This document shows, piece by piece, positions 1 through 64,000 of a stretch of DNA of 64,000 nucleotides (its first letter is position 1; the number at the start of each line of letters is the position of its first letter). The stretch is from Methyloprofundus sedimenti. GTDB lineage: Bacteria; Pseudomonadota; Gammaproteobacteria; Methylococcales; Methylomonadaceae. The notes beneath the pieces were generated by a model, which saw only the letters and a program-made list of their open reading frames with translations, had not been told where the DNA came from and did no database searches. Location: the NCBI RefSeq assembly GCF_002072955.1, contig NZ_LPUF01000002.1:124001-188000 (forward strand), in the 5' to 3' direction. A program made the position numbers and the translations under genes.

Positions 1-468
1 ACGGTATAATTGATGAAAATTTCCCCCGTTCTGCCCTGCCTCGGCTAGCTGCAAATAAACTGCCATCAATTGCACCGTCGTTGCGGATTGACTACAGGAA
101 ATCTGAGCGATATTTTGTAACCAGTCAGGTTGAGTCAAGTGTATGGCTGCCAGCTGATTTATTAGTAGGTAAAAATCATCCTGGGTCTGTAGCGCTTCGG
201 GTAACGGGGATATTTCTGGAGCAATTAAAGTAGCAAGCGATTCTTTGCCATATTCATCGATTTCGAAAGGCGCATAAGCAAGACTGACCTGATTTAGATG
301 CCAGGCAAGAAAATCATAGGCATCAGACATGACATGTTGATTATTCCCGGACTGATTCAGTTGATAAAATAATTCCCGTGCATCGTCAAACTGGCTATGT
401 CTACCCTCTAATTGCCGGGTAAATAATAAACCTAAAGCAGGATCATAAGCATGGTCAAACTTATTCAT
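1..468 (-). CDS. hypothetical protein, 3' part beyond the left edge
   Basis: An open minus-strand frame of 156 codons starts at an ATG (466-468) and runs off the window without a stop. The start overlaps the end of the upstream carbamoyltransferase gene by 8 bases, so the two are probably cotranscribed and translationally coupled. The visible protein starts MNKFDHAYDPALGLLF and is rich in Gln, Ala and Leu, with no signal peptide, membrane segment or motif that I recognise. Because carbamoyltransferases of this class sit in biosynthetic clusters, it may be a partner gene of such a pathway; that is inference from position only. Confidence 0.7.
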   Translation of the reverse strand, partial: MNKFDHAYDPALGLLFTRQLEGRHSQFDDARELFYQLNQSGNNQHVMSDAYDFLAWHLNQVSLAYAPFEIDEYGKESLATLIAPEISPLPEALQTQDDFYLLINQLAAIHLTQPDWLQNIAQISCSQSATTVQLMAVYLQLAEAGQNGGNFHQLYR

Positions 469-2209
469 GACGCGGTTTGCAAATTAAATAATCATTAACC
501 ACCAGCGCATCAAGACCGGTGCTCAAAAAAACCGCGAGTGCATCGTCCAAAGAATGAATCAGCGGTTTGCCCATGACATTAAAACTGGTATTTAATAGCA
601 TGGGGATCTGAGTTTGCTGATAAAAGCAGTTAATCAATTGATAAAAACGCGGATTCCAATCTTGTTTGACGGTCTGCAAACGCCCGGTACCATCAACATG
701 ACAGACGGCCGCTATGTGTTCCTGCATGTTTTCTCGAATACGCAGAGTTTTATCCATATACGGGGATTCATGATAATGCTCAAAAAACTCTTCGGCATGT
801 TCATGCAATACCGACGGCGCGAAGGGTCGAAAACTTTCCCGAAATTTCACTTTTTGATTGATATTATCCTTGGTCGCTGCAAATCTTGGGTCTGCCAGAA
901 TGGAACGATTACCCAGGGCACGCGGACCAAACTCTGCCCTACCCTGTACCCACCCAATCAGTTGACCCTGTGCCAGTAAGTCAGCTGTAGCTTCACAAAT
1001 ACTATCCGGTAAATACTGGATATTTAGAGCACGATTGTATTGAATTAAGTTTTTCACCGCGTTATCAGGAATTGCCGAACCTAAATAAGCAGATTTAATA
1101 GCCGCATCAGCAAGCGCTAAACCGGGGTGTTGACAATGTAATGCAAGCCATGCAGCTCCTAATGCAGTGCCATCATCGGCCGGTGCAGAGGGAATAAAAA
1201 CCCGGTTAAAATCAGTGCGCTCTTTTATCTGTCCATTAAAAGCTGAATTTAAAGCACAGCCTCCGCCTAATGCAAGGTTTTGACTGCCGGTCTCATGCTG
1301 TAGATGCTGCAATAACTTAGTCATCAATTCAGCAAAAAAATATTGCCCTGTAAACGCCAGATCTGCAGCTTGTTCTATAGGATCCTGATCATGTCGTTTG
1401 AATTTTTCCAGCGCCGCGATGCTGGTAAACAGGCTATTGGATTGATGCAGGCAATCAAAGCCCTTGACAGTAATAGTGTTTTTTAACAGCTCATAAAGCG
1501 CCTGATTGAGCTGTCCATAAGGAGCCAGGCCCATGACCTTCCATTCTTCTCCTTTAAGCCAGTCAAAACCGCATAGCTCAGTGACTTTCATATAATAAAA
1601 GCCAATACTACCTGTGCCTCGGGTTTCATACAGGCAGTTTAAGCGTTGATCTTTGAAATGATAAAAGCCCATAGAGCCATTTTCACCAAAAGAATCGATC
1701 ACTGCACAGGCGGAGTCAGAAAACGGACTGCTGTAACAAGCAGTCGCGGCATGGGTTAAGTGGTGATGATAATCAACAAAGGATATTGTGCAGTCAGGAT
1801 AATATTCGGCAATAATCCGCGCTAGATTAATCCCGCCACTGTCAATATGATTACGCTGACTGGCAATCATATGGTGCAGTTGATAATTTTTAAGTGGGGA
1901 ACGCAGTTTTTTTATGCCTTTTTTGTTTAAACCAGGAGCCGTTAAACACCCAAGTGCAGCAATAATATTCTCATATAAAGGGCGTTTTTTGCGCCAATTG
2001 CTGGCAATCACAAACTCACCCGGACCTGGACAGTATTGCTGCAGCAACTCCTGCACACGCAGTAAAGGATCAGCCGGACAATTTAAAGCACGCTTATTCT
2101 GTAAATAGCGCTCCGTTGCTTCAGCAAACAGTACTTTACCCTGCTCATCAATAATAGCCAAAGCGGGATCATGATAGGTAATTGATAGGCCGATATAGTA
2201 TTTTTTCAC
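461..2209 (-). CDS. carbamoyltransferase, NodU/CmcH family
   Basis: A 582-residue protein of the carbamoyltransferase family (NodU, CmcH, TobZ), which transfers a carbamoyl group from carbamoyl phosphate, through a carbamoyl-adenylate, to a hydroxyl of a sugar or antibiotic-like substrate. The Kae1-like domain shows the metal-binding His cluster DYHHHLTH near residue 147, EEWKVMGLAPYG near 221 and GGGCALN near 315. The C-terminal YrdC-like part shows GRAEFGPRALGNRS near 423 and NTSFNVMGKPL near 540. Length fits the family. The substrate cannot be told from sequence. The only visible partner is the unknown overlapping downstream gene; the divergent ABC exporter is about 390 bases away. Confidence 0.92.
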   Translation of the reverse strand: MKKYYIGLSITYHDPALAIIDEQGKVLFAEATERYLQNKRALNCPADPLLRVQELLQQYCPGPGEFVIASNWRKKRPLYENIIAALGCLTAPGLNKKGIKKLRSPLKNYQLHHMIASQRNHIDSGGINLARIIAEYYPDCTISFVDYHHHLTHAATACYSSPFSDSACAVIDSFGENGSMGFYHFKDQRLNCLYETRGTGSIGFYYMKVTELCGFDWLKGEEWKVMGLAPYGQLNQALYELLKNTITVKGFDCLHQSNSLFTSIAALEKFKRHDQDPIEQAADLAFTGQYFFAELMTKLLQHLQHETGSQNLALGGGCALNSAFNGQIKERTDFNRVFIPSAPADDGTALGAAWLALHCQHPGLALADAAIKSAYLGSAIPDNAVKNLIQYNRALNIQYLPDSICEATADLLAQGQLIGWVQGRAEFGPRALGNRSILADPRFAATKDNINQKVKFRESFRPFAPSVLHEHAEEFFEHYHESPYMDKTLRIRENMQEHIAAVCHVDGTGRLQTVKQDWNPRFYQLINCFYQQTQIPMLLNTSFNVMGKPLIHSLDDALAVFLSTGLDALVVNDYLICKPRHE

Positions 2210-2467
2210 TGCTTATCCCGAAAGTATAAAACATACTGCTGACACTGATAATATCATATTCAAGTAGCTAAGTTCATAGCCGAAAAAATCACCCACCTTC
2301 ATTTTGAGCAAATTTTGCAGAATTAAAAAAAACATTCATAATAGGACTACAATTACAAGCATATTAATAATTTCATACCCGGTCACTATACCAGGCAGTC
2401 TGTTAAGTGGTGCATTAACCTGCAGATTATCTGACACGGGTGAACTTGGAGCACAGACCTGCTTATT

Positions 2468-2518
2468 TATACTTCGTGCGGCCACGGATGCGGTTATCTA
2501 GTGGCCGTACGAAGTATA
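2468..2518. repeat. perfect-ended hairpin, possible deleted MITE
   Basis: Two 18-base arms (2468-2485 and 2501-2518) are inverted copies with one mismatch, around a 15-base loop. The arm starts TATACTTCGTGCGGCCAC. No T-tract follows, so it does not look like a terminator. It lies in the 392-base gap (2210-2601) between two divergent genes; the rest of that gap is AT-rich and holds nothing else I can name. The same terminal sequence ends the element at 44059-44225. Confidence 0.7.
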
Positions 2519-2601
2519 GATTAAGTCATAAGCAAAATAGATATAGCATTAATTATTCAACATAACTTACAGCATCACTCGATCAATAAACAGGAAAGAT
2601 C

Positions 2602-3423
2602 ATGAACCCCGGTTTCTTTAAGTATCTTATACTCATCTCCCAGTTTGAGATAAAAAGGCTATTTACTACCCGCAAAGGCTTCCTATACCTGATGACTTTT
2701 GCGGTTATCTGGTATTTTATTTTGCTATATCCTATTCGCTTTGCTTCCGATTTTCTTGGTCAGCAACAGAATACACCTGAAAGCAGCAGTTTTTTTCAGT
2801 TTATTGGCTTTGGATCATTACTGGATTGGAAAATACCTGAACTTGGCGTGTACTGGCACTTTTCTCTGATTCTTTTTCCTTTACTCACGGTCATGAGTTC
2901 TGCAGACCAGACTTGCTCAGACAGGGGACGTGGAACTTTGCGTTTTCTTTGCTTGCGCGTAAGTAGAGACAGTCTGTTTTTTGGCCGCTTTTCAGGTATT
3001 ATGCTGATTCAGGCTATATTAATATGCACGAGTTTATTAAGCACTGTAGCTCTTATTACATTTCGAGACGCTACCATGTTACCTGTCGCCTTCAACAATG
3101 CTATGGCAATATTCATTAACTTATTAATAGCTTTACTACCCTTCACAGCCATGATGGCCCTACTGTCTGCCACAGTTCAATCGGCTCGGCAGGCAACAGT
3201 ATGGGCGATTTTAATCTGGAGTTTTCTTGCAGGAATCATAACTGTTTTATCCTCGTACCTGCCTGCTTTGTATAATTTGAAATTTATGATTCCCGGTTAT
3301 CAAATGTCTGCACTGTCACAACTGACAGAATGGCAGGCTTTGCAACTGGCTTATATTCCCTTACTCCAAACCATAGCGTTATTGACTCTAGGTCGCTGGG
3401 TCATGCAAAGACAAAGCTTATGA
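2602..3423 (+). CDS. ABC-2 type transporter permease
   Basis: A 273-residue hydrophobic protein with about six predicted membrane spans: one near residues 25-45, a hydrophobic stretch near 95, then pairs through the C-terminal half. The order of spans and the short cytoplasmic N-terminus fit the ABC-2/NatB/NosY-like permease group. GGAAAG about 8 bases before the ATG serves as ribosome site. Its stop overlaps the start of the ATPase gene in ATGA, so the two proteins should be made together as one exporter. The substrate is unknown. The neighbouring carbamoyltransferase is divergent, so a shared pathway is only a guess. Confidence 0.82.
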   Translation: MNPGFFKYLILISQFEIKRLFTTRKGFLYLMTFAVIWYFILLYPIRFASDFLGQQQNTPESSSFFQFIGFGSLLDWKIPELGVYWHFSLILFPLLTVMSSADQTCSDRGRGTLRFLCLRVSRDSLFFGRFSGIMLIQAILICTSLLSTVALITFRDATMLPVAFNNAMAIFINLLIALLPFTAMMALLSATVQSARQATVWAILIWSFLAGIITVLSSYLPALYNLKFMIPGYQMSALSQLTEWQALQLAYIPLLQTIALLTLGRWVMQRQSL

Positions 3424-4340
3424 ACTCTCCTATTATAGAATGCCATAATCTTAGCTATAACTATTCGGGCAAAACAGCACTCAGCAATATCAGCTTTGTT
3501 TGTGATTCAGCTGAGCCGATTGGCTTAGTCGGTCCAAACGGTGCGGGTAAAAGCACCCTACTCAGTATTCTTTGTGGTTTTTTGCCAATTACTTCGGGCA
3601 GTGTGACATTATTTAATCACCAACCTGGCGCATCAGCGCTGAGTGGTAGAGTCTCAGCTTTGCCTCAGGATGCACAGCTAGACCCGGCATTCTCGATTGG
3701 TGAACAACTCGCATTTTATGCGCGTTTGCAAGGTTTAAACAAACAACAAGCCAGACGCGAAGCAAGCAGAGTTCTCGAAGCAGTAGCACTTAAGGATGTT
3801 TTAAAGGAAAAGCCTAATGCTCTCAGTCATGGCATGGCAAAGCGCGCAACGATTGCTCAGGCCTTAATTGGTAAGCCGGAGTTAATACTTCTGGATGAAC
3901 CCACAGCTGGCCTGGACCCGGTTAATACTCGAAAAATCCGCACTATAATAGCCGATTTATCGCCCTCCACAACCTTTATTATCAGCTCGCATGATCTTGC
4001 TGAACTTGGCCGTTTATGTCAGCAAGTATTACTGCTGGACAAGGGTATCATGAGCACAATGCAGTTAAATACAACAGAAAACGATAGCCCTACCCGGTTT
4101 ATTACCTTGCAAATGCTGTCCTGTCCTGCCGCCGATGTAATGGCAAAGTTCAAACAAATAGCGGGCATTGTGCAGATTTCTAATTCGCAAAAAAATGAAT
4201 TTATTATTGAATATAAAACCGCAATAGAACCCAAGATGGATCTAAAAATTCTTATGTGTATTAGTGATAATAACTGGCAATACCGTCAGCTTAGTCAGGG
4301 CAAAACTCTGGAAGAAAAGCTGTTCTTTACAGAGTCATAA
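3420..4340 (+). CDS. ABC transporter ATP-binding protein
   Basis: A 306-residue ATPase paired with the upstream permease. Walker A is GPNGAGKST near residue 40, the signature motif is a degenerate LSHGMAKR, Walker B with D-loop is LILLDEPTAGLDP, and the switch histidine is in ISSHDL. The start is the ATG at 3420, overlapping the permease stop by 4 bases; an upstream in-frame start at 3330 would lie deep inside the permease gene. About 85 residues after the ATPase core form a C-terminal extension as in NatA/CcmA-like exporters. The substrate is unknown. Confidence 0.9.
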   Translation: MNSPIIECHNLSYNYSGKTALSNISFVCDSAEPIGLVGPNGAGKSTLLSILCGFLPITSGSVTLFNHQPGASALSGRVSALPQDAQLDPAFSIGEQLAFYARLQGLNKQQARREASRVLEAVALKDVLKEKPNALSHGMAKRATIAQALIGKPELILLDEPTAGLDPVNTRKIRTIIADLSPSTTFIISSHDLAELGRLCQQVLLLDKGIMSTMQLNTTENDSPTRFITLQMLSCPAADVMAKFKQIAGIVQISNSQKNEFIIEYKTAIEPKMDLKILMCISDNNWQYRQLSQGKTLEEKLFFTES

Positions 4341-4599
4341 GCACCCGGAAAAGCGGACTATACTCTTTGGCATTAGTTCGATATATTTGATCTTGATAAA
4401 AGTTGGTACTGGTCGCTTCTATTGTGCTTCAAGAAAAAGCAGATTTGAATACACGCATGAGGAACTAGCATTAATTAAATGGCAGCATACTCGCTTACAA
4501 GCTCCAGTCGAGGGGATTTACCGGATTCATCAATTCAATACTGACATTCACCAAAGCGGGAAGAACATAATCAAGCTGTGCCTGATCTCTTGTTTTCCA

Positions 4600-5664
4600 T
4601 TAGTGTTTTATTCTCAACTGTCGTAAGCTTAAAACGACCAAGGTTAATATCGTCAGCGGGATAATAGCATGTAGTCCCGTAGCCAGATATTCACGGTAAG
4701 CTGAATTTAACACCAACCAAAGCATGTAAACCAAATAATACCCGAGAAATACCAGGCCTTCCCAGCGTGAAATCAAGTAGCCCGTAAAAAACACGGGTAA
4801 ACACAGCATAGCAACTGCAATCATAGCGGGTATGTCAAAAGCCAACGCTTCAGTTGCGACTAGAACACCGTCAGGAGCCACTAATGCGCTTAAACCGATA
4901 ACGCATAGAATATTAAAAAGATTACTGCCTACGACATTGCCTACAGCAATATCCGTTTCGCCTCGAAAACTGGCGACGATAGAGGTGGCCAATTCGGGCA
5001 AGGAAGTACCTACTGCGACAACTGTAAGGCCAATGACTAAATCACTAACAGCTAAAGCGTGCGCAATTGATACTGCGCTATCAACCAGCCATTGAGAGCC
5101 TAAAACCAGTAAAACCAGGCCCAACACAATGAGTATTATATCTTTAAACAGCGTATTTTTAGTTTGTCTAAATTCGGCTGCATATTCTGCCTGAATCACT
5201 GCATTCTCTCTCCTGCTGCTACGTATTACATGCCCCGTATAAGTCAGCACCATTATAAATAAGGTTAGACCTTCTACACGATTAATACTGCCATCCAGTG
5301 CAAAAATATAAAGCAATATAGATACACCTATCATAAAGGGTGCATCACGCCGTATCAATCGTTGCGATACAACCAAAGGCGCAACCAATGCAGCAATGCC
5401 TAAAATTAACAACACATTGGCAATATTACTGCCAACAACATTTCCTATTGCAATATTTGCACCAGCCTGGCCTATCAACGCAGAGCGAACACTGACAGCT
5501 AATTCTGGCGCACTGGTACCGAATGCCACCACGGTTAAGCCGACGACCAGCGGTGAAACACCAAAAGTAGCAGCTAATCTAGAAGAGCCACGTACTAACG
5601 CTTCAGCGCCACCCACCAAAAAGACTAAACCGAGCACAAATAAAACGAGAGTAAGATTATCCAT
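4600..5664 (-). CDS. calcium/sodium antiporter, CaCA family (YrbG-like)
   Basis: A cation/Ca2+ exchanger of about 354 residues with ten hydrophobic segments in two inverted halves. The alpha-repeat motifs are GTSAPELAVS in the N-terminal half and GTSLPELATSIVA in the C-terminal half; the acidic residues bind the cation. I start it at the ATG at 5664 (MDNLTLVLFVLGLVF). A TTG start at 5700 would add 12 residues that no family member needs. It stands alone between convergent and unrelated genes. In E. coli YrbG is not essential and its physiological role is poorly defined. Confidence 0.9.
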   Translation of the reverse strand: MDNLTLVLFVLGLVFLVGGAEALVRGSSRLAATFGVSPLVVGLTVVAFGTSAPELAVSVRSALIGQAGANIAIGNVVGSNIANVLLILGIAALVAPLVVSQRLIRRDAPFMIGVSILLYIFALDGSINRVEGLTLFIMVLTYTGHVIRSSRRENAVIQAEYAAEFRQTKNTLFKDIILIVLGLVLLVLGSQWLVDSAVSIAHALAVSDLVIGLTVVAVGTSLPELATSIVASFRGETDIAVGNVVGSNLFNILCVIGLSALVAPDGVLVATEALAFDIPAMIAVAMLCLPVFFTGYLISRWEGLVFLGYYLVYMLWLVLNSAYREYLATGLHAIIPLTILTLVVLSLRQLRIKH

Positions 5665-5782
5665 AAATACGCATATAAGAAATGAGGAGGTTTGGCTCAA
5701 GAACCAAGAACATCAACAGTTAGCGGGAACTCATACTGACAGGCAATGACATTAATGTCAGCCAGCTTGATTTCTATAATTA

Positions 5783-6810
5783 TTAAGCACCCAGGTTAGT
5801 TAGAGTCTGCTCAATTCCAGAAAAATAAGCGCGATAGGCGGCAATGATTGAATATGCCATCCAGACTGCAATTGCCATATAAATTAAGCGAGGAATCCAT
5901 TCAGCGAGCATTTCTTCCTGTATGCTAATCGCTTCCGCTTCTAGCCTCGCAAAATGCAATAAGCTAGTAGCTAATGTTCCGCTTTGCTCACCGATCGCAA
6001 TTATTTGCAAAGTGCTTGATTTGAATTCCTTAATTTGCATCAAGACCCCAGTTAAACTACAGCCTTCCTGAATCGAAAAACCCGCTGTTCTAATCCGCTG
6101 CGCCAAAAGTGCATTCTTCACAGTGTTGGCTGCTTTCGGCAGTGCCTCCAGCATTGGCACACCTGCATCCAGCATCAATCCCAATATTAACAGAAATTCT
6201 TTGATTTGTCTGCGTATCAGCCAGTGGGCCAGCAGCGGTAATGTTAATTGTAATTTGAAAATGCTCCCCCGTAGACCGATAAAACGTAAAGCTCCTTCCG
6301 TCAACCAGAAAGGAAGTTGCCAGACTATATACAATAATATCAATATAAAAACGAATACTCCGAAACTGCTAAAGATGTAATCTATCATAGTAATACTACC
6401 GGTAAATAGAGCGGGAACCGGATGAATTAGCAATGCTAAAAATAAAATACTCAAAGGTAAAAATAACTGTGATTTTACCTTTCTAATATGCCTGGCTTTA
6501 TCTCCATAATACCTCGCGAGCTGCTGGTAAATATCAGCGAGTTTACCCCGCTGATCTCTCCAACTGTGATTAATGCTCTGTCTAGCTGATTAAAGATGCC
6601 TACTTGATAACCTGACTCTGCAATAGATCGACCCGATTTCAGGTATGTGATTGCTTGGTAGCATTTTGCACTTAGCTTGCTTCCCGTTTCGATTAATATT
6701 TTAAATGCCAGCACATTAGAAATACCGGCTTCTTCCATTCTGGCTAAATGAAGATATAAATCAGCCAGCTGAGTAATATCTGGTGTTTGTTTATGCTTAA
6801 CTTTTGACAT
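5783..6810 (-). pseudogene. type II secretion/type IV pilus F-domain (GspF/PilC-like) gene, one-base frameshift
   Basis: Two frames together encode one inner-membrane T2SSF-domain protein. The first frame (6810 down) covers a cytoplasmic helical part ending in TVGEISG. At the GGGG run on the minus strand (6546-6549) the sense passes to another frame, which reads ADIYQQLARYYGDKARHIRK and then the membrane span LFLPLSILFLALLIHP and the second F domain (EQSGTLATSLLHFARLE). Adding one base in the G run restores a single protein of about 342 residues, short against the usual 400 for GspF. No other secretion genes are near, so it is an orphan. A sequencing or assembly error in the G run is possible. 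Confidence 0.8.
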
Positions 6811-6862
6811 GCGTTACCTTGATCTTGATAATTCTCTGAATTTCCTGCTAGCAACACCTCAT

Positions 6863-7426
6863 TTATTCACTCGCCTCAATAGTCATTTTTCCGTCAAATT
6901 GAATCACTTTGAATCGTTTCAACACAGTCATGCCAATTAAAACCTGATCCAACGTATCCAGAATAACAGCATGTGTATTGTATCAAGTAATCGTTCCTAT
7001 TTGCAGTGACGGGATAATGGTCTGATGGGACTTTACGTTACCAGCGGCTGTTTGACTGATGACCGGCATACCAAATTTTAGCCCGGCTTGTTGCGCTAAT
7101 TTTCCAGGCACGGCAACTGAAGTTGCCCCGGTATCAATCATGAATTCCATTGGATAATTATTTATCATTCCAGCCCCAGAGTAATGCCCTCTTCTATCGG
7201 CGGAAATAGTAATACCTTTTTCGGTAATCTCAACTGGATTTTTATACAACAATTGTTGTATAAAATCATTCGGATGCTCAAGCGCATAGCTAGGAGACTG
7301 CCTGCTCAATAGATTATCCGCTAACAAATAAAGCGCAACAAAGGATAAGGCAACTAATAAAATAGGGTGTTTCATTGTGTATGCTGATTTAATGTAGTCA
7401 TGGAATGGCGCTTGCGTATTCTTCAC
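6863..7426 (-). pseudogene. clan AA (retropepsin-like) aspartic protease with in-frame TGA
   Basis: Reads as a periplasm-facing aspartic protease with an N-terminal membrane anchor (VALSFVALYLLADNLL) and the active-site motif MIDTGATSVAVP. An in-frame TGA (6983-6985) stops it after SLQIGTIT. The same frame continues past it with VLIGMTVLKRFKVIQFDGK, the expected C-terminal strand of the TIGR02281-type family, up to a TAA at 6863. A single change from an Arg codon CGA to TGA would explain it. Without the tail the fold lacks its second psi-loop half, so the product is probably inactive. It adjoins another broken gene. Confidence 0.8.
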
Positions 7427-7633
7427 ATTGTGCTGAATTTAAAGCTTCAATTTGCGAGCTGACAAAAATGGCTATTACCTGCTTGATATAATGACATAGA
7501 TTCATCTTAGAGGGTCATCTATAATTAACTTGGTTGCCGAACGAATATTGAAAACTCTACGGCAATACTGACTTGATAAATTCCTGACAATGTCCGCATA
7601 CCTATACATTTCCTTTATTAACGGTGACAAAGA

Positions 7634-8680
7634 ATGAACGAGAACAGAGTAGCTACCCTTTTAATTGTAGATGATACCCCTGAGAACATCGATGTCCTTA
7701 ATGGCATTCTTAAACAGGAATATAAAATAAAGGTTGCTTCTAACGGTGAAAAAGCACTCAAAATAGCCCAGTCTGAACCTGCTCCCGACCTGATTCTTTT
7801 GGATATCATGATGCCGGAAATGGACGGCTATGAAGTATGTAAACGCCTTAAAGCAAATTTCGTGACGGCAAAAATACCGGTTATTTTTGTAACTGCAAAA
7901 GGCGAGACAGCCGATGAAAGCCTGGGGTTTGATATTGGTGCTGTGGATTATATTACTAAACCCGTTAGCCCTCCACTAGTGCTGCGTCGCGTCCGTACAC
8001 AGCTTTCGCTTTACGATGAAAAGCGCTTATTAGATGAAATGGTTAAAGAACGAACTAAAGAACTGGAAAAAACCCGCTTACAAATTATTCAACATTTGGG
8101 TCGTGCTGCTGAGTACAAAGATAACGAAACGGGTATGCATGTCATCCGTATGAGCCACTATGCAAAATTACTGGGACTTGCCCACGGCATGTCAGCTGAA
8201 GAAGCTGAGCTATTACTTAATGCAGCGCCTATGCACGATATAGGAAAAATTGGCATTCCCGATAGAATCCTTTTAAAACCGGGAAAACTAGATGCTGCTG
8301 AGTGGGAGATTATGAAAACGCATCCGCAAATGGGTGCTGAAATATTAGGCAGCGATAGCTCCGTATTACTCAATTTGGCACGTGACATTGCCCTTACTCA
8401 TCATGAAAAATGGGATGGCTCCGGGTACCCAAATGGATTAAAAGGAGAAGAAATTTCAATACACGCACGTATCGTTGCAATTGCTGATACTTTTGATGCT
8501 CTTACGACGGTCAGACCCTATAAGCATGCATGGCTGGTAGAGGATGCAATCAATCTGCTAAAGAAAGGTGCGGGCTCAGATTTCGACCCCGAACTGGTGG
8601 ATAAATTTTTAAGCATCATGCCACAAATTATGGAAATAAAAGATCAATACGCCGAGATTACTGTTGAGTACTTAGAGTAA
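7634..8680 (+). CDS. response regulator with HD-GYP domain (cyclic-di-GMP phosphodiesterase)
   Basis: A 348-residue cytoplasmic two-domain protein. The receiver domain (about 8-125) has the acidic pair in IVDD, the phospho-acceptor Asp57 in [13 protein letters not shown] and the conserved Lys109 in ITKP. A coiled linker (130-158) leads to the HD-GYP domain: metal-binding HDIGK at 201 and DGSGYPNG at 261, both complete, so it should hydrolyse cyclic di-GMP. Phosphorylation of the receiver would control it. There is no histidine kinase next to it; an IS30 element has landed just downstream. Confidence 0.94.
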
Positions 8681-8770
8681 CTGAGTTAGATCATTAAATC
8701 TTTCCACTAATATTTGCAACTTAAATACAAGCTGAGATTGGTCTATATAATCCCCGAATTCATATAATAA

Positions 8771-9829
8771 CTGCAACACCTCTTTAAAGGGTTAGATGGT
8801 ATAGTTTCCGTCGACTAAAACCTGAAACTAAAAAGAGGTGCTCAATGAACACGTTTAACCATCTAACCCAAGAGGAAAGATTTTACATTTATACGCAACT
8901 AAAACAAGGCGTTTCTAAGAATCAAATAGCCATCACATTGGGGCGTCATAAATCGACTATTGGACGTGAAATTACGCGTAATACAGGTCAGTGTGGTTAT
9001 CGTTACAAGCAAGCTGAGAGAATAGCTAAACAACGCCATATTGATAAGCCCAAAAACATCAAGATGACGGCTGAGTTACAACAGATAATAACGCCTTTAA
9101 TCAAAGAGAAATGGAGCCCTGACTGTATTTCAGGACGCTTAAAACAACAAGGTAAGGACTCCGTCAGTCATGAGACTATTTACCGTTATATTTTAGCTAA
9201 CAAAGCAGCCGGTGGCGATTTGTATACTTATTTGAGGCATCAAGCCAAACCTTATCGTAAGCGATATGGAAAAAATGATTATCGCGGAACGATACCCAGC
9301 CGTGTTGATATTGATGAGCGACCACAAGTGGTTGATGATAAAACGCGTTTAGGTGATTGGGAAGCAGATACTGTTATCGGTAAAGGACATAAAGGCGTAT
9401 TGGTGACGCTGACTGAACGGGTCTCAAAGCTCAACTTCGCCATCTCAATTGAGCGTAAAGAATCTGAATTAACGAAAGAGGCGATTATCAATGCTCTTGA
9501 GCCTTTTAAACGTTGGGTTCACACGATTACCTTTGATAATGGACGTGAGTTTTGTGGGCATGAAGCCATTGCAAAAACACTCGACTGCGGCACTTATTTT
9601 GCCAAACCGTATCATTCGTGGCAACGAGGTTTAAATGAAAACCACAATGGCTTATTAAGGCAATACTTCCCTAAAAAAGAACCTTTGGATAAGGTAACTC
9701 AAGATGAGGTTGATAGTGCAATTACAGCACTTAATCATCGTCCAAGAAAAGGGTTAAATTACAGAACTCCATGGGAAGTATTTTGCCAAATAACGGGGGT
9801 TGATATAAATAAATCACAGGGTGTTGCAT
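8771..9829 (+). mobile_element. IS30-family insertion sequence
   Basis: About 1.06 kb holding one transposase gene. The ends share the inverted sequence TGCAACACC (8772-8780 and 9820-9828), with weaker matching further in. A 3-base TAA flanks both ends (8768-8770 and 9830-9832), as expected for an IS30 target duplication. The right inverted repeat lies inside the 3' end of the transposase gene, so the last residues and the stop come from flanking DNA. The exact ends were judged by eye. Confidence 0.75.
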
Positions 9830-9840
9830 TAATTGCTTGA
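8845..9840 (+). CDS. IS30-family transposase
   Basis: A 331-residue transposase, full length for IS30. The N-terminal helix-turn-helix (about 5-50) reads LTQEERFYIYTQLKQG and the IS30-type HTH KNQIAITLGRHKSTIGREI. The catalytic DDE domain shows GDWEADTVIGKG, TFDNGREF and NENHNGLLRQYFPK with the expected spacing. AAAGAGGTGC supplies a ribosome site. No frameshift or stop is seen, so the element may be active. It sits downstream of the HD-GYP gene and interrupts nothing recognisable. Confidence 0.95.
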   Translation: MNTFNHLTQEERFYIYTQLKQGVSKNQIAITLGRHKSTIGREITRNTGQCGYRYKQAERIAKQRHIDKPKNIKMTAELQQIITPLIKEKWSPDCISGRLKQQGKDSVSHETIYRYILANKAAGGDLYTYLRHQAKPYRKRYGKNDYRGTIPSRVDIDERPQVVDDKTRLGDWEADTVIGKGHKGVLVTLTERVSKLNFAISIERKESELTKEAIINALEPFKRWVHTITFDNGREFCGHEAIAKTLDCGTYFAKPYHSWQRGLNENHNGLLRQYFPKKEPLDKVTQDEVDSAITALNHRPRKGLNYRTPWEVFCQITGVDINKSQGVALIA

Positions 9841-9875
9841 ATTCGCGATCTTTCAGAATTTAGTCATTTTCAGAT

Positions 9876-9911
9876 ATAAAAAAGGCCCGTTGCTTTACAA
9901 ACAACGAGCCC
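9876..9911 (-). terminator. rho-independent terminator of the small exported protein gene
   Basis: Read on the minus strand, GGGCTCGTTG and CAACGGGCC form a stem around a short A/T-rich loop, followed by a run of T. It lies about 50 bases after the stop of the gene at 9960-10361. Confidence 0.85.
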
Positions 9912-9959
9912 TGTATTGACTTGCTAACTTAGATCAAACTAGCATAAGCAATAAATACT

Positions 9960-10361
9960 TTAGAAATTATGATATTTTGCTTTAACTTTTTTGAAACGTT
10001 CAACTGCTTGTTCCATCAATTCTTCAGCTTTTTCATGTTGACCTTTTTTATAGGCTCCACGAGCTTTAGCAACTTTTCCAAGCGCTCTATCACGATCAGC
10101 TAACACGACAGAACTTTCAATTGTTTTAGCAGTTTGCTTAGTTTTCTTAAGTAACTGCATAACAGTCTCTTCATCAGTACCATCTTTCATAGCTGCTAAT
10201 GCCGCTTCTGCTGCATCAACAGTGTCTGTAAGTGACTGCTCAACTTCAGCCTGAGTCTGATTTTCTACCTTACCTGCAGGTTTTGCCATTGCAGAAGGAG
10301 CCGCTGCAAGCATTGCAAAGCTAACAAAAAAAGCCAGTACTAATTTTTTCAATAAATCCAT
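9960..10361 (-). CDS. small exported helical protein
   Basis: A 133-residue protein with a clear signal peptide: MDLLKK, a hydrophobic core, and a likely cleavage after PSAMA. The mature part is charged and helical, ending with many Lys and Glu (ARGAYKKGQHEKAEELMEQA), reminiscent of small periplasmic helical-bundle proteins and of TPR-like hairpins. I place the start at the ATG at 10361, preceded by AAGGTG; a longer start would put a charged stretch before the signal peptide. It has its own terminator and no operon partner. I do not know its function. Confidence 0.8.
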   Translation of the reverse strand: MDLLKKLVLAFFVSFAMLAAAPSAMAKPAGKVENQTQAEVEQSLTDTVDAAEAALAAMKDGTDEETVMQLLKKTKQTAKTIESSVVLADRDRALGKVAKARGAYKKGQHEKAEELMEQAVERFKKVKAKYHNF

Positions 10362-10607
10362 ATTAGATTTCACCTTATGTAAATGATTATTATAATGTTG
10401 ATGCATAATTAAATCTTACGCATGGTTAATATAATAACATAAATGAGGAAAAATAAATTTTAAATATTAATAACTTATAATATTTCAGGTTATTTATTAT
10501 TTCTAACACTTACCCAGCAGTAATTCAAATATTCAACATGAAATCTGTACCTTATCCGGCTAGATTATATTGCTTCGGAATTAAACCCGGAACAGATAAG
10601 ACGATGT

Positions 10608-12056
10608 TTATGCAGGAATTAACCCTTCACCGACAGTGACTACTTTAAGCGCATTTGTGCCACCTTGTTGCCCAGTTAAATCACCCTTAGTAATAATAAA
10701 GGTATCTCCTGTTTCGGCATAATTAAATTTCTTTAACAGTTCAATAATTTCCCTGTTCAGTTGCACATGATCTTGATCTTTTAATTCATAATAAATAGGT
10801 ATAACACCACGATATAAAGTAACCTTGCCTAAAGTCTCTTCATGACCACTAAATGCAAAAATAGGCAAACCTGACTTGATGCGAGACATCCACAAAGGCG
10901 TTGAACCTGACTCAGTCAGCGCCACCAATCCTTGTATATCTGTATGATTAGCCAAATACATTGCCGCCATAGCGATCGCCTCGTCTACACGATTAAAACG
11001 CTGATTAACCCGATGTTTAGACACGCTGGCACCATGCTGCTGATCTGTTTGCATACAAATACGCACCATCGCTTCAACAGTTTTTACTGGATACTTGCCG
11101 GCTGCCGTTTCCGCTGAGAGCATAATCGCATCAGTACCATCTAATACGGCATTTGCGACATCAAAAACTTCGGCACGGGTTGGAATCGGATTGTCGATCA
11201 TTGATTCCATCATTTGTGTTGCAGTAATCACCGCGCGGTCTAGTTGTCGTGAACGCTTAATTAGACGCTTTTGTGCAGCAGGTAAATTAGCATCCCCAAT
11301 TTCCACACCTAAATCGCCACGCGCAACCATAATGACATCAGAAGCAAGAATAATTTCATCCATAGCCTCCATCGCTTCAGCCCGTTCAACTTTAGCCACA
11401 ATACCTGCATAACAATCAACATCTGCAAGTAATTTACGTGCCAGATGCAAATCATCTGCACATCGAGGAAAAGAGACAGCCACAAAGTCCGCCTTAATCT
11501 TGCCAATAGTAATAATGTCTTCTTTATCTTTATCCGTTAGCGCAGCGGCTGATAAACCTCCACCTAAAAGATTAATCCCTTTATTATTGGATAAATCCCC
11601 GCCGACGATAACGGTACAGTGAATACGTCCATCCACCACATTAACAACATCTAACACTACTCGGCCATCATCCAGCAGTAAACGGCTACCTTCTTTTACT
11701 TCATTTACTAATGCCTCGTAAGTAATACCGACCTGAGTATTATCGCCCGCATTTTCATCCAGATTAATATCTAAAGCGAAGTCTTGTCCTTCATCTAGCC
11801 ATACTTTCTTGTCGGCAAAACGCGCGATACGGATTTTTGGCCCTTGCAAGTCTGCCAGAATACCGACTCTACGACCTGTCTTTTTTGATAAGGCACGAAC
11901 TGTATTTGCTCTATCTATATGATCTTGAGCACTACCGTGCGAGAAATTTAGACGTACTACATCAATCCCGGCATAAAACAGTTGTTCTAAAACGCCTGGA
12001 GCATCAGTCGCAGGTCCAAGGGTTGCTACAATTTTCGTTCTTCTAATTTCAGACAT
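10608..12056 (-). CDS. pyk: pyruvate kinase
   Basis: A 482-residue pyruvate kinase, converting phosphoenolpyruvate and ADP to pyruvate and ATP in the cytoplasm. It starts RRTKIVATLGPATDAP, and shows VVRLNFSHG near residue 34 and the active-site signature IMVARGDLGVEIG near 242, followed by KRLIKRSRQLDRAVITATQM. The C-terminal regulatory domain (about 350-480) is present (VALTESGSTPLWMSRIK). It lies 174 bases downstream of gap on the same strand, so glycolytic genes are grouped, with a hairpin between them. Confidence 0.97.
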   Translation of the reverse strand: MSEIRRTKIVATLGPATDAPGVLEQLFYAGIDVVRLNFSHGSAQDHIDRANTVRALSKKTGRRVGILADLQGPKIRIARFADKKVWLDEGQDFALDINLDENAGDNTQVGITYEALVNEVKEGSRLLLDDGRVVLDVVNVVDGRIHCTVIVGGDLSNNKGINLLGGGLSAAALTDKDKEDIITIGKIKADFVAVSFPRCADDLHLARKLLADVDCYAGIVAKVERAEAMEAMDEIILASDVIMVARGDLGVEIGDANLPAAQKRLIKRSRQLDRAVITATQMMESMIDNPIPTRAEVFDVANAVLDGTDAIMLSAETAAGKYPVKTVEAMVRICMQTDQQHGASVSKHRVNQRFNRVDEAIAMAAMYLANHTDIQGLVALTESGSTPLWMSRIKSGLPIFAFSGHEETLGKVTLYRGVIPIYYELKDQDHVQLNREIIELLKKFNYAETGDTFIITKGDLTGQQGGTNALKVVTVGEGLIPA

Positions 12057-12181
12057 ATATGGGGGTGGGGGTTATTAAGTTAACTATACAATGTAGTAAT
12101 TCAACCACTGAAATAGTTGAATAATTTCAATGTCTATAAAGCGGGGTTTATCACTCTAAACTAGCGGTAGTCGCGGAGAGA

Positions 12182-12205
12182 CAGGGCGAACTAAAGTCCG
12201 CCCTG
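12182..12205 (-). terminator. hairpin between gap and pyk
   Basis: A 10-base stem (12182-12191 with 12196-12205, one mismatch) around a 4-base loop lies 25 bases after the gap stop. There is no long T-tract on the minus strand, so it may be an attenuator, an mRNA stabiliser or a weak terminator rather than a strong one. Confidence 0.5.
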
Positions 12206-12230
12206 CATCCGGCACAAGCAAATAAGGTGT

Positions 12231-13244
12231 TTATTTTGCGTTCATTAAGGCATGAGTCGTATCTAACATACGGTTTGAAAAGCCCCATTCGTTATCATAC
12301 CAGGCAAGCACTTTAACTAATGTACCATTAACCACTTTAGTCAAACTTGCTTCATAAGTAGATGATGCTGGATCATGATTAAAGTCCATTGATACTAGAG
12401 GCTTAGTATTAATATTCAACACACCTTTCAATGGGCCAGCCGAGGCCGCTACCAATAACTGATCAATTTCTTTTTTAGTTGTAGCTCTTGAAGCAACAAA
12501 AGTTAAATCGACCACTGAAACATTGATAGTGGGTACACGCATTGCGAAACCATCTAATTTCCCTGCCATTTCAGGCAAGACTAGGCCAACCGCTGCCGCT
12601 GCACCTGTTTTTGTAGGAATCATTGATTGAGTCGCTGAACGCGCACGACGTAAATCCGGATGATACACATCCGTTAACACTTGATCGTTAGTATATGAAT
12701 GGATTGTAGTCATTAACCCGCTTTCAATTCCGATACCATCTATCAGTGGCTTTACTAACGGAGCAAGACAGTTTGTAGTGCAGGAAGCATTAGAAATAAC
12801 CGTATCAGATGCTTTTAAAACATCATGGTTCACACCATAAACAATTGTTGCATCAACATCATTGCCACCCGGTGCTGAAATAATGACTTTTTTAGCTCCC
12901 GCCGCAAGATGAGCTGACGCTTTTTCTTTAGTGGCAAAAAAACCAGTACATTCATGTACTACATCAACACCTAGCTCGGCCCATGGAAGTTTTGCTGGAT
13001 CTCTTTCTGCTAATACTCGAATTTTATCGCCATTTATAACAATATATTCACCTTCTACACTGACTTCAAAAGGAAATTTTCCATGCACAGTATCATATTG
13101 CGTCAAATGCGCATTCGTTTCTGCATTACCCAAATCATTAATAGCAACAACTTCAAACTCACCTGTACGGTTTGTTTCATACACTGCACGCACAATATTA
13201 CGACCAATACGACCATAACCATTAATTGCAATTTTAATTGCCAT
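12231..13244 (-). CDS. gap: glyceraldehyde-3-phosphate dehydrogenase, type I
   Basis: A 337-residue NAD-dependent enzyme oxidising and phosphorylating glyceraldehyde 3-phosphate. The Rossmann start is [15 protein letters not shown]; the catalytic cysteine is in [13 protein letters not shown] near residue 155, with the partner His in [10 protein letters not shown]. The C-terminal [12 protein letters not shown] is present. It has an AAGGAGAA ribosome site. The 377-base gap upstream (13245-13621) separates it from a divergent phosphatase gene and should hold both promoters; it is AT-rich and I see no repeat or RNA gene in it. Confidence 0.97.
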
Positions 13245-13621
13245 TGATTGTTCTCCTTGAGATAAATGTAAAATGTATCCACAGCTTAATTGTAAGTGCA
13301 GAAATCCTTCAAACTATACCAAATTTTCAACGGGTTCGTCTATGGAATTTAAAACCTAATATAGAATAAAAATGAATAATTCAGAATTAGCCACCTTCTT
13401 TCCTGCATTGCAGCTCAAAATCGCAACAAGCAGCCGAACACATATTATTTATCAAATATGAATTTTGGTTTTATTGACGCTTAACTAAAGTTTTTTGACA
13501 CACTGCTTATTAAACTAGCAAAGCTCTGGCGTACAAACTAAAACCTAACTCTCGTCCAGACAAATTGTTACAATATTATTGTTACACAACATCCATTACA
13601 ACTACACGAGTGCCACTACCC

Positions 13622-14386
13622 ATGCCTGTATCACTGAACACACTTGAAATTATCATCCGCAAGGCTGGCGAAATTGCCCTAAACCAATTTAATGACTTAC
13701 AGAATTTACAAATCACACAAAAAAATCCGCGCGATTTTGTCACCGCCGCTGATGTTGCAGTAGAAAAATTTTTAAAACAGTCGCTCGCTCAGAAATATCC
13801 GGAATATGGCTTTTGGGGTGAAGAAAGCGGACAAAGCGAAAACCAGGCTCAACGCTGGATTGTTGACCCTATCGATGGCACGCACTCTTTTGCCAAAGGA
13901 CAGTACTTCTGGTCGATCAGTGTCGCATTAGAAATTGATAATGAGCTAATTTTTGGTGCCGTATACGCGCCTGCATTAAACGATTATTACTGCGCAAAAA
14001 AAGGCCAGGGTGCGTTTAAAAATAGCAAGAAAATCAATGTTTCTAATGAAACCGATTTAGGTAATTCGATGATTGCCACAGGTTTTGCCTGTTTACGCTC
14101 TTATCTGGAAGAAAATAATCTGGAGCGCTTTTGCAGAATTGCTCAAAAAACCACGGGGCAACGACGTTTTGGTTCCGCCGCAATGGACTTATGCCTGGTC
14201 GCTGATGGTCAAGTTGATGCCTTCTGGGAACAGGAATTAAACTTATATGATGTTGCCGCAGGTGCGCTGATCGTGCTGGAAGCTGGTGGCACAGTAACGG
14301 ATTTCAAAGGAAACAAGGGAGTATTTCCTAAACAAATTTTAGCCAGTAACGGGACAATCTTAGAAGAGCTTTTACAGTTAATGTAG
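13622..14386 (+). CDS. inositol-monophosphatase family protein (possibly histidinol-phosphatase)
   Basis: A 254-residue Mg2+-dependent phosphatase of the IMPase/FBPase/HisN group. Metal-binding motifs are present: GEESG near residue 67, WIVDPIDGTHSFAKG near 80 and ELNLYDVAAGALIVLEAGG near 205. The loop after DPIDGT, with HSFAKG, resembles HisN-type histidinol-phosphatases as much as inositol monophosphatases, and the substrate is uncertain. I start it at the ATG at 13622; a TTG start at 13565 would add 19 residues without family support. It stands alone. Confidence 0.9.
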   Translation: MPVSLNTLEIIIRKAGEIALNQFNDLQNLQITQKNPRDFVTAADVAVEKFLKQSLAQKYPEYGFWGEESGQSENQAQRWIVDPIDGTHSFAKGQYFWSISVALEIDNELIFGAVYAPALNDYYCAKKGQGAFKNSKKINVSNETDLGNSMIATGFACLRSYLEENNLERFCRIAQKTTGQRRFGSAAMDLCLVADGQVDAFWEQELNLYDVAAGALIVLEAGGTVTDFKGNKGVFPKQILASNGTILEELLQLM

Positions 14387-14572
14387 GTCTGCGGTAACAA
14401 GCATCGTAATTTGGTAAGCCTGGGCATTGTTAATTATGCCCCATTCAAACCCATGGTGTCTGGCACTTCTATGCAAATAAAAATAACCATTACTTAATCC
14501 GTGGTTCCCGACTTACATTTAATGATAGTAGACGTTGAATAATGTCCGGGGCTAATTAGTACTTTAACGAAG

Positions 14573-14833
14573 TTAGCGCCCTCGACGTCCTGCTTTAGCC
14601 GTCTCGAAACCAACCTTTAAGGGTTTACCGTTAAAATCCTTGCCATCTAAGCCGGATATTGCTGCACGAGCCTCATGGCCTTCCATTTCGATAAAGCCAA
14701 AACCTTTACACTGACCAGAAAAAACATCCGTGACTAGCTTCAGCGAGCGCACAGTTCCAAATTCAGAAAACAAAGCCTCAAGCTCTGATTCACTTGTGCT
14801 GGCGGACAAATTTCCAATAAATAGTTTTTTCAA
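14573..14833 (-). CDS. RRM-domain RNA-binding protein
   Basis: An 86-residue single RNA-recognition motif. RNP2 is KLFIGNL at residue 3 and RNP1 is CKGFGFIEM near 43, with the aromatic residues that stack on RNA. The Arg/Gly-rich end (KAGRRGR) is typical of the small bacterial and cyanobacterial Rbp proteins, often linked to cold or stress. It follows the cold-shock gene on the same strand, but a strong terminator lies between them, so it probably has its own promoter. Exact target RNAs are unknown. Confidence 0.93.
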   Translation of the reverse strand: MKKLFIGNLSASTSESELEALFSEFGTVRSLKLVTDVFSGQCKGFGFIEMEGHEARAAISGLDGKDFNGKPLKVGFETAKAGRRGR

Positions 14834-14885
14834 TTCTGTTTCCCTTTGGGAGTATTTATAGAGGGGGGATTAATATATTAAACCA

Positions 14886-14917
14886 CAAAAAAAGAACCCC
14901 GCCGGAGCGGGGTTCTG
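14886..14917 (-). terminator. rho-independent terminator of the cold-shock gene
   Basis: On the minus strand AGAACCCCGC and GCGGGGTTCT form a 10-base GC-rich stem around a short loop, followed by a run of seven T. It lies about 20 bases beyond the cold-shock stop codon. Confidence 0.95.
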
Positions 14918-14937
14918 CGTATCTAAGGCGTCTTACC

Positions 14938-15141
14938 TTAGGCAGCTGTAACACTCGTAGCTTGAGGACCTTTAGGACCGTCTTCTACTTCATAAGAAAC
15001 CGCTTGACCTTCATTTAGTGTTTTGAACCCAGTACCCTGGATTGCACTAAAATGTACGAATACATCAGCGCCGCCATCATCCTGAGAAATAAAACCAAAA
15101 CCTTTAGCCTCGTTGAACCACTTTATAGTACCTGTAGCCAT
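14938..15141 (-). CDS. cold-shock domain protein (CspA family)
   Basis: A 67-residue cold-shock protein, a small beta barrel that binds single-stranded nucleic acid and acts as an RNA chaperone. It starts [17 protein letters not shown] with RNP1 KGFGFI near residue 13 and RNP2 VFVHFSAI near 27. Length and composition fit CspA/CspD-type proteins. The 422 bases upstream to glcD carry no other gene; part of them is likely a long 5' untranslated leader, as is common for this family, though I cannot identify a cold box by eye. Confidence 0.96.
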
Positions 15142-15563
15142 GTAACTTTACACCTGAAATAAATTAAACAAATAGGGAGTTGCGTACAGCTAGTGAAACG
15201 GGGAATCCAGAAGGGGGTAACACGGAGGGAACAACCATTACTGCCAATTACAAAATCTGTAGCTTGGTATACTATATGAGAATTCAAAGTACTTTACCAG
15301 AAATATTTGATAATTCAGTGATATATATACCTAGCTTAAGCTCAATTGCGCAACTATAGTACACTGCTAACGTATGTAATCAGGAGCTGAAACCTAGCTA
15401 CAACAAGCGATGTAATATCATATCGACACAACAACCGAGAAAAATAAGCCGCTAAAAAACTATATTGAAGCAATGCCTATTATAAGTACAATCAAACCTT
15501 ATTTTACCTCACCGCCATTAGATTAGATTAAAATGCATTCTACCCTCAATTTATTCCAAACCC
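15142..15563. other. intergenic region between the divergent csp and glcDEF genes
   Basis: This AT-rich gap separates two divergent genes, so both promoters must lie in it. I see no ORF, repeat or RNA gene. No promoter could be assigned with confidence by eye. Confidence 0.6.
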
Positions 15564-17042
15564 ATGAGTCAGAATTCAACTAAAAGCGTAAATCATCATC
15601 AATTACGCAAACTATTGCTGCAAATTCTTCCTGCTGATTCTATTTTGTATCAGCAAGAAGATCTCAGACCTTACGAGTGTGATGCCCTGTCGGTTTATCG
15701 GCAAGTACCTTTAATAGTTGCCTTACCTGATTCATCAAAACAAGTGCAAAACATAATACGTCTATGCAATAAAATAAATTTGCCCGTTGTAGCTCGAGGC
15801 GCGGGTACAGGATTATCTGGCGGTGCATTACCTTGTGAGCATGGACTTTTACTTTCTCTTGCCAAACTAAAAAACATTATCTCCATTAATGAAAAATTAC
15901 GTACTGCTTGCGTTCAGCCTGGCGTTCGTAATCTTGCGATTTCACAAGCCGTAGAACACCTTGGCTTATTTTATGCGCCTGACCCATCGTCACAAATCGC
16001 ATGCACTATCGGCGGTAATGTAGCTGAAAATTCAGGCGGTGTGCACTGTTTGAAATATGGTTTAACTGTACATAATATTCAGCAAATAAAAATGGTCAGT
16101 ATTGAAGGTGAGCTAATCACTATTGGTGGGGACGGACTGGACTGTGCTGGTTATGATTTGCTTGCTCTAATGACAGGCTCTGAAGGCATGCTGGGCATTA
16201 TTGTCGAAGTAACAGTAAAACTTTTACCCAAACCAGAATGCGTACAAACATTATTAGCTGCATTTAATGATATAAGCAAAGCAGGCACCGCAGTAGCCAA
16301 TATTATTTCAGCAGGTATTATTCCAGCCGGCCTGGAAATGATGGATAAACTGGCTCTTCAAGCCGCAGAAGATTTTGTCCACGCGGGTTACCCCACAGAG
16401 GCTGCAGCTATTTTATTATGCGAATTAGACGGCAGTGAAATAGAAGTTACCACACATACTAATGCAGTATGTGAGCTTTTAAATAATAGCGGCGCCACTG
16501 AAGTACGCATTGCACAAGATGCGCAACAAGGCCTCATTTTCTGGAAAGGTCGTAAAGCGGCCTTCCCGGCAATAGGTCGTCTCTCACCCGATTATTACTG
16601 CATGGACGGCACCATTCCTCGAAAAAGTCTAGCCACAGTATTGCAAGCTATGGCGGATATGTCGCAACAATATGGCCTCGCTATTGCCAATGTTTTTCAT
16701 GCAGGCGACGGTAATTTACACCCGTTAATCCTTTATGATGCCAATATCCCGGGAGAACTGACACGTGCTGAAGAATTTGGCGCTAAAATCCTCGAATTAT
16801 GTATTAAGGTTGGTGGCACGATAACAGGCGAACACGGAGTAGGTATGGAAAAATTAGATCAAATGTGTGTGCAATTCAAAACAAATGAACTCACTCAATT
16901 TCATGCAGTAAAAGCAGCATTTGATCCTAAAGCTTTATTAAATCCGGGCAAAGCAGTGCCAGCTTTACACCGCTGCGCCGAATTTGGAGCTATGCATGTA
17001 CATCATGGCAAGCTTCCTCATCCCGAGCTGGAACGTTTTTAA
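15564..17042 (+). CDS. glcD: glycolate oxidase subunit GlcD (FAD-linked oxidase)
   Basis: A 492-residue FAD-binding subunit of glycolate dehydrogenase, oxidising glycolate to glyoxylate with electrons passed to the chain. The PCMH-type FAD motif is VARGAGTGLSGGALP near residue 76 with PDPSSQIACTIGGNVAENSGG near 135 in part. The C-terminal domain has FHAGDGNLHPLI and the end motif GEHGVGMEK. Its stop overlaps the glcE start in TAATG, so the three subunit genes form an operon. Glycolate handling suits cells with photorespiration-like side products or formaldehyde/glycolate metabolism. Confidence 0.95.
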   Translation: MSQNSTKSVNHHQLRKLLLQILPADSILYQQEDLRPYECDALSVYRQVPLIVALPDSSKQVQNIIRLCNKINLPVVARGAGTGLSGGALPCEHGLLLSLAKLKNIISINEKLRTACVQPGVRNLAISQAVEHLGLFYAPDPSSQIACTIGGNVAENSGGVHCLKYGLTVHNIQQIKMVSIEGELITIGGDGLDCAGYDLLALMTGSEGMLGIIVEVTVKLLPKPECVQTLLAAFNDISKAGTAVANIISAGIIPAGLEMMDKLALQAAEDFVHAGYPTEAAAILLCELDGSEIEVTTHTNAVCELLNNSGATEVRIAQDAQQGLIFWKGRKAAFPAIGRLSPDYYCMDGTIPRKSLATVLQAMADMSQQYGLAIANVFHAGDGNLHPLILYDANIPGELTRAEEFGAKILELCIKVGGTITGEHGVGMEKLDQMCVQFKTNELTQFHAVKAAFDPKALLNPGKAVPALHRCAEFGAMHVHHGKLPHPELERF

Positions 17043-18115
17043 TGCACAATACTCAAAACGACTTTAGCAAACAGCTACAGAACGAAGTTCTGCAAGCTAT
17101 CGCTACGGGTAACACTTTAACTATCCGGACAGGTGGTTCAAAAGACTTTTATGGTCGTAGAGTCACAGCTAGTAATATATTAAGCATCGCAGAACACCAG
17201 GGCATTATCAGTTACGAACCCACTGAACTGGTGATTAAAGCACGCTCAGGAACACCCTTAAAGGTAATCCAGCAGGCACTGGCAGAAAATAAGCAAATGC
17301 TGGCGTTTGAGCCCCCTGCCTATAATGAAAAAACAACTTTAGGAGGAACGCTGGCAGGTAATTTTTCAGGTCCGCGTCGCGCCTATAATGGTGCTGCCCG
17401 GGATTATGTATTAGGCTGCACAATCCTTAACGGCAAAGCTGAACTCTTATCTTTCGGGGGCCAGGTAATGAAAAATGTTGCCGGTTATGATGTTTCCCGC
17501 CTAATGACAGGAGCGCTAGGCACATTAGGCGTGATCATGGATGCATCCATAAAAGTAGCGCCTATGCCAGAAGCTGAGATCACATTCATGCAAACTATTT
17601 CTCTTGATGAAGCTTCAACCAAACTTCACCAATGGTCACGTTTGCCTTTACCTATTAGTGCCAGCTGTTTTTATCAGGATAAACTCTATATTCGACTGTC
17701 CGGCACAGAAAAAGCCATTGATAAGGCGGGAAAAACCATAGGAGGAAATCAGTTAAACAATGCGCAAATTTTCTGGCAATCAATAACAGACCAAACGCAT
17801 TCTTTCTTCCAAAGTGAACAAGCCTTATGGCGACTCTCAGTAGCATCAAACACCGCTGTTCTTTTTCCACAAGAAAACACCTTATACGAATGGGGCGGCG
17901 CGTTACGCTGGTTAAAAAGCAATGCAGCACCAGCAACAATCCGTTCGGATAGTCATTTAATAAATGGGCACTGTATACTGTTTCGTAGCACTGGTTCGCA
18001 TAATGAAATCTTTCAGCCCTTACCCGCGCCCTTATTAAAATTGCACCTGCGTTTGAAACATGCTTTTGACCCTTATGGTATTTTCAATATTGGTCGCATG
18101 TACCCTGATTTTTGA
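17042..18115 (+). CDS. glcE: glycolate oxidase subunit GlcE
   Basis: A 357-residue second FAD-binding subunit, shorter than GlcD. It shows IRTGGSKDFYG near residue 27 and the FAD-linked oxidase signature GGTLAGNFSGPRRAYNGAARD near 100 in outline, then MKNVAGYDVSRLMTGALGTLG near 143. It overlaps glcD by one base and is followed by glcF after 27 bases. The C-terminal part (FDPYGIFNIGRM) matches GlcE ends. The three subunits act at the inner membrane. Confidence 0.94.
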   Translation: MHNTQNDFSKQLQNEVLQAIATGNTLTIRTGGSKDFYGRRVTASNILSIAEHQGIISYEPTELVIKARSGTPLKVIQQALAENKQMLAFEPPAYNEKTTLGGTLAGNFSGPRRAYNGAARDYVLGCTILNGKAELLSFGGQVMKNVAGYDVSRLMTGALGTLGVIMDASIKVAPMPEAEITFMQTISLDEASTKLHQWSRLPLPISASCFYQDKLYIRLSGTEKAIDKAGKTIGGNQLNNAQIFWQSITDQTHSFFQSEQALWRLSVASNTAVLFPQENTLYEWGGALRWLKSNAAPATIRSDSHLINGHCILFRSTGSHNEIFQPLPAPLLKLHLRLKHAFDPYGIFNIGRMYPDF

Positions 18116-18142
18116 AAAAACTTACTGTAGCCTGACTATTTT

Positions 18143-19375
18143 ATGCAAACCAAAACGACAGAATTTCTTTTAAATTCAGCACTAGGCCAGGAAGCAGATA
18201 ATATTATACGCTCCTGTGTGCATTGTGGATTCTGTAACGCGACTTGCCCAACTTATCAATTATTAGGTGATGAACGGGATAGCCCGAGAGGACGCATCTA
18301 TTTAATAAAACAAGTCCTTGAAGGCCATGCGACTAGCCGCAAAACACAATTGCACCTGGACCGCTGCCTAAGTTGCCGCGCCTGCGAAACTACCTGCCCG
18401 TCTGGCGTACAATATGGTCATTTAGTAGACATAGGCCGTCAACTAATTGATGATAAAGTCACTCGCTCAGTAACGGAGCAAATAAAACGCTTTACACTTA
18501 GAAAATTACTGCCCTACCCGCAGCGTTTTGCCGTTTTATTAAGCACATTACAATTACTTAAGCCTTTACTGCCTGAATCATTAAAACAACAAATACCTGC
18601 CAAGCAAACTAGCAGAATAAAAATTGATTATCATTCACAACAGCCGCTTCAAACCCGAAAAATGCTGATATTACAGGGTTGCATACAATCAATAGCGACA
18701 CCGAATACCAATAGCGCCGCAGCGAATATTTTGCATAAACTTGGCATAGACCTAATATCGCCCAGGCAGGCAGGTTGCTGCGGTGCTGTAAGTCAGCATT
18801 TAACCGCTGAGCAGGAAGCCCTGAATTTTATGCGCAGTAATATTGATGCCTGGTGGCCCTATATTGAGCAAGGAATTACTGCTATTGTGATCACTGCCAG
18901 CGGCTGTGGCGCCATGATCAAAGAATATGCTTACCTTTTAAAGCATGATAGTCAATATGCAGACAAAGCAAAAAGGGTCAGCGAATTAGCTAAAGATATC
19001 AGCGAAATTCTAGTAGCAGAAGACTTACCCTTAGCCCGCATTAAACCATCAATTCATAATATTGCTTTCCAAAGCCCGTGTTCCTTGCAACACGGGCAGA
19101 AACTCGGTGGTGTCGTCGAATCCATTCTCACTCGCTGTGGTTTTAAACTTTGTCAGGTTGACGACGCGCACTTATGCTGTGGCTCTGCAGGTACTTATTC
19201 CATTTTACAAACTGACCTGGCGCAACAACTATTAGATAACAAACTTGCTACTCTGCAAAATTATCAGCCCGAACTGATAATCACGGCTAATATAGGCTGT
19301 CAGTTACACTTACAAAGCCAGTCCAGTATTCCAGTTAAACACTGGATAGAGCTTGTCGATGAAAGTTTTACTTAA
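18143..19375 (+). CDS. glcF: glycolate oxidase iron-sulfur subunit GlcF
   Basis: A 410-residue electron-transfer subunit. Two [4Fe-4S] ferredoxin motifs are intact: CVHCGFCNATCPTY near residue 25 and CLSCRACETTCPSG near 75. Two CCG-type domains follow (AGCCGAVSQH near 213 and LCCGSAGTYS near 347). Last gene of the glcDEF operon; a 13-base perfect hairpin follows its stop. Confidence 0.95.
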   Translation: MQTKTTEFLLNSALGQEADNIIRSCVHCGFCNATCPTYQLLGDERDSPRGRIYLIKQVLEGHATSRKTQLHLDRCLSCRACETTCPSGVQYGHLVDIGRQLIDDKVTRSVTEQIKRFTLRKLLPYPQRFAVLLSTLQLLKPLLPESLKQQIPAKQTSRIKIDYHSQQPLQTRKMLILQGCIQSIATPNTNSAAANILHKLGIDLISPRQAGCCGAVSQHLTAEQEALNFMRSNIDAWWPYIEQGITAIVITASGCGAMIKEYAYLLKHDSQYADKAKRVSELAKDISEILVAEDLPLARIKPSIHNIAFQSPCSLQHGQKLGGVVESILTRCGFKLCQVDDAHLCCGSAGTYSILQTDLAQQLLDNKLATLQNYQPELIITANIGCQLHLQSQSSIPVKHWIELVDESFT

Positions 19376-19378
19376 GCT

Positions 19379-19422
19379 GAAAAATCAGTTGAGCGCGAAG
19401 TATAATCGCCAACTGATTTTTC
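19379..19422. terminator. hairpin after glcF, carrying the dispersed motif in its loop
   Basis: Perfect 13-base arms (19379-19391 and 19410-19422) start 3 bases after the glcF stop, with A-rich and T-rich outer ends, so it could terminate transcription. The 18-base loop holds GCGCGAAGTATA, the reverse complement of the motif found in other intergenic repeats. Confidence 0.65.
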
Positions 19423-19474
19423 CAGATTTATCAAAAATGTATCATGTAAGAAAATTAAAGACTAAACATACATT

Positions 19475-20128
19475 ATGTTCAAATTTCTACCCGGTATTAT
19501 TTTAATCCAACTGGTCACCAGCGGATTGGTAATCATGTCACTTAATTGGTCAAATGATTTTCAACTGCTTATCGTGATGACCATGATTGCTTTTATTTGC
19601 GCCATTTTATCCGCCTTCTGGTTTTCATCCATTGCGCGCAATATTTACCATGACCAACAAACAGCATTGCGCGAAAAACACGCACAGGATCGGGAGAATT
19701 TTTTAAAGGAAGCCGGAGAAGAAAAAGCCAGTGCAATCAAAGAAAAATCTCAAATGCAGGATATGCATGCTCGTGAACGCGAAAGAATACTGCTGGAAAC
19801 GGAGCGAGAAAAAAGCAATATCATTGCACAAAGCTATCAGAAAATTGAAAAAGAAACCCGAAAAGCCCATGCCAAAGCAAATTTTAAGGTCGGAGCCGCT
19901 GTTGCTACGGCTGCCTGTGCTGGTGGTATTTTAATTTTCAGCCAATTAGTTACCGTAGGCGTAATGTTTTTAGTCGCCTCAGGAAGCGGCTTAACTGGGT
20001 ATATTCTACGCGCCAGACAAGAGCGATTAACGCGCAATAAACAAACACTTATAAACGAACAGCGTTTATTAACGGATCAAACAAATCTTCCAGGAATCAA
20101 CAAGCCCAGGCAGCAAGATAAATCTTAG
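19475..20128 (+). CDS. membrane protein with central coiled coil, function unknown
   Basis: A 217-residue protein. Two N-terminal membrane spans (about 4-22 and 31-52) are followed by a long charged coiled coil (about 58-140, rich in Glu, Lys, Arg, e.g. RERERILLETEREKSNI), then a further hydrophobic hairpin (about 142-178) and a charged tail. I do not recognise a family. The arrangement suggests a membrane-anchored coiled coil facing the cytoplasm. It lies between glcF and the convergent M48 peptidase gene and probably has its own promoter. Confidence 0.75.
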   Translation: MFKFLPGIILIQLVTSGLVIMSLNWSNDFQLLIVMTMIAFICAILSAFWFSSIARNIYHDQQTALREKHAQDRENFLKEAGEEKASAIKEKSQMQDMHARERERILLETEREKSNIIAQSYQKIEKETRKAHAKANFKVGAAVATAACAGGILIFSQLVTVGVMFLVASGSGLTGYILRARQERLTRNKQTLINEQRLLTDQTNLPGINKPRQQDKS

Positions 20129-20170
20129 TTTTATATAATTCCGTGCAAGCGTTTGTTCATAAGGCGAGCA

Positions 20171-21646
20171 CTATTCAAATGGTTCAGAAATTACCACTTT
20201 AATAAGCTGCCCTTTGTTAAGGGAAACTCCGGATTGTAGATTATTAGCTATTGCGCAGCTTTCTTCATCCCAGTCACTACCCGCTCTTTTTAGTAATGCA
20301 GGTAAACTCTCGCCTGATTGGGCTGGAATAATACGCAATCTTTTCTGGTGCATTTCAGCCTTTTCTTTTGCAGTTAGCTGATGAAAAGAAAAGATGGATT
20401 GAGTAATGGCAGGGCGATAGTTGGCAGCTGGATTTTTATTCACTGAGGTTAAACGAAAAATCTGATTTTCAAAGGCAATCCAGGTAACTGTTGATTCTTG
20501 TTTATAACTATTAACATCAGTCTGACAGGCTGGAAAGCCACCGATTGTTAGCTTATGAACAGTCTGATTACCCAGTTTCGCCTCGTTAAGAAAATCGTAG
20601 GCTGCTTTTACTGGATCATTTCCTTCGCCCTGTAGTTGTAATAATAAAAATGCATCTTGTTGCTTTGATACTCCTGCGATATATTGAGACTGATTTGTGG
20701 TTTCCCAGTCAGCCGGGAAAGTAAGACCAATATTTATGATGGGGTGCAGGAACATCTGCTCGACAAATATACCTTGTGCAACATCAGGCCCGACGATTAA
20801 GCCATTGAGTTTATCCAGCAAGGCCTTATGATCTTTTGCTAATAAAGTAGTTTCCGAACCTGTTGTTTTTCTGGTATTTAACTCAACTGCCCTTAATTCC
20901 GTGGCTTTAACGCGCTCAGGTATAAATGGGTGCGTAGCAAAAAAAGAAAACTCTTTCTCTTCCTTCCCTTCCCTGACAGTTTCACGCTCCAGTGTTTTTA
21001 GAAAATGGGAGATACCATCCGGCTGCCATCCCGACTCAACTACGAGTAACTGCCCTATAGCATCCGCATCGTTTTCCTGTTCTCGGCTATAGGGAGCAAG
21101 AATTGCAGAATTGAGTAGTGACCCTGTGCCAGACACCGTTTTAGCAAGCAACGGGCTGACCATCCTTACTGCCGCTGAAGTAATGCCAGTTACCAATCCT
21201 ATTGGCGCGGCTCGGGTTAAGCGTTGTACGGAATGACGTGCAGCAACATGGCCTATCTCATGCCCGATAACGCCCGCCAGTTCATCTTCTGAATTAATCA
21301 ACACCAGCAGGCCACGACTTATATACACATAGCCTCCCGGCAAGGCGAAAGCATTGGGCTCTTCCAGATCCACGATCTGAAATTGATAAGTAATATCCTG
21401 ATATGGCGAATTTTGTGCCAGGCGATCACCAATTGACTGTATGTAACTTACTAATTCAGGATCTTCAAATAAACCCATTTGCTCAGCCACTTGTTTTGCA
21501 TTTTCTGCTCCAAGTTGCTTTTCGTCCTCGAGCGACATGAAAACTATTTCACGATTACCAGTCACTGGATTAACTGCACAGCCATAGACCAAAATAGTGG
21601 AAAAAATGATTATGAAAAACTTCAGTGTTCGGGTTATCTGTTGCAT
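20171..21646 (-). CDS. M48-family metallopeptidase lipoprotein (BepA/LoiP-like)
   Basis: A 491-residue zinc peptidase. The signal peptide ends in a lipobox (LVYGCAVNP), so the protein should be lipid-anchored, probably at the outer membrane on its periplasmic face. The M48 motif HEIGHVAARH lies near residue 130, and the third zinc ligand is in the ENDADAIG segment near 187. Unlike BepA, the C-terminal half is not an obvious TPR array; it ends with a segment (PAQSGESLPALLKRAG) that resembles a LysM-like or stress-related fold. Role by family: outer-membrane protein quality control. It is monocistronic. Confidence 0.9.
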   Translation of the reverse strand: MQQITRTLKFFIIIFSTILVYGCAVNPVTGNREIVFMSLEDEKQLGAENAKQVAEQMGLFEDPELVSYIQSIGDRLAQNSPYQDITYQFQIVDLEEPNAFALPGGYVYISRGLLVLINSEDELAGVIGHEIGHVAARHSVQRLTRAAPIGLVTGITSAAVRMVSPLLAKTVSGTGSLLNSAILAPYSREQENDADAIGQLLVVESGWQPDGISHFLKTLERETVREGKEEKEFSFFATHPFIPERVKATELRAVELNTRKTTGSETTLLAKDHKALLDKLNGLIVGPDVAQGIFVEQMFLHPIINIGLTFPADWETTNQSQYIAGVSKQQDAFLLLQLQGEGNDPVKAAYDFLNEAKLGNQTVHKLTIGGFPACQTDVNSYKQESTVTWIAFENQIFRLTSVNKNPAANYRPAITQSIFSFHQLTAKEKAEMHQKRLRIIPAQSGESLPALLKRAGSDWDEESCAIANNLQSGVSLNKGQLIKVVISEPFE

Positions 21647-21984
21647 TTCTATTTTCAGGGCCTATTGTTTAATGGAAAGTAATTGCTCTGCCTTTTTATG
21701 TTGTATCAGACATTATCTGCTTCAATTTTATGAATTGCGCGGATTTGTTCTGATAATGGCTCAACTATACATTTACGTATAAACCAACTGACGCTTTCAG
21801 TATAAGGGTGGTGTTAGCGAGTTCTGGCACTGATAAAAGTTAAAATATTTGTCTATATCCTCACACTGACTATATGTTTCAGTTTAACCTCATTAGTTTA
21901 CAGCTTGGCTTTAGTCATCTCTTCTTTTTGAAATCTTAGTTAAAATCTCACTTATAAATTACTTTATATTTGTCATTACCATAG
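21647..21984. other. intergenic region, nothing recognised
   Basis: A 338-base AT-rich gap between the M48 peptidase start and the stop of the EamA transporter gene. It should hold the peptidase promoter. I see no ORF of merit, repeat or terminator with a GC-rich stem. Confidence 0.5.
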
Positions 21985-23055
21985 TTAATTATGCTTATGT
22001 AGGTGATGTGCATCTGGAAAATGAGCATGTGCATGAGAGATTTGAGCATGCTTATGCAAATGTCGATGTTTTATGCCGGGTTCGATAGCAATATCATGAT
22101 CATGTAAGTGATGCTCATCATGACGATGTTCATGGTTATGTTCTATCGCTTCATGGATATGAAAATGTGCATGATACTCGGTAATATGGAGCCAGATACC
22201 AACCGCCATTAATGCACCAGAAATAAATAAAGTTAGCGTTAACGGTTCGCCCATAATGAGAGCCAATAATGCGCCTATAAATGGAGCGATGGAAAAATAA
22301 GCCCCCGTACGAGCAGCTCCGAGATGACGTAAACCAATAACAAATAGCATCAGGCTTACACCGTAAGCGACAAAACCTAAAACAAGTGCTCCCGAAAGGT
22401 TCAGCAAAGGGGGAAGCTTTGCACCTAGAATGATAGCAATAGTGATATTCACAACGCCTGAAATCAAGCCTTTTACAGCAGCAATCCAGGTCGCATCGTA
22501 TAAAGATACTTTGCGAGTTAAATTATTATCAATGGCCCACATAAAGCAGGCACAAATAATGGCTAATGCTGGCCAGACTTCAGAAAAGCGAATTTCATTT
22601 GGCCAACTCAAAAGAGTCGCTCCTGCGATAATAAAAATAATGCCCAGAGCAATTCTGCGATCAAAATTTTCTTTAAAAACAAACCATGCGAGTAATGTTG
22701 TGAAAACGCTTTCGGAATTTAGAAGTAGAGATGCGCCAGAGGCTGAAGTTGCTAATAATCCCAGCATTAAAAGTACCGGCGCAATAATTCCACCGCTCAA
22801 AATAGCACTCAAAAACCATACTAAATCATTGCGAGGCATCTTAACTTTGGGAGCGTGACTTAACAATCGATATACACTTAAGCCAACACCTGACCCCAAA
22901 TAAAGTAACCCGGCTAACATCCATGGACTCACTTCATTTAACAAAAGTTTAGAGAGTGGCATACCTATCCCAAACAAGAATGCAGAGCAAAGCGCGGCTA
23001 AAATACCTGTTAGGCTAAGTTTTTGTTTTCGATTTATAAAATTAAGATTTATCAT
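21985..23055 (-). CDS. EamA-family (DMT) transporter with histidine-rich C-terminal tail
   Basis: A 356-residue inner-membrane protein. Residues 15-290 hold ten hydrophobic spans in two EamA repeats (LCSAFLFGIGMPLSKLLL at the start, a second repeat from IICACFMWAIDNNLTRK). The last 67 residues, from HITEYHAHFHIHEA on, contain about 24 histidines alternating with Asp, Glu and Lys, as in metal-binding tails of Zn or Ni transporters. The family exports or imports small metabolites; the tail suggests a divalent-metal link. It has no operon partner. Substrate unknown. Confidence 0.88.
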   Translation of the reverse strand: MINLNFINRKQKLSLTGILAALCSAFLFGIGMPLSKLLLNEVSPWMLAGLLYLGSGVGLSVYRLLSHAPKVKMPRNDLVWFLSAILSGGIIAPVLLMLGLLATSASGASLLLNSESVFTTLLAWFVFKENFDRRIALGIIFIIAGATLLSWPNEIRFSEVWPALAIICACFMWAIDNNLTRKVSLYDATWIAAVKGLISGVVNITIAIILGAKLPPLLNLSGALVLGFVAYGVSLMLFVIGLRHLGAARTGAYFSIAPFIGALLALIMGEPLTLTLFISGALMAVGIWLHITEYHAHFHIHEAIEHNHEHRHDEHHLHDHDIAIEPGIKHRHLHKHAQISHAHAHFPDAHHLHKHN

Positions 23056-23315
23056 CTGGAAATTTTACCAGTATGCCCGTTCTATAGCTCAAAAATTGTC
23101 TACAAGTGCGTAAGATTTTCCAGTTTCTTTTAAAAAAATGTAAGATACATTTATCAAACCACATATCAGTCTATTTATATTTGCACTTCATTTAGTTCCT
23201 GGCGTATGTTTGCAAGCTGTTTACAAATAAAGTAGGCTCATTCTCATTTAATGTGAGGGCGAACATAACTGAAATTTGAAAGTACTAATTTAACAAGGAA
23301 ACCGATATATCTTTT

Positions 23316-24401
23316 TTACTCCTTTATCACTATTTGCACGCGCTGGGTAATGCCGCACAGCAAGGTATAGGGAATAGTATCTGCACATGCGGCAACCTCT
23401 TCAACTGGCAAACCGTCACCCCATAACAATACCTGATCACCTGACTTTATACCTGCATGCTCAGTTATATCCACGGTAATCATATCCATAGACACACGAC
23501 CAACCAGAGGCATGCGCTGATTATTTATTAATACCGGTGTTCCTTGTTTTGCATGACGCGGATAACCATCGCCATATCCTATGGATACTACAGCAAGTAA
23601 TGTGTTTTTAGCGGCTTGCCAGGTTCCACCGTAACCCACTGTTGCACCCTTTTTAAGCTGTTTAATCGCAATAATCCGCGCATACAGGCTCATCACCGGC
23701 ACTAATCCTTGATGTTGCGCTGTTTGCTGTAACATAGGGGAAGCACCGTATAACATCAGACCCGGTCTTACCCAATCCTGACGCGTCGCTGGCCAGGCAA
23801 TAATCGCTGCTGAATTGGCACTGCTTTTTGCACCGGAATAATTTTTCGTCGTTTCGTTAAACAGCTGTAACTGCTGAGTGGTTTTATTATCCTGAAGATC
23901 ATCCGCATTAGCAAAGTGCGTCATAAAGCTGATTTCAGCATGCACACTACTGCATTGCTGTAGGCGCTGCAGAACAGCAACAAACCGCTCAGGCCGAAAT
24001 CCCAGTCGGTTCATTCCAGTTTCGATTTTTAACCAGATAGTCAGCGTACCTGGTAAATTTGCAGCCTCTAATATATCGACTTGCTGCTCTGTGTAAATGA
24101 CCGATTCCAGTTGATAGCGCTGCATTAGTTTAAGTTCATCAAGGCTGGAGAAACCTTGTAAAACTAATATTCTTCGCTGCACATTCGCTGCCCGCAATCG
24201 AACCGCTTCATCAATGCGCGCCACTGCATATGCATCAACAAATTCGGCCAGAGAATTAGCCACTAGTACCAATCCATGTCCATAGGCATTTGCCTTAATC
24301 ACCGCCATTAATTTCGCTTCGGGGGCAAATTCTCTTGCTCTACAAGCGTTATGGCGTAAAGCCGTTATATTTAGCTCAATATGCGCGGCTGCAGGAATCA
24401 C
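23316..24401 (-). CDS. alr: alanine racemase
   Basis: A 361-residue PLP enzyme interconverting L- and D-alanine for peptidoglycan. The PLP lysine is in AVIKANAYGHGL near residue 34; the catalytic tyrosine is in VGYGGTWQA near 251; VSMDMITVDIT follows near 305. It starts 4 bases before the dnaB stop (ATGA overlap), the usual dnaB-alr arrangement of Gammaproteobacteria. Confidence 0.97.
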   Translation of the reverse strand: MIPAAAHIELNITALRHNACRAREFAPEAKLMAVIKANAYGHGLVLVANSLAEFVDAYAVARIDEAVRLRAANVQRRILVLQGFSSLDELKLMQRYQLESVIYTEQQVDILEAANLPGTLTIWLKIETGMNRLGFRPERFVAVLQRLQQCSSVHAEISFMTHFANADDLQDNKTTQQLQLFNETTKNYSGAKSSANSAAIIAWPATRQDWVRPGLMLYGASPMLQQTAQHQGLVPVMSLYARIIAIKQLKKGATVGYGGTWQAAKNTLLAVVSIGYGDGYPRHAKQGTPVLINNQRMPLVGRVSMDMITVDITEHAGIKSGDQVLLWGDGLPVEEVAACADTIPYTLLCGITQRVQIVIKE

Positions 24402-25792
24402 TCATAATCTCCATCTGCATAAGGGTCATGTGCATAGTTCTCAAAACGAGTGTACTTACCCAAAAAGGTTAAACGCACAGTACCAATCGGGCCATTTCTT
24501 TGTTTACCGATAATTAATTCGGCCATACCTTTATCCGGACTATCTTCGTTATATACTTCATCACGGTAAACAAACATGATGACGTCAGCATCCTGCTCAA
24601 TACTTCCTGATTCGCGTAAATCTGACATTACCGGGCGCTTATTAGGCCGTTGCTCAAGGTTACGATTTAACTGAGATAAGGCAACCACGGGCACATTCAT
24701 TTCCTTGGCCAGGGTTTTTAAACCCCGCGAAATATCAGAGATTTGTGCAACCCGACTTTCACCACTAGAGGGAGACTGCATTAATTGCAAATAGTCCAAT
24801 ACGATTAAGCCCAATTGCCCATGATCACGTGTTAAGCGTCTGGCTCTGGAACGCACTTCATTCGGTGTCAGTGCGGGAGTATCGTCAATAAACAACTTGG
24901 TTTCAGCGAGTAAATTTATAGCTGAGGTGAGTCGCGGCCATTCATCATCATCTAGTTTACCCGTTCTTACTTTATGCTGATCAATACGACCTAGCGATGA
25001 CATCATTCGCATCGCTAATGAATCACCTGGCATTTCCATACTATATACTGCAACAGGCAAGCCACTACCTACTGCAACATTTTCTGCCATATTCATTGCG
25101 ATTGTTGTTTTACCCATCGAAGGTCGCCCGGCAACGATAATCAAATCACCCGCCTGTAAACCTGAAGTCATCTCGTCCAGGTCGGTAAAACCAGTACTGG
25201 CTCCGGTAATATTGCCTTCTTGTTCAAAGAGTAATTCGATTTTTTCAACTGCAGTACCCAGCAAATCCTTTATCGAAACAAATCCAGACTGCCCTTTTTG
25301 ACGCTGTTCAGCAATTTCAAAAACGCTTTTTTCAGCACCTTCCAGCAAGTCGCTGGTTGTCTGGCCTTCCGGGTTAAAAGCGGATTCAGATATATCTGTA
25401 CCCACATGAATCAACTGCCTCAACACCGAACGATCACGGACGATATTGGCATAGGCAATAATATTTGCCGCACTGGGAGTATCTTTAGCTAATACACTTA
25501 AATATGCTAAACCGCCGGCATTTTCCAGCTCATTCAATTTACCTAGCGCTTCAGATATCGTAACGATGTCGAAAGGAACCTGTTTTTCAGCTAAATCCTG
25601 AATAGCATGAAAAATAACCCGATGATCTTTACGATAAAAATCAACTTCATTTACTTTATCAGCAACCGTATCCCAACGTTCATTATCCAGCATCAAGCCA
25701 CCCAATACGGATTGCTCTGCCTGAATAGAATGTGGCGGTACTTTTAAAGAGTCTACCGCTCTGTCGCGACTTCTAAATTCTTTATCAGCCAT
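24398..25792 (-). CDS. dnaB: replicative DNA helicase DnaB
   Basis: A 464-residue hexameric helicase that unwinds the chromosome at the fork. The N-terminal domain starts LKVPPHSIQAEQSVLGGLML. The RecA-like domain has Walker A AGRPSMGKTT near residue 223 and LIVLDYLQLM near 327, with SDLRESGSIEQDAD near 393. The usual upstream rpsF-rpsR-rplI genes are absent; rpsI lies upstream instead, beyond a terminator. Confidence 0.97.
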   Translation of the reverse strand: MADKEFRSRDRAVDSLKVPPHSIQAEQSVLGGLMLDNERWDTVADKVNEVDFYRKDHRVIFHAIQDLAEKQVPFDIVTISEALGKLNELENAGGLAYLSVLAKDTPSAANIIAYANIVRDRSVLRQLIHVGTDISESAFNPEGQTTSDLLEGAEKSVFEIAEQRQKGQSGFVSIKDLLGTAVEKIELLFEQEGNITGASTGFTDLDEMTSGLQAGDLIIVAGRPSMGKTTIAMNMAENVAVGSGLPVAVYSMEMPGDSLAMRMMSSLGRIDQHKVRTGKLDDDEWPRLTSAINLLAETKLFIDDTPALTPNEVRSRARRLTRDHGQLGLIVLDYLQLMQSPSSGESRVAQISDISRGLKTLAKEMNVPVVALSQLNRNLEQRPNKRPVMSDLRESGSIEQDADVIMFVYRDEVYNEDSPDKGMAELIIGKQRNGPIGTVRLTFLGKYTRFENYAHDPYADGDYE

Positions 25793-25913
25793 ACGCTTGT
25801 TATAATATTAAGAGGATTTCACTTTAGTCTACTTGTTGTGATTAACACTTGAGACTAAAAAAATAAATTATACTTCGCGCTAGCATGTATTCGAAATATA
25901 TTAATAATGACCC

Positions 25914-25955
25914 ATAAAAAAAGGGCTGTAATCAAATAATTACAACCCTTTTTTG
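25914..25955 (-). terminator. rho-independent terminator after rpsI
   Basis: A 12-base stem (25921-25932 with 25939-25950, one mismatch) is flanked by A6 on one side and T6 on the other, so it works on either strand. It lies about 65 bases beyond the rpsI stop and should end the rplM-rpsI transcript before dnaB. Just past it, at 25869-25880, lies a copy of TATACTTCGCGC. Confidence 0.9.
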
Positions 25956-26017
25956 TTGATCGATTTTTACTGTATTTATCAGGACAAGTCCATGAAACAC
26001 AGCATATCGAAAAACGA

Positions 26018-26410
26018 TTAACGTTTTGAGTACTGAGGACGCTTTCTCGCTTTGTGTAAACCGACTTTCTTACGTTCCACTTTACGTGAATCACGAGTAA
26101 CAAAACCCGCTTTTCTTAACTCTGCACGCAATGTTTCATCGTACACCATTAAAGCACGCGTGATACCGTGACGGATAGCACCAGCCTGTCCTGAAGGACC
26201 ACTGCCTTTAACCGTAACATTGATATCAAATTTATCAGCTAATTCTAATAATTCTAACGGTGAACGAGCAACCATTTCATCGGTTTTACGACCAAAATAA
26301 ACGTCAATTGCTTTATCGTTAACTGTAATTTGTCCAGAACCTGATTTCGCATAAACACGTGCAATTGCAGTTTTGCGTCGTCCTGTTCCATAATATTGAG
26401 CTTCTGCCAT
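26018..26410 (-). CDS. rpsI: 30S ribosomal protein S9
   Basis: A 130-residue S9. It starts [19 protein letters not shown], shows the [19 protein letters not shown] segment, and ends in the basic tail [11 protein letters not shown] whose last Arg contacts P-site tRNA. It follows rplM by 20 bases in the standard two-gene operon. Confidence 0.98.
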
Positions 26411-26430
26411 GATATTAACCTGTTAGTTGC

Positions 26431-26859
26431 CTAAAGTTCTAAAACTTTGGGTTGTTGAGCTTGATGACCATGTTCAGGGCCCGCATACACTTTTAATTTT
26501 TTGAACATTGCACGACCCAGTGGGTTCTTTGGCAACATTCCCTGAACTGCAGTATTGATAATGCGATCCGGAAAAGTTTTTCTTAATTTACCTAAACTCA
26601 CACTTTTCAAGTTACCAATGTAACCTGAATGGCGGTGGTACATTTTGTCTTTTTCTTTATTACCTGTCACGCCAATTTTTTCAGCATTAATGACGATAAT
26701 ATAATCACCGGTATCTACATGAGGTGTATATTCTGGCTTATGCTTACCGCGAAGGCGTCGTGCAACTTCGGTAGCCAGACGTCCAAGCGTCTTACCCTCT
26801 GCATCGATCAAATACCAATCGCGCTTCACTTCAGCTGGTTTTGCGCTAAATGTTTTCAT
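26431..26859 (-). CDS. rplM: 50S ribosomal protein L13
   Basis: A 142-residue L13. Typical start [20 protein letters not shown]; central [19 protein letters not shown]; signature [19 protein letters not shown] near 107. First gene of the rplM-rpsI operon. The 195 bases upstream should hold the operon promoter and possibly an L13 autoregulatory leader, which I could not recognise. Confidence 0.98.
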
Positions 26860-27054
26860 ATTCGTTATCTTTTTGTAAGATTTTAAGTTAGCCGCTCATT
26901 ATATTAAATTTAAATTTTTCTTTCAAGTCTATACATAAATAAAAATAAAAGTACAGAGTGTGATGGCAAATTCAGGAAAACAAAAAAAATCCTATCTGGT
27001 AAATATTTCTGATTTTCGCGCCTTTCAAGGTTAGTATTTTTTATACGTCTTGAA

Positions 27055-28677
27055 TTACGATTTACTTACCTGATTACTTACCATATCCAGTGCAAGTGCT
27101 TCGGCAATTTTAATACCATCAACGGCGGCAGATAAAATACCACCGGCATACCCTGCTCCTTCCCCCGCCGGATAAAGCCCCCGAGTATTAATGCTTTGCA
27201 GTGACTCCCGGTCTCTTTTTAAGCGTATCGGTGATGAAGTGCGCGTTTCCAAGGCTGTTAAAACGGCATCATGCATGGCAAATCCGCGGATTTTTTTATC
27301 AAATGCGGGAATCGCTTCGCGAATAGCAGCAATCGCATAATCAGGTAAACTATTGCTTAAATCACCCAGTTTGACGCCCGGCTTATAAGAAGGCTCAACA
27401 CTGCCTAATTCATGACTTGGCTTATTGCCAAGAAAATCTCCCACTAATTGCGCGGGCGCGTCATAGCTTTCCCCGCCCAAGACAAAAGCCTGTTTTTCTA
27501 ACCGGTCTTGCAAATCCAGACCTGCCAGAGGGTAGCCAGGATAATCGTTCTCCGGGTCAATTCCAACAACAATCGCACTGTTTGCATTACGTTCATTGCG
27601 CGAGTATTGACTCATGCCATTAGTCACAAGATGCCCTTCAGCTGAAGTAGCGGCAACAACAGTACCTCCGGGACACATACAGAAACTATACACTGAACGA
27701 CCATTCTTGCAGTGATGTACCAGTTTATAGTCTGCAGCACCCAGCAATTCATTGCCAGCGTAATCGCCAAAGCGGCATTGATCAATTAAGGATTGCGGGT
27801 GTTCTATTCTAAAACCTATGGAAAAAGGTTTCGCTTCGACATACACCCCTTTTGCAAATAACATTTTAAAAGTATCACGCGCACTATGCCCGATGGCGAA
27901 AACTATATGCTGGCTGAGCAAAGTTTCACCACTTGCCAGGATGACGCCCTGCACGCGCTGATTTTCAATTAATACATCATCAACCCGTTGTTCAAAAAGA
28001 ATTTCTCCACCCAAAGATTCAATGGTATGGCGCATTTTCTCAACCATGGTAACCAGCTTAAAGGTTCCGATATGCGGCTTACTCAGATATAAAATTTCTT
28101 CCGGTGCACCTGCAGCAACAAATTCCTCCAACACTTTACGCCCGTGATGCTGTGGATCTTTTATTTGTGTATACAGCTTGCCATCAGAAAATGTCCCTGC
28201 GCCCCCTTCGCCAAATTGCACGTTGGATTCAGTATTCAGTTTTCGTTTACGCCATAGGCCAAAAGTATCAACGGTACGTTCGCGCACCTCTTTGCCACGT
28301 TCAAGAATAATCGGCTTAAAACCCATTTGAGCCAATATCAACCCGGCAAACAAACCACAAGGCCCCATACCAATTACTATAGGTCTCTCAATTAATACTT
28401 CAGGTGCCTGGGTGACAAACCGGTAGCTATCATCAGGTCTGACTTTAATTTGTGCATCATCCGCAAACTGTTCTAATAGCTGTGAATTTTTGCTGGTATC
28501 TACATCCAGAGTATAGATAAAAAATATGTTTTTCTTTTGGCGAGCATCATAGCTACGTTTATATATACGATATTCCAGCAATTCACTGTTTTTAATGGCT
28601 AATTTGCTGACAATAGCCATGCGTAAATCGGAATCCGTATGATCTAGGGGGAGTTTGATATTGCTTATACGTAACAT
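27055..28677 (-). CDS. FAD-dependent oxidoreductase (COG2509 type)
   Basis: A 540-residue flavoprotein of the family of uncharacterised FAD-dependent dehydrogenases. An N-terminal alpha/beta domain (about 1-90) precedes the FAD-binding motif VIGMGPCGLFAGLILAQMG near residue 101. Further markers are FGEGGAGTFSDGKLYT near 156, CMCPGGTVVAATSAEGH near 333 and a C-terminal GEGAGYAGGILSAAVDG. These marks and the length fit the group widely conserved in bacteria, whose substrate is not known. It is monocistronic. Confidence 0.9.
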   Translation of the reverse strand: MLRISNIKLPLDHTDSDLRMAIVSKLAIKNSELLEYRIYKRSYDARQKKNIFFIYTLDVDTSKNSQLLEQFADDAQIKVRPDDSYRFVTQAPEVLIERPIVIGMGPCGLFAGLILAQMGFKPIILERGKEVRERTVDTFGLWRKRKLNTESNVQFGEGGAGTFSDGKLYTQIKDPQHHGRKVLEEFVAAGAPEEILYLSKPHIGTFKLVTMVEKMRHTIESLGGEILFEQRVDDVLIENQRVQGVILASGETLLSQHIVFAIGHSARDTFKMLFAKGVYVEAKPFSIGFRIEHPQSLIDQCRFGDYAGNELLGAADYKLVHHCKNGRSVYSFCMCPGGTVVAATSAEGHLVTNGMSQYSRNERNANSAIVVGIDPENDYPGYPLAGLDLQDRLEKQAFVLGGESYDAPAQLVGDFLGNKPSHELGSVEPSYKPGVKLGDLSNSLPDYAIAAIREAIPAFDKKIRGFAMHDAVLTALETRTSSPIRLKRDRESLQSINTRGLYPAGEGAGYAGGILSAAVDGIKIAEALALDMVSNQVSKS

Positions 28678-28825
28678 GCTTTATTTGTGAAAACCAGGGT
28701 TTGAAAGAATCAAAAAATCAAATTAAGAAGGTCTGCAGGGTCTACCAAAACTAACACACGTGCATTAGACTTTGCATACGCGGCATATTTATACTTGTCA
28801 CTGTCATGATCGTGGGGAAATATAG

Positions 28826-29134
28826 TTAAATACGATACGGCTCTAACTGAATTGATTCTACCCGCCTGCCCAACATTTGTATTTGTCCGTTATAGCGTTC
28901 AGCGCCGGTAGAGGAAAATTCAAATTGATAACCACGAGCTATATGTACTTTCCCTCTGCCATCCCGTTTTAAGGAAAAAGCATTAAAAGCGACATAACCA
29001 TCAAGCATTTGCAATTCCATCTCATGGCAATGACGTTGCGTTGCTGCCAGAGCAAACTCTTTGACCTTCTGGCTACTTTGCCAGTACAAAAACCCTGCCG
29101 TAAACAGCAGTATCATCAATATATCGGGCCACAT
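28826..29134 (-). CDS. DUF3301 family protein
   Basis: A 102-residue protein with one N-terminal membrane segment (ILMILLFTAGFLYW) and a soluble beta-rich part containing CHEMELQMLDGYVAF near residue 36, the DUF3301 hallmark. It starts at the scpB stop (shared base 29134), so it is the last gene of the scpA-scpB transcript. Function unknown. Confidence 0.85.
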   Translation of the reverse strand: MWPDILMILLFTAGFLYWQSSQKVKEFALAATQRHCHEMELQMLDGYVAFNAFSLKRDGRGKVHIARGYQFEFSSTGAERYNGQIQMLGRRVESIQLEPYRI

Positions 29135-30165
29135 TATATTTCTAACTCACCTTCCAGCGCTAATGCCTGTAACTCTTCTAACGGCGGCATTGCATCTAAT
29201 GATTGTAGATTAAAGTAATCTAAAAACTGTTTGGTTGTACCATACAAAGCCGGCCGCCCTGGGACCTCCTTGTGCGCCAGAACTTTAACCCACTCTCTTT
29301 CTAATAAAGTCCTGATCATATGGGAACTGACACTTACACCGCGAATTTCTTCTATATCACCACGCGTTACCGGTTGCTGATAGGCGATAATAGCGATGGT
29401 TTCCAATAATGCTCTGGAATATTTTGGTGGCTTTTCAGCAAACAAGCGCGCCACCCAAGGTGCCATATCCGTTTTCACCTGAAAACGATAGCCACTGGCA
29501 ACCTGATGCAGACCAACTGCCTGTTGCCGATAGTCATAACATAAGGAATCGATTGCATCTTGAATTTGTTGTTTTTCAGGGGCTTCTAATTCTGGAAAAA
29601 CAGCATGCAATTGGGCCACCGACATAGGCTGCTCTGCGGCAAATAATAAGGCTTCGATAATACGCTTAATTTTTTTATTAGCATCCACAGGTTCAGGCGC
29701 CACTGCATTTAACTGCTGACTCTGTTCTGTAATTCCCATCTTGTCAGCAACGACTGCTTCTTGTTCTTGTACTTCTACTTTCACTGCCTGTTTTTTACTT
29801 TTACGCGGAGTTTCTATGACAGGAACGGGTATGTCGGGCTCGGGCTCGGGCTCGGGCTCAGGTTCAGTTTCGAGTTCTGGCTCTGGCTCTGGCTCTGGCT
29901 CTGGCTGGAAGTCTACTGGCTCATCCGGCTCAAACAATACGGGTTGTTCGATTATGTCAGGGGGTAGTTGCTGGTTTAAGTCGGACCCGTAACTCGCCGA
30001 AGGGCTCTGCCTGGAGAATTTCGATAAGCCCTCCTTTGCTGAGTTCAAGAATGGCAAGAAACGTGACAACAACTCCTGCTTTACCTTCTTGCCGGGTAAA
30101 GAGTCGTGTAAAAAGGAAGCAACTCGTGTCTTCGAGTCTTCCCATAATGTGGGCCATTCTTTCAC
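29134..30165 (-). CDS. scpB: segregation and condensation protein ScpB, long acidic N-terminal extension
   Basis: The conserved ScpB winged-helix core begins near residue 164 of the longest frame (KKIKRIIEALLFAAEQPMSV) and includes YQQPVTRGDIEEIRGV and GRPALYGTTKQFLDYF. ScpB with ScpA and SMC forms the condensin that organises sister chromosomes. Before the core lies a Pro-Glu repeat stretch (about residues 83-112) encoded by a hexanucleotide repeat. The start is uncertain: the first ATG (30165) lies 208 bases inside scpA in another frame, and other ATGs in frame come only at 29739. A non-ATG start after the scpA stop is also possible. Confidence 0.85.
   Translation of the reverse strand: MKEWPTLWEDSKTRVASFLHDSLPGKKVKQELLSRFLPFLNSAKEGLSKFSRQSPSASYGSDLNQQLPPDIIEQPVLFEPDEPVDFQPEPEPEPEPELETEPEPEPEPEPDIPVPVIETPRKSKKQAVKVEVQEQEAVVADKMGITEQSQQLNAVAPEPVDANKKIKRIIEALLFAAEQPMSVAQLHAVFPELEAPEKQQIQDAIDSLCYDYRQQAVGLHQVASGYRFQVKTDMAPWVARLFAEKPPKYSRALLETIAIIAYQQPVTRGDIEEIRGVSVSSHMIRTLLEREWVKVLAHKEVPGRPALYGTTKQFLDYFNLQSLDAMPPLEELQALALEGELEI
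29836..29907. repeat. hexanucleotide tandem repeat inside scpB
   Basis: Units of GGGCTC, then GGCTCT, are repeated about four times each in two blocks separated by a diverged middle. On the minus strand they encode alternating Glu-Pro. Six-base slippage would change the length of the acidic linker without breaking the frame. Confidence 0.85.
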
Positions 30166-30766
30166 GGACTGATAAGGGCTCTTTAGTAATTATATGATGA
30201 CTTAATTGCTCAACTCGCTGCAATACGCCTTGCAAGGCAAGTACTATATCCTGTAATTGCACTTCGGGCTGGCATTTATGGACATTGACTGTTGAGGTAT
30301 CCACAGTTGCGATAAAAATATCCCGCTCCATGCGTGGAATTTCCTCTAAATCTTCTGCTGCTTTTTTAATACGCTCGTATTCTTGTAGTCTACGTACCAA
30401 AACTGCCCGCGGATCCTCTTCATCTTCTTCAGGATTCGCCTGCCTGGGTAATAGCATACGTGATTTTATCTCTGCAAGCAAAGCAGCCATCAGCAAATAT
30501 TCTGCGGCCAATTCCAGTTGCAAATCGCTCATCACATCAATATAAGTCATATACTGCCTGGTGATCTGCGCAATCGGTATATTAAGAATATCCAGATTTT
30601 GCTTTCTGATCAAGTACAGCAACAAATCTAAAGGCCCTTCAAAAGTTTCTAAAAAGACCCTTAACGCATCAGGTGGTATATATAAATCTTCAGGTAATTC
30701 CAGATATGGCTGGCCAGAAACAATAGCAATTGCCGCCCCGACATGCAAGCTGGCATCCACAGTCAA
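29957..30766 (-). CDS. scpA: segregation and condensation protein ScpA
   Basis: A 269-residue kleisin subunit that bridges the SMC heads. The conserved N-terminal motif FEGPLDLLLYLIRKQNLDI begins near residue 43, followed by YLLMAALLAEIKSRMLLP near 89; the winged-helix end reads LELSKGGLIEILQAEPFGE. The start is a TTG at 30766, one base after the upstream protease stop, or the GTG at 30760; no ATG fits. Genes upstream (protease, yciO) and downstream (scpB) are on the same strand and close, so one transcript is likely. Confidence 0.93.
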   Translation of the reverse strand: MTVDASLHVGAAIAIVSGQPYLELPEDLYIPPDALRVFLETFEGPLDLLLYLIRKQNLDILNIPIAQITRQYMTYIDVMSDLQLELAAEYLLMAALLAEIKSRMLLPRQANPEEDEEDPRAVLVRRLQEYERIKKAAEDLEEIPRMERDIFIATVDTSTVNVHKCQPEVQLQDIVLALQGVLQRVEQLSHHIITKEPLSVRERMAHIMGRLEDTSCFLFTRLFTRQEGKAGVVVTFLAILELSKGGLIEILQAEPFGELRVRLKPATTP

Positions 30767-30767
30767 C

Positions 30768-31418
30768 TTATTGTAAACCCGCTAAAGTAAAAAACAGGTT
30801 CTTAGCAAGGTTTAATGGATAACCTAAAATAATGCCCAGACTATTAGTCATTAACAACAATACCAATAAGTAGAAACCATACTGCTCAAACTGATTGTAA
30901 TAATAACTCCAGCGTCCCGGCAAAGCCCAGGACAGAATACGGCTACCGTCTAAAGGTGGAATAGGCAATAAATTTAGCAAACCCAAAACCAGATTAATCA
31001 TAATTCCAGCTATACCCACGTAAATCATTGGCACAGAATACTCAGTTATATTTATTAACAGCGCTACCCTTATAAATAAACTCCAGCCTATAGCCATTAA
31101 TAGATTAGCAACAGGGCCTGCTAATGCCACGACAGCCATATCATGTTTGGGGTTGCGTAAATTCCTTACATTCACGGGTACCGGTTTGGCCCAACCAAAC
31201 ACAAAACCAGTAAACGCCAGCATTAAACAAGGCACGAGTATTGTTCCAACAGGATCTATGTGTTTAAGCGGATTTAAAGTTAAACGCCCCAGCATCCATG
31301 CAGTATTGTCTCCATAATATTTAGCCACCCAACCATGGGCGACCTCATGAACGGTAATAGCAAAAATAACCGGCACTACCCAGACAACAACTTTTTGTAT
31401 TAATGTTAATTCATCCAT
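30768..31418 (-). CDS. site-2 protease family (M50) membrane metallopeptidase
   Basis: A 216-residue multi-spanning membrane zinc protease. The zinc motif HEVAH lies in ITVHEVAHGWVAKYYGD near residue 21, and the third ligand is in the LLPIPPLDGSRIL segment near 170. About six spans. I choose the ATG at 31418 (MDELTLIQKVVV), which overlaps the yciO stop; a start at 31445 would add nine residues. Members of this small group commonly sit beside yciO and scpA. The substrate is unknown. Confidence 0.9.
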   Translation of the reverse strand: MDELTLIQKVVVWVVPVIFAITVHEVAHGWVAKYYGDNTAWMLGRLTLNPLKHIDPVGTILVPCLMLAFTGFVFGWAKPVPVNVRNLRNPKHDMAVVALAGPVANLLMAIGWSLFIRVALLINITEYSVPMIYVGIAGIMINLVLGLLNLLPIPPLDGSRILSWALPGRWSYYYNQFEQYGFYLLVLLLMTNSLGIILGYPLNLAKNLFFTLAGLQ

Positions 31419-31419
31419 C

Positions 31420-32043
31420 TTAATCCTCCAACATAGGCGCTTCACCTATACCCTGGCGCACAATTTCAACCTGATCACCGGCACAGGAAATGATCGTGCT
31501 ATTTTCACTCTTGACAATCCCTGCATCAATAATTAAATCGAGCTCATTTTCCAGTCTTTCTCTAATTTCATAAGGATCACTCAGTGCATATTCTTCGCCT
31601 GGCAGAATCAAGGATGAACTAAGCAAAGGTTTGCCAAGTTCTTCAACAATAGCCAAGGCAATATTATTATCCGGAATACGAATACCGATGGTCTTGCGTT
31701 TTGCATGCAGCATGCGTCTAGGCACATCTTTGGTCGCATCGACTATAAAAGTAAATGGTCCGGGAGTAAGCGCTTTGATTAAGCGATGCGCATCATTACT
31801 AAGCTTGGCAAAACCTGAACATTGAGCCAGGTCTTTACAAACCAAAGAAAAGTTATGTTTATCATCTAGATGCCTAATCCTTTTTATGGTATCTAAAGGC
31901 TTTTTTTCACCTATAAGGCAGCCTAATGCATACCCTGAATCAGTTGGATAAACAATTACCCCGCCTTTACGTACAATCTCTACTACTTGATAAATCAGGC
32001 GTGATTGCGGGTTAACAGGATGTATTTCAATAAAATGAGCCAT
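31420..32043 (-). CDS. yciO: Sua5/YciO/YrdC-family protein (YciO)
   Basis: A 207-residue single-domain protein that aligns from end to end with E. coli YciO: EIVRKGGVIVYPTDSGYALGC near residue 25, then a KRIRHLDD segment, KRKTIGIRIP near 115 and SSLILPGEEY near 140. The YrdC fold makes threonylcarbamoyl-AMP in the t6A tRNA pathway; YciO itself is a paralogue whose role is less clear. It lies next to tsaB, a t6A gene, which makes a tRNA-modification role attractive but unproved. Confidence 0.92.
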   Translation of the reverse strand: MAHFIEIHPVNPQSRLIYQVVEIVRKGGVIVYPTDSGYALGCLIGEKKPLDTIKRIRHLDDKHNFSLVCKDLAQCSGFAKLSNDAHRLIKALTPGPFTFIVDATKDVPRRMLHAKRKTIGIRIPDNNIALAIVEELGKPLLSSSLILPGEEYALSDPYEIRERLENELDLIIDAGIVKSENSTIISCAGDQVEIVRQGIGEAPMLED

Positions 32044-32103
32044 ACTCTCTTACCAGAATTCTATTTATAGACTATTTAACGTTGATGTACAGGGTAGAAC
32101 GAA

Positions 32104-32826
32104 CTAACGCTCGCTCTGCAAAACATGCGCTATCTTTAGCGCATCTCTTTCTGCGGTTGTTTTTGCCACTTTATCTCGCAAATACACGGGCATAGCTTGT
32201 TCAACGGGAACTGTTTGCCGGCGTTGCACACCAATGGCACCCAGAAAGGCAATCTCTGCAGCATGAGGCAAATAATCAGCATCATAGGCAATCAATTGTT
32301 CACCTAGAAGGGCTGCTAATTGTTGCTGATAATTTAGCCAGCCAGAGCCTATGCCATAGCCTGTTAGTTGCAAAGCTTCTACATCCGTGGCTGGCTGAAC
32401 TCTTTCTTTGCCTGTAAGCCGGGCAACACCCTCTGCATCGCGCTGATAAACCGCCCAGTATATTTCACCCATACGCGCATCAACAGCCGTAAACAGGGTA
32501 TCGTACTCTGTTTTCTGCAGACATGCCTGACTGATCGCAGCCAGGGTCGATACCGGCACTACCGGTAAATCAGCACCATAGGCAATCCCCTGCATAACCC
32601 CTGTTGCAATTCTAAGACCGGTAAAAGAACCGGGGCCACAACCAAAAGCAATCGCATCTAGCTGCTGTGGTTTTAATTCCGCTTCAGCCATTAAACCATC
32701 GATCATCGGTAATAACAGCTGTGCATGCTTTCGCGGTGCTATTTCAAAATACTCTCTGATCTCCCCGTCTATATAAAGCGCAACCGAACAAGCTTCAGTT
32801 GCCGTATCAACCGCTAAAATTTTCAT
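32104..32826 (-). CDS. tsaB: tRNA threonylcarbamoyladenosine biosynthesis protein TsaB
   Basis: A 240-residue TsaB (YeaZ). The ASKHA nucleotide-binding start is ILAVDTATEACSVAL; HAQLLLPMIDGLM near residue 34; the signature AIAFGCGPGSFTGLRIATG near 58. TsaB dimerises with TsaD and TsaE to place t6A37 on ANN-decoding tRNAs. It precedes yciO by 60 bases on the same strand. Confidence 0.95.
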   Translation of the reverse strand: MKILAVDTATEACSVALYIDGEIREYFEIAPRKHAQLLLPMIDGLMAEAELKPQQLDAIAFGCGPGSFTGLRIATGVMQGIAYGADLPVVPVSTLAAISQACLQKTEYDTLFTAVDARMGEIYWAVYQRDAEGVARLTGKERVQPATDVEALQLTGYGIGSGWLNYQQQLAALLGEQLIAYDADYLPHAAEIAFLGAIGVQRRQTVPVEQAMPVYLRDKVAKTTAERDALKIAHVLQSER

Positions 32827-32846
32827 GACTGTAATATCAACAGCAA

Positions 32847-33362
32847 TTATAAATCTTTCAATGCATCTAAAGCCGCGTCATAATCTGGCTCATGAGTAAC
32901 TTCTGTGACTAATTCGGTATAGATAACGCGATCATTTTCATCAATAATCACCACCGCTCGTGCCGTTAATCCTGCCAACATACTATCGACCAGACGTACA
33001 CCATAATCATCCGCAAAACCAGAGCGAAAAGTAGACACAGGAAATACTTGTTTTAAACCTTCAGATTCACAAAAACGCGCTTGAGCAAAAGGCAAATCAG
33101 CAGAAACCATCAACATTACTGTATTATCTACCCGTTCAGCTTTTTCATTAAAAGCTCTTGCTGATGCTGCACACACCGGTGTATCCAGGCTTGGAACAAT
33201 ATTCAGGATTTTCCGTTTACCCGCATAAGTTGCCAGAGAAACATCATTAAGCCTTCCATCAACCAGCTTAAAATCAGGTGCTTTAGAGCCTACTGCAGGT
33301 AGTTCTCCACTGGTATTTATGACGATTTCATCATTGCCTGGTTTAAATGTTAATTTAGCCAT
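32847..33362 (-). CDS. tpx: thiol peroxidase Tpx
   Basis: A 171-residue atypical 2-Cys peroxiredoxin. The peroxidatic Cys is in [13 protein letters not shown] near residue 60 and the resolving Cys in ARFCESEGL near 94, so the pair is complete. It removes hydroperoxides using thioredoxin. It stands between tsaB and der; an AAATAT-type gap suggests its own promoter. Confidence 0.95.
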
Positions 33363-33430
33363 ATTTTTACCTCGTAATTTGTTTTCAGCGTCTATTTCTA
33401 CCTGGAAAATTGAATGGATTTCAATCCACT

Positions 33431-34861
33431 CTATGCACCTCTATTTTTCTTTTTTAAGGATATTTTTTTCTGTTTATGGTGCTCCATTAAGCGTTTTTTC
33501 TTATGTAATTGTCGGTCACTTAATTTATTTTTGACTTCTTTAAAAGGGTTTTTAGGGGATTTAAAAACTATCCGTATCGGCGTTCCTTCCAGTTTCAGTT
33601 TAGTCCGAAAATAATTTATTAAATAACGTTCGTATGCTGCCGAAATTAAATCTGTCTGATTACCATGCACGACCACAATAGGTGGATTTCGCCCACCCTG
33701 ATGCGCATGTTTTAATTTAATTCTACGCCCATTGACCATCGGAGGTTGATGCCCGGCAACAGCATCTTTTAAGATCTGCGTTAATATCGAAGTGGACATA
33801 TCCACCATGGCAGCATCATATAACTTATGTACTACATCGAATAAAGTACCGACACCACTTCCATGCAAGGCAGAGATAGGATGCTTTTCAGCAAAATCTA
33901 AAAAGGGCAATTTAACTTCAGTTTGACGCTTGATCAGGGCGCGTTGATCAAAATCCAGGCCGTCCCATTTATTAAAACCGATAATAAGTGCACGACCGGC
34001 ATCCAGCACCATACCAAGTAAATGAGCATCCTGATCGGTAATACCTTCACTGGCATCAATTAAATAAATTACTACATTGGCTTTTTCTACTGACTGCAAT
34101 GCTTTAATGATACTGAATTTCTCCACCACCAAAGTAACCTTAGCCCGGCGACGCATACCTGCAGTATCAATCAGTGTATACTTTTTCCCATTCCGCTCAA
34201 AAGGGATATAAACACTGTCTCGTGTAGAACCTGGTTCATCAAAAACAACTACTCGCTCTTCACCGAGTAAGCGATTAACTAAAGTTGATTTACCTACGTT
34301 AGGCCGACCCACAACTGCAATGGCAACACCCTGATCATGTAACTCAGCATCTGTTTCCTCTGTTGCTTCAGGTAATTCAGCACTGACTCTTTGCAATAAT
34401 TCATTGACCCCGCGCCCATTTGCCGCAGCAATAGCAACTGGATTACCCATAGCTAAACGGTGAAAATCTGCCGTCGCAATTTCTGCATTGATACCATCAA
34501 TTTTATTGGTTACCAGAATAACCGGTTTATCCAGTTTTCTCAGCATTGTGGAAATAGCTTCATCAGCACTGTTCATGCCTTCACGCGCATCCACTAAAAA
34601 CAAGACCACATCAGCTTCTTCCAGAGCAAGCTGCACCTGCCTTCTGGCTACTGAATCAATACCATCTACATCATCAGTTATCCCCCCAGTGTCCACCAAT
34701 AAATAGGGGGTTTCTCCGCGTTTTACACGCCCATATTTTCTATCGCGTGTTAATCCAGGGTAATCAGCAACCAAGGCATCACGCGTACGGGTTAAATAAT
34801 TAAATAAGGTCGATTTCCCTACATTAGGTCGACCAACTAAAGCGATAACGGGTAATGTCAT
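33431..34861 (-). CDS. der: ribosome-biogenesis GTPase Der (EngA)
   Basis: A 476-residue protein with two tandem GTPase domains: [12 protein letters not shown] near residue 10 and [12 protein letters not shown] near 188, with DTGG and DTAGM switch motifs, NKID and NKWD specificity motifs. The KH-like C-terminal domain ends in a lysine-rich tail ([14 protein letters not shown]), longer than in E. coli. It helps 50S assembly. It follows bamB, as in E. coli and Pseudomonas. Confidence 0.97.
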
Positions 34862-34974
34862 TCAGATTCCGTATTGAAAGCACCGAACTCTATGCAAGCC
34901 CGATTCAAGGCAGGCTTAAATAGCCTGCAGTTATATGATGTGAGATTCGTAAGTTGAAATAACCAGCTTATAGC

Positions 34975-36156
34975 TTAAAACAATAATACTTTAACTGCAG
35001 CTAAAGTCCCATCAGAGGCATAAACATAAAGCGTATCTTCAACCACAACAGGCTGGGCAACAATAGGCTCATCAGTAATTTTTATGCGGCCCAGCAAGCG
35101 ACCATCCGTTTTGGACAGCCAGTGTAAATAACCCTCAAAATCACCGACGACCACATAATCACCATAAACTGCAGGCATTGATAAGCGTCGTTGATGTAAG
35201 TCAGTTTGCTTCCAGTAAGAAGCGCCATTACGTTGATCTAATTGCCACACATCACTGTTTGCATCGCATAAATATAAATAACTATAGTCAGCACTTAAAC
35301 CTTGATAAGCAGAGATAGTTTCATTGCGCCATAAGACCTCGCCATCTATAGGCATAACAGCATTAACACCACTTTGATAACTGCTGACAAAAATAATGTC
35401 ATCTCTTAAAACTGGCGTTCCATTAAGATCGGAAAGACGGTCTATTTCAGAACGGCCATGAGGAACAGCAACACTGGCTTCCCATATATGTGCACCATCG
35501 GTTGAATTAAGGGCAATCAATTTACCATTAGCGTAACCGATGATCACCATATTTCCAACGGCTACTGGCGCACCGTCACCTCTAACCGTTAAGGCAGGAA
35601 TACTATGCTCAACAACCCAGACTTGCGTACCATCCTCTCTATTCAGCGCGACATCAAAGCCATCAGCAGAACGAACAATCAGATTATTGCCGACCATAAC
35701 TGGTAATGCCAGGACGACACTTGAAACTTGATGCTTCCAGACAGCCTCGCCTGTATTGGTGTTTAATGCCAGAACATCTGCTTTACTGGTACCTACAAAG
35801 AGTAAATCACCATCAATAACCGGACCTGATGAAATAGGCAAGTCTGTTTCAACTTCCCAGAACAATTCACCATCCAGCAAGCTTCTGGCTTGAATCAAGC
35901 CATCGTGATCAGCAATAATGACCCGTCCATCAGCAACTGCTGGCACCAGATTAAGTGCCAGGTCATCGGTACCGTTGCCATCAGATTTATCCCATAAGAC
36001 CTCAAGTTTTACTTCTGGCTGATACTCCGTCAGCTCTGCCGGCGGCTCTGAATTATCCGAATCTTTGAATAAGTCACCCACACTATCGGTCATATTGGTC
36101 AAAGTTGCACAACCCGTCAAACCTAAAATAAATAATAAAGCTAAAATTCTTCGCAT
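34975..36156 (-). CDS. bamB: outer membrane assembly factor BamB
   Basis: A 393-residue lipoprotein (LFILGLTGCATLT lipobox) with an eight-bladed PQQ-type beta propeller; blade repeats such as LFVGTSKADVLALNTNTGEAVW are visible. As part of the BAM complex it helps insert outer-membrane beta barrels. Flanked by yfgM upstream and der downstream, the standard order. Confidence 0.96.
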   Translation of the reverse strand: MRRILALLFILGLTGCATLTNMTDSVGDLFKDSDNSEPPAELTEYQPEVKLEVLWDKSDGNGTDDLALNLVPAVADGRVIIADHDGLIQARSLLDGELFWEVETDLPISSGPVIDGDLLFVGTSKADVLALNTNTGEAVWKHQVSSVVLALPVMVGNNLIVRSADGFDVALNREDGTQVWVVEHSIPALTVRGDGAPVAVGNMVIIGYANGKLIALNSTDGAHIWEASVAVPHGRSEIDRLSDLNGTPVLRDDIIFVSSYQSGVNAVMPIDGEVLWRNETISAYQGLSADYSYLYLCDANSDVWQLDQRNGASYWKQTDLHQRRLSMPAVYGDYVVVGDFEGYLHWLSKTDGRLLGRIKITDEPIVAQPVVVEDTLYVYASDGTLAAVKVLLF

Positions 36157-36221
36157 TTAGAAATCAGTGTTTGCTTATTAGGCCAGAGTGTCATATATGA
36201 CACTCTGGTTCAATATATCTT

Positions 36222-36869
36222 CTACAGCGCATCTGCACTATCAGAGCTTGTTAAATCATCCAGTTTAAATTGTAGTAATGGTGAACTTTGCCCTGCTGAC
36301 AAAGCAGCCTGATAAGCAGTTCGCGCCTCTCCAACACGTCCCATGGCGACATATAAGTCACCCTTTAGTTCATCATAAATAGCTCCAAAGCCGCCCAGAG
36401 AAGACTGGTCAACATCGGCAATAAGCCCCAGGCCTTGCTCATATTCCTGTAGAGCCAATAGCACCCTAATCAAACGGGTACGCGCGACGTGTGTTATTTC
36501 AGTGTCATTGCTGGTAGCAACCGCTAATTGCAATTGCTCTTTCGCAGCAACTAAATCCTGTTGTTCAACTTTTTCTTTTGCTGCGAATAAAAGGGCATAG
36601 GCAGCATAAGCAGTCGAATTGTAGTTGGTATTCAATTTATCGGCAATTTCATCAACAGACTCAACTTGGCCCGCTTCTTCAGCTTTTATTATTTGCTCAT
36701 ATAATGATGAAGCCCGGTTCATTTTATCCTGTTGATAACTATGCCACAAACTCCAGCCACCAACAGCAATAATAGCCATGACTATTCCGCTTATAACCGA
36801 TGTTCCATTGCCTTTCCACCAATCTTTTAAAGCTGCAACTTGCTCTTCTTCAGTATCGTAAATTTCCAC
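36222..36869 (-). CDS. yfgM: YfgM-type TPR membrane protein (ancillary SecYEG translocon subunit)
   Basis: A 215-residue protein with a cytoplasmic N-terminus (EEEQVAALKDWWKGNG), one membrane span (VISGIVMAIIAVGGWSLW) and periplasmic TPR-like helices. This is the YfgM/TPR_21 architecture; in E. coli YfgM joins PpiD at the SecYEG translocon. It lies between hisS and bamB as in E. coli. Confidence 0.93.
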   Translation of the reverse strand: MEIYDTEEEQVAALKDWWKGNGTSVISGIVMAIIAVGGWSLWHSYQQDKMNRASSLYEQIIKAEEAGQVESVDEIADKLNTNYNSTAYAAYALLFAAKEKVEQQDLVAAKEQLQLAVATSNDTEITHVARTRLIRVLLALQEYEQGLGLIADVDQSSLGGFGAIYDELKGDLYVAMGRVGEARTAYQAALSAGQSSPLLQFKLDDLTSSDSADAL

Positions 36870-36899
36870 TTTTTTACCTTTTAATCGTTAATATAAATT

Positions 36900-38165
36900 T
36901 TAGGCGGTTAATAACTCAATAAGCTCCGCATAAGTAGCCGAACGCTGCTCTTCATCAGTGCGCAAGAATTTAATACCGATAGTCTCATTCGAGATTTCAT
37001 CTTCCGCAAGAATTAATGCGTAATGCGCGCCACTTTTATCTGCTTTTTTAAACTGACTTTTAAAGCTGCCTGCACCGCAATGCATTTGTAATCTCAAACC
37101 CGGCACATCATCTCTTATCTTTTCTGCCAACACAATACCCGCATGCTGTGCTGCTTCACCGACTAAGATCATATACGCATCGACAGTCTGGATATTATTC
37201 AGATCATCCCGATTTTCTAATAAAGCCAGGATACGTTCCATGCCCATAGCAAAACCAACCGCATGGCTTGGCTTGCCACCGAGTTGTTCAATCAGACCAT
37301 CATAACGACCACCAGCGCACACAGTACCCTGGGCTCCTAGCTCAGTAGTGACCCATTCAAACACAGTTTTACTATAATAATCCAGGCCTCTTACCAGACG
37401 CTTATTCAGCGTAAAGGCAATTCCCAGCGCATCGAGGGTATCTGTGAGTTTGCTAAAATGCGCTTTGCTCTCCGCACCTAAAAACTCCATCAGTTTCGGT
37501 GCAGCTTCAACCAATGCCTGCATATCAGGATTTTTGGTATCCAGAATACGTAGCGGATTACTCAGCAAACGACGCTGACTATCTTCATCCAGTTGCTCAG
37601 CGTTGGCACTAAAATATTCGACCAGCTGCTCACGATATACAGCTCTCTCGGCAATAGTACCCAGCGAATTTAATTGCAACTCTACCGTATCACTGATACC
37701 TAGTCGCTGCCATAGTCGATGGCTGAGTAAGATTAATTCAGCATCTATATCCGCATCGGCCATACCGTAGGTCTCGACACCTAACTGTATAAATTGACGA
37801 TAACGTCCTTTCTGCGGACGCTCATAACGAAACATCTGGCCATAATACCAGAGTCTATGCACCTGATTATGTAATAAGCCATGTTCCAGACAAGCCCGTA
37901 AACAGCCTGCTGTGCCTTCAGGCCTCAAGGTTAACGAATCGCCATTTCTATCATCGAAAGTATACATTTCCTTTTCGACTATATCGGTTACCTCACCAAT
38001 CGAACGTTTGAATAATTCTGTTTTTTCGACGATAGGCAAGCGTATTTCTTGGTAACCGTAGGTACCTAAAACATCTCTTACATGCCGCTCAACAAACTGC
38101 CAGCGGACAGTCTGCTCAGGGAGCACATCGTGCATACCACGAATTGCCTGAATATTCTTTACCAT
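36900..38165 (-). CDS. hisS: histidyl-tRNA synthetase
   Basis: A 421-residue class II synthetase. It starts [14 protein letters not shown], has motif 2 [14 protein letters not shown] near residue 78 and motif TGRYDG as [15 protein letters not shown] near 280, with [13 protein letters not shown] near 258 marking histidine binding. It charges tRNA-His. It sits between pilW and yfgM; ispG and rodZ, often found here, are absent. Confidence 0.97.
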
Positions 38166-38183
38166 AAATAAATCTTTATCCGA

Positions 38184-38963
38184 TTAAAAGCTTCTTATGT
38201 TTGCTGCCGCATCTGAATAAGGGAAGCTGCGCTTTAATTCCAGTTGATACTGCTCAACCAGATCATATGTCTGTAATGCCGTTTCTATTTTAATACCCAC
38301 CTCTAAGCCATCCAAAGTATTTCCCGCTACACTAAAGTAGCGTTCAATATAGGCTCTGGCAGACATCATGTCACCTTTTGCATAGCGAATTTTAGCCATC
38401 TCAAATAAAGCCAGAGAATACTCCGGATCAGCCAGTAACGCTTTATAAAACTTTATCTCAGCCTGTCTTTGCTGACCATTCTGTAAATCATATAATCCCA
38501 GATAGCTATAGGCGACCCATTTTTTCTTATAGAACGGTGCATTGACGATCCGGTTTAACAAAGGCAGAGCTTCATCATGACGACCTTGTTCATATAGAAA
38601 AACAGCATAGGCAGTGAGTATATCGAAATCATCAGGTGCCAGCTTTAATGCCTTATCAAAATAATACTGTGCTTTCTCGGGGTCCTTACTACGCTGTTTA
38701 ATTAAGGCGAAAATCTGATAGGTCGTCGCATTAGTATTATCCAGCTTTAGCGAACGCTCCAGATTGTCCTGTGCATACTGATATTTCTCTAATTGATAAT
38801 ACGCCAAACCCAGCTCGGTTAATGTTTTAGCACGATCTTTAGTCGAGCGATCCAGAAGAACAGGCTCTTGTTCAACATAGGCCACTTTTTCCTTTTCATC
38901 AGTTGAAGAACATGCTGTTATCAATCCCATCAGCACTAGTAGCCAGACTTGTTTATTTTGCAT
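38184..38963 (-). CDS. pilW: type IV pilus biogenesis/stability protein PilW (PilF)
   Basis: A 259-residue TPR lipoprotein with lipobox [14 protein letters not shown]. Six TPR units follow, e.g. [20 protein letters not shown] near residue 52. In Pseudomonas PilF is the pilotin that places the PilQ secretin in the outer membrane. The start overlaps the rlmN end by 11 bases. Confidence 0.92.
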
Positions 38964-40068
38964 GCTGAGCCTCCAAGCGTATCAATCTCTCAGCCCTACG
39001 ACTTTTATCATTAACTTTACCGACTAACTGCCCGCAGGCAGCATCAATATCTTCACCGCGCGTCTTGCGCACAGTGGTCACAATCCCGGCTTTATACAAT
39101 ACATCTCTAAAACGATCAATAACCTCTTTTGAAGAACATGTGTATTTAGTATTCGGGAATGGATTAAAGGGGATTAAATTCATTTTTGAAGGTACGTTTT
39201 TCAGTAGCTTCACCAGTGCCCGCGCATCAGCCAGCGAATCGTTCACGCCATCTAACATGACATATTCAAAGGTAATAAAACCTCTAGGCGATGTTGCTAT
39301 GTATTTTTGACATGCTGCCATCAATTCTTTTAAAGGGTATTTCTGGTTAATCGGCACTAAAATATCACGTACTGCATCAGTCGGTGCATGTAATGAGACG
39401 GCCATACTAACATCGCAGACTTCAGTTAAACGGTACATTGCCGGAACCACACCCGAAGTGCTGAGGGTCACTCGACGCTTAGACAAACCGAAGGCAAAGT
39501 CCTCAGTCATTAAATTCATCGCAGACACAACACTGTCAAAATTCAATAAAGGCTCGCCCATACCCATCATTACAACGTTGGTGACTCGCCCCTGCTCTCC
39601 AACGCGTTCATTCGCAGCCATTAGTTGACCAATGATTTCAGCAGTACTCAGGTTACGATTAAAACCCTGTTGCGCAGTAGAACAAAAAGTACAGGCTAAC
39701 ACACAGCCTACTTGTGATGATACACACAGTGTTGCACGATTTTCTTCAGGAATATAAACCGCTTCAACTTTATTGCCACCGCCCATTTCCACAACCCATT
39801 TACGGGTACCGTCACTGGCGACTTGTTCAAAAATAATATCTGGCGCAATGATACAACAATGCTCTTTTAAATAAGCCCGCAAGGACTTACTTAAATTAGT
39901 CATTTGATCAAAATCATACTCCCTTTCCTGATAAATCCATTTTATCAACTGGGTGGCGCGAAACGGCTTCTCGCCAATTTCGGCAAAAAAGGCCTGTAAG
40001 CCCTTTCTGTCAAAATTGAGTAGATTTATTTTTTCTTTATTAACGGATACGGTCACAAATTTCTGCAT
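38953..40068 (-). CDS. rlmN: 23S rRNA (adenine2503-C2)/tRNA methyltransferase RlmN
   Basis: A radical-SAM enzyme of about 371 residues. The cluster motif [14 protein letters not shown] is clear; GEPLLNFD, the [13 protein letters not shown] segment and PFNP are in place, and the catalytic Cys of MNLIPFNPF...[17 protein letters not shown] is present near the C-terminus. I start it at the ATG at 40068 ([19 protein letters not shown]), which overlaps ndk by 29 bases. A longer frame to 40200 would lie inside ndk. It methylates A2503 of 23S rRNA and A37 of some tRNAs. Confidence 0.95.
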
Positions 40069-40471
40069 CTGAAAAGAAATAAGCAATTTCACGTGCTGCA
40101 GATTCAGCTGAATCTGAACCATGCGCTGCATTTTCATCAATGCTAGTTGCGAAATCAGCGCGGATTGTACCTGGAGCCGCGTCTTTAGGATTAGTTGCAC
40201 CCATTAAATCACGGTTTTTCATAACTGCGCCTTCGCCTTCCAAAACCTGAACCATTACTGGACCAGATGTCATGAAAGAGATTAAATCATTGAAAAAACC
40301 ACGCTCGCTATGCTCAGCATAAAAGCCTTCTGCTTTTTCTTTAGTTAATTGCATCATTTTTGCTGCAACAATGCGTAGACCATTGTTTTCAAAACGACTA
40401 TAAATTTCACCGATATTGTTAGCGGCTACTGCATCAGGTTTTACGATAGAAAAAGTACGTTCTACTGCCAT
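40040..40471 (-). CDS. ndk: nucleoside diphosphate kinase
   Basis: A 143-residue enzyme moving the gamma phosphate of ATP to NDPs. It starts [19 protein letters not shown]; the active-site His is in [14 protein letters not shown] near residue 117. The ATG at 40471 is preceded by CTGGAG at the right distance; a start three codons earlier is poorer. First gene of the ndk-rlmN-pilW-hisS-yfgM-bamB-der run. Confidence 0.97.
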
Positions 40472-40588
40472 TTGTTTCAAACTCCAGGTTAAATAATAAA
40501 TTAAAAATAGTGCAAGATTTCTTTTAGGAATCTTATCGAAATTGTTTTTTGTTAAAGATCTTAGGAATAAGACGTTAATAACTTGAAC

Positions 40589-40690
40589 AGGAGTGAAAAA
40601 GCTTTAGCTTTTTTCGTCATACACAGCAATAGCTATTGCACTCCTTATCAAATGTCGAAGTTAATAAATACTCATTCCTTAGCTGTGTAT
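40589..40690 (-). other. structured leader between secF and ndk
   Basis: Three nested or competing stems lie within 100 bases of the 260-base gap upstream of ndk. AGGAGTG (40589-40595) pairs with CACTCCT (40639-40645), closing over a hairpin of AAAAAGCT/AGCTTTTT (40596-40613) and another of GCAATAGCTATTGC (40626-40639). An alternative 9-base stem pairs ATACACAGC (40619-40627) with GCTGTGTAT (40682-40690) and excludes parts of the first. It could act in the ndk leader or in ending secF transcription. No known RNA family recognised. Confidence 0.45.
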
Positions 40691-40731
40691 TCTCACGTCT
40701 TCAAAACTCAATACATACGCTATTGCCCTCT

Positions 40732-41655
40732 CTATGGCATGGCGTCTATATCGTCGCCTTCAATCTCAGGCTGCATCAAATCTTCTTTACTGACACCTAA
40801 TGCCAGCACTAAAGGACTTGCGACAAAAATAGAGGAATAAGTTCCTATGACCACACCAACAGTTAAAGCAATCGCAAAATTATGAATAATTTCACCACCT
40901 AATAATGCCAATGCAATTAACACTAAAAGTGTTGTAAAAGAGGTCATAATGGTACGACTTAAAGTCTGATTCAACGAGGCATTCATAATGTCTTCTGCTG
41001 TACCTGTACGCAGCATTATAAAATTCTCACGAATACGATCATAAACAACGATGGTATCGTTTAGCGAGTAACCAATCACCGCCAGAACAGCTGCTAAAAC
41101 AGTTAAATCAAATTCCAGCTGTAATATTGAGAAAAAACCCAGAGTAATCAAGACATCATGAACTAATGCTGCGACAGAACCTAAAGCAAATTTATATTCA
41201 AAGCGCCAGGCAACATAAATCAAGATACCAAACATGGAGTACAACAAAGCTAAACCGCCATCTTCAGTCAATTCTTCACCGACTTGAGGACCGACAAACT
41301 CAACTCTGCGTATATCACCCGTCTCCGCCATTGCTTTACTTGCCGCAGCAGCAACTTCAGTACTAAGCTGGGCACTACTTAAGCCTTCCCTCGGTTTTAG
41401 GCGAATCAAAATCTCTTGTGTCGAACCAAAGTGTTGCACAGTTGCATCATCAAAACCGGCTGTTTCGAGACTCGCGCGCATATTCTTCAGATCGACTGAG
41501 TGTTTATAGCCGATTTCTACCAAGGTGCCGCCAGTGAAATCAATACCTAGCTTTAAACCTTGACTAGCTAAAGAAACAATGGACGCTATCAATAATAAAC
41601 CGGAAAAAATAGCGGCAAAACGACGTTTACCTAAAAAATCAATTTGTTTATTCAT
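40732..41655 (-). CDS. secF: protein translocase subunit SecF
   Basis: A 307-residue membrane protein with six spans and a periplasmic domain. It shows GLKLGIDFTGGTLVEI near residue 30 and VIGYSLNDTIVVYDRIRENF near 195, where the conserved Asp and Arg serve proton-driven export. Works with SecD. It follows secD by 14 bases. Confidence 0.97.
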   Translation of the reverse strand: MNKQIDFLGKRRFAAIFSGLLLIASIVSLASQGLKLGIDFTGGTLVEIGYKHSVDLKNMRASLETAGFDDATVQHFGSTQEILIRLKPREGLSSAQLSTEVAAAASKAMAETGDIRRVEFVGPQVGEELTEDGGLALLYSMFGILIYVAWRFEYKFALGSVAALVHDVLITLGFFSILQLEFDLTVLAAVLAVIGYSLNDTIVVYDRIRENFIMLRTGTAEDIMNASLNQTLSRTIMTSFTTLLVLIALALLGGEIIHNFAIALTVGVVIGTYSSIFVASPLVLALGVSKEDLMQPEIEGDDIDAMP

Positions 41656-41669
41656 AGTATTTCTCCTTC

Positions 41670-43523
41670 CTAAATAGATAGCTTATCAATACGTTGACGA
41701 GAACCGTATATCCAGTTAATCATCATACGAGAGCCTAAAATAGCAGTAAACATGGAAGTTAAAATCCCTATAGCCAGAGTAATTGCAAAACCTTTAATCG
41801 AGCCGGTACCAAAACCAAATAACACCAGAGCCACTAATAAAGTGGTGATATTAGCATCAAAAATCGTTGCAAAGGCCTTTTCGTATCCAAGATAAATACT
41901 CGTTTGAGGAGAGTTCCTATTGCGCAGCTCTTCTTTAATACGTTCAAAAATTAACACATTCGCATCAACCGCCATACCTACGGTCAAAACAATCCCGGCA
42001 ATACCCGGCAAAGTTAACGTGGCCTGTAACATGGATAGCACTGCAACAATAACCACCAGATTAAAGGTCAAGGCCAGATTAGCAATAAGACCAAAAATTT
42101 TATAATAAACCGCCATAAAAACTAGCACCAATACAAAACCCACCAGCACAGACAACATACCTTTATTAATATTATCCTGTCCCAGGCTTGGACCTACAGT
42201 ACGCTCTTCAACGATATCCACAGGAGCAGCCAATGCACCTGCCCTTAGCAATAAAGAAAGCTTACGCGCTTCTTGAGGGCTATCTAAACCGGTCGTTTGA
42301 AAACGCTTGCTAAAGGCATCGCGAACCGTTGCAACACTGATAACTTCTTCAATTTTTTCTTTGCGTCGTACTTTTTTGCCATTCACCATGATCGTCGTAC
42401 TTTTCTGTTCAATAAAGACGACAGCCATAGGCTGGCCTATATTATCCTTAGTGAATTTACCCATTTTCTTGGCGCCGATACCGTTTAAGGTAATATTAAC
42501 AGATGGAGAACCATTTTGATCCAGACCTGATGAAGCATCAACAATCTCATCTCCAGTAATAATCACCCGTCGCTTTAATAACACAGGTGCCTTGCTATCG
42601 CGCTCATAGTAAAGGCTGGAGCCTGCTGGTATGCGCCCGTTTACTGCTCTTTGCACATCATGTTCAGTATCCACCTTGCGATATTCCAGCGTTGCTGTTG
42701 TACCAAGAATTTCTTTCGCTTGCGCCGTATCCTGAACACCAGGTAGTTGCACAACAATGCGGTTATCACCTTGCTGCTGAATCACAGGCTCGGAAACACC
42801 TAGCTCATTAACACGATTACGTAAGGTTGTAATATTTTGCGCCAGGGCAAATTTCTTGATTTCTTTTATTTCCTGCTCTGAAATACTTAAATAAATCACT
42901 GACTGAGTTTCGTCTACTTTCAAATTCAATTTACGAAATTCATCATCCACCATCGCGATGGCGGCTAGTTTGTCGTGCTCATCACGCAATACAACTTTAA
43001 TCGCGCCATTGTCGAAAGTTACCGATTTATAGCGAATTTTAGCCGTACGCAACGCCAGACGAACATCATTATTATAACGTTCCTCAGCTTGTTTTATTGC
43101 AGCGCCCATATCGACTTCCAAAAGAAAATGCACCCCACCACGCAAGTCCAGTCCCAAATACATAGGTTTGGCACCTAATGCACGTAACCATTCAGGTGTT
43201 GCCGGTGCCAAATTCAAAGCTACAATATAACGGTTACCAAGGCTATTACGCCACAAATCTGCAGCACGCATCTGGTCATTAGTATTATTAAAGCGTGCTA
43301 ACACTTTACTGCCTTCTACTTCCACCGCTTTTGCAGTGATATCGGCATCAATCAGTGTGCCTTCGATTTGGGTCAGCTGTAATTCTGTTATGTCAGTGGC
43401 ATCGCTCACTGATATTTGTACGGATGGATCATCACCATAAAGATTGGGTAATGAATACACTATCCCCAAGACCAGAACGGCGAGAATCAGTAGGTTTTTC
43501 CATAAAGGGAAATGGTTTTGCAT
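41670..43523 (-). CDS. secD: protein translocase subunit SecD
   Basis: A 617-residue SecD. The first span (NLLILAVLVLGIVYSLPNLY) is followed by a large periplasmic P1 domain with MYLGLDLRGGVHFLLEVD, then five spans with GMAVDANVLIFERIKEELR near 520. I start it at the ATG at 43523; a start at 43547 adds eight residues before the usual MQNHFPLWKN. It uses the proton gradient to pull proteins through SecYEG. Confidence 0.97.
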   Translation of the reverse strand: MQNHFPLWKNLLILAVLVLGIVYSLPNLYGDDPSVQISVSDATDITELQLTQIEGTLIDADITAKAVEVEGSKVLARFNNTNDQMRAADLWRNSLGNRYIVALNLAPATPEWLRALGAKPMYLGLDLRGGVHFLLEVDMGAAIKQAEERYNNDVRLALRTAKIRYKSVTFDNGAIKVVLRDEHDKLAAIAMVDDEFRKLNLKVDETQSVIYLSISEQEIKEIKKFALAQNITTLRNRVNELGVSEPVIQQQGDNRIVVQLPGVQDTAQAKEILGTTATLEYRKVDTEHDVQRAVNGRIPAGSSLYYERDSKAPVLLKRRVIITGDEIVDASSGLDQNGSPSVNITLNGIGAKKMGKFTKDNIGQPMAVVFIEQKSTTIMVNGKKVRRKEKIEEVISVATVRDAFSKRFQTTGLDSPQEARKLSLLLRAGALAAPVDIVEERTVGPSLGQDNINKGMLSVLVGFVLVLVFMAVYYKIFGLIANLALTFNLVVIVAVLSMLQATLTLPGIAGIVLTVGMAVDANVLIFERIKEELRNRNSPQTSIYLGYEKAFATIFDANITTLLVALVLFGFGTGSIKGFAITLAIGILTSMFTAILGSRMMINWIYGSRQRIDKLSI

Positions 43524-43658
43524 GATAAGTCCAACAAGATAAATCAATGTTTAGCGCTGTCTGCGCCAACGAAGAATGAGCACACTCAGGAGTTAAAAAC
43601 AGCTAACTCTTGCCATGTGCCCATCTGAATATGTTTGCTCCTAAACGCTTTCAGCGGC

Positions 43659-44009
43659 TTAAGATTTAGCTTTTTTCATCTGAACTTTATAAGTTCCTTT
43701 AGGCATTAAGCTACCAATCTGATGACGCTGTACTTGTATAACGACATCAGTCGCGATTTCAACTTGTACAAAATTTTCATCCAGACTGACAACCTTGCCC
43801 AATACCCCGCCACCAGTTACTACTTCCGCACCAGGCTGCATCTGCTCAAGCATTTTTTTATGTTCTTTGGTACGCTTGTGCTGAGGTCTTAAAAATAAAA
43901 AATAAAAAAACACTAAAATACCTATGGGAAACATCATCCCTTCCCAACCAGGTTGTTGTGCTACTGCCGGAGCTGCTTCAGCAACAGCATCAGAAATTAA
44001 AAAACTCAT
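43659..44009 (-). CDS. yajC: preprotein translocase subunit YajC
   Basis: A 116-residue small membrane protein with one N-terminal span (MMFPIGILVFFYFLFLRPQ) and the signature RPQHKRTKEHKKML, then a beta-rich tail (PGAEVVTGGGVLGKVVSLDE). Part of the SecDF-YajC complex. Order tgt-yajC-secD-secF is standard, though here a 288-base gap with a repeat separates it from tgt. Confidence 0.95.
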   Translation of the reverse strand: MSFLISDAVAEAAPAVAQQPGWEGMMFPIGILVFFYFLFLRPQHKRTKEHKKMLEQMQPGAEVVTGGGVLGKVVSLDENFVQVEIATDVVIQVQRHQIGSLMPKGTYKVQMKKAKS

Positions 44010-44058
44010 GTCTTCCCCGTGTCATCAATTATTTAGTAAAAAAGCCCTTTATTATGAC

Positions 44059-44225
44059 ATATACTTCGCACAGCGACCATTATGGATTGCTATCGACCGG
44101 CTTTTGATAAGAGTCTGCGTTGCAGAAACTGTCTCGTGGCCGGCTACGCATGCGTTTTTGCACCTTGCTACTGACAAAAAATGAACTCAATATTGCCTTC
44201 GCAATGGTGACGCACGAAGTTATAT
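44059..44225. repeat. MITE-like element with imperfect terminal inverted repeats
   Basis: A 167-base segment in the tgt-yajC gap (44010-44297). Its ends are imperfect inverted repeats of about 23 bases (44059-44081 and 44203-44225), starting ATATACTTCGCAC and ATATAACTTCGTGCG read inward. No ORF is inside. The same end sequence caps the 51-base hairpin at 2468-2518. Presumably a non-autonomous element; no transposase with matching ends is in the window. Confidence 0.55.
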
Positions 44226-44297
44226 CGCAAAAAAATCAGCGCCCGCCCCTCTCTTCCTGAAAAATTTAGGACCCAAAATATCTAACGATCCCCATAG

Positions 44298-45452
<1,155 letters not shown>

Positions 45453-45649
45453 TTAAGGATTAGACGTTTGTAGCGCGTACCTTAGTATGCTACAGACCAG
45501 AATGCCCCACTGAAGTACTATCAATCTGGACGGGCAATGCTGTTCACTTAAGCCCTCTGGATATGTCCTAAATATGAAATGCGCCAATATTTTCGACTTA
45601 TTTTAATATTTTTCACACAATATTCACAATCAAATGCTATTAATTAGCC

Positions 45650-45746
45650 GTCAGAATTTAAATCTGATAAACAACCATCCGATAAAAGACGGGTGGCTTA
45701 GAGAATTTGACGACTGAAAATCGTGGTACAGGGGAAATAGCCCTGT
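45650..45746. other. row of four hairpins in the 559-base tgt to TVP38 gap
   Basis: The gap 45408-45966 has no ORF of merit. Within it four stems follow each other: 45650-45655 with 45663-45668 (6 bp), CCATCCG/CGGGTGG at 45675-45681 with 45690-45696 (7 bp), a 4-bp stem at 45710-45724, and ACAGGG/CCCTGT at 45728-45733 with 45741-45746. Compact stems with short loops suggest a structured RNA or leader. I could not match it to a known riboswitch. Confidence 0.4.
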
Positions 45747-45802
45747 TGTCTATGTTCACACTTTCTTTGCAAGCTAACTACTTAAACTTAAGCAACCGTA
45801 GC

Positions 45803-45877
45803 ATGGGCAAAGGGGCTTTATTCCGTGCCTATCACTAATACCGCAAAAGATGGGCACGAAAAAGCCCTTTGCCCATC
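45803..45877. repeat. REP-like palindrome
   Basis: Two arms of about 27 bases (45803-45830 and 45850-45877), imperfectly inverted, start ATGGGCAAAGGGGCTTTA on the left and end AAAGCCCTTTGCCCAT on the right. The flanking GTAGC and CCTAC extend the pairing. This resembles the dispersed palindromic GTAGGATGGGCAAAG-type repeats of many Gammaproteobacteria. Confidence 0.65.
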
Positions 45878-45966
45878 CTACAAAAGCCTCTCCTTCTCAC
45901 AATGACTATGAGAGATAAATCTGTTCGCCTAAAGGCGAAGGTTTTAACCTTATGAATAGAAAATAA

Positions 45967-46665
45967 ATGCCTCAAAAACTATCACAAAGCAGATATATTA
46001 AGTATGCACTTATTACCTTTTTGATTTTTATAATGCTAGCGATCTGGTCTGTCGACTACCTGTCTGTTGACCATATCAACGCCAATAAAATGATGATTAG
46101 CCAGTTTATTGATCAACATTACTACTTTTCAGTACTGCTGTTTTTTATAGCCTGCATCATTTTCATAAACTCACCCGTCCCCCTGGCAGCGATGGTGAAG
46201 CTATTAGGTGGCTTTTTTTTCGGCTTTTACCTGGGTGCCTTATTTAATATAGTTGCCACGATTATGGCCTGTCTGGCAGGATTTGGACTGAGCAGATATG
46301 CTTTTAAGGAAACTTTCGAAAAAAGCTACTATGAGCGACTGAAAATCATAGAAGACGAACTAGAAACAAATGGCTTCTATTACCTGTTGACTCTAAGATT
46401 AATCATGCTGATCCCCTATGCCTTAATTAACATACTGGCAGGTATGTCCCGAATTTCATTCAAAACATATTTTTTCAGTACAGCACTTGGCGTCACACCT
46501 GCATCACTGGTTTATACCAATGCCGGAAGTAAACTGGAAGAAATTAACTCGGTTTCACAACTACTGAGTCCAGCGACATTTATTGCCTTTTTATTAGTTG
46601 CCCTGATAGTCTTATTCCCCGTTTTAAACAAAAAATTTAATATCATCACCCGCAGTGATTTCTAA
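45967..46665 (+). CDS. TVP38/TMEM64 family membrane protein
   Basis: A 232-residue inner-membrane protein of the VTT/DedA superfamily. Spans near residues 13-30 and 55-75, then the conserved GGFFFGFYLGALFNIVATI segment and a LRLIMLIPYALINILAGMS segment near 142, which form the re-entrant loops of the family. Members may move lipids or ions across the membrane. Its stop is inside the next gene's possible start (GTG at 46655), suggesting coupling with the phosphatase. Confidence 0.9.
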   Translation: MPQKLSQSRYIKYALITFLIFIMLAIWSVDYLSVDHINANKMMISQFIDQHYYFSVLLFFIACIIFINSPVPLAAMVKLLGGFFFGFYLGALFNIVATIMACLAGFGLSRYAFKETFEKSYYERLKIIEDELETNGFYYLLTLRLIMLIPYALINILAGMSRISFKTYFFSTALGVTPASLVYTNAGSKLEEINSVSQLLSPATFIAFLLVALIVLFPVLNKKFNIITRSDF

Positions 46666-46690
46666 ACATCATCAATTTATTGTTAATGAA

Positions 46691-47455
46691 ATGAAAAATA
46701 ATTCCTACCGCACCATCTGGATTTCAGATTTACATATAGGCTCTACGCAATGCCAGGCGGATGTATTACTGGACTTCTTAAAATATAATGACAGTGAAAA
46801 ATTATATTTAGTCGGCGACATTATCGATTTTTGGGCACTATCCAAGAAAATGTACTGGCCAAGAGAACATAATACCGTGATCCAGAAAATCCTGCGTAAG
46901 GCACGACGCGGGACACATATCATTTACATTCCCGGCAATCATGATGAAAATGTCAGAGACTATGACAGCTATATCTTTGGCGACATCATAGTAAAAAATT
47001 CTGATATTCATACCACAGCTGGTAACAAACGTTTTCTGATAGTCCACGGTGATGAATACGACACCATAGCACAACACCATCAATGGATCGCAAAGTTAGG
47101 CAGCGATGGCTACGATATTCTTGTAGAGTTAAACCGCGTAATAAAAGCAGTCAGGCGATATTTTGGTGTTAACTCACATTTCTCTCTGGCCGCCTATATT
47201 AAGTATAAAGTTAAAAATGCCGTCCAGTTCATCTCAGATTATGAAGAAAACATCGTCCATACCTTAAAAAAAGAGAATGTAGATGGTGTGATTTGCGGAC
47301 ATATCCATCATGCTGAAATGAAGGAAATTGATCAATTTTTATATATCAATACCGGTGACTTCGTAGAAAGCTGTACCGCTATCGTCGAACACTTCGACGG
47401 ACGCTTGGAGCTCATACACTGGACGGAAGTGAATCACGAAGATGTTATAGACTAA
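46691..47455 (+). CDS. LpxH-like UDP-2,3-diacylglucosamine diphosphatase family metallophosphoesterase
   Basis: A calcineurin-type phosphoesterase of about 254 residues. Metal motifs are WISDLHIGS, YLVGDIIDFW, YIPGNHDENV, IVHGDEYD and CGHIHHAE, complete and in the order of the COG2908 group (LpxH/YbbF-like). It would cleave UDP-diacylglucosamine in lipid A synthesis or a related nucleotide-lipid. I use the ATG at 46691; the GTG at 46655 would add 12 residues and overlap the upstream gene. No lipid A gene is near, so the exact substrate is open. The degenerate end of the CRISPR array starts 52 bases after its stop. Confidence 0.88.
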   Translation: MKNNSYRTIWISDLHIGSTQCQADVLLDFLKYNDSEKLYLVGDIIDFWALSKKMYWPREHNTVIQKILRKARRGTHIIYIPGNHDENVRDYDSYIFGDIIVKNSDIHTTAGNKRFLIVHGDEYDTIAQHHQWIAKLGSDGYDILVELNRVIKAVRRYFGVNSHFSLAAYIKYKVKNAVQFISDYEENIVHTLKKENVDGVICGHIHHAEMKEIDQFLYINTGDFVESCTAIVEHFDGRLELIHWTEVNHEDVID

Positions 47456-47507
47456 GACTAATAATAGCTTAGAACTTTTTATTGCATGCAATAGGCAACT
47501 AAGAATG

Positions 47508-47719
47508 TGTTTTATCCTCGCGGGTGTGGGGAACACGTTACGTGTTTCGTGCTACGTAATACGGCACGCGGTTCATCCCCACGGGTGTGGGGAACACTTA
47601 CTGTCGTTTATTAAAATATTATTGGTCTACGGTTCATCCCCACCGGTGTAGGGAACACTTACTGTCGTTTATTAAAATGTTATTGATCTACGGTTCATCC
47701 CCACCGATGTAGGGAATAC
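47508..47719 (-). CRISPR. short type I-E CRISPR array: four repeats, three spacers
   Basis: Repeats of 29 bases lie at 47508-47536, 47569-47597, 47630-47658 and 47691-47719, all spacers are 32 bases. In crRNA sense (minus strand) the repeat reads GTGTTCCCCACACCC followed by GTGGGGATGAACCG, a type I-E form. The copy at 47508 is degenerate in its 3' part, which marks the trailer end; the leader side is thus at 47719, facing cas1. The repeats at 47630 and 47691 each carry changes. Spacers at 47598-47629 and 47659-47690 differ at only 2 of 32 positions. Spacer 1 (47537-47568) is unrelated. Confidence 0.95.
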
Positions 47720-47759
47720 TCAAACAGCAATGCAACTGCTTAGGCGCAGTGACGCATTA

Positions 47760-48440
47760 TCAACTACACTGACCCATATCGTCAATACTCTCAGGATAGG
47801 TATGGCTGGAGAAATGCCTTCTTCGGCCGCCGTCGGAGTTTCCAATTCCCCAGTAGCTAACACGTCTTCTATGGTGGTCATGATTTTTTAAGAATTTTCG
47901 ATTGCCGGAAAATATCGCGACACATTAAGCGCACTTCTCGCTCTGGATCACGATAATTTTTAGCGGTAAGTTTAAAAGCATGCGGAATAATATCATCAAA
48001 TTTAAACAGATCGGCAATATCATAGACAAAAGAGAGCGGTTTACCTGTATAAATAAAACCAATAGCAGGCGCATAAACTGCTGCCAATATTGCGGCTTCG
48101 CTAATACCATACAAACAGGTCGTTGCTGAGCTGATGCACTGATTTGGCATATCGGCACTGCCCTAATTGTTACGGTCATAGTTACTGCCGCTCCAGGTTA
48201 CACTAGATTGTTTAGTCAATATTTGATAAGCTTTCTTGACTCTTGAGCCTTCAATGCCGTGCAATTGTTCGATACTACGTCTTTCGGGCGGCTTTTCTCC
48301 AATACGTATTTCATACATTTTACGCACAACTTTTAAATGTGTATTCATCCAAGGCCAACTTGGCCTGATACAGTAAACGATCAGAACACGCCTCGCCCGG
48401 TTGACCCAAAGCATATACTCGAACGCCAGCCCCTCATCTA
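47760..48440 (-). pseudogene. cas1: cas1 (type I-E), broken by at least four lesions
   Basis: Pieces in changing frames spell most of a Cas1e integrase: VRVYALGQPGEA (48427 down), then KVVRKMYEIRIGE, RSIEQLHGIEGSRV, QCISSATTCLYGISEAA, GFIYTGKPLSFVYDIADL, REVRLMCRDIFRQSK, IEDVLATGELETPT and YPESIDDMGQCS ending in TGA at 47760. Lesions: a one-base loss near 48345; an in-frame TAG at 48163-48165 where Trp is expected; a one-base loss in the A6 run at 47884-47889; another near 47800. The first third is missing or unrecognisable. The gene ends 40 bases from the array, so no cas2 or full leader fits between. Confidence 0.9.
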
Positions 48441-48487
48441 AATTTTGCATAACATGAACGGCCTGTAGTAAATATTTATCTTTTGCA

Positions 48488-48661
48488 TTAAAAAATGCGT
48501 ACCAAAAGCTTGTTCCAGTCAATACCATGTTTTTCTTTCAACCCTTGATATAAATACTCCTTATAGTTTACCGATAAATCTTCAGGGCTCTCTGCTGTTC
48601 CAGCCAGCATTTGAAGTAATTTTTGGTTTCCCCCCTGCCGGTTAACCTTGTTTTTTCCGTT
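48488..48661 (-). other. unassigned open frame fragment beside cas1 remnant
   Basis: An open minus-strand frame of about 57 codons ends at TAA (48488-48490) and includes NQKLLQMLAGTAESPEDLS and GLKEKHGIDWNKLLVRIF. It has a coding-like composition but no start codon near its beginning, and I do not recognise it. It lies between the IS66-type transposase and the cas1 remnant, so it may be the tail of a gene cut by the transposon or a lost cas-adjacent gene. Confidence 0.35.
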
Positions 48662-48710
48662 TTATCATAAATAAAATCAATCGCTTACTTGATAATATCG
48701 TAACTTCTCA

Positions 48711-50435
48711 TTATCCACTGGCAGCGGCCGCACGAATGACTTCCGATAACGGAGGAATCCCTTCTAACTTCAGTAAGCGACTTTTTAAATAACCCCAAAA
48801 TGACATGCCGTGCTTTCGGCAGGTCTTCTTGAGACTGGCAAAAGTATCACGGGCTTTCCGCCCTGCATCACTTCGTGTACTCCCGCTGATTTTTCGTTTC
48901 TTGACGTAATCCCTTATATCCCGTTCGCTTAAATTGTTATGAAGTGGGAGGTAGGGTTTGTCGAGTACACGGAGGAGTTCATGTTGATTTTTCCCCATTC
49001 GCCCGAGAGCCTGGTTAAGCGTTTCGTAACCGGTTTTGGTACTGCATAGGACTTGAAAGCGCTGCCTGATACTGCTCGCCTGTTCGGTAACAGGATTAAG
49101 TTTATAAGCTTTCAGGTCATGGTAAATCGACCAAAGCTGGTCGCGTGCGTCATCGACTGCCTTGGTATGGCTGTCATTTAAAGGAATCAGGCGATTAATC
49201 ACTCGTTCGGCATGGATCCAGCACAAGGCATGATCAAAGACGTTAAACTGCCCCGCATCATCACTGATAATTGAAAAGTCAGAGGAAATGCCTTGGTCTA
49301 GCAGCCCTCCCATCAAAGCACCTTCCGTGACTATTTTTCTGTGCCGAGGTTTAACGATGCCTTGCTGATCCAGCCATTCGCACCAGTCAGGTGCCGTGTT
49401 AATGCAGACACTGATATTTTCCAGTGTCGCCAAGATTACAACAGACAGCTTATTTTGTGCCATGTATTCAATGGCACCTGTGTTCAATGTATAAAGCGTT
49501 GTTTTGCCTTGTGATAGACAGTTTAAAAAATTGATTCTGCTTTTACTTTCTGTACTACTGAACCAGGCAAAAAAATCATTGCCAATATGTGTGCAATAGC
49601 CATTTTGCCCTTTATGCCGTGCGCCAGTATCATCTGTATGAATATATTTAGAAACGGATAATCCCGTCTTCAGTAATTCATCTTTTTCGGCATGAAAATC
49701 GTCCAGATCTTCTGTTAGTATATAACTGAGCTTACCGCTCGAAATATCGACGCCTAAATCACGAATTTGTTCCAGTAGTAATGGCTGTGTGACATGTTGG
49801 TGATGGTATTGATAGAGAATAAAGGCAATAAGGCTTTTACCAAAACTACCTCCCTGAATGTCTTCGGGAAGCTGACCTAAAATCGTAAGACCCTCTGGCG
49901 TTATATATTCTGCTAAACGATAACGAATGTTATGAGTTTGAAAGGTAATATCCTGAATAACACGATCCTGATACCCTTTAAAGCGTGAACCCTCTGGGAT
50001 TTCATCCGGCTGAATAATTTGGGTTTCATCTATTTTGAGGTTGCCTTTTTTACTGCGCCTTGGGCCTTTTTTCCTTTTTGATGAGGAGTCATCACTTCCT
50101 GGGGCACCCTCCTTATCCATTGTACTCGGTTTGATTTTAGGCTTTGTGGTTTCGCCTTTAAGCTTGAGTATCTCTTGTGCTAACTCATCAATCTGCTTTT
50201 GTTGCCAGGCAAGCATTTCCAATAACACATCGACTAGCGGTGTGCGATCTTCTTTGTTTATCTCTGGTAATTCAGGTTTAGGCGAGTTCATAGAATATAT
50301 TGTAAAGCAACTTTTTAATATTTTCCCGTGGATAATGAGAAGTTTCATAATATCCGTTGTATTCAAGTGAGTTGCTTGCTGAATAGCCTGAAGTTTCTGT
50401 TCGTAACTATCATCTATTCGTGCTGTGATTCTCAT
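48711..50435 (-). CDS. IS66-family transposase with RHH-like N-terminal extension
   Basis: A 574-residue transposase. The C-terminal IS66 domain is clear: HTDDTGARHKGQNGY near residue 267, ALCWIHAERVINRLIP near 402 and HNNLSERDIRDYVKKRK near 498, with the usual C-terminal helix block. A middle zinc-finger-less region with a basic stretch (SSSKRKKGPRRSKKG) precedes it. Residues 1-40 (MRITARIDDSYEQKLQAIQQ) resemble a ribbon-helix-helix antitoxin; the ordinary IS66 part starts near Met49 (50291). The upstream ATG has the strong ribosome site AGAGGT, so the long form is probably made. I could not find terminal inverted repeats. It separates cas8e from cas1. Confidence 0.88.
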   Translation of the reverse strand: MRITARIDDSYEQKLQAIQQATHLNTTDIMKLLIIHGKILKSCFTIYSMNSPKPELPEINKEDRTPLVDVLLEMLAWQQKQIDELAQEILKLKGETTKPKIKPSTMDKEGAPGSDDSSSKRKKGPRRSKKGNLKIDETQIIQPDEIPEGSRFKGYQDRVIQDITFQTHNIRYRLAEYITPEGLTILGQLPEDIQGGSFGKSLIAFILYQYHHQHVTQPLLLEQIRDLGVDISSGKLSYILTEDLDDFHAEKDELLKTGLSVSKYIHTDDTGARHKGQNGYCTHIGNDFFAWFSSTESKSRINFLNCLSQGKTTLYTLNTGAIEYMAQNKLSVVILATLENISVCINTAPDWCEWLDQQGIVKPRHRKIVTEGALMGGLLDQGISSDFSIISDDAGQFNVFDHALCWIHAERVINRLIPLNDSHTKAVDDARDQLWSIYHDLKAYKLNPVTEQASSIRQRFQVLCSTKTGYETLNQALGRMGKNQHELLRVLDKPYLPLHNNLSERDIRDYVKKRKISGSTRSDAGRKARDTFASLKKTCRKHGMSFWGYLKSRLLKLEGIPPLSEVIRAAAASG

Positions 50436-50642
50436 TTTGCACCTCTTGTCTGACTGTTTGTCGGACGACTATAACACACTAACAAATTGCAATAGACATT
50501 GGTAATGTCAGCATGACTAATCGCTATCGAGTCGCAAATATCTTCAACAAGTAATAGCTTTTCAGATAGTTCTAACTAGCTGATTTCATTTTTTATTTCT
50601 TCAGGGCACATTTTTTCTCTTATACTATGCCACACAATACTA

Positions 50643-52133
50643 TCAAGTTTTTAATTTACTCATTTCTAGTAATATTTTTTCACCTTTCACCAACGCCTTA
50701 AATAACGGCAAATCACTCTGGTATTTATGCATTAACGCTTGATAAATATTTTTTGCTTCTGCTTGTAGCTGATCTAACGCTTCTTTTCGTAAAATTCGGG
50801 CTTCTTTACGATCTATGTCTAATAAAAGCTGCTGTACGATTTGCTGGGCATTAGATATATATTGCTGCATTGCAGTATTTTTTATACCTACTATAAAGTT
50901 TGTATTGTATCCTACCGCTTTTTTAGCAAATATTTTATTGAGTGCTCGAGATAGGCGATCTTTTATTTCTAGCCCAGTGTCAATTACTTTTTCTATGCGT
51001 TCTAACTTGTCTTTATCCCAATGCTCAGGCATTGAATATAAATCATAAATACGACCTTTTATTGAACCTTTTGAAGCTATATTTCCACCAATTAATAAAT
51101 TAACTTTTTTTCTAGGAGCAAGCTTTCGAAACTGACTTACAATAAACGCAGGTGTTGTTACGCTTGATTCTGTTTTCCTGCCTAAAACATAAGAGGAAAA
51201 GTCTTGCCAACTTTGCCAATTTTGATCCCTCGCACAGACAGGAAATACTCCTTTATCATTTTGCGTAGTTGGCGTAAAAGGGTGTGGCCACCATTGCGCT
51301 CCTCCATCACGCCCCTCTTTTTTTGAGCCATAACTTCCCGTATATCTTAAATAACGAAATTCATTTATTGATTTATTCGATTGATGGCCACAAACATCAC
51401 AAATACAATTTTCATCTATTTCGGAAAAATCAATATGATATGCCAACGCAAATAAGCCACGTTCCAGGCCTATTTGGTGGGCATAATAAATATCCCCTAG
51501 CATAGGATCCTGCCACATTAACTTATTATTTGGTTCAGTTATTGCTCTTAATGATTCGAAAAAATCTATTGCAACCGTATTGGATAATACAGTCGTTTTT
51601 AAATTTTCTCCTGAAATCAGCGTTGACAATGAACCGCCACCTCGAATTCCAGTTGCTCCAAATTTTGAAAAACACTCTCCCTTAATATTCATATGTAAAT
51701 TATAATTTAATACATGAATACAATCTGGACAGACTATATTTGCCTGAGACACTTCTGAAAACAAACCTGATGCATCCTCAGACCCTCCACATTCAATGCC
51801 TGAGACAAGTTTTGTAATGGGAGCAGAATATATCTTACTTTCGTTTGGCATAGTTGAACGCATAAAACACTTTTCATCAAACCAATGTAAATCAACGTTG
51901 CATAATGCGAGATCATATTGCTCTGCCGTTAAACCATGCTTCAAATAGCTTTTTAATTCATTTAAAGCCGGCTTTATTACAACTGTGCTTAATGAGCCTA
52001 ATAACTGCAAAATTGCCAACTGAATTTCATCAAAAGCATATTGCAGTTGATAATCTGTATCAGAAGTTAAAAGCGTCTTTAAAGAAATTTTCCCTATAGT
52101 GGTGGAAATAAAATCATCGGTTAACAAGTTCAT
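50643..52133 (-). CDS. cas8e: Cas8e (Cse1/CasA), large Cascade subunit of type I-E
   Basis: A 496-residue Cse1. It starts MNLLTDDFISTT, the family hallmark. A zinc-binding pair lies in NIVCPDCIHVL near residue 133 and CICDVCGHQ near 246; the conserved GIRGGGSLSTLISG loop near 162 and the WWPHPFTP motif near 282 are present. The C-terminal helical bundle (330-496) is complete. Cse1 reads the PAM and recruits Cas3. The frame is uninterrupted, and it overlaps cas5e by four bases. In most I-E operons it is the first Cascade gene; here it is the last. Confidence 0.93.
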   Translation of the reverse strand: MNLLTDDFISTTIGKISLKTLLTSDTDYQLQYAFDEIQLAILQLLGSLSTVVIKPALNELKSYLKHGLTAEQYDLALCNVDLHWFDEKCFMRSTMPNESKIYSAPITKLVSGIECGGSEDASGLFSEVSQANIVCPDCIHVLNYNLHMNIKGECFSKFGATGIRGGGSLSTLISGENLKTTVLSNTVAIDFFESLRAITEPNNKLMWQDPMLGDIYYAHQIGLERGLFALAYHIDFSEIDENCICDVCGHQSNKSINEFRYLRYTGSYGSKKEGRDGGAQWWPHPFTPTTQNDKGVFPVCARDQNWQSWQDFSSYVLGRKTESSVTTPAFIVSQFRKLAPRKKVNLLIGGNIASKGSIKGRIYDLYSMPEHWDKDKLERIEKVIDTGLEIKDRLSRALNKIFAKKAVGYNTNFIVGIKNTAMQQYISNAQQIVQQLLLDIDRKEARILRKEALDQLQAEAKNIYQALMHKYQSDLPLFKALVKGEKILLEMSKLKT

Positions 52134-52753
52134 TTATCATATCTACTGCTGGCACAAACATAAACCATACGCATGGCATTTTTTCTGGGTATGCTGGTGA
52201 TTAAATCGCGTACTTGAAGCGTTGCAATTTGGTTTTCACCAGAAACATCACTAAAAATATGACCTTTTTTTGCCAATGCTTTTAATGCATTGGCAGGATT
52301 ATCATTGTTTATAATCGTTTCAAATAATGGACGTGTTAAAGGACAAGATTTACGACCTTGAAATAGAGTAAAGACAGGTGATTTAATTTTTGTTTGTAAT
52401 AACTTAATGGTTTCGTCATCCGCAGTTATCGCAAAGGAATGTTCACTATCACACCAGTATTCCCTATAAGTGGGTTTCGTGCCTTTTTGGATTTTCCCCA
52501 TTGGACTGCGAAAATTCTGTACCGTGTGATAATCCACTATTTTTTGCCCGGTATTATGCACTTGCACAGCAACCTTTAGCTGGTTAGATAAACGATACAA
52601 TTGCTCATGCTGATCGCGAGTAATCCCTATAGCAGCGCCTAACAAACCGAGTACTGCTGATCGTGTCGGAAAGTGATTAACTCTCCTATGCACATCAAAG
52701 GTTTGCAAGCCATAGGCTGACAGACCTTCTGTTCTTAGAATTAAGGTTTTCAT
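52130..52753 (-). CDS. cas5e: Cas5e (CasD), Cascade subunit
   Basis: A 207-residue Cas5e. It starts MKTLILRTEGLSAYGLQTFD with FPTRSAVLGLLGAAIGITR near residue 28, the typical Cas5 N-terminal fold, and DYHTVQNFRSPMGKIQKG near 77. Cas5 caps the crRNA 5' handle in Cascade. It overlaps cas8e by 4 bases and follows cas7e by 9, with AAGGTCAAG as ribosome site. The frame is intact. Confidence 0.93.
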   Translation of the reverse strand: MKTLILRTEGLSAYGLQTFDVHRRVNHFPTRSAVLGLLGAAIGITRDQHEQLYRLSNQLKVAVQVHNTGQKIVDYHTVQNFRSPMGKIQKGTKPTYREYWCDSEHSFAITADDETIKLLQTKIKSPVFTLFQGRKSCPLTRPLFETIINNDNPANALKALAKKGHIFSDVSGENQIATLQVRDLITSIPRKNAMRMVYVCASSRYDK

Positions 52754-52762
52754 AACTTGACC

Positions 52763-53791
52763 TTAATTAAAGTTGATGTCGCTAAGCTTGCTGACCAAAT
52801 AGATCTGTTCACTTTTGGCTGAATCAGTCATATCAAAGGCGATTGCTTTGGATTCTAGTTCATAGCCTAAAACTAATTTTTCATAATGAGAAATTAGACT
52901 GTTAATTGACTCTTCCATGACATCACTGTTATTTTTAATCGCACGTCTAAAGGCATTTGCTAAGGATAAAGGCTGATCAGACTTAGTAACCATGACAAAA
53001 TCCGCATGATTATGGGCAGCAAATGTTTTTTGCTTAGCAGAAGGTGAAACTTGTGCAAAACAGCGCACAACGGTATTAATGATGTCATTTAATTCTTGTT
53101 TGGATTTTTGAGTGTTTTCTGCAAGCAAATCCAGATTAATAGAAGCATAACGGTAAAACACACCAGAGCTAAATTCTGTTGTACCAATATGTCCTGAACC
53201 TTGCTCTGCTAAATCATCACAAGCGGTAAACCAGTCCACTTCAATATCAACACTGTGAGTGGTCAAACTGTGAGCAACACTCATAGCGGCTTCTACATTA
53301 CGCGCTGGACAACTCGCATCCATTCGACCCGATAAGGCAACGTCAATAGTGGGTAATTGGGGGATACTTTTTAATGCTTTCAGCTCAGTCCCAGCCAACA
53401 CCATATTAATAGCTTCCTTAATCGCGCCGAGCGCATAAGGCTGAACTGCATCAAATTCACGCCTGGTTTCACCCGTTTCCTTATTTTTTTCTTTTTTAAC
53501 TTTAGAGCCAAGATTTAACAACACGTCTTCAATTAATTTTGCATCAGCATCAGGTAATTCTTTTATACATAATGCAAATAGTTCATCGAATTTATTAGTA
53601 CGAATTGAAACTTCGTCAACCACCTTGCGATAGATGTAACTTTGTCTTATCGCTCTTTTTAAACATTGGCTAGAAATACGGCTACGGGTTCTGCCACCAA
53701 AAATAGCGGTTTTTTGTAACCCGTAATCATCACGGTTCATCATTGAAGAGGGGTGAGAAATCAGTGTATGGATATTAATAAATGTAGTCAT
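52763..53791 (-). CDS. cas7e: Cas7e (Cse4/CasC), Cascade backbone subunit
   Basis: A 342-residue Cas7. It starts FINIHTLISHPSSMMNRDD and has the RSRISSQCLKRAIRQSY segment near residue 36, the GRMDASCPARNVEAAMSVAHS block near 170 and a long C-terminal part with AKQKTFAAHNHADFV near 265. Six Cas7 copies normally coat the crRNA. The frame is intact. Confidence 0.93.
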   Translation of the reverse strand: MTTFINIHTLISHPSSMMNRDDYGLQKTAIFGGRTRSRISSQCLKRAIRQSYIYRKVVDEVSIRTNKFDELFALCIKELPDADAKLIEDVLLNLGSKVKKEKNKETGETRREFDAVQPYALGAIKEAINMVLAGTELKALKSIPQLPTIDVALSGRMDASCPARNVEAAMSVAHSLTTHSVDIEVDWFTACDDLAEQGSGHIGTTEFSSGVFYRYASINLDLLAENTQKSKQELNDIINTVVRCFAQVSPSAKQKTFAAHNHADFVMVTKSDQPLSLANAFRRAIKNNSDVMEESINSLISHYEKLVLGYELESKAIAFDMTDSAKSEQIYLVSKLSDINFN

Positions 53792-53812
53792 GCGCCTATT
53801 TCTTGAAATGAA

Positions 53813-54231
53813 TTAATCTTGTTGGGATAAAATGAAATCTTTTAATAAATTGCGTCTGGACTTATCGCTCCAGTATTGTGCAAGTTTGCCAATGCTGTCT
53901 GAATTAAGCTGTTTACTGCATATCAATTGACGCTTAAGGTATTCGATACCACTTTCGCCACTACGACTAATCTGTTTAATATGCTTTTCTTTAACACCTG
54001 CATAAATCAATGCCTTAGCCACTGAACGCGGTTATTCTTCATCATTGGCTATATCTACATCCACTAGCAAAAACAATATACACAACGTTTGTTGGTTATC
54101 GGGTAAACCGTCATTTTTAGCACACGAAAATAAGCGGGGGCATTGGCTATGTTTTTCAAATTACAGCGATTTAATTCAGCTTGATCCCCTTTTCCCAACC
54201 GACAGTAGGCTTCATAAATTCTTTGATACAT
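53813..54231 (-). pseudogene. cse2: cse2 (casB), broken by a frameshift and a stop
   Basis: The small Cascade subunit can be read from the ATG at 54231 (AAAGGAAAAAT before it): MYQRIYEAYCRLGKGDQAEL and NAPAYFRVLKMT in one frame. After a one-base loss near 54110 it continues GLPDNQQTLCILFLLVDVD in the frame of the remaining gene. An in-frame TAA at 54032-54034 follows, then SVAKALIYAGVKEKHIKQIS and the C-terminal helices (IGKLAQYWSDKSRRNLLKDF) to the stop at 53813. A full protein would have about 139 residues, a little short for Cse2 (about 160). Confidence 0.82.
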
Positions 54232-54242
54232 TATTTTTCCTT

Positions 54243-54785
54243 TTATTGTGTTCTGGCAAGCGATAATAATCCAGCGCCTGCATGTTTTTTACGACCTACC
54301 CCCATCACAACCGCATTATGAATTTTATCGGCATCGGTTATTTGTAATATGCCTTCAAAGGTTACAAAGCGGGATTTATAAATTTTTCGGCTATCCACTA
54401 ATGCAGAGTCCATTGAGGTCACTGTAACATTTGCCCCCGTTAATTTACGCTGCAACCACTGAATTTGTTCTGCCTGATCTTGAATTTCAATCACATTTCT
54501 AGCTTTACTTAATCGTTTGGTAGGATGTGCGACAAGTTTAAATCTACAATAATCACCATTTACCAAATTCAACTGAAAGACTTTACTTTTTAGAACTTCT
54601 ACCTTGTCACTACTTTTAGGTTCAGTGGATGATTGCAACAGAGCGACAATTTTCTCCTTGTTTTGGCTTTCAATTCGATACAAATGATCACGTTTTCGTT
54701 CAGGTGTATTGGGAAATAAACTCCAAATCGCTTGATGCTGCTCATAACTGTCAGTGGATTTTAAAACCACCTGTGAGATATACAT
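54243..54785 (-). CDS. cas6e: Cas6e (Cse3/CasE), crRNA-processing endonuclease
   Basis: A 180-residue Cas6e. The likely catalytic His is in DSYEQHQAIWSLFPN near residue 17, and the Gly-rich loop near the C-terminus is VMGVGRKKHAGAGLLSLA, matching the family's ferredoxin-like fold. It cuts the repeat hairpin and keeps the 3' handle. The frame is intact and AGGAG precedes the ATG. It sits directly after the cas3 remnant, not at the end of the Cascade run as in E. coli. Confidence 0.92.
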   Translation of the reverse strand: MYISQVVLKSTDSYEQHQAIWSLFPNTPERKRDHLYRIESQNKEKIVALLQSSTEPKSSDKVEVLKSKVFQLNLVNGDYCRFKLVAHPTKRLSKARNVIEIQDQAEQIQWLQRKLTGANVTVTSMDSALVDSRKIYKSRFVTFEGILQITDADKIHNAVVMGVGRKKHAGAGLLSLARTQ

Positions 54786-54798
54786 TCATTCAACTCCT

Positions 54799-55726
54799 TT
54801 ATTCAATCGTTGTTACATTTTTTTGTAACCGCTCATCAAATATGCCTACTTCACAGTAAAAAATATCTGAACCAATAACCGCATTTGGGCAAAAATAATC
54901 ATCATTTTTCATTTTGCCAGCTTTCCAGATAAAGACACGGTATTTTTCTCTCTGTCTTGTTGTTCGGCATATTCTCTTTCATGTCATAAATCTTCTTTGG
55001 ATTTAGACACTACAACGGCCAGAGGTTGCTCACCTTCTCTGGTTAGTAAGGCTGAACGTGGGTCAACATCATTCAGTAGTCGTGAATCTCGGTTGCTGAT
55101 CATTTTTGCTGAATAATTGCCGCCCTCCTGTTCATTATTAAATTTTTCAACAATTTACGTCAGTATTGTAAGTTCCTTGATATAGGATTTGTCATAATGA
55201 ATCAGACTATTTGCATCTCGATAACAATCTGGAAAAACAAGTTGTGGATGCGCCTGTAAATATTTTTTGTTCGGTATAAAACCTGAATATTTTTATGCAT
55301 ATAACCGTTACCAGCATAAGCGGTTGAAAAATTCGCCTCTACTTGGAGTAAATCAGGGCATAAGGTAATAAATAACGGCGCTTTAATCACATTCGCACGT
55401 AGAAATAGTTTAGCGTTTTCATCTGTCCGATCATGCCGCCATAAACGCCCCATGCGTTGCATTAAAAATTCAATCAATGCGATTTGACACACCAGAACAT
55501 CAAAGATGTCTATATCCAGCAATTACTCTATCACTTGTGTTGCAAACAATAATCTTCCTTTACGTATACAAAATAATACAGCAGATTTAGATTGCTGTTT
55601 GCTTAATTTAGTTTGATAAGAAATTTGATTTAAAGTACTGCCGACTTTTGTAACCAAATATACGCCACCTCCCTCATTATCAACTTTTCCCTTGCTCCAG
55701 TATCGGTAATATAAAGGCTCTGTCAT
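54799..55726 (-). pseudogene. cas3: cas3 remnant: start fused to helicase end by a large internal deletion
   Basis: The first residues MTEPLYYRYWSKGK are the normal start of type I-E Cas3 (HD side). After about 40 unplaceable residues the frame becomes helicase C-terminal: GRLLFATQVIE, stop, LLDIDIFDVLVCQIALIEF, LMQRMGRLWRHDRTDEN, FSTAYAGNGYMHKNIQVLYR. Later pieces include SRLLNDVDPRSALLTREGEQ and EYAEQQDREKYRVFIWKAGK up to a TAA at 54799-54801. The in-frame TAA at 55523-55525 replaces a Gln codon (CAA). Further stops lie at 55202 and 54984. About two thirds of the usual ~880-residue protein is gone, including the HD core and the helicase Walker motifs. Confidence 0.88.
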
Positions 55727-55780
55727 TTATCACTCCTTGCAATGAATCTTGATTCAATTATATTATCCACAGCCACTACC

Positions 55781-56800
55781 TCATTCGGTGAGGCAGTGAT
55801 AATTTTTTTGCATTTTATTGATTTCTTCCTTAACCGCTGCTTTTAAAAACTCCAGTGCTATCACCATGACTTCTGCGCCATGTTTGAGAATATTCATGAT
55901 TAACTCCCGGCTGTCACTAAAGGGAAAACTCAGTTGATAGTTGTCGTTACTCAGCCATTCACCTTGTTGCTCAGCATGCCAAAGTTCATCAACTACCCAA
56001 TTTGCACGGGCTTTGCTAAACTCCAGTAGTGCTGTATGTTCAGCTTTTCCGGTAAATATGCCGTATGAGGAATGCAAAAAGTCCTGCAAAAAATTTTGGG
56101 AAATTGTTAAGGCTGTTTTATCTAGTATCGTTACTGAGTGGATATTATATACAAAAAATATTCGCAGATCATTGCGAAAATGGCAGTGTGCGACAAAATA
56201 CCTGATATCTCGTTAATATATGAGTTTTTGTCCTGAGAGTATCCGTTCGCTGTTTTCCCGGCCTTGCTTTCTGGATCGATATTGGATGCGTATTTGTTTA
56301 TTACTGAATAGAGCGCTGGTTATCTTTTTAAAATATCTGTCATCCTGTAAGCGCCTGCCGACAGTCGTGACCTGTATTTTTTCGGAGATATCGGGTTGCG
56401 GGCTATTTTCCCGACTGAGCATCTTATTAATCCGTTGATGCAAACTTTCAATCAGATCACTGAAAATTCCAGGGCTGATATTTTGCAGTATTTGCTGACA
56501 AATCAACAGCCCATGTAATTCTTCTGAACTAAACCATAAACCAGGTAACTCATAGGATTTCACAGCTGTTTGCTGGTTATAAAAATAGCCGTTCGCTTCG
56601 CGGTTATACTCAACGGGAGCATTAAGGTAATCTCGTAATACTTGTATGTCTCTGTCAGCGCTGGATTTAGAACATTCCAGATGCGCCATGATTTGTTTAA
56701 CTGAGACTGGAGTACGGTGGTTACTAAATATTCTATGTAAACGATATATTCTGTCAAACGATCCATTGTTTTCCTTAAATAAATTATGTTTTTTTAACAC
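55781..56800 (-). pseudogene. WYL-domain transcriptional regulator, one in-frame stop
   Basis: A single 339-codon frame interrupted only by a TAA at 56213-56215. Before it: N-terminal HTH (VSVKQIMAHLECSKSSADR near residue 34) and the start of the WYL domain (QIRIQYRSRKQGREN, ERILSGQKLIY). After it: RDIRYFVAHCHFRNDLRIF and the C-terminal WCX domain (YQLSFPFSDSRELIMNILK, GAEVMVIALEFLK). WYL regulators often stand beside CRISPR-cas operons and may sense nucleotides. A Tyr codon changed to TAA would explain the stop. It lies 55 bases upstream of cas3 on the same strand. Confidence 0.85.
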
Positions 56801-56988
56801 TGTAACAAAATCTAACGATTTGTTTATCTTTACTTCGCGCGGTGACGGTTGCGGATTTTATAGTGAGTCGATGTTTTCTCATGCGCTACATTAGAACTAC
56901 TTTTTCTCGTTCCCATGCTCTGCACCACTACCATTAAGTTAACAGAGTATTGTATTTATAATAAATGTATTACATTGTAGGTCGGATT

Positions 56989-57172
56989 AGATTTTCCTGA
57001 TTACGTACAACTCACAGTCATATTAAAAGATCTTTAAATATCAGTATGTTAATAGTCTCGTCATTCCCGAAGTCTTTTATCGGGAATCTTTGCTTTCCCC
57101 ACGAGAATCCTGCTAAAAGCATGCAGGAATGACGAATATAGCTGAGAGTTGTGGGTAATCAGGTAGATTTTT
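56989..57172. repeat. nested palindromic element between the cas locus and IS elements
   Basis: Outer imperfect arms of about 27 bases lie at 56989-57015 and 57143-57172; both carry CCTGATTAC and ACAACTC. An inner element at 57059-57135 begins CGTCATTCC and ends GGAATGACG, with a further hairpin ATTCCCGA/TCGGGAAT. It resembles the common CGTCATTCC-type dispersed repeats, set inside another palindrome. The 390-base gap 56801-57191 has no gene; a motif TTTACTTCGCGCGGTGAC occurs at 56829. Confidence 0.6.
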
Positions 57173-58197
57173 GTTGCAAAGCAATAAAAACTAGAAGTTA
57201 CGCATTGACAGTCAATGTTAAACTATAATACAGAAAAATGCCGAATCCACTATAAATCTAGACCTTGATAAGAGAAATAACCCGCCCATCAACTGCTCGT
57301 TGTACTTTACCGATGTACATAGGATTTTTGTTAAGTGAGCCTAAACAGGCTAGCTGTTGCCGGCTAGGAGAAGTTATGTCAATTTCACATGATAGCGTCA
57401 ACCGATTTCTGAATCGTGAATCGTATACCGGGCGCGATTTATATAACGAAGCCAGTCCTACTTTGAATTTAAAGGGCGGAACCTTAAGTGTTGACGATAG
57501 CGTACTGGATAAGCCTCATAGTCAGTACATGGCTTTTGTCAGTCATTTTTGGTCAGGCAAGCATCACCGAGCGGTCAAAGGGATTAACCTTGTTACTTTG
57601 TACTACACGGATACTCAAGGAAAACACCAACCTGTCAATTTTCGAGTGGTAGATAAAGCCGAAGGGAAAACAAAAAATGACTACTTTCTGGATATGCTTG
57701 CAGAGGTATTATCTTGGGGGCTTGAGCCAGGCTTTGTAACAGGAGATAGTTGGTACAGTTGCGTAAAAAATCTTAAACGGATTAGAAATCATCAGATAGG
57801 ATTGCTCTTTGCGCTGGAAAGTAACCGCTTGGTTTCTGTTGAAGAAGGAACATGGGTTCAAGTTAAGCAACTAGAAGTTCCAGAGGAAGGCTTGGTCGTT
57901 TGGCTCAAAAATTTTGGGTACGTGAAATTATTTCGGACAAAGTTGAAAGACCAACTTCGCCATTATATAAGTGCACTACCTAATGACGAGCAAACCAAGT
58001 CCTTTGGCAGTAGGGATTTTACCGAACAACATGATCGACATTGGCAAATTGAGCAATATCATCGTGCAATTAAGCAAGTATGTAACATTGAGCAATTTCA
58101 GGTTCGCAGCAAAGGAGCCATTAAAAATCACCTTTTTGCTGCAATTTGTGGGTTTGTTCAATTACAAAAATTGAGCTTCGCAGAGGTCATTAGTAAT

Positions 58198-59253
58198 GGC
58201 TATGTCACCGTTAAGTATTGAAAATCACCCAGAGCAGAATGTAACAATTGCTCAGGGGTTAGATTGTGGTTCCGATCCATAATTCTGCACCAAGCCAAAT
58301 AATTAGGTAAATACTTGGTGGCTACACCATGAAAGCGGTCTAGCCATGATTTAAAACGGTGGTGGTATGCATTGACATTTTGTATATGATAGGCCCCTTT
58401 AGTCACCCGCTGCCCTTGACTCATGTTAACGATTTCATGAGATACTTTTTCAGCTTTACAAAATGCACCATAAGTTGGATTGCCATCACTCACAAGGAGG
58501 GCATCCTGGTCTAGTATTGGCTTTAAATGCGTATCAAGAACAATTTTGCTTATTGGGCCATTACCTGTCACAAAATCTACGGTTTGTTTTGAGCGATCAC
58601 GAGCAATTAAAATGCACATTTGCTCATCAGAAATCCCTCGCTTAGTCGCACAGCCCCCTCGTTTCCTTGGTTGACGATTGAGATGGCGTTCTCCTTTATG
58701 TGACTCAAGTAAGTAGGTTTCATCAGCTTCTGTAATGCCATGAAGAGCACTGGGACGATCCTGCTGAATCCAGCTTAAAAAACGGTGCCGCCATCGAAAG
58801 GTTGTAGTTCGATGCACATTAATTTCTTTAGCTGCCTGCCGGACAGTCAATGATTCTGCGATAGCTCCTAAGTAATCAAGCCACTTTGACTTGAGGCGTA
58901 GATGAGCAAGAGGCGTTCCTGTCAAAGCATTAAATGTCTTTTTGCAGGCTTTACAGCGGTAGCGCTGAAGGCCATCTTTTATACCATGCCTGTGGCTTTC
59001 GGTATGGGAGCAATGAGGGCATTTACCTTTGCTATCAAATATTGTTTCAATTAAATCAAAAACCTTAGGTTCGTCCTCTAGTTGATCCAGTGCTTTCGTT
59101 AGAACAGTGCGTTGATGGTGGTCAAGTTGATTTATTTCGGAAATGAACTCTAAAAACTCTGGGGCTTTCATAACTATCTCCTTAATTTACATGGGCTTTA
59201 TTTACTTATACGCTCTTGTTATATGAAATTCCATACTTTACGGTGACATAGCC
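58198..59253 (-). mobile_element. IS1595-family insertion sequence with 8-bp target duplication
   Basis: Both ends carry GGCTATGTCACCGT, matching inverted for about 25 bases with few mismatches (58198-58222 and 59229-59253). TTAGTAAT is duplicated on both sides (58190-58197 and 59254-59261), the 8-bp target duplication typical of IS1595. It is inserted near the 3' end of the older transposase gene. Confidence 0.95.
58200..59171 (-). CDS. IS1595-family transposase
   Basis: A 323-residue transposase with an N-terminal zinc ribbon CPHCSHTESHRHGIKD-x-YRCKACKKTF (about residues 55-84), an HTH (TVRQAAKEINVHRTTTFRWR), and the DDE_Tnp_IS1595 catalytic domain (HGITEADETYLLESHKGER, LVSDGNPTYGAF, VNAYHHRFKSWLDRFHGVAT). 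The order is complete and uninterrupted. Its stop codon lies inside the terminal repeat. Confidence 0.95.
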   Translation of the reverse strand: MKAPEFLEFISEINQLDHHQRTVLTKALDQLEDEPKVFDLIETIFDSKGKCPHCSHTESHRHGIKDGLQRYRCKACKKTFNALTGTPLAHLRLKSKWLDYLGAIAESLTVRQAAKEINVHRTTTFRWRHRFLSWIQQDRPSALHGITEADETYLLESHKGERHLNRQPRKRGGCATKRGISDEQMCILIARDRSKQTVDFVTGNGPISKIVLDTHLKPILDQDALLVSDGNPTYGAFCKAEKVSHEIVNMSQGQRVTKGAYHIQNVNAYHHRFKSWLDRFHGVATKYLPNYLAWCRIMDRNHNLTPEQLLHSALGDFQYLTVT

Positions 59254-59664
59254 TTAGTAATTGCTATAGCGTGCAAAGAAATTTATTCAAAGATATCATG
59301 GCTTCATTTATTGAGACGTTTATGCCAAATATAAGCCATTTAAACCCAGAATTTCAACCTGTCGTCAATGCGTAACTTCTAAAAACGTAACTCAACATAG
59401 ACTCGAATCGAGGCTGATGAGTGTCAGCAATCGTTAAAAATCACACAGTAGCCGCTTGCAGCGAAGTGTACAATAAAAGCATTATCGAATCATAGGCAAG
59501 CTTATCGAGAGACTCCGTCTACTCGACCAGCCAGATTGATTTTTTAAGTTTACCCTGCCCCCAGTTATTACAGTTATTACTCGTAAAATGCTTCCCGTAT
59601 TTCTTGACCATCTGATTTATATACTCTATAACAATATCAAAATAATAGAAATAAAGGGAAAAAG

Positions 59665-60528
59665 ATGAAAAAACGACCCGTATCATTTTGCGTATTTGCT
59701 GTCTTAGTAATTTTCAGCGCATTTCCGAGCTTAGTTGGCGCAGACCAGAATAGTCGGGACTTACCACCGGTTGGACCATACGGAGTTGCCGTAACCCCGG
59801 GCATTTATTTAGTAAATTTCTCACTCCTGTACATCTCGAATCCTAACTTGGCAGCTAACATGCCAGCATACAGGACGCCCATTCCTTTAGTGTTTTCCGA
59901 CTGCCTTGAGAAAAACCCACAAGGGTGCTCCTATGCCGCATTTGCACGCTTCTTCGGCGATAAGCCTTTCCCTCGAAGCAAAAGTTGTTCCTATCCGACA
60001 GCTTGTCAGGCGAACTCTAAATGGGAGCGATTGGCTCCGGGTATAGCAAGACGTCTTAGCCAGCTTAACGAACCATTGGGGCTGGATCGGGCCAATAAAA
60101 TCGCCCGAAGTCTTGGCATTGACAAGGGCATGATCCTGACCGATTGGGAATATCAGTGTATGATCGGGACGCCTGCAGACCGAGATGAAGACCAGGATAC
60201 TATTGTTACTTGCGTAAATAATCTCACTAATTCGAACGGAACCACAAACATTCCTCTTTCGAGTTATGGGTTATCTATTACTCAAAAGGGCGATGCACAA
60301 AGCGATTGCGCACCAGAAGCTCCCTGCCTCGTATTTAATGACCTATTCGATGGGCCACTAGAGAAAATTGCCATTAAGTGCGGATTCGAGCAGAAGCTGG
60401 ATCGTATGGTACGTGAAACGTCGTTTCCACAGCTCATAGAGAATGCTAACGGTTGTCAGCAATTCGGTATCAAGGAAACCAATGGTGCGTGCATAGTCGA
60501 ACCAGTCTGCTCTTCGAGATATGATTAG
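59665..60528 (+). CDS. cysteine-rich exported protein, function unknown
   Basis: A 287-residue protein with a signal peptide (KKRPVSFCVFAVLVIFSAF, likely cleaved after LVGA). The mature part has about 12 cysteines, enough for six disulfides, spread in pairs (DCLEKNPQGC, SCSYPTAC, DCAPEAPC, ACIVEPVC). AAAGGGAAAAAG serves as ribosome site. I do not recognise a family. It lies downstream of the nested insertion sequences, in a gap-rich accessory stretch, and has no operon partner. Confidence 0.72.
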   Translation: MKKRPVSFCVFAVLVIFSAFPSLVGADQNSRDLPPVGPYGVAVTPGIYLVNFSLLYISNPNLAANMPAYRTPIPLVFSDCLEKNPQGCSYAAFARFFGDKPFPRSKSCSYPTACQANSKWERLAPGIARRLSQLNEPLGLDRANKIARSLGIDKGMILTDWEYQCMIGTPADRDEDQDTIVTCVNNLTNSNGTTNIPLSSYGLSITQKGDAQSDCAPEAPCLVFNDLFDGPLEKIAIKCGFEQKLDRMVRETSFPQLIENANGCQQFGIKETNGACIVEPVCSSRYD

Positions 60529-60749
60529 ATCTGGCGTTTGACAAAAAGTTAGGCTGACGTATTCTGTTGGAATTTTATCCGCCACGATAGAAATAACAAC
60601 GAGGAATAGGTCAGTGAGTAATGATAATACCATTAACTGCCATTACATTAACTGAGGTCAATACAAATTAAATGCCCATCTTCCCTTACATAAGAAAGGT
60701 GCTATTTAATTAAGTACCTGATCCTAATTATTAAAAACTAAAAATAGAG

Positions 60750-61115
60750 TCAATTTATCTTGTTATTAATAGGCTTGCTTGCAGTCAATGCATTCCAGCC
60801 GATAGTGATCCTGTAAACCATCCAGAAGATAGTCATAAACAAGGTAAAAATGCCTATTCCCATTGCAAAAGTAAGCCCTGATACTGCAATCCCTGCTATA
60901 GCTACCCAACAGGTTTTTATTTGCCAGTTGAAGTGAGATTCGAGCCATGTGCCCTGCACTTCATTCCGCTTATAAAAATTAATTGCTACACCCACCAATA
61001 AAGGCAAAGCTGCAAATATCAAGCTGAGTGCCTGACATAAATAAACCGTAGTCGTTAATCTTTTTAATTCCCGTAATTGATCAGGATCTTTTTGTTCAGT
61101 TGCTAAATTATTCAT
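60750..61115 (-). CDS. DUF4870-like membrane protein
   Basis: A 121-residue membrane protein with three spans (about 27-47, 68-90 and 92-110) and the segment LESHFNWQIKTCW, which matches the DUF4870/TMEM group hallmark. I start it at the ATG at 61115 after an AGGTAGG site; another ATG start is three bases earlier. Function unknown. It stands alone downstream of two tiny genes on the same strand. Confidence 0.78.
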   Translation of the reverse strand: MNNLATEQKDPDQLRELKRLTTTVYLCQALSLIFAALPLLVGVAINFYKRNEVQGTWLESHFNWQIKTCWVAIAGIAVSGLTFAMGIGIFTLFMTIFWMVYRITIGWNALTASKPINNKIN

Positions 61116-61176
61116 CAAACACCTACCTTTTGAGTTGTCAATTAATTAGACTAGCCGAAAAAATTCAGTTAATTTT

Positions 61177-61314
61177 TTATAAAAACCGTATCCAAAACCA
61201 AAGCTCAAATACTGCGCCTGCTAAAAAAGTAAGCCAACCCGCACCAGAATAACCCAAAGCATAAAATACCAAGGAAATAACCAGTAAAATAGTTGTTATT
61301 AAATGACGTTTCAT
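61177..61314 (-). CDS. 45-residue small membrane protein
   Basis: Starts MKRHLITTILLVISLVFYAL and ends in WFWIRFL, almost all hydrophobic, with one or two membrane spans. Its ATG overlaps the stop of the small gene upstream in ATGA, so the two would be coupled in translation. I do not recognise the family. Confidence 0.6.
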   Translation of the reverse strand: MKRHLITTILLVISLVFYALGYSGAGWLTFLAGAVFELWFWIRFL

Positions 61315-61463
61315 TTCTTGTTTAACGCAGTTTTTAACCCTTTACCTCGCTCAGTAGCCTTGCTCATCACCTTCCCTCTGGTTTGGATCTCTTTCTTTGT
61401 TATATGCCTGGGTAATTGACCTGCGGAATAACTCCATATATACGCTAATACCCAGCTTTTCAT
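61311..61463 (-). CDS. 50-residue small basic protein
   Basis: Starts MKSWVLAYIWSYSAGQLPRH and ends KATERGKGLKTALNKK, rich in Lys and Arg after a short hydrophobic start. AAAGAG stands 4 bases before the ATG. The stop overlaps the start of the next small gene by 4 bases. The supporting evidence is this overlap and the ribosome site; no homologue is known to me. Confidence 0.45.
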   Translation of the reverse strand: MKSWVLAYIWSYSAGQLPRHITKKEIQTRGKVMSKATERGKGLKTALNKK

Positions 61464-61533
61464 TACTCTTTAGCTAAACTAAATACTCTATCAGGCAGAT
61501 TGAAGTCGCTCTACAGGCAATCCAGCATTCGCT

Positions 61534-61974
61534 TTAGTCGTCTCGCTTAAATTCCCCTTCTATTACGCCTGGTTCTGCTTTGGATTTTTGTTGCCCCGGA
61601 ACTACACCCGCCTGTATTAAACGTTTTTCAATGATGTATTGCGCAATTCTTCTGCGCACGGAAGGAATCAAGCAAGCAAAACCAATAACATCGGTAAAAA
61701 AACCCGGTGTTAATAATAATGCGCCTCCTACCAGCAAAATAGGACCTTCAACCATTTCATAAGCAGGAACTTCTCCGCGTTGTATGTTTTCCTGAAAACG
61801 CTGCCAGGTTGCTATGCCTTGATGTCTTAACAGGCCTGCGCCGATTATTGCAGTACTCACAACCAGGATAATAGTAGGAAATACGCCAACTATGCCTCCA
61901 ATTTGTAATAACAGATAAATCTCTATAAAGGGGACAATTAAAAAGGCTAAAAAGACGAGTTGGATGGGGTTCAT
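61534..61974 (-). CDS. fxsA: FxsA family membrane protein
   Basis: A 146-residue protein. It starts with a span FLAFLIVPFIEIYLLLQIG and has GALLLTPGFFTDVIGFACLIP near residue 88, the FxsA hallmark, followed by a basic tail. In E. coli FxsA limits the exclusion of phage T7 by the F plasmid; its normal role is unclear. A 478-base gap lies upstream. Confidence 0.92.
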   Translation of the reverse strand: MNPIQLVFLAFLIVPFIEIYLLLQIGGIVGVFPTIILVVSTAIIGAGLLRHQGIATWQRFQENIQRGEVPAYEMVEGPILLVGGALLLTPGFFTDVIGFACLIPSVRRRIAQYIIEKRLIQAGVVPGQQKSKAEPGVIEGEFKRDD

Positions 61975-62452
61975 TATGTGACCTCTTTGTTTATCCGGTT
62001 AATAGAACTGACTTTATTAATTTTTGTCTTAGACTCTCTACAATAAGGACTTTTTAAAAAAAATCAAATAATCAGTCTGCCATTGTATTCAGCCAGCTGT
62101 ATTTGTCACCTTTAATATTAGTAACCTTTCCCCGGTAAATTTGTTTTTTTGTGCTATTTCAGTATCACATCAATTTATCTAAAATATCTGGTCTGACTTT
62201 CAAAAAGCAGAGGTTTGCGCTACAAATCATTGAAAATATACTATCGTCCTGTGGTAATATCATGACTATTTAAATCTCGGTTTATCTTAGGCAAAAAACA
62301 GCAAGCACATATACACTTTACTTTATGCTCTCTTGCCTGCAACAGACAGATACCGAACGTTTTTTTCAGAGCACCAGCCACAATGATAGACCAAAAATCT
62401 TTGTTTTTTCCTGGCGTAAACGGATTGCCTGACTCATTCTCTAGATAACATA
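61975..62452. other. intergenic region between divergent fxsA and dsbD
   Basis: A 478-base AT-rich gap that must hold two promoters. I see no ORF, terminator or repeat in it. Confidence 0.5.
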
Positions 62453-64000
62453 ATGCACTATTTGAAATTTACTTTTGCCTGCTTTTTTATTCTTGTTAGC
62501 CACTGGGCCTATGCCATTGATCCAGATCAGTTATTGCCGCCTGATCAAGCGTTTAAAGTCTCCGCTACAGCAACAGAGGACGGCAACGTAAAGATTTCCT
62601 GGTTAATTGCCGATGGATATTATTTGTATCGCAAGAAAATTTCCTTTGCCTCAAAAACCAATTCGATAATTATTGAGCAAGCTGATTTACCAGCCGGTGA
62701 AATGAAAAAAGATCCAAATTTTGGTGATATGGAAATTTATCGCCATTCTATAGAAAGTCTTTTAACACTAAAACGCCCTGCTACTGCTGTACCGTTTTCT
62801 GTATTAATCAAACACCAGGGCTGTTCAGATTTGGGGCTTTGTTATCCACCGCAAAGTACCATTATAGATGTTCATTTGCCTGCTATAGATACACCACAGG
62901 GTAGCGGTTCATTTAATCCCTTAGATCAGTTAAGTAAGGGGCTGAATCTAGGCCTTCAGCTATTTTCTGATAAATTATTGCCTGCTGATGAAGCTTTTCA
63001 ATTTTTAGCCACAGTCAAAGATGGTCAAACATTAAATCTACAATGGCGCATAGCTGATGGCTACTATCTGTATCGGGAAAAATTTGCACTACAGTTATCA
63101 GGAGCCACTGATACGCAGATACTAAGTTATGAGATTCCTCACGGAAAAGCTAAATATGATGAAGCTTTTGGTAATGTAGAAATTTTGCATGATACTTTAA
63201 GTGTTAATGTGTCCCTTGCCCGCAGCAATCCCGACGCACACGAAATAACGCTTATTGCCAAGTTTCAAGGCTGTGCGGAGCGCGGGGTTTGTTATCCGCC
63301 GATGGAGCAGACAGTTAATTTACTCTTACCTGCTGTTTCAACTGCGGCAATCTCTATGCCTTCTGGTACAGTTAATAATAAACCCGCTTCTGAGCAAGAC
63401 CTTATCGTTGAATCTTTACAACAGGATTCTTTCTTCCTGACCTTATTAAGCTTTTTAGGCTTTGGTTTATTATTAGCCTTTACTCCCTGTGTGTTTCCGA
63501 TGATTCCCATTTTATCGGGAATTATTGTCGGCCAAGGCAAGGATATTACTAACCGCAAGGCTTTTTTCCTGTCTTTTAGTTTTGTCCTTGCTTCAGCAAT
63601 TACCTATACTGTTTTTGGGGTGCTTGCGGCTTTATTTGGCAGTAATCTCCAGGCTACTTTTCAGGCACCCTGGGTGATTTATCTGTTCAGTGGTATTTTT
63701 ATCATTTTATCCTTGTCGATGTTTGATTTTTATCATCTGGAACTGCCAAAATCCTTACAATCTCGTTTGCACAATGCCAGTAACAAGCACCGTGATGGAT
63801 CTTTTATCGGTGCGGCTTTAATGGGTGTCTTTTCTTCGCTGATTGTCGGCCCTTGTGTGGCTGCACCGCTGGCAGCCGCACTGATGTATATTGGTCAGAC
63901 AGGAGATCTCATTCTGGGCGGCTCTGCTTTATTTGTTATGGGCTTCGGCATGGGTATTCCACTACTGATTATTGGTACTTCGGCGGGTAGCTTATTACCC
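62453..64000 (+). CDS. dsbD: thiol:disulfide interchange protein DsbD, tandem N-terminal domains, 3' end beyond the edge
   Basis: A signal peptide (FACFFILVSHWAYA) precedes two N-terminal domains: the first (about residues 18-145) has SWLIADGYYLYRKKISF and a redox pair HQGCSDLGLCYPP; the second (about 165-300) has LQWRIADGYYLYREKFAL and FQGCAERGVCYPP. E. coli DsbD has one such domain. The membrane part starts near residue 325 with GLLLAFTPCVFPMIPILSGII, whose Cys pairs with another in VGPCVAAPLAAALMYI. DsbD brings electrons from thioredoxin to the periplasm. The C-terminal thioredoxin domain lies beyond the window. No operon partner seen. Confidence 0.93.
   Translation, partial: MHYLKFTFACFFILVSHWAYAIDPDQLLPPDQAFKVSATATEDGNVKISWLIADGYYLYRKKISFASKTNSIIIEQADLPAGEMKKDPNFGDMEIYRHSIESLLTLKRPATAVPFSVLIKHQGCSDLGLCYPPQSTIIDVHLPAIDTPQGSGSFNPLDQLSKGLNLGLQLFSDKLLPADEAFQFLATVKDGQTLNLQWRIADGYYLYREKFALQLSGATDTQILSYEIPHGKAKYDEAFGNVEILHDTLSVNVSLARSNPDAHEITLIAKFQGCAERGVCYPPMEQTVNLLLPAVSTAAISMPSGTVNNKPASEQDLIVESLQQDSFFLTLLSFLGFGLLLAFTPCVFPMIPILSGIIVGQGKDITNRKAFFLSFSFVLASAITYTVFGVLAALFGSNLQATFQAPWVIYLFSGIFIILSLSMFDFYHLELPKSLQSRLHNASNKHRDGSFIGAALMGVFSSLIVGPCVAAPLAAALMYIGQTGDLILGGSALFVMGFGMGIPLLIIGTSAGSLLP

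What the first reader, a model, noticed from the sequence alone, without database searches (positions are those of the whole stretch)
62453..63420. DsbD with two tandem N-terminal redox domains
Two copies of the nDsbD domain, each with its own Cys pair ending in CYPP, precede the membrane part. One copy is the rule in E. coli. The two copies have diverged, so they may reduce different partners or relay electrons in series.
Basis: partly seen in the sequence, partly recalled or inferred. Interest (0 to 1): 0.5.

Follow-up and report, generated by a model that had tools for sequence, protein, structure and literature searches.

The report
DsbD with two redox heads
This membrane protein, which carries reducing power to the bacterial cell envelope, has two delivery domains where the textbook E. 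coli version has one, and the two-headed form proves to be old and common in the same bacterial class, with both heads kept intact.

Summary
Window 62453..64000+ is the 5' part of a 745-aa dsbD gene (the rest lies on the same contig). It encodes two complete nDsbD domains (Pfam DsbD_N; 105.5 and 110.2 bits, cut-off 25), then the membrane domain and cDsbD. It is not an oddity of this genome: the tandem form is in 121 of 151 genomes of the family, 109 of 151 of the order and at least 116 of 369 of the class; none was seen outside the class in a phylum draw. Both Cys pairs are intact in 180 of 180 distinct N1 and 180 of 180 N2 domains. N1 and N2 are old paralogues: models built on other families sort them 43/43 and 43/43, one clade for all N1 is not rejected, and each keeps its own residues beside the active site (CYPPQ against CYPPM). 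Most single-headed DsbDs here carry the N2 type. AlphaFold gives two confident nDsbD folds joined by a disordered linker. Most likely cDsbD reduces both heads, as two parallel, partly specialised outlets. An obligate N2-to-N1 relay is less likely, since single-headed relatives exist. I found no paper describing it. A new variant of a known kind, of moderate interest.

The parts
62453..62515 (+). signal peptide of DsbD (residues 1-21, ending AYA)
   Evidence: reading of the translation; no predictor run
62525..62872 (+). N1, first nDsbD domain (PF11412)
   Evidence: 105.5 bits, profile 2-117 of 119; confident fold
62822..62842 (+). N1 active site C124-SDLGL-C130, then YPPQ
   Evidence: sequence; Cys pair kept in 180 of 180 N1
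62873..62968 (+). N1-N2 linker with a short hydrophobic segment (NPLDQLSKGLNLGLQLF)
   Evidence: pLDDT under 50 in the middle; a similar segment precedes the domain in most single-headed DsbDs
62969..63322 (+). N2, second nDsbD domain (PF11412)
   Evidence: 110.2 bits, profile 2-117 of 119; confident fold
63272..63292 (+). N2 active site C274-AERGV-C280, then YPPM
   Evidence: sequence; Cys pair kept in 180 of 180 N2
63434..64000 (+). membrane domain (DsbD_TM), cut by the window end; Cys C346 (63488-63490) and C468 (63854-63856)
   Evidence: PF02683, 331 bits, residues 328-545; Cys positions read
61534..61974 (-). fxsA, divergent neighbour
   Evidence: PF04186, 124.7 bits; present beside 35 of 59 tandem and 15 of 20 single dsbD loci

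Best explanation
A four-part DsbD: electrons go from cytoplasmic thioredoxin to the membrane Cys pair, to cDsbD (CISC), and then to either of two nDsbD heads on a flexible tether, each of which reduces thioredoxin-fold partners in the periplasm. Shown: both heads are present, match nDsbD in sequence and predicted fold, keep catalytic Cys and cap loop, and differ in a way conserved over many families. Inferred: cDsbD reduces each head independently (parallel outlets), and the heads have partly divided the partners between them. Not known: which partners, and the rates.
For: Two over-threshold domains, each matching nDsbD structures (Z about 16-17 over 110-119 residues at 1.6-2.6 A for the crystal structures). 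All eight redox Cys invariant in 63 of 63 aligned full-length tandem proteins (63 of the 72 full-length ORFs listed). Cys pairs 180/180 and 180/180. Cap-loop aromatic at the E. coli Y71 column: 146 of 180 N1, 169 of 180 N2. Old split: N1/N2 models from other families sort 43/43 and 43/43 family domains; holding all 37 N1 as one clade gives a tree 30.6 lnL better than the free search, p-AU 0.77. Distinct signatures: residue after CYPP is Q in 121 and H in 22 of 180 N1, M in 108 and I in 32 of 180 N2. Long disordered linker; pTM 0.50 against mean pLDDT 90, so no fixed contact between the heads is predicted. Relatives with one head, mostly N2-type, two N1-like, exist.
Against: No partner tells the two forms apart: adjacent TlpA is as frequent beside single dsbD, and DsbC was not tested against single-headed genomes. 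The domain tree has few well-supported forks (1 starred of 89). In the reverse model test 13 of 59 N2 and 4 of 59 N1 of the class sort the wrong way, with 1 N1 tied. E. coli and Neisseria nDsbD do not sort clearly with N2. Nothing here measures electron transfer.
Confidence: 0.5

Rival explanations
1. Redundant heads: the second nDsbD only raises the local concentration or throughput of the same outlet, with no division of partners.
For: Both heads keep the full active site; many relatives have a single head, so one is dispensable.
Against: Each head keeps its own residues next to the active site and at the cap loop over the class (E. coli F70 column: F/Y in 102 of 180 N1 but 46 of 180 N2; CYPPQ against CYPPM), which plain redundancy does not predict.
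Confidence: 0.3
2. Series relay: cDsbD reduces N2, N2 reduces N1, and N1 reaches distant partners.
For: The order on the chain (N2 next to the membrane part) and the long linker permit it.
Against: Known nDsbD steps are between an Ig fold and a thioredoxin fold (PMC7347389, passages: cDsbD is named the sole partner of oxidised nDsbD), not Ig to Ig. Single-headed relatives exist with N2-type and, for two loci, N1-like heads. No head-to-head contact is predicted.
Confidence: 0.12
3. Reach: N1 is the same outlet on a longer tether, specialised by position (away from the membrane) and not by surface.
For: Linker of about 30 residues without confident structure.
Against: Does not explain the conserved sequence signatures of each head.
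Confidence: 0.08

Closest known systems
E. coli DsbD (nDsbD-tmDsbD-cDsbD; 1L6P, 3PFU, 1VRS)
   Same: Both heads match nDsbD in sequence and predicted fold; membrane and C-terminal domains match; full-length model NF001419 (protein-disulfide reductase DsbD) 725.6 bits, cut-off 330.
   Different: Two nDsbD domains and a linker in place of one; 745 aa.
Neisseria meningitidis DsbD nDsbD (6DPS, 6DNV)
   Same: Best sequence match of N1.
   Different: The solved piece is a single nDsbD domain. I did not look at the gene.
ScsB, N-terminal part of Proteus mirabilis (6C29)
   Same: The solved periplasmic part is 247 residues long; N1 aligns to its first half (Z 10.8, 110 residues, 2.5 A). That it is a tandem of Ig-like domains I recall from the title of a JBC 2018 paper; not read.
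   Different: 14% identity; no sequence match even with a profile at E 10. I recall that only one of its Ig folds carries the redox Cys pair; not checked here.

Membership tests
DsbD (protein-disulfide reductase) | nDsbD domain with Ig fold | tested here: met
   PF11412 twice over cut-off; predicted folds at Z 16-17 to nDsbD
DsbD (protein-disulfide reductase) | CxxxxxC-YPP active site and cap loop in nDsbD | tested here: met
   Both heads of the window protein; Cys pair in both heads of 180 distinct tandem proteins, cap loop in most
DsbD (protein-disulfide reductase) | membrane domain with one Cys pair | tested here: met
   PF02683 331 bits; C332 and C454 of L095 invariant in 63 of 63
DsbD (protein-disulfide reductase) | C-terminal thioredoxin domain with CxxC | tested here: met
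   PF13899 62.4 bits; C647 and C650 invariant in 63 of 63
DsbD (protein-disulfide reductase) | whole-protein match to the curated family model | tested here: met
   NF001419, 725.6 bits, cut-off 330
DsbD (protein-disulfide reductase) | thiol reductase activity from cytoplasmic thioredoxin to periplasmic partners | not testable with these tools
   needs bench work
ScsB | ScsB-type N-terminal tandem Ig part | tested here: inconclusive
   The first part of 6c29 aligns to N1; no sequence match at E 10
ScsB | scs gene cluster (scsC neighbour) | not tested
   Neighbours seen are fxsA, a TlpA/ResA-like gene, aroQ, then by reading accB and accC; scsC was not searched for

The most novel reading that the evidence does not exclude
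A two-outlet DsbD, established by one ancient domain duplication early in Gammaproteobacteria, in which each head has its own conserved active-site signature and its own partners, so that the one-head E. coli scheme is a reduced or alternative form and not the general plan of the class; single-headed lineages then arose by repeated loss of one head (mostly N1), and one genus went further and keeps N2 as a free-standing exported protein.
Probability: 0.35. Interest if true: 0.55.

Novelty: new variant of a known kind. Interest (0 to 1): 0.36.

Why it matters
DsbD is described as a three-domain protein whose single nDsbD is the hub that serves DsbC, CcmG and DsbG (PMC7347389, passages). A natural version with two hubs on one chain, kept over tens of families, gives a way to ask how one reductant source divides its flow between partners, by removing one Cys pair at a time. 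It also warns that surveys with a single nDsbD query mix two paralogous domains.

Tried and rejected
Artefact or chance: rejected; both copies pass the curated cut-off and recur in many genomes.

Recent local duplication: rejected; window N1 and N2 are 35% identical, less than N1 to its nearest N1 (43%) or N2 to its nearest N2-type domain (56%).

Independent duplications: suspected for loci whose two stretches both matched the N2 half (among them G294, G342, G469, G320, G358, G515). With class models their first domain is N1-like (12.4, 4.3, 4.0, 23.0, 31.1 bits for L225-L227, L229, L230); with family models it is not. L228 (G320) was dropped as a duplicate of an earlier locus. Unresolved, not claimed.

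Adjacent TlpA as the special partner of N1: 37 of 59 tandem against 13 of 20 single loci; rejected (loci L175-L254, less L235 and those with under 1000 bases downstream). DsbC as the reason: 96 of 107 tandem genomes against 191 of the other 262 (my count by handle). The 262 mix single-headed, split-match tandem and DsbD-less genomes, so this was not a proper test of tandem against single.

Polarity of gain and loss: a linker-like segment stands before the head of most singles (21 of 23 over 8 bits, but the model was trained on tandem linkers and 117 of 185 pre-N1 segments also pass, so this is weak). It fits loss of N1, but also an N1 inserted behind the signal peptide. Not settled. Net charge differs on average (N1 -4.0, N2 -7.1); I make nothing of it.

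Faster evolution of N1: true in the family (mean identity 0.49 against 0.62) but not in the class (0.41 against 0.39).

Plasmid hits span about 380-470 bases, the length of one nDsbD, in the ten rows shown; not two-headed there. Phage-collection hits are DsbD in host-like or unannotated records, not pursued beyond.

Papers: 10 searches. None of the listings names a DsbD with two nDsbD domains. The library lacks most subscription papers and I read only passages or sections of three papers (PMC7347389, PMC8782879, PMC5524982). InterPro-type architecture listings were not available, so the architecture may well be listed there.

Full report
What is there. The ORF at window 62453 is dsbD; the window cuts it after 516 codons and the contig carries it to 745 aa. 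Pfam finds DsbD_N twice, DsbD_TM and a thioredoxin domain, each copy of DsbD_N over the cut-off, and NCBI's DsbD model matches with 725.6 bits against a cut-off of 330. The heads are N1 (62525-62872) and N2 (62969-63322), with C124/C130 and C274/C280. The genome holds one further DsbD_N match, at the end of a 786-aa DUF255 thioredoxin protein, without the CYPP motif.

How common. A profile of the tandem region (A1, 21 rows) finds both halves in one reading frame in 121 of 151 genomes of the family (120 rows spanning both halves plus G129 with two pieces), 109 of 151 of the order (108 plus G129; this draw shares genomes with the family draw) and 107 of 369 of the class, plus 9 more class genomes whose frames hold two domains by my own model. 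The handle lists were counted by script. The 107 lie in 58 coded families by my reading. The class table is cut at about E 3e-40, so these are lower bounds. In the phylum draw 10 of 299 genomes have spanning rows, all in the same class; 3 genomes outside the class match, each with one domain. The E limit there was 1e-20, so diverged tandems outside the class could be missed. Named relatives are mostly Methylococcales (Methylomonas, Methylobacter, Crenothrix, Methylocaldum), with Thiohalobacter, Chromatiaceae and Ectothiorhodospiraceae (best 80 of 562).

Both heads are kept. Among 383 distinct domains (180 N1, 180 N2, 23 single) the Cys pair is present in all. The YYLYR strand and the cap loop are kept in most. 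The genome-contig scan used a pattern of the N2 motif, which favours N2 but does not select on the N1 motif. In 63 full-length proteins (of 72 listed) all eight redox Cys are invariant.

The heads are old paralogues. Models of N1 and N2 trained on class genomes (59 each) sort all 43 N1 and all 43 N2 of the family correctly; the reverse test sorts 54 of 59 N1 (4 wrong, 1 tied) and 46 of 59 N2. The free tree is poorly resolved (1 starred fork of 89), but holding the 37 N1 together gives a better likelihood than the free search found, p-AU 0.772. Of the 25 single rows (23 loci and two references) the class models place 21 on the N2 side, 3 on the N1 side (L243, L245, Neisseria) and 1 tied; the family models place 21 on the N2 side and 4 on the N1 side (L243, L245, E. 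coli, Neisseria). The heads differ consistently next to the active site (CYPPQ/H against CYPPM/I) and at the cap position of E. coli F70 (F or Y in 102 of 180 N1 and 46 of 180 N2; A in 63 N2). For comparison, a published set of 134 nDsbD had F or Y at position 70 in 53% and at 71 in 85% (PMC7347389, section read); N1 has 57% and 81%, N2 26% and 94%. That paper links these residues to cap-loop opening, so the heads may differ in opening behaviour; this is inference.

Structure. AlphaFold of N1-N2 with 51 sequences gives mean pLDDT 90 and pTM 0.50, with residues 141-150 under 50: two confident heads and a loose linker. Both heads align to nDsbD structures at Z about 16-17; the next family is ScsB (6c29, Z 10.8). 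The full-length relative L095 gives pLDDT 86 and pTM 0.60, with the linker again under 50.

Surroundings. The gene order is fxsA (divergent), dsbD, a TlpA/ResA-like thioredoxin, aroQ, then by reading accB and accC. It is shared by single-headed loci, so it does not explain N1.

Mechanism. In E. coli cDsbD reduces nDsbD, which then reduces DsbC, CcmG and DsbG (PMC7347389, passages). By that scheme the tandem protein offers two outlets behind one pump. I favour parallel, partly specialised outlets (0.5) over plain redundancy (0.3), a series relay (0.12) and mere reach (0.08). None of the transfer steps was tested here.

Novelty. Membership in DsbD is clear; the doubled head is a variant. The paper searches found no description (calls named under Tried and rejected), within an open-access library only.

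Noticed in passing
L266:3506-4144 (-) and L267:1122-1661 (+), same family, genus code g14: Free-standing N2-type nDsbD proteins of 212 and 179 aa beside fxsA, at what looks like the dsbD locus. By reading they begin with a signal peptide and a segment like the N1-N2 linker; the first also ends in a possible membrane helix. Ten of 11 g14 genomes searched have only diverged DsbD_TM matches, among them 626-650 aa proteins; one (G040) keeps a 616-aa single-headed DsbD.
   Followed up: partly
L005:6613-8973 (+) (contig 1, not in the window): A 786-aa DUF255 (YyaL/DsbH-like) thioredoxin protein ends in a third DsbD_N domain with a C-x4-C pair and no CYPP; by reading, a repeat array that looks like CRISPR and Cas1/Cas4-like genes follow on the same stretch.
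   Followed up: no
L243 and L245: Single-headed DsbDs whose head scores N1-like, unlike most singles.
   Followed up: partly
62905-62965: The linker holds a short hydrophobic segment (PLxxLxxGxxLGLxLF) that recurs before the head of most single-headed DsbDs. Function unknown.
   Followed up: partly
52130-54785: CRISPR-associated genes: Cas5, CT1975-like and a CRISPR_assoc (PF08798) protein on the minus strand.
   Followed up: no
57265-59171: Two different transposases end to end, overlapping by some 20 bases (DDE_Tnp_1, plus strand; IS1595-type, minus strand).
   Followed up: no
59665-60528: 287-aa protein, by reading secreted and rich in Cys, without any Pfam match.
   Followed up: no
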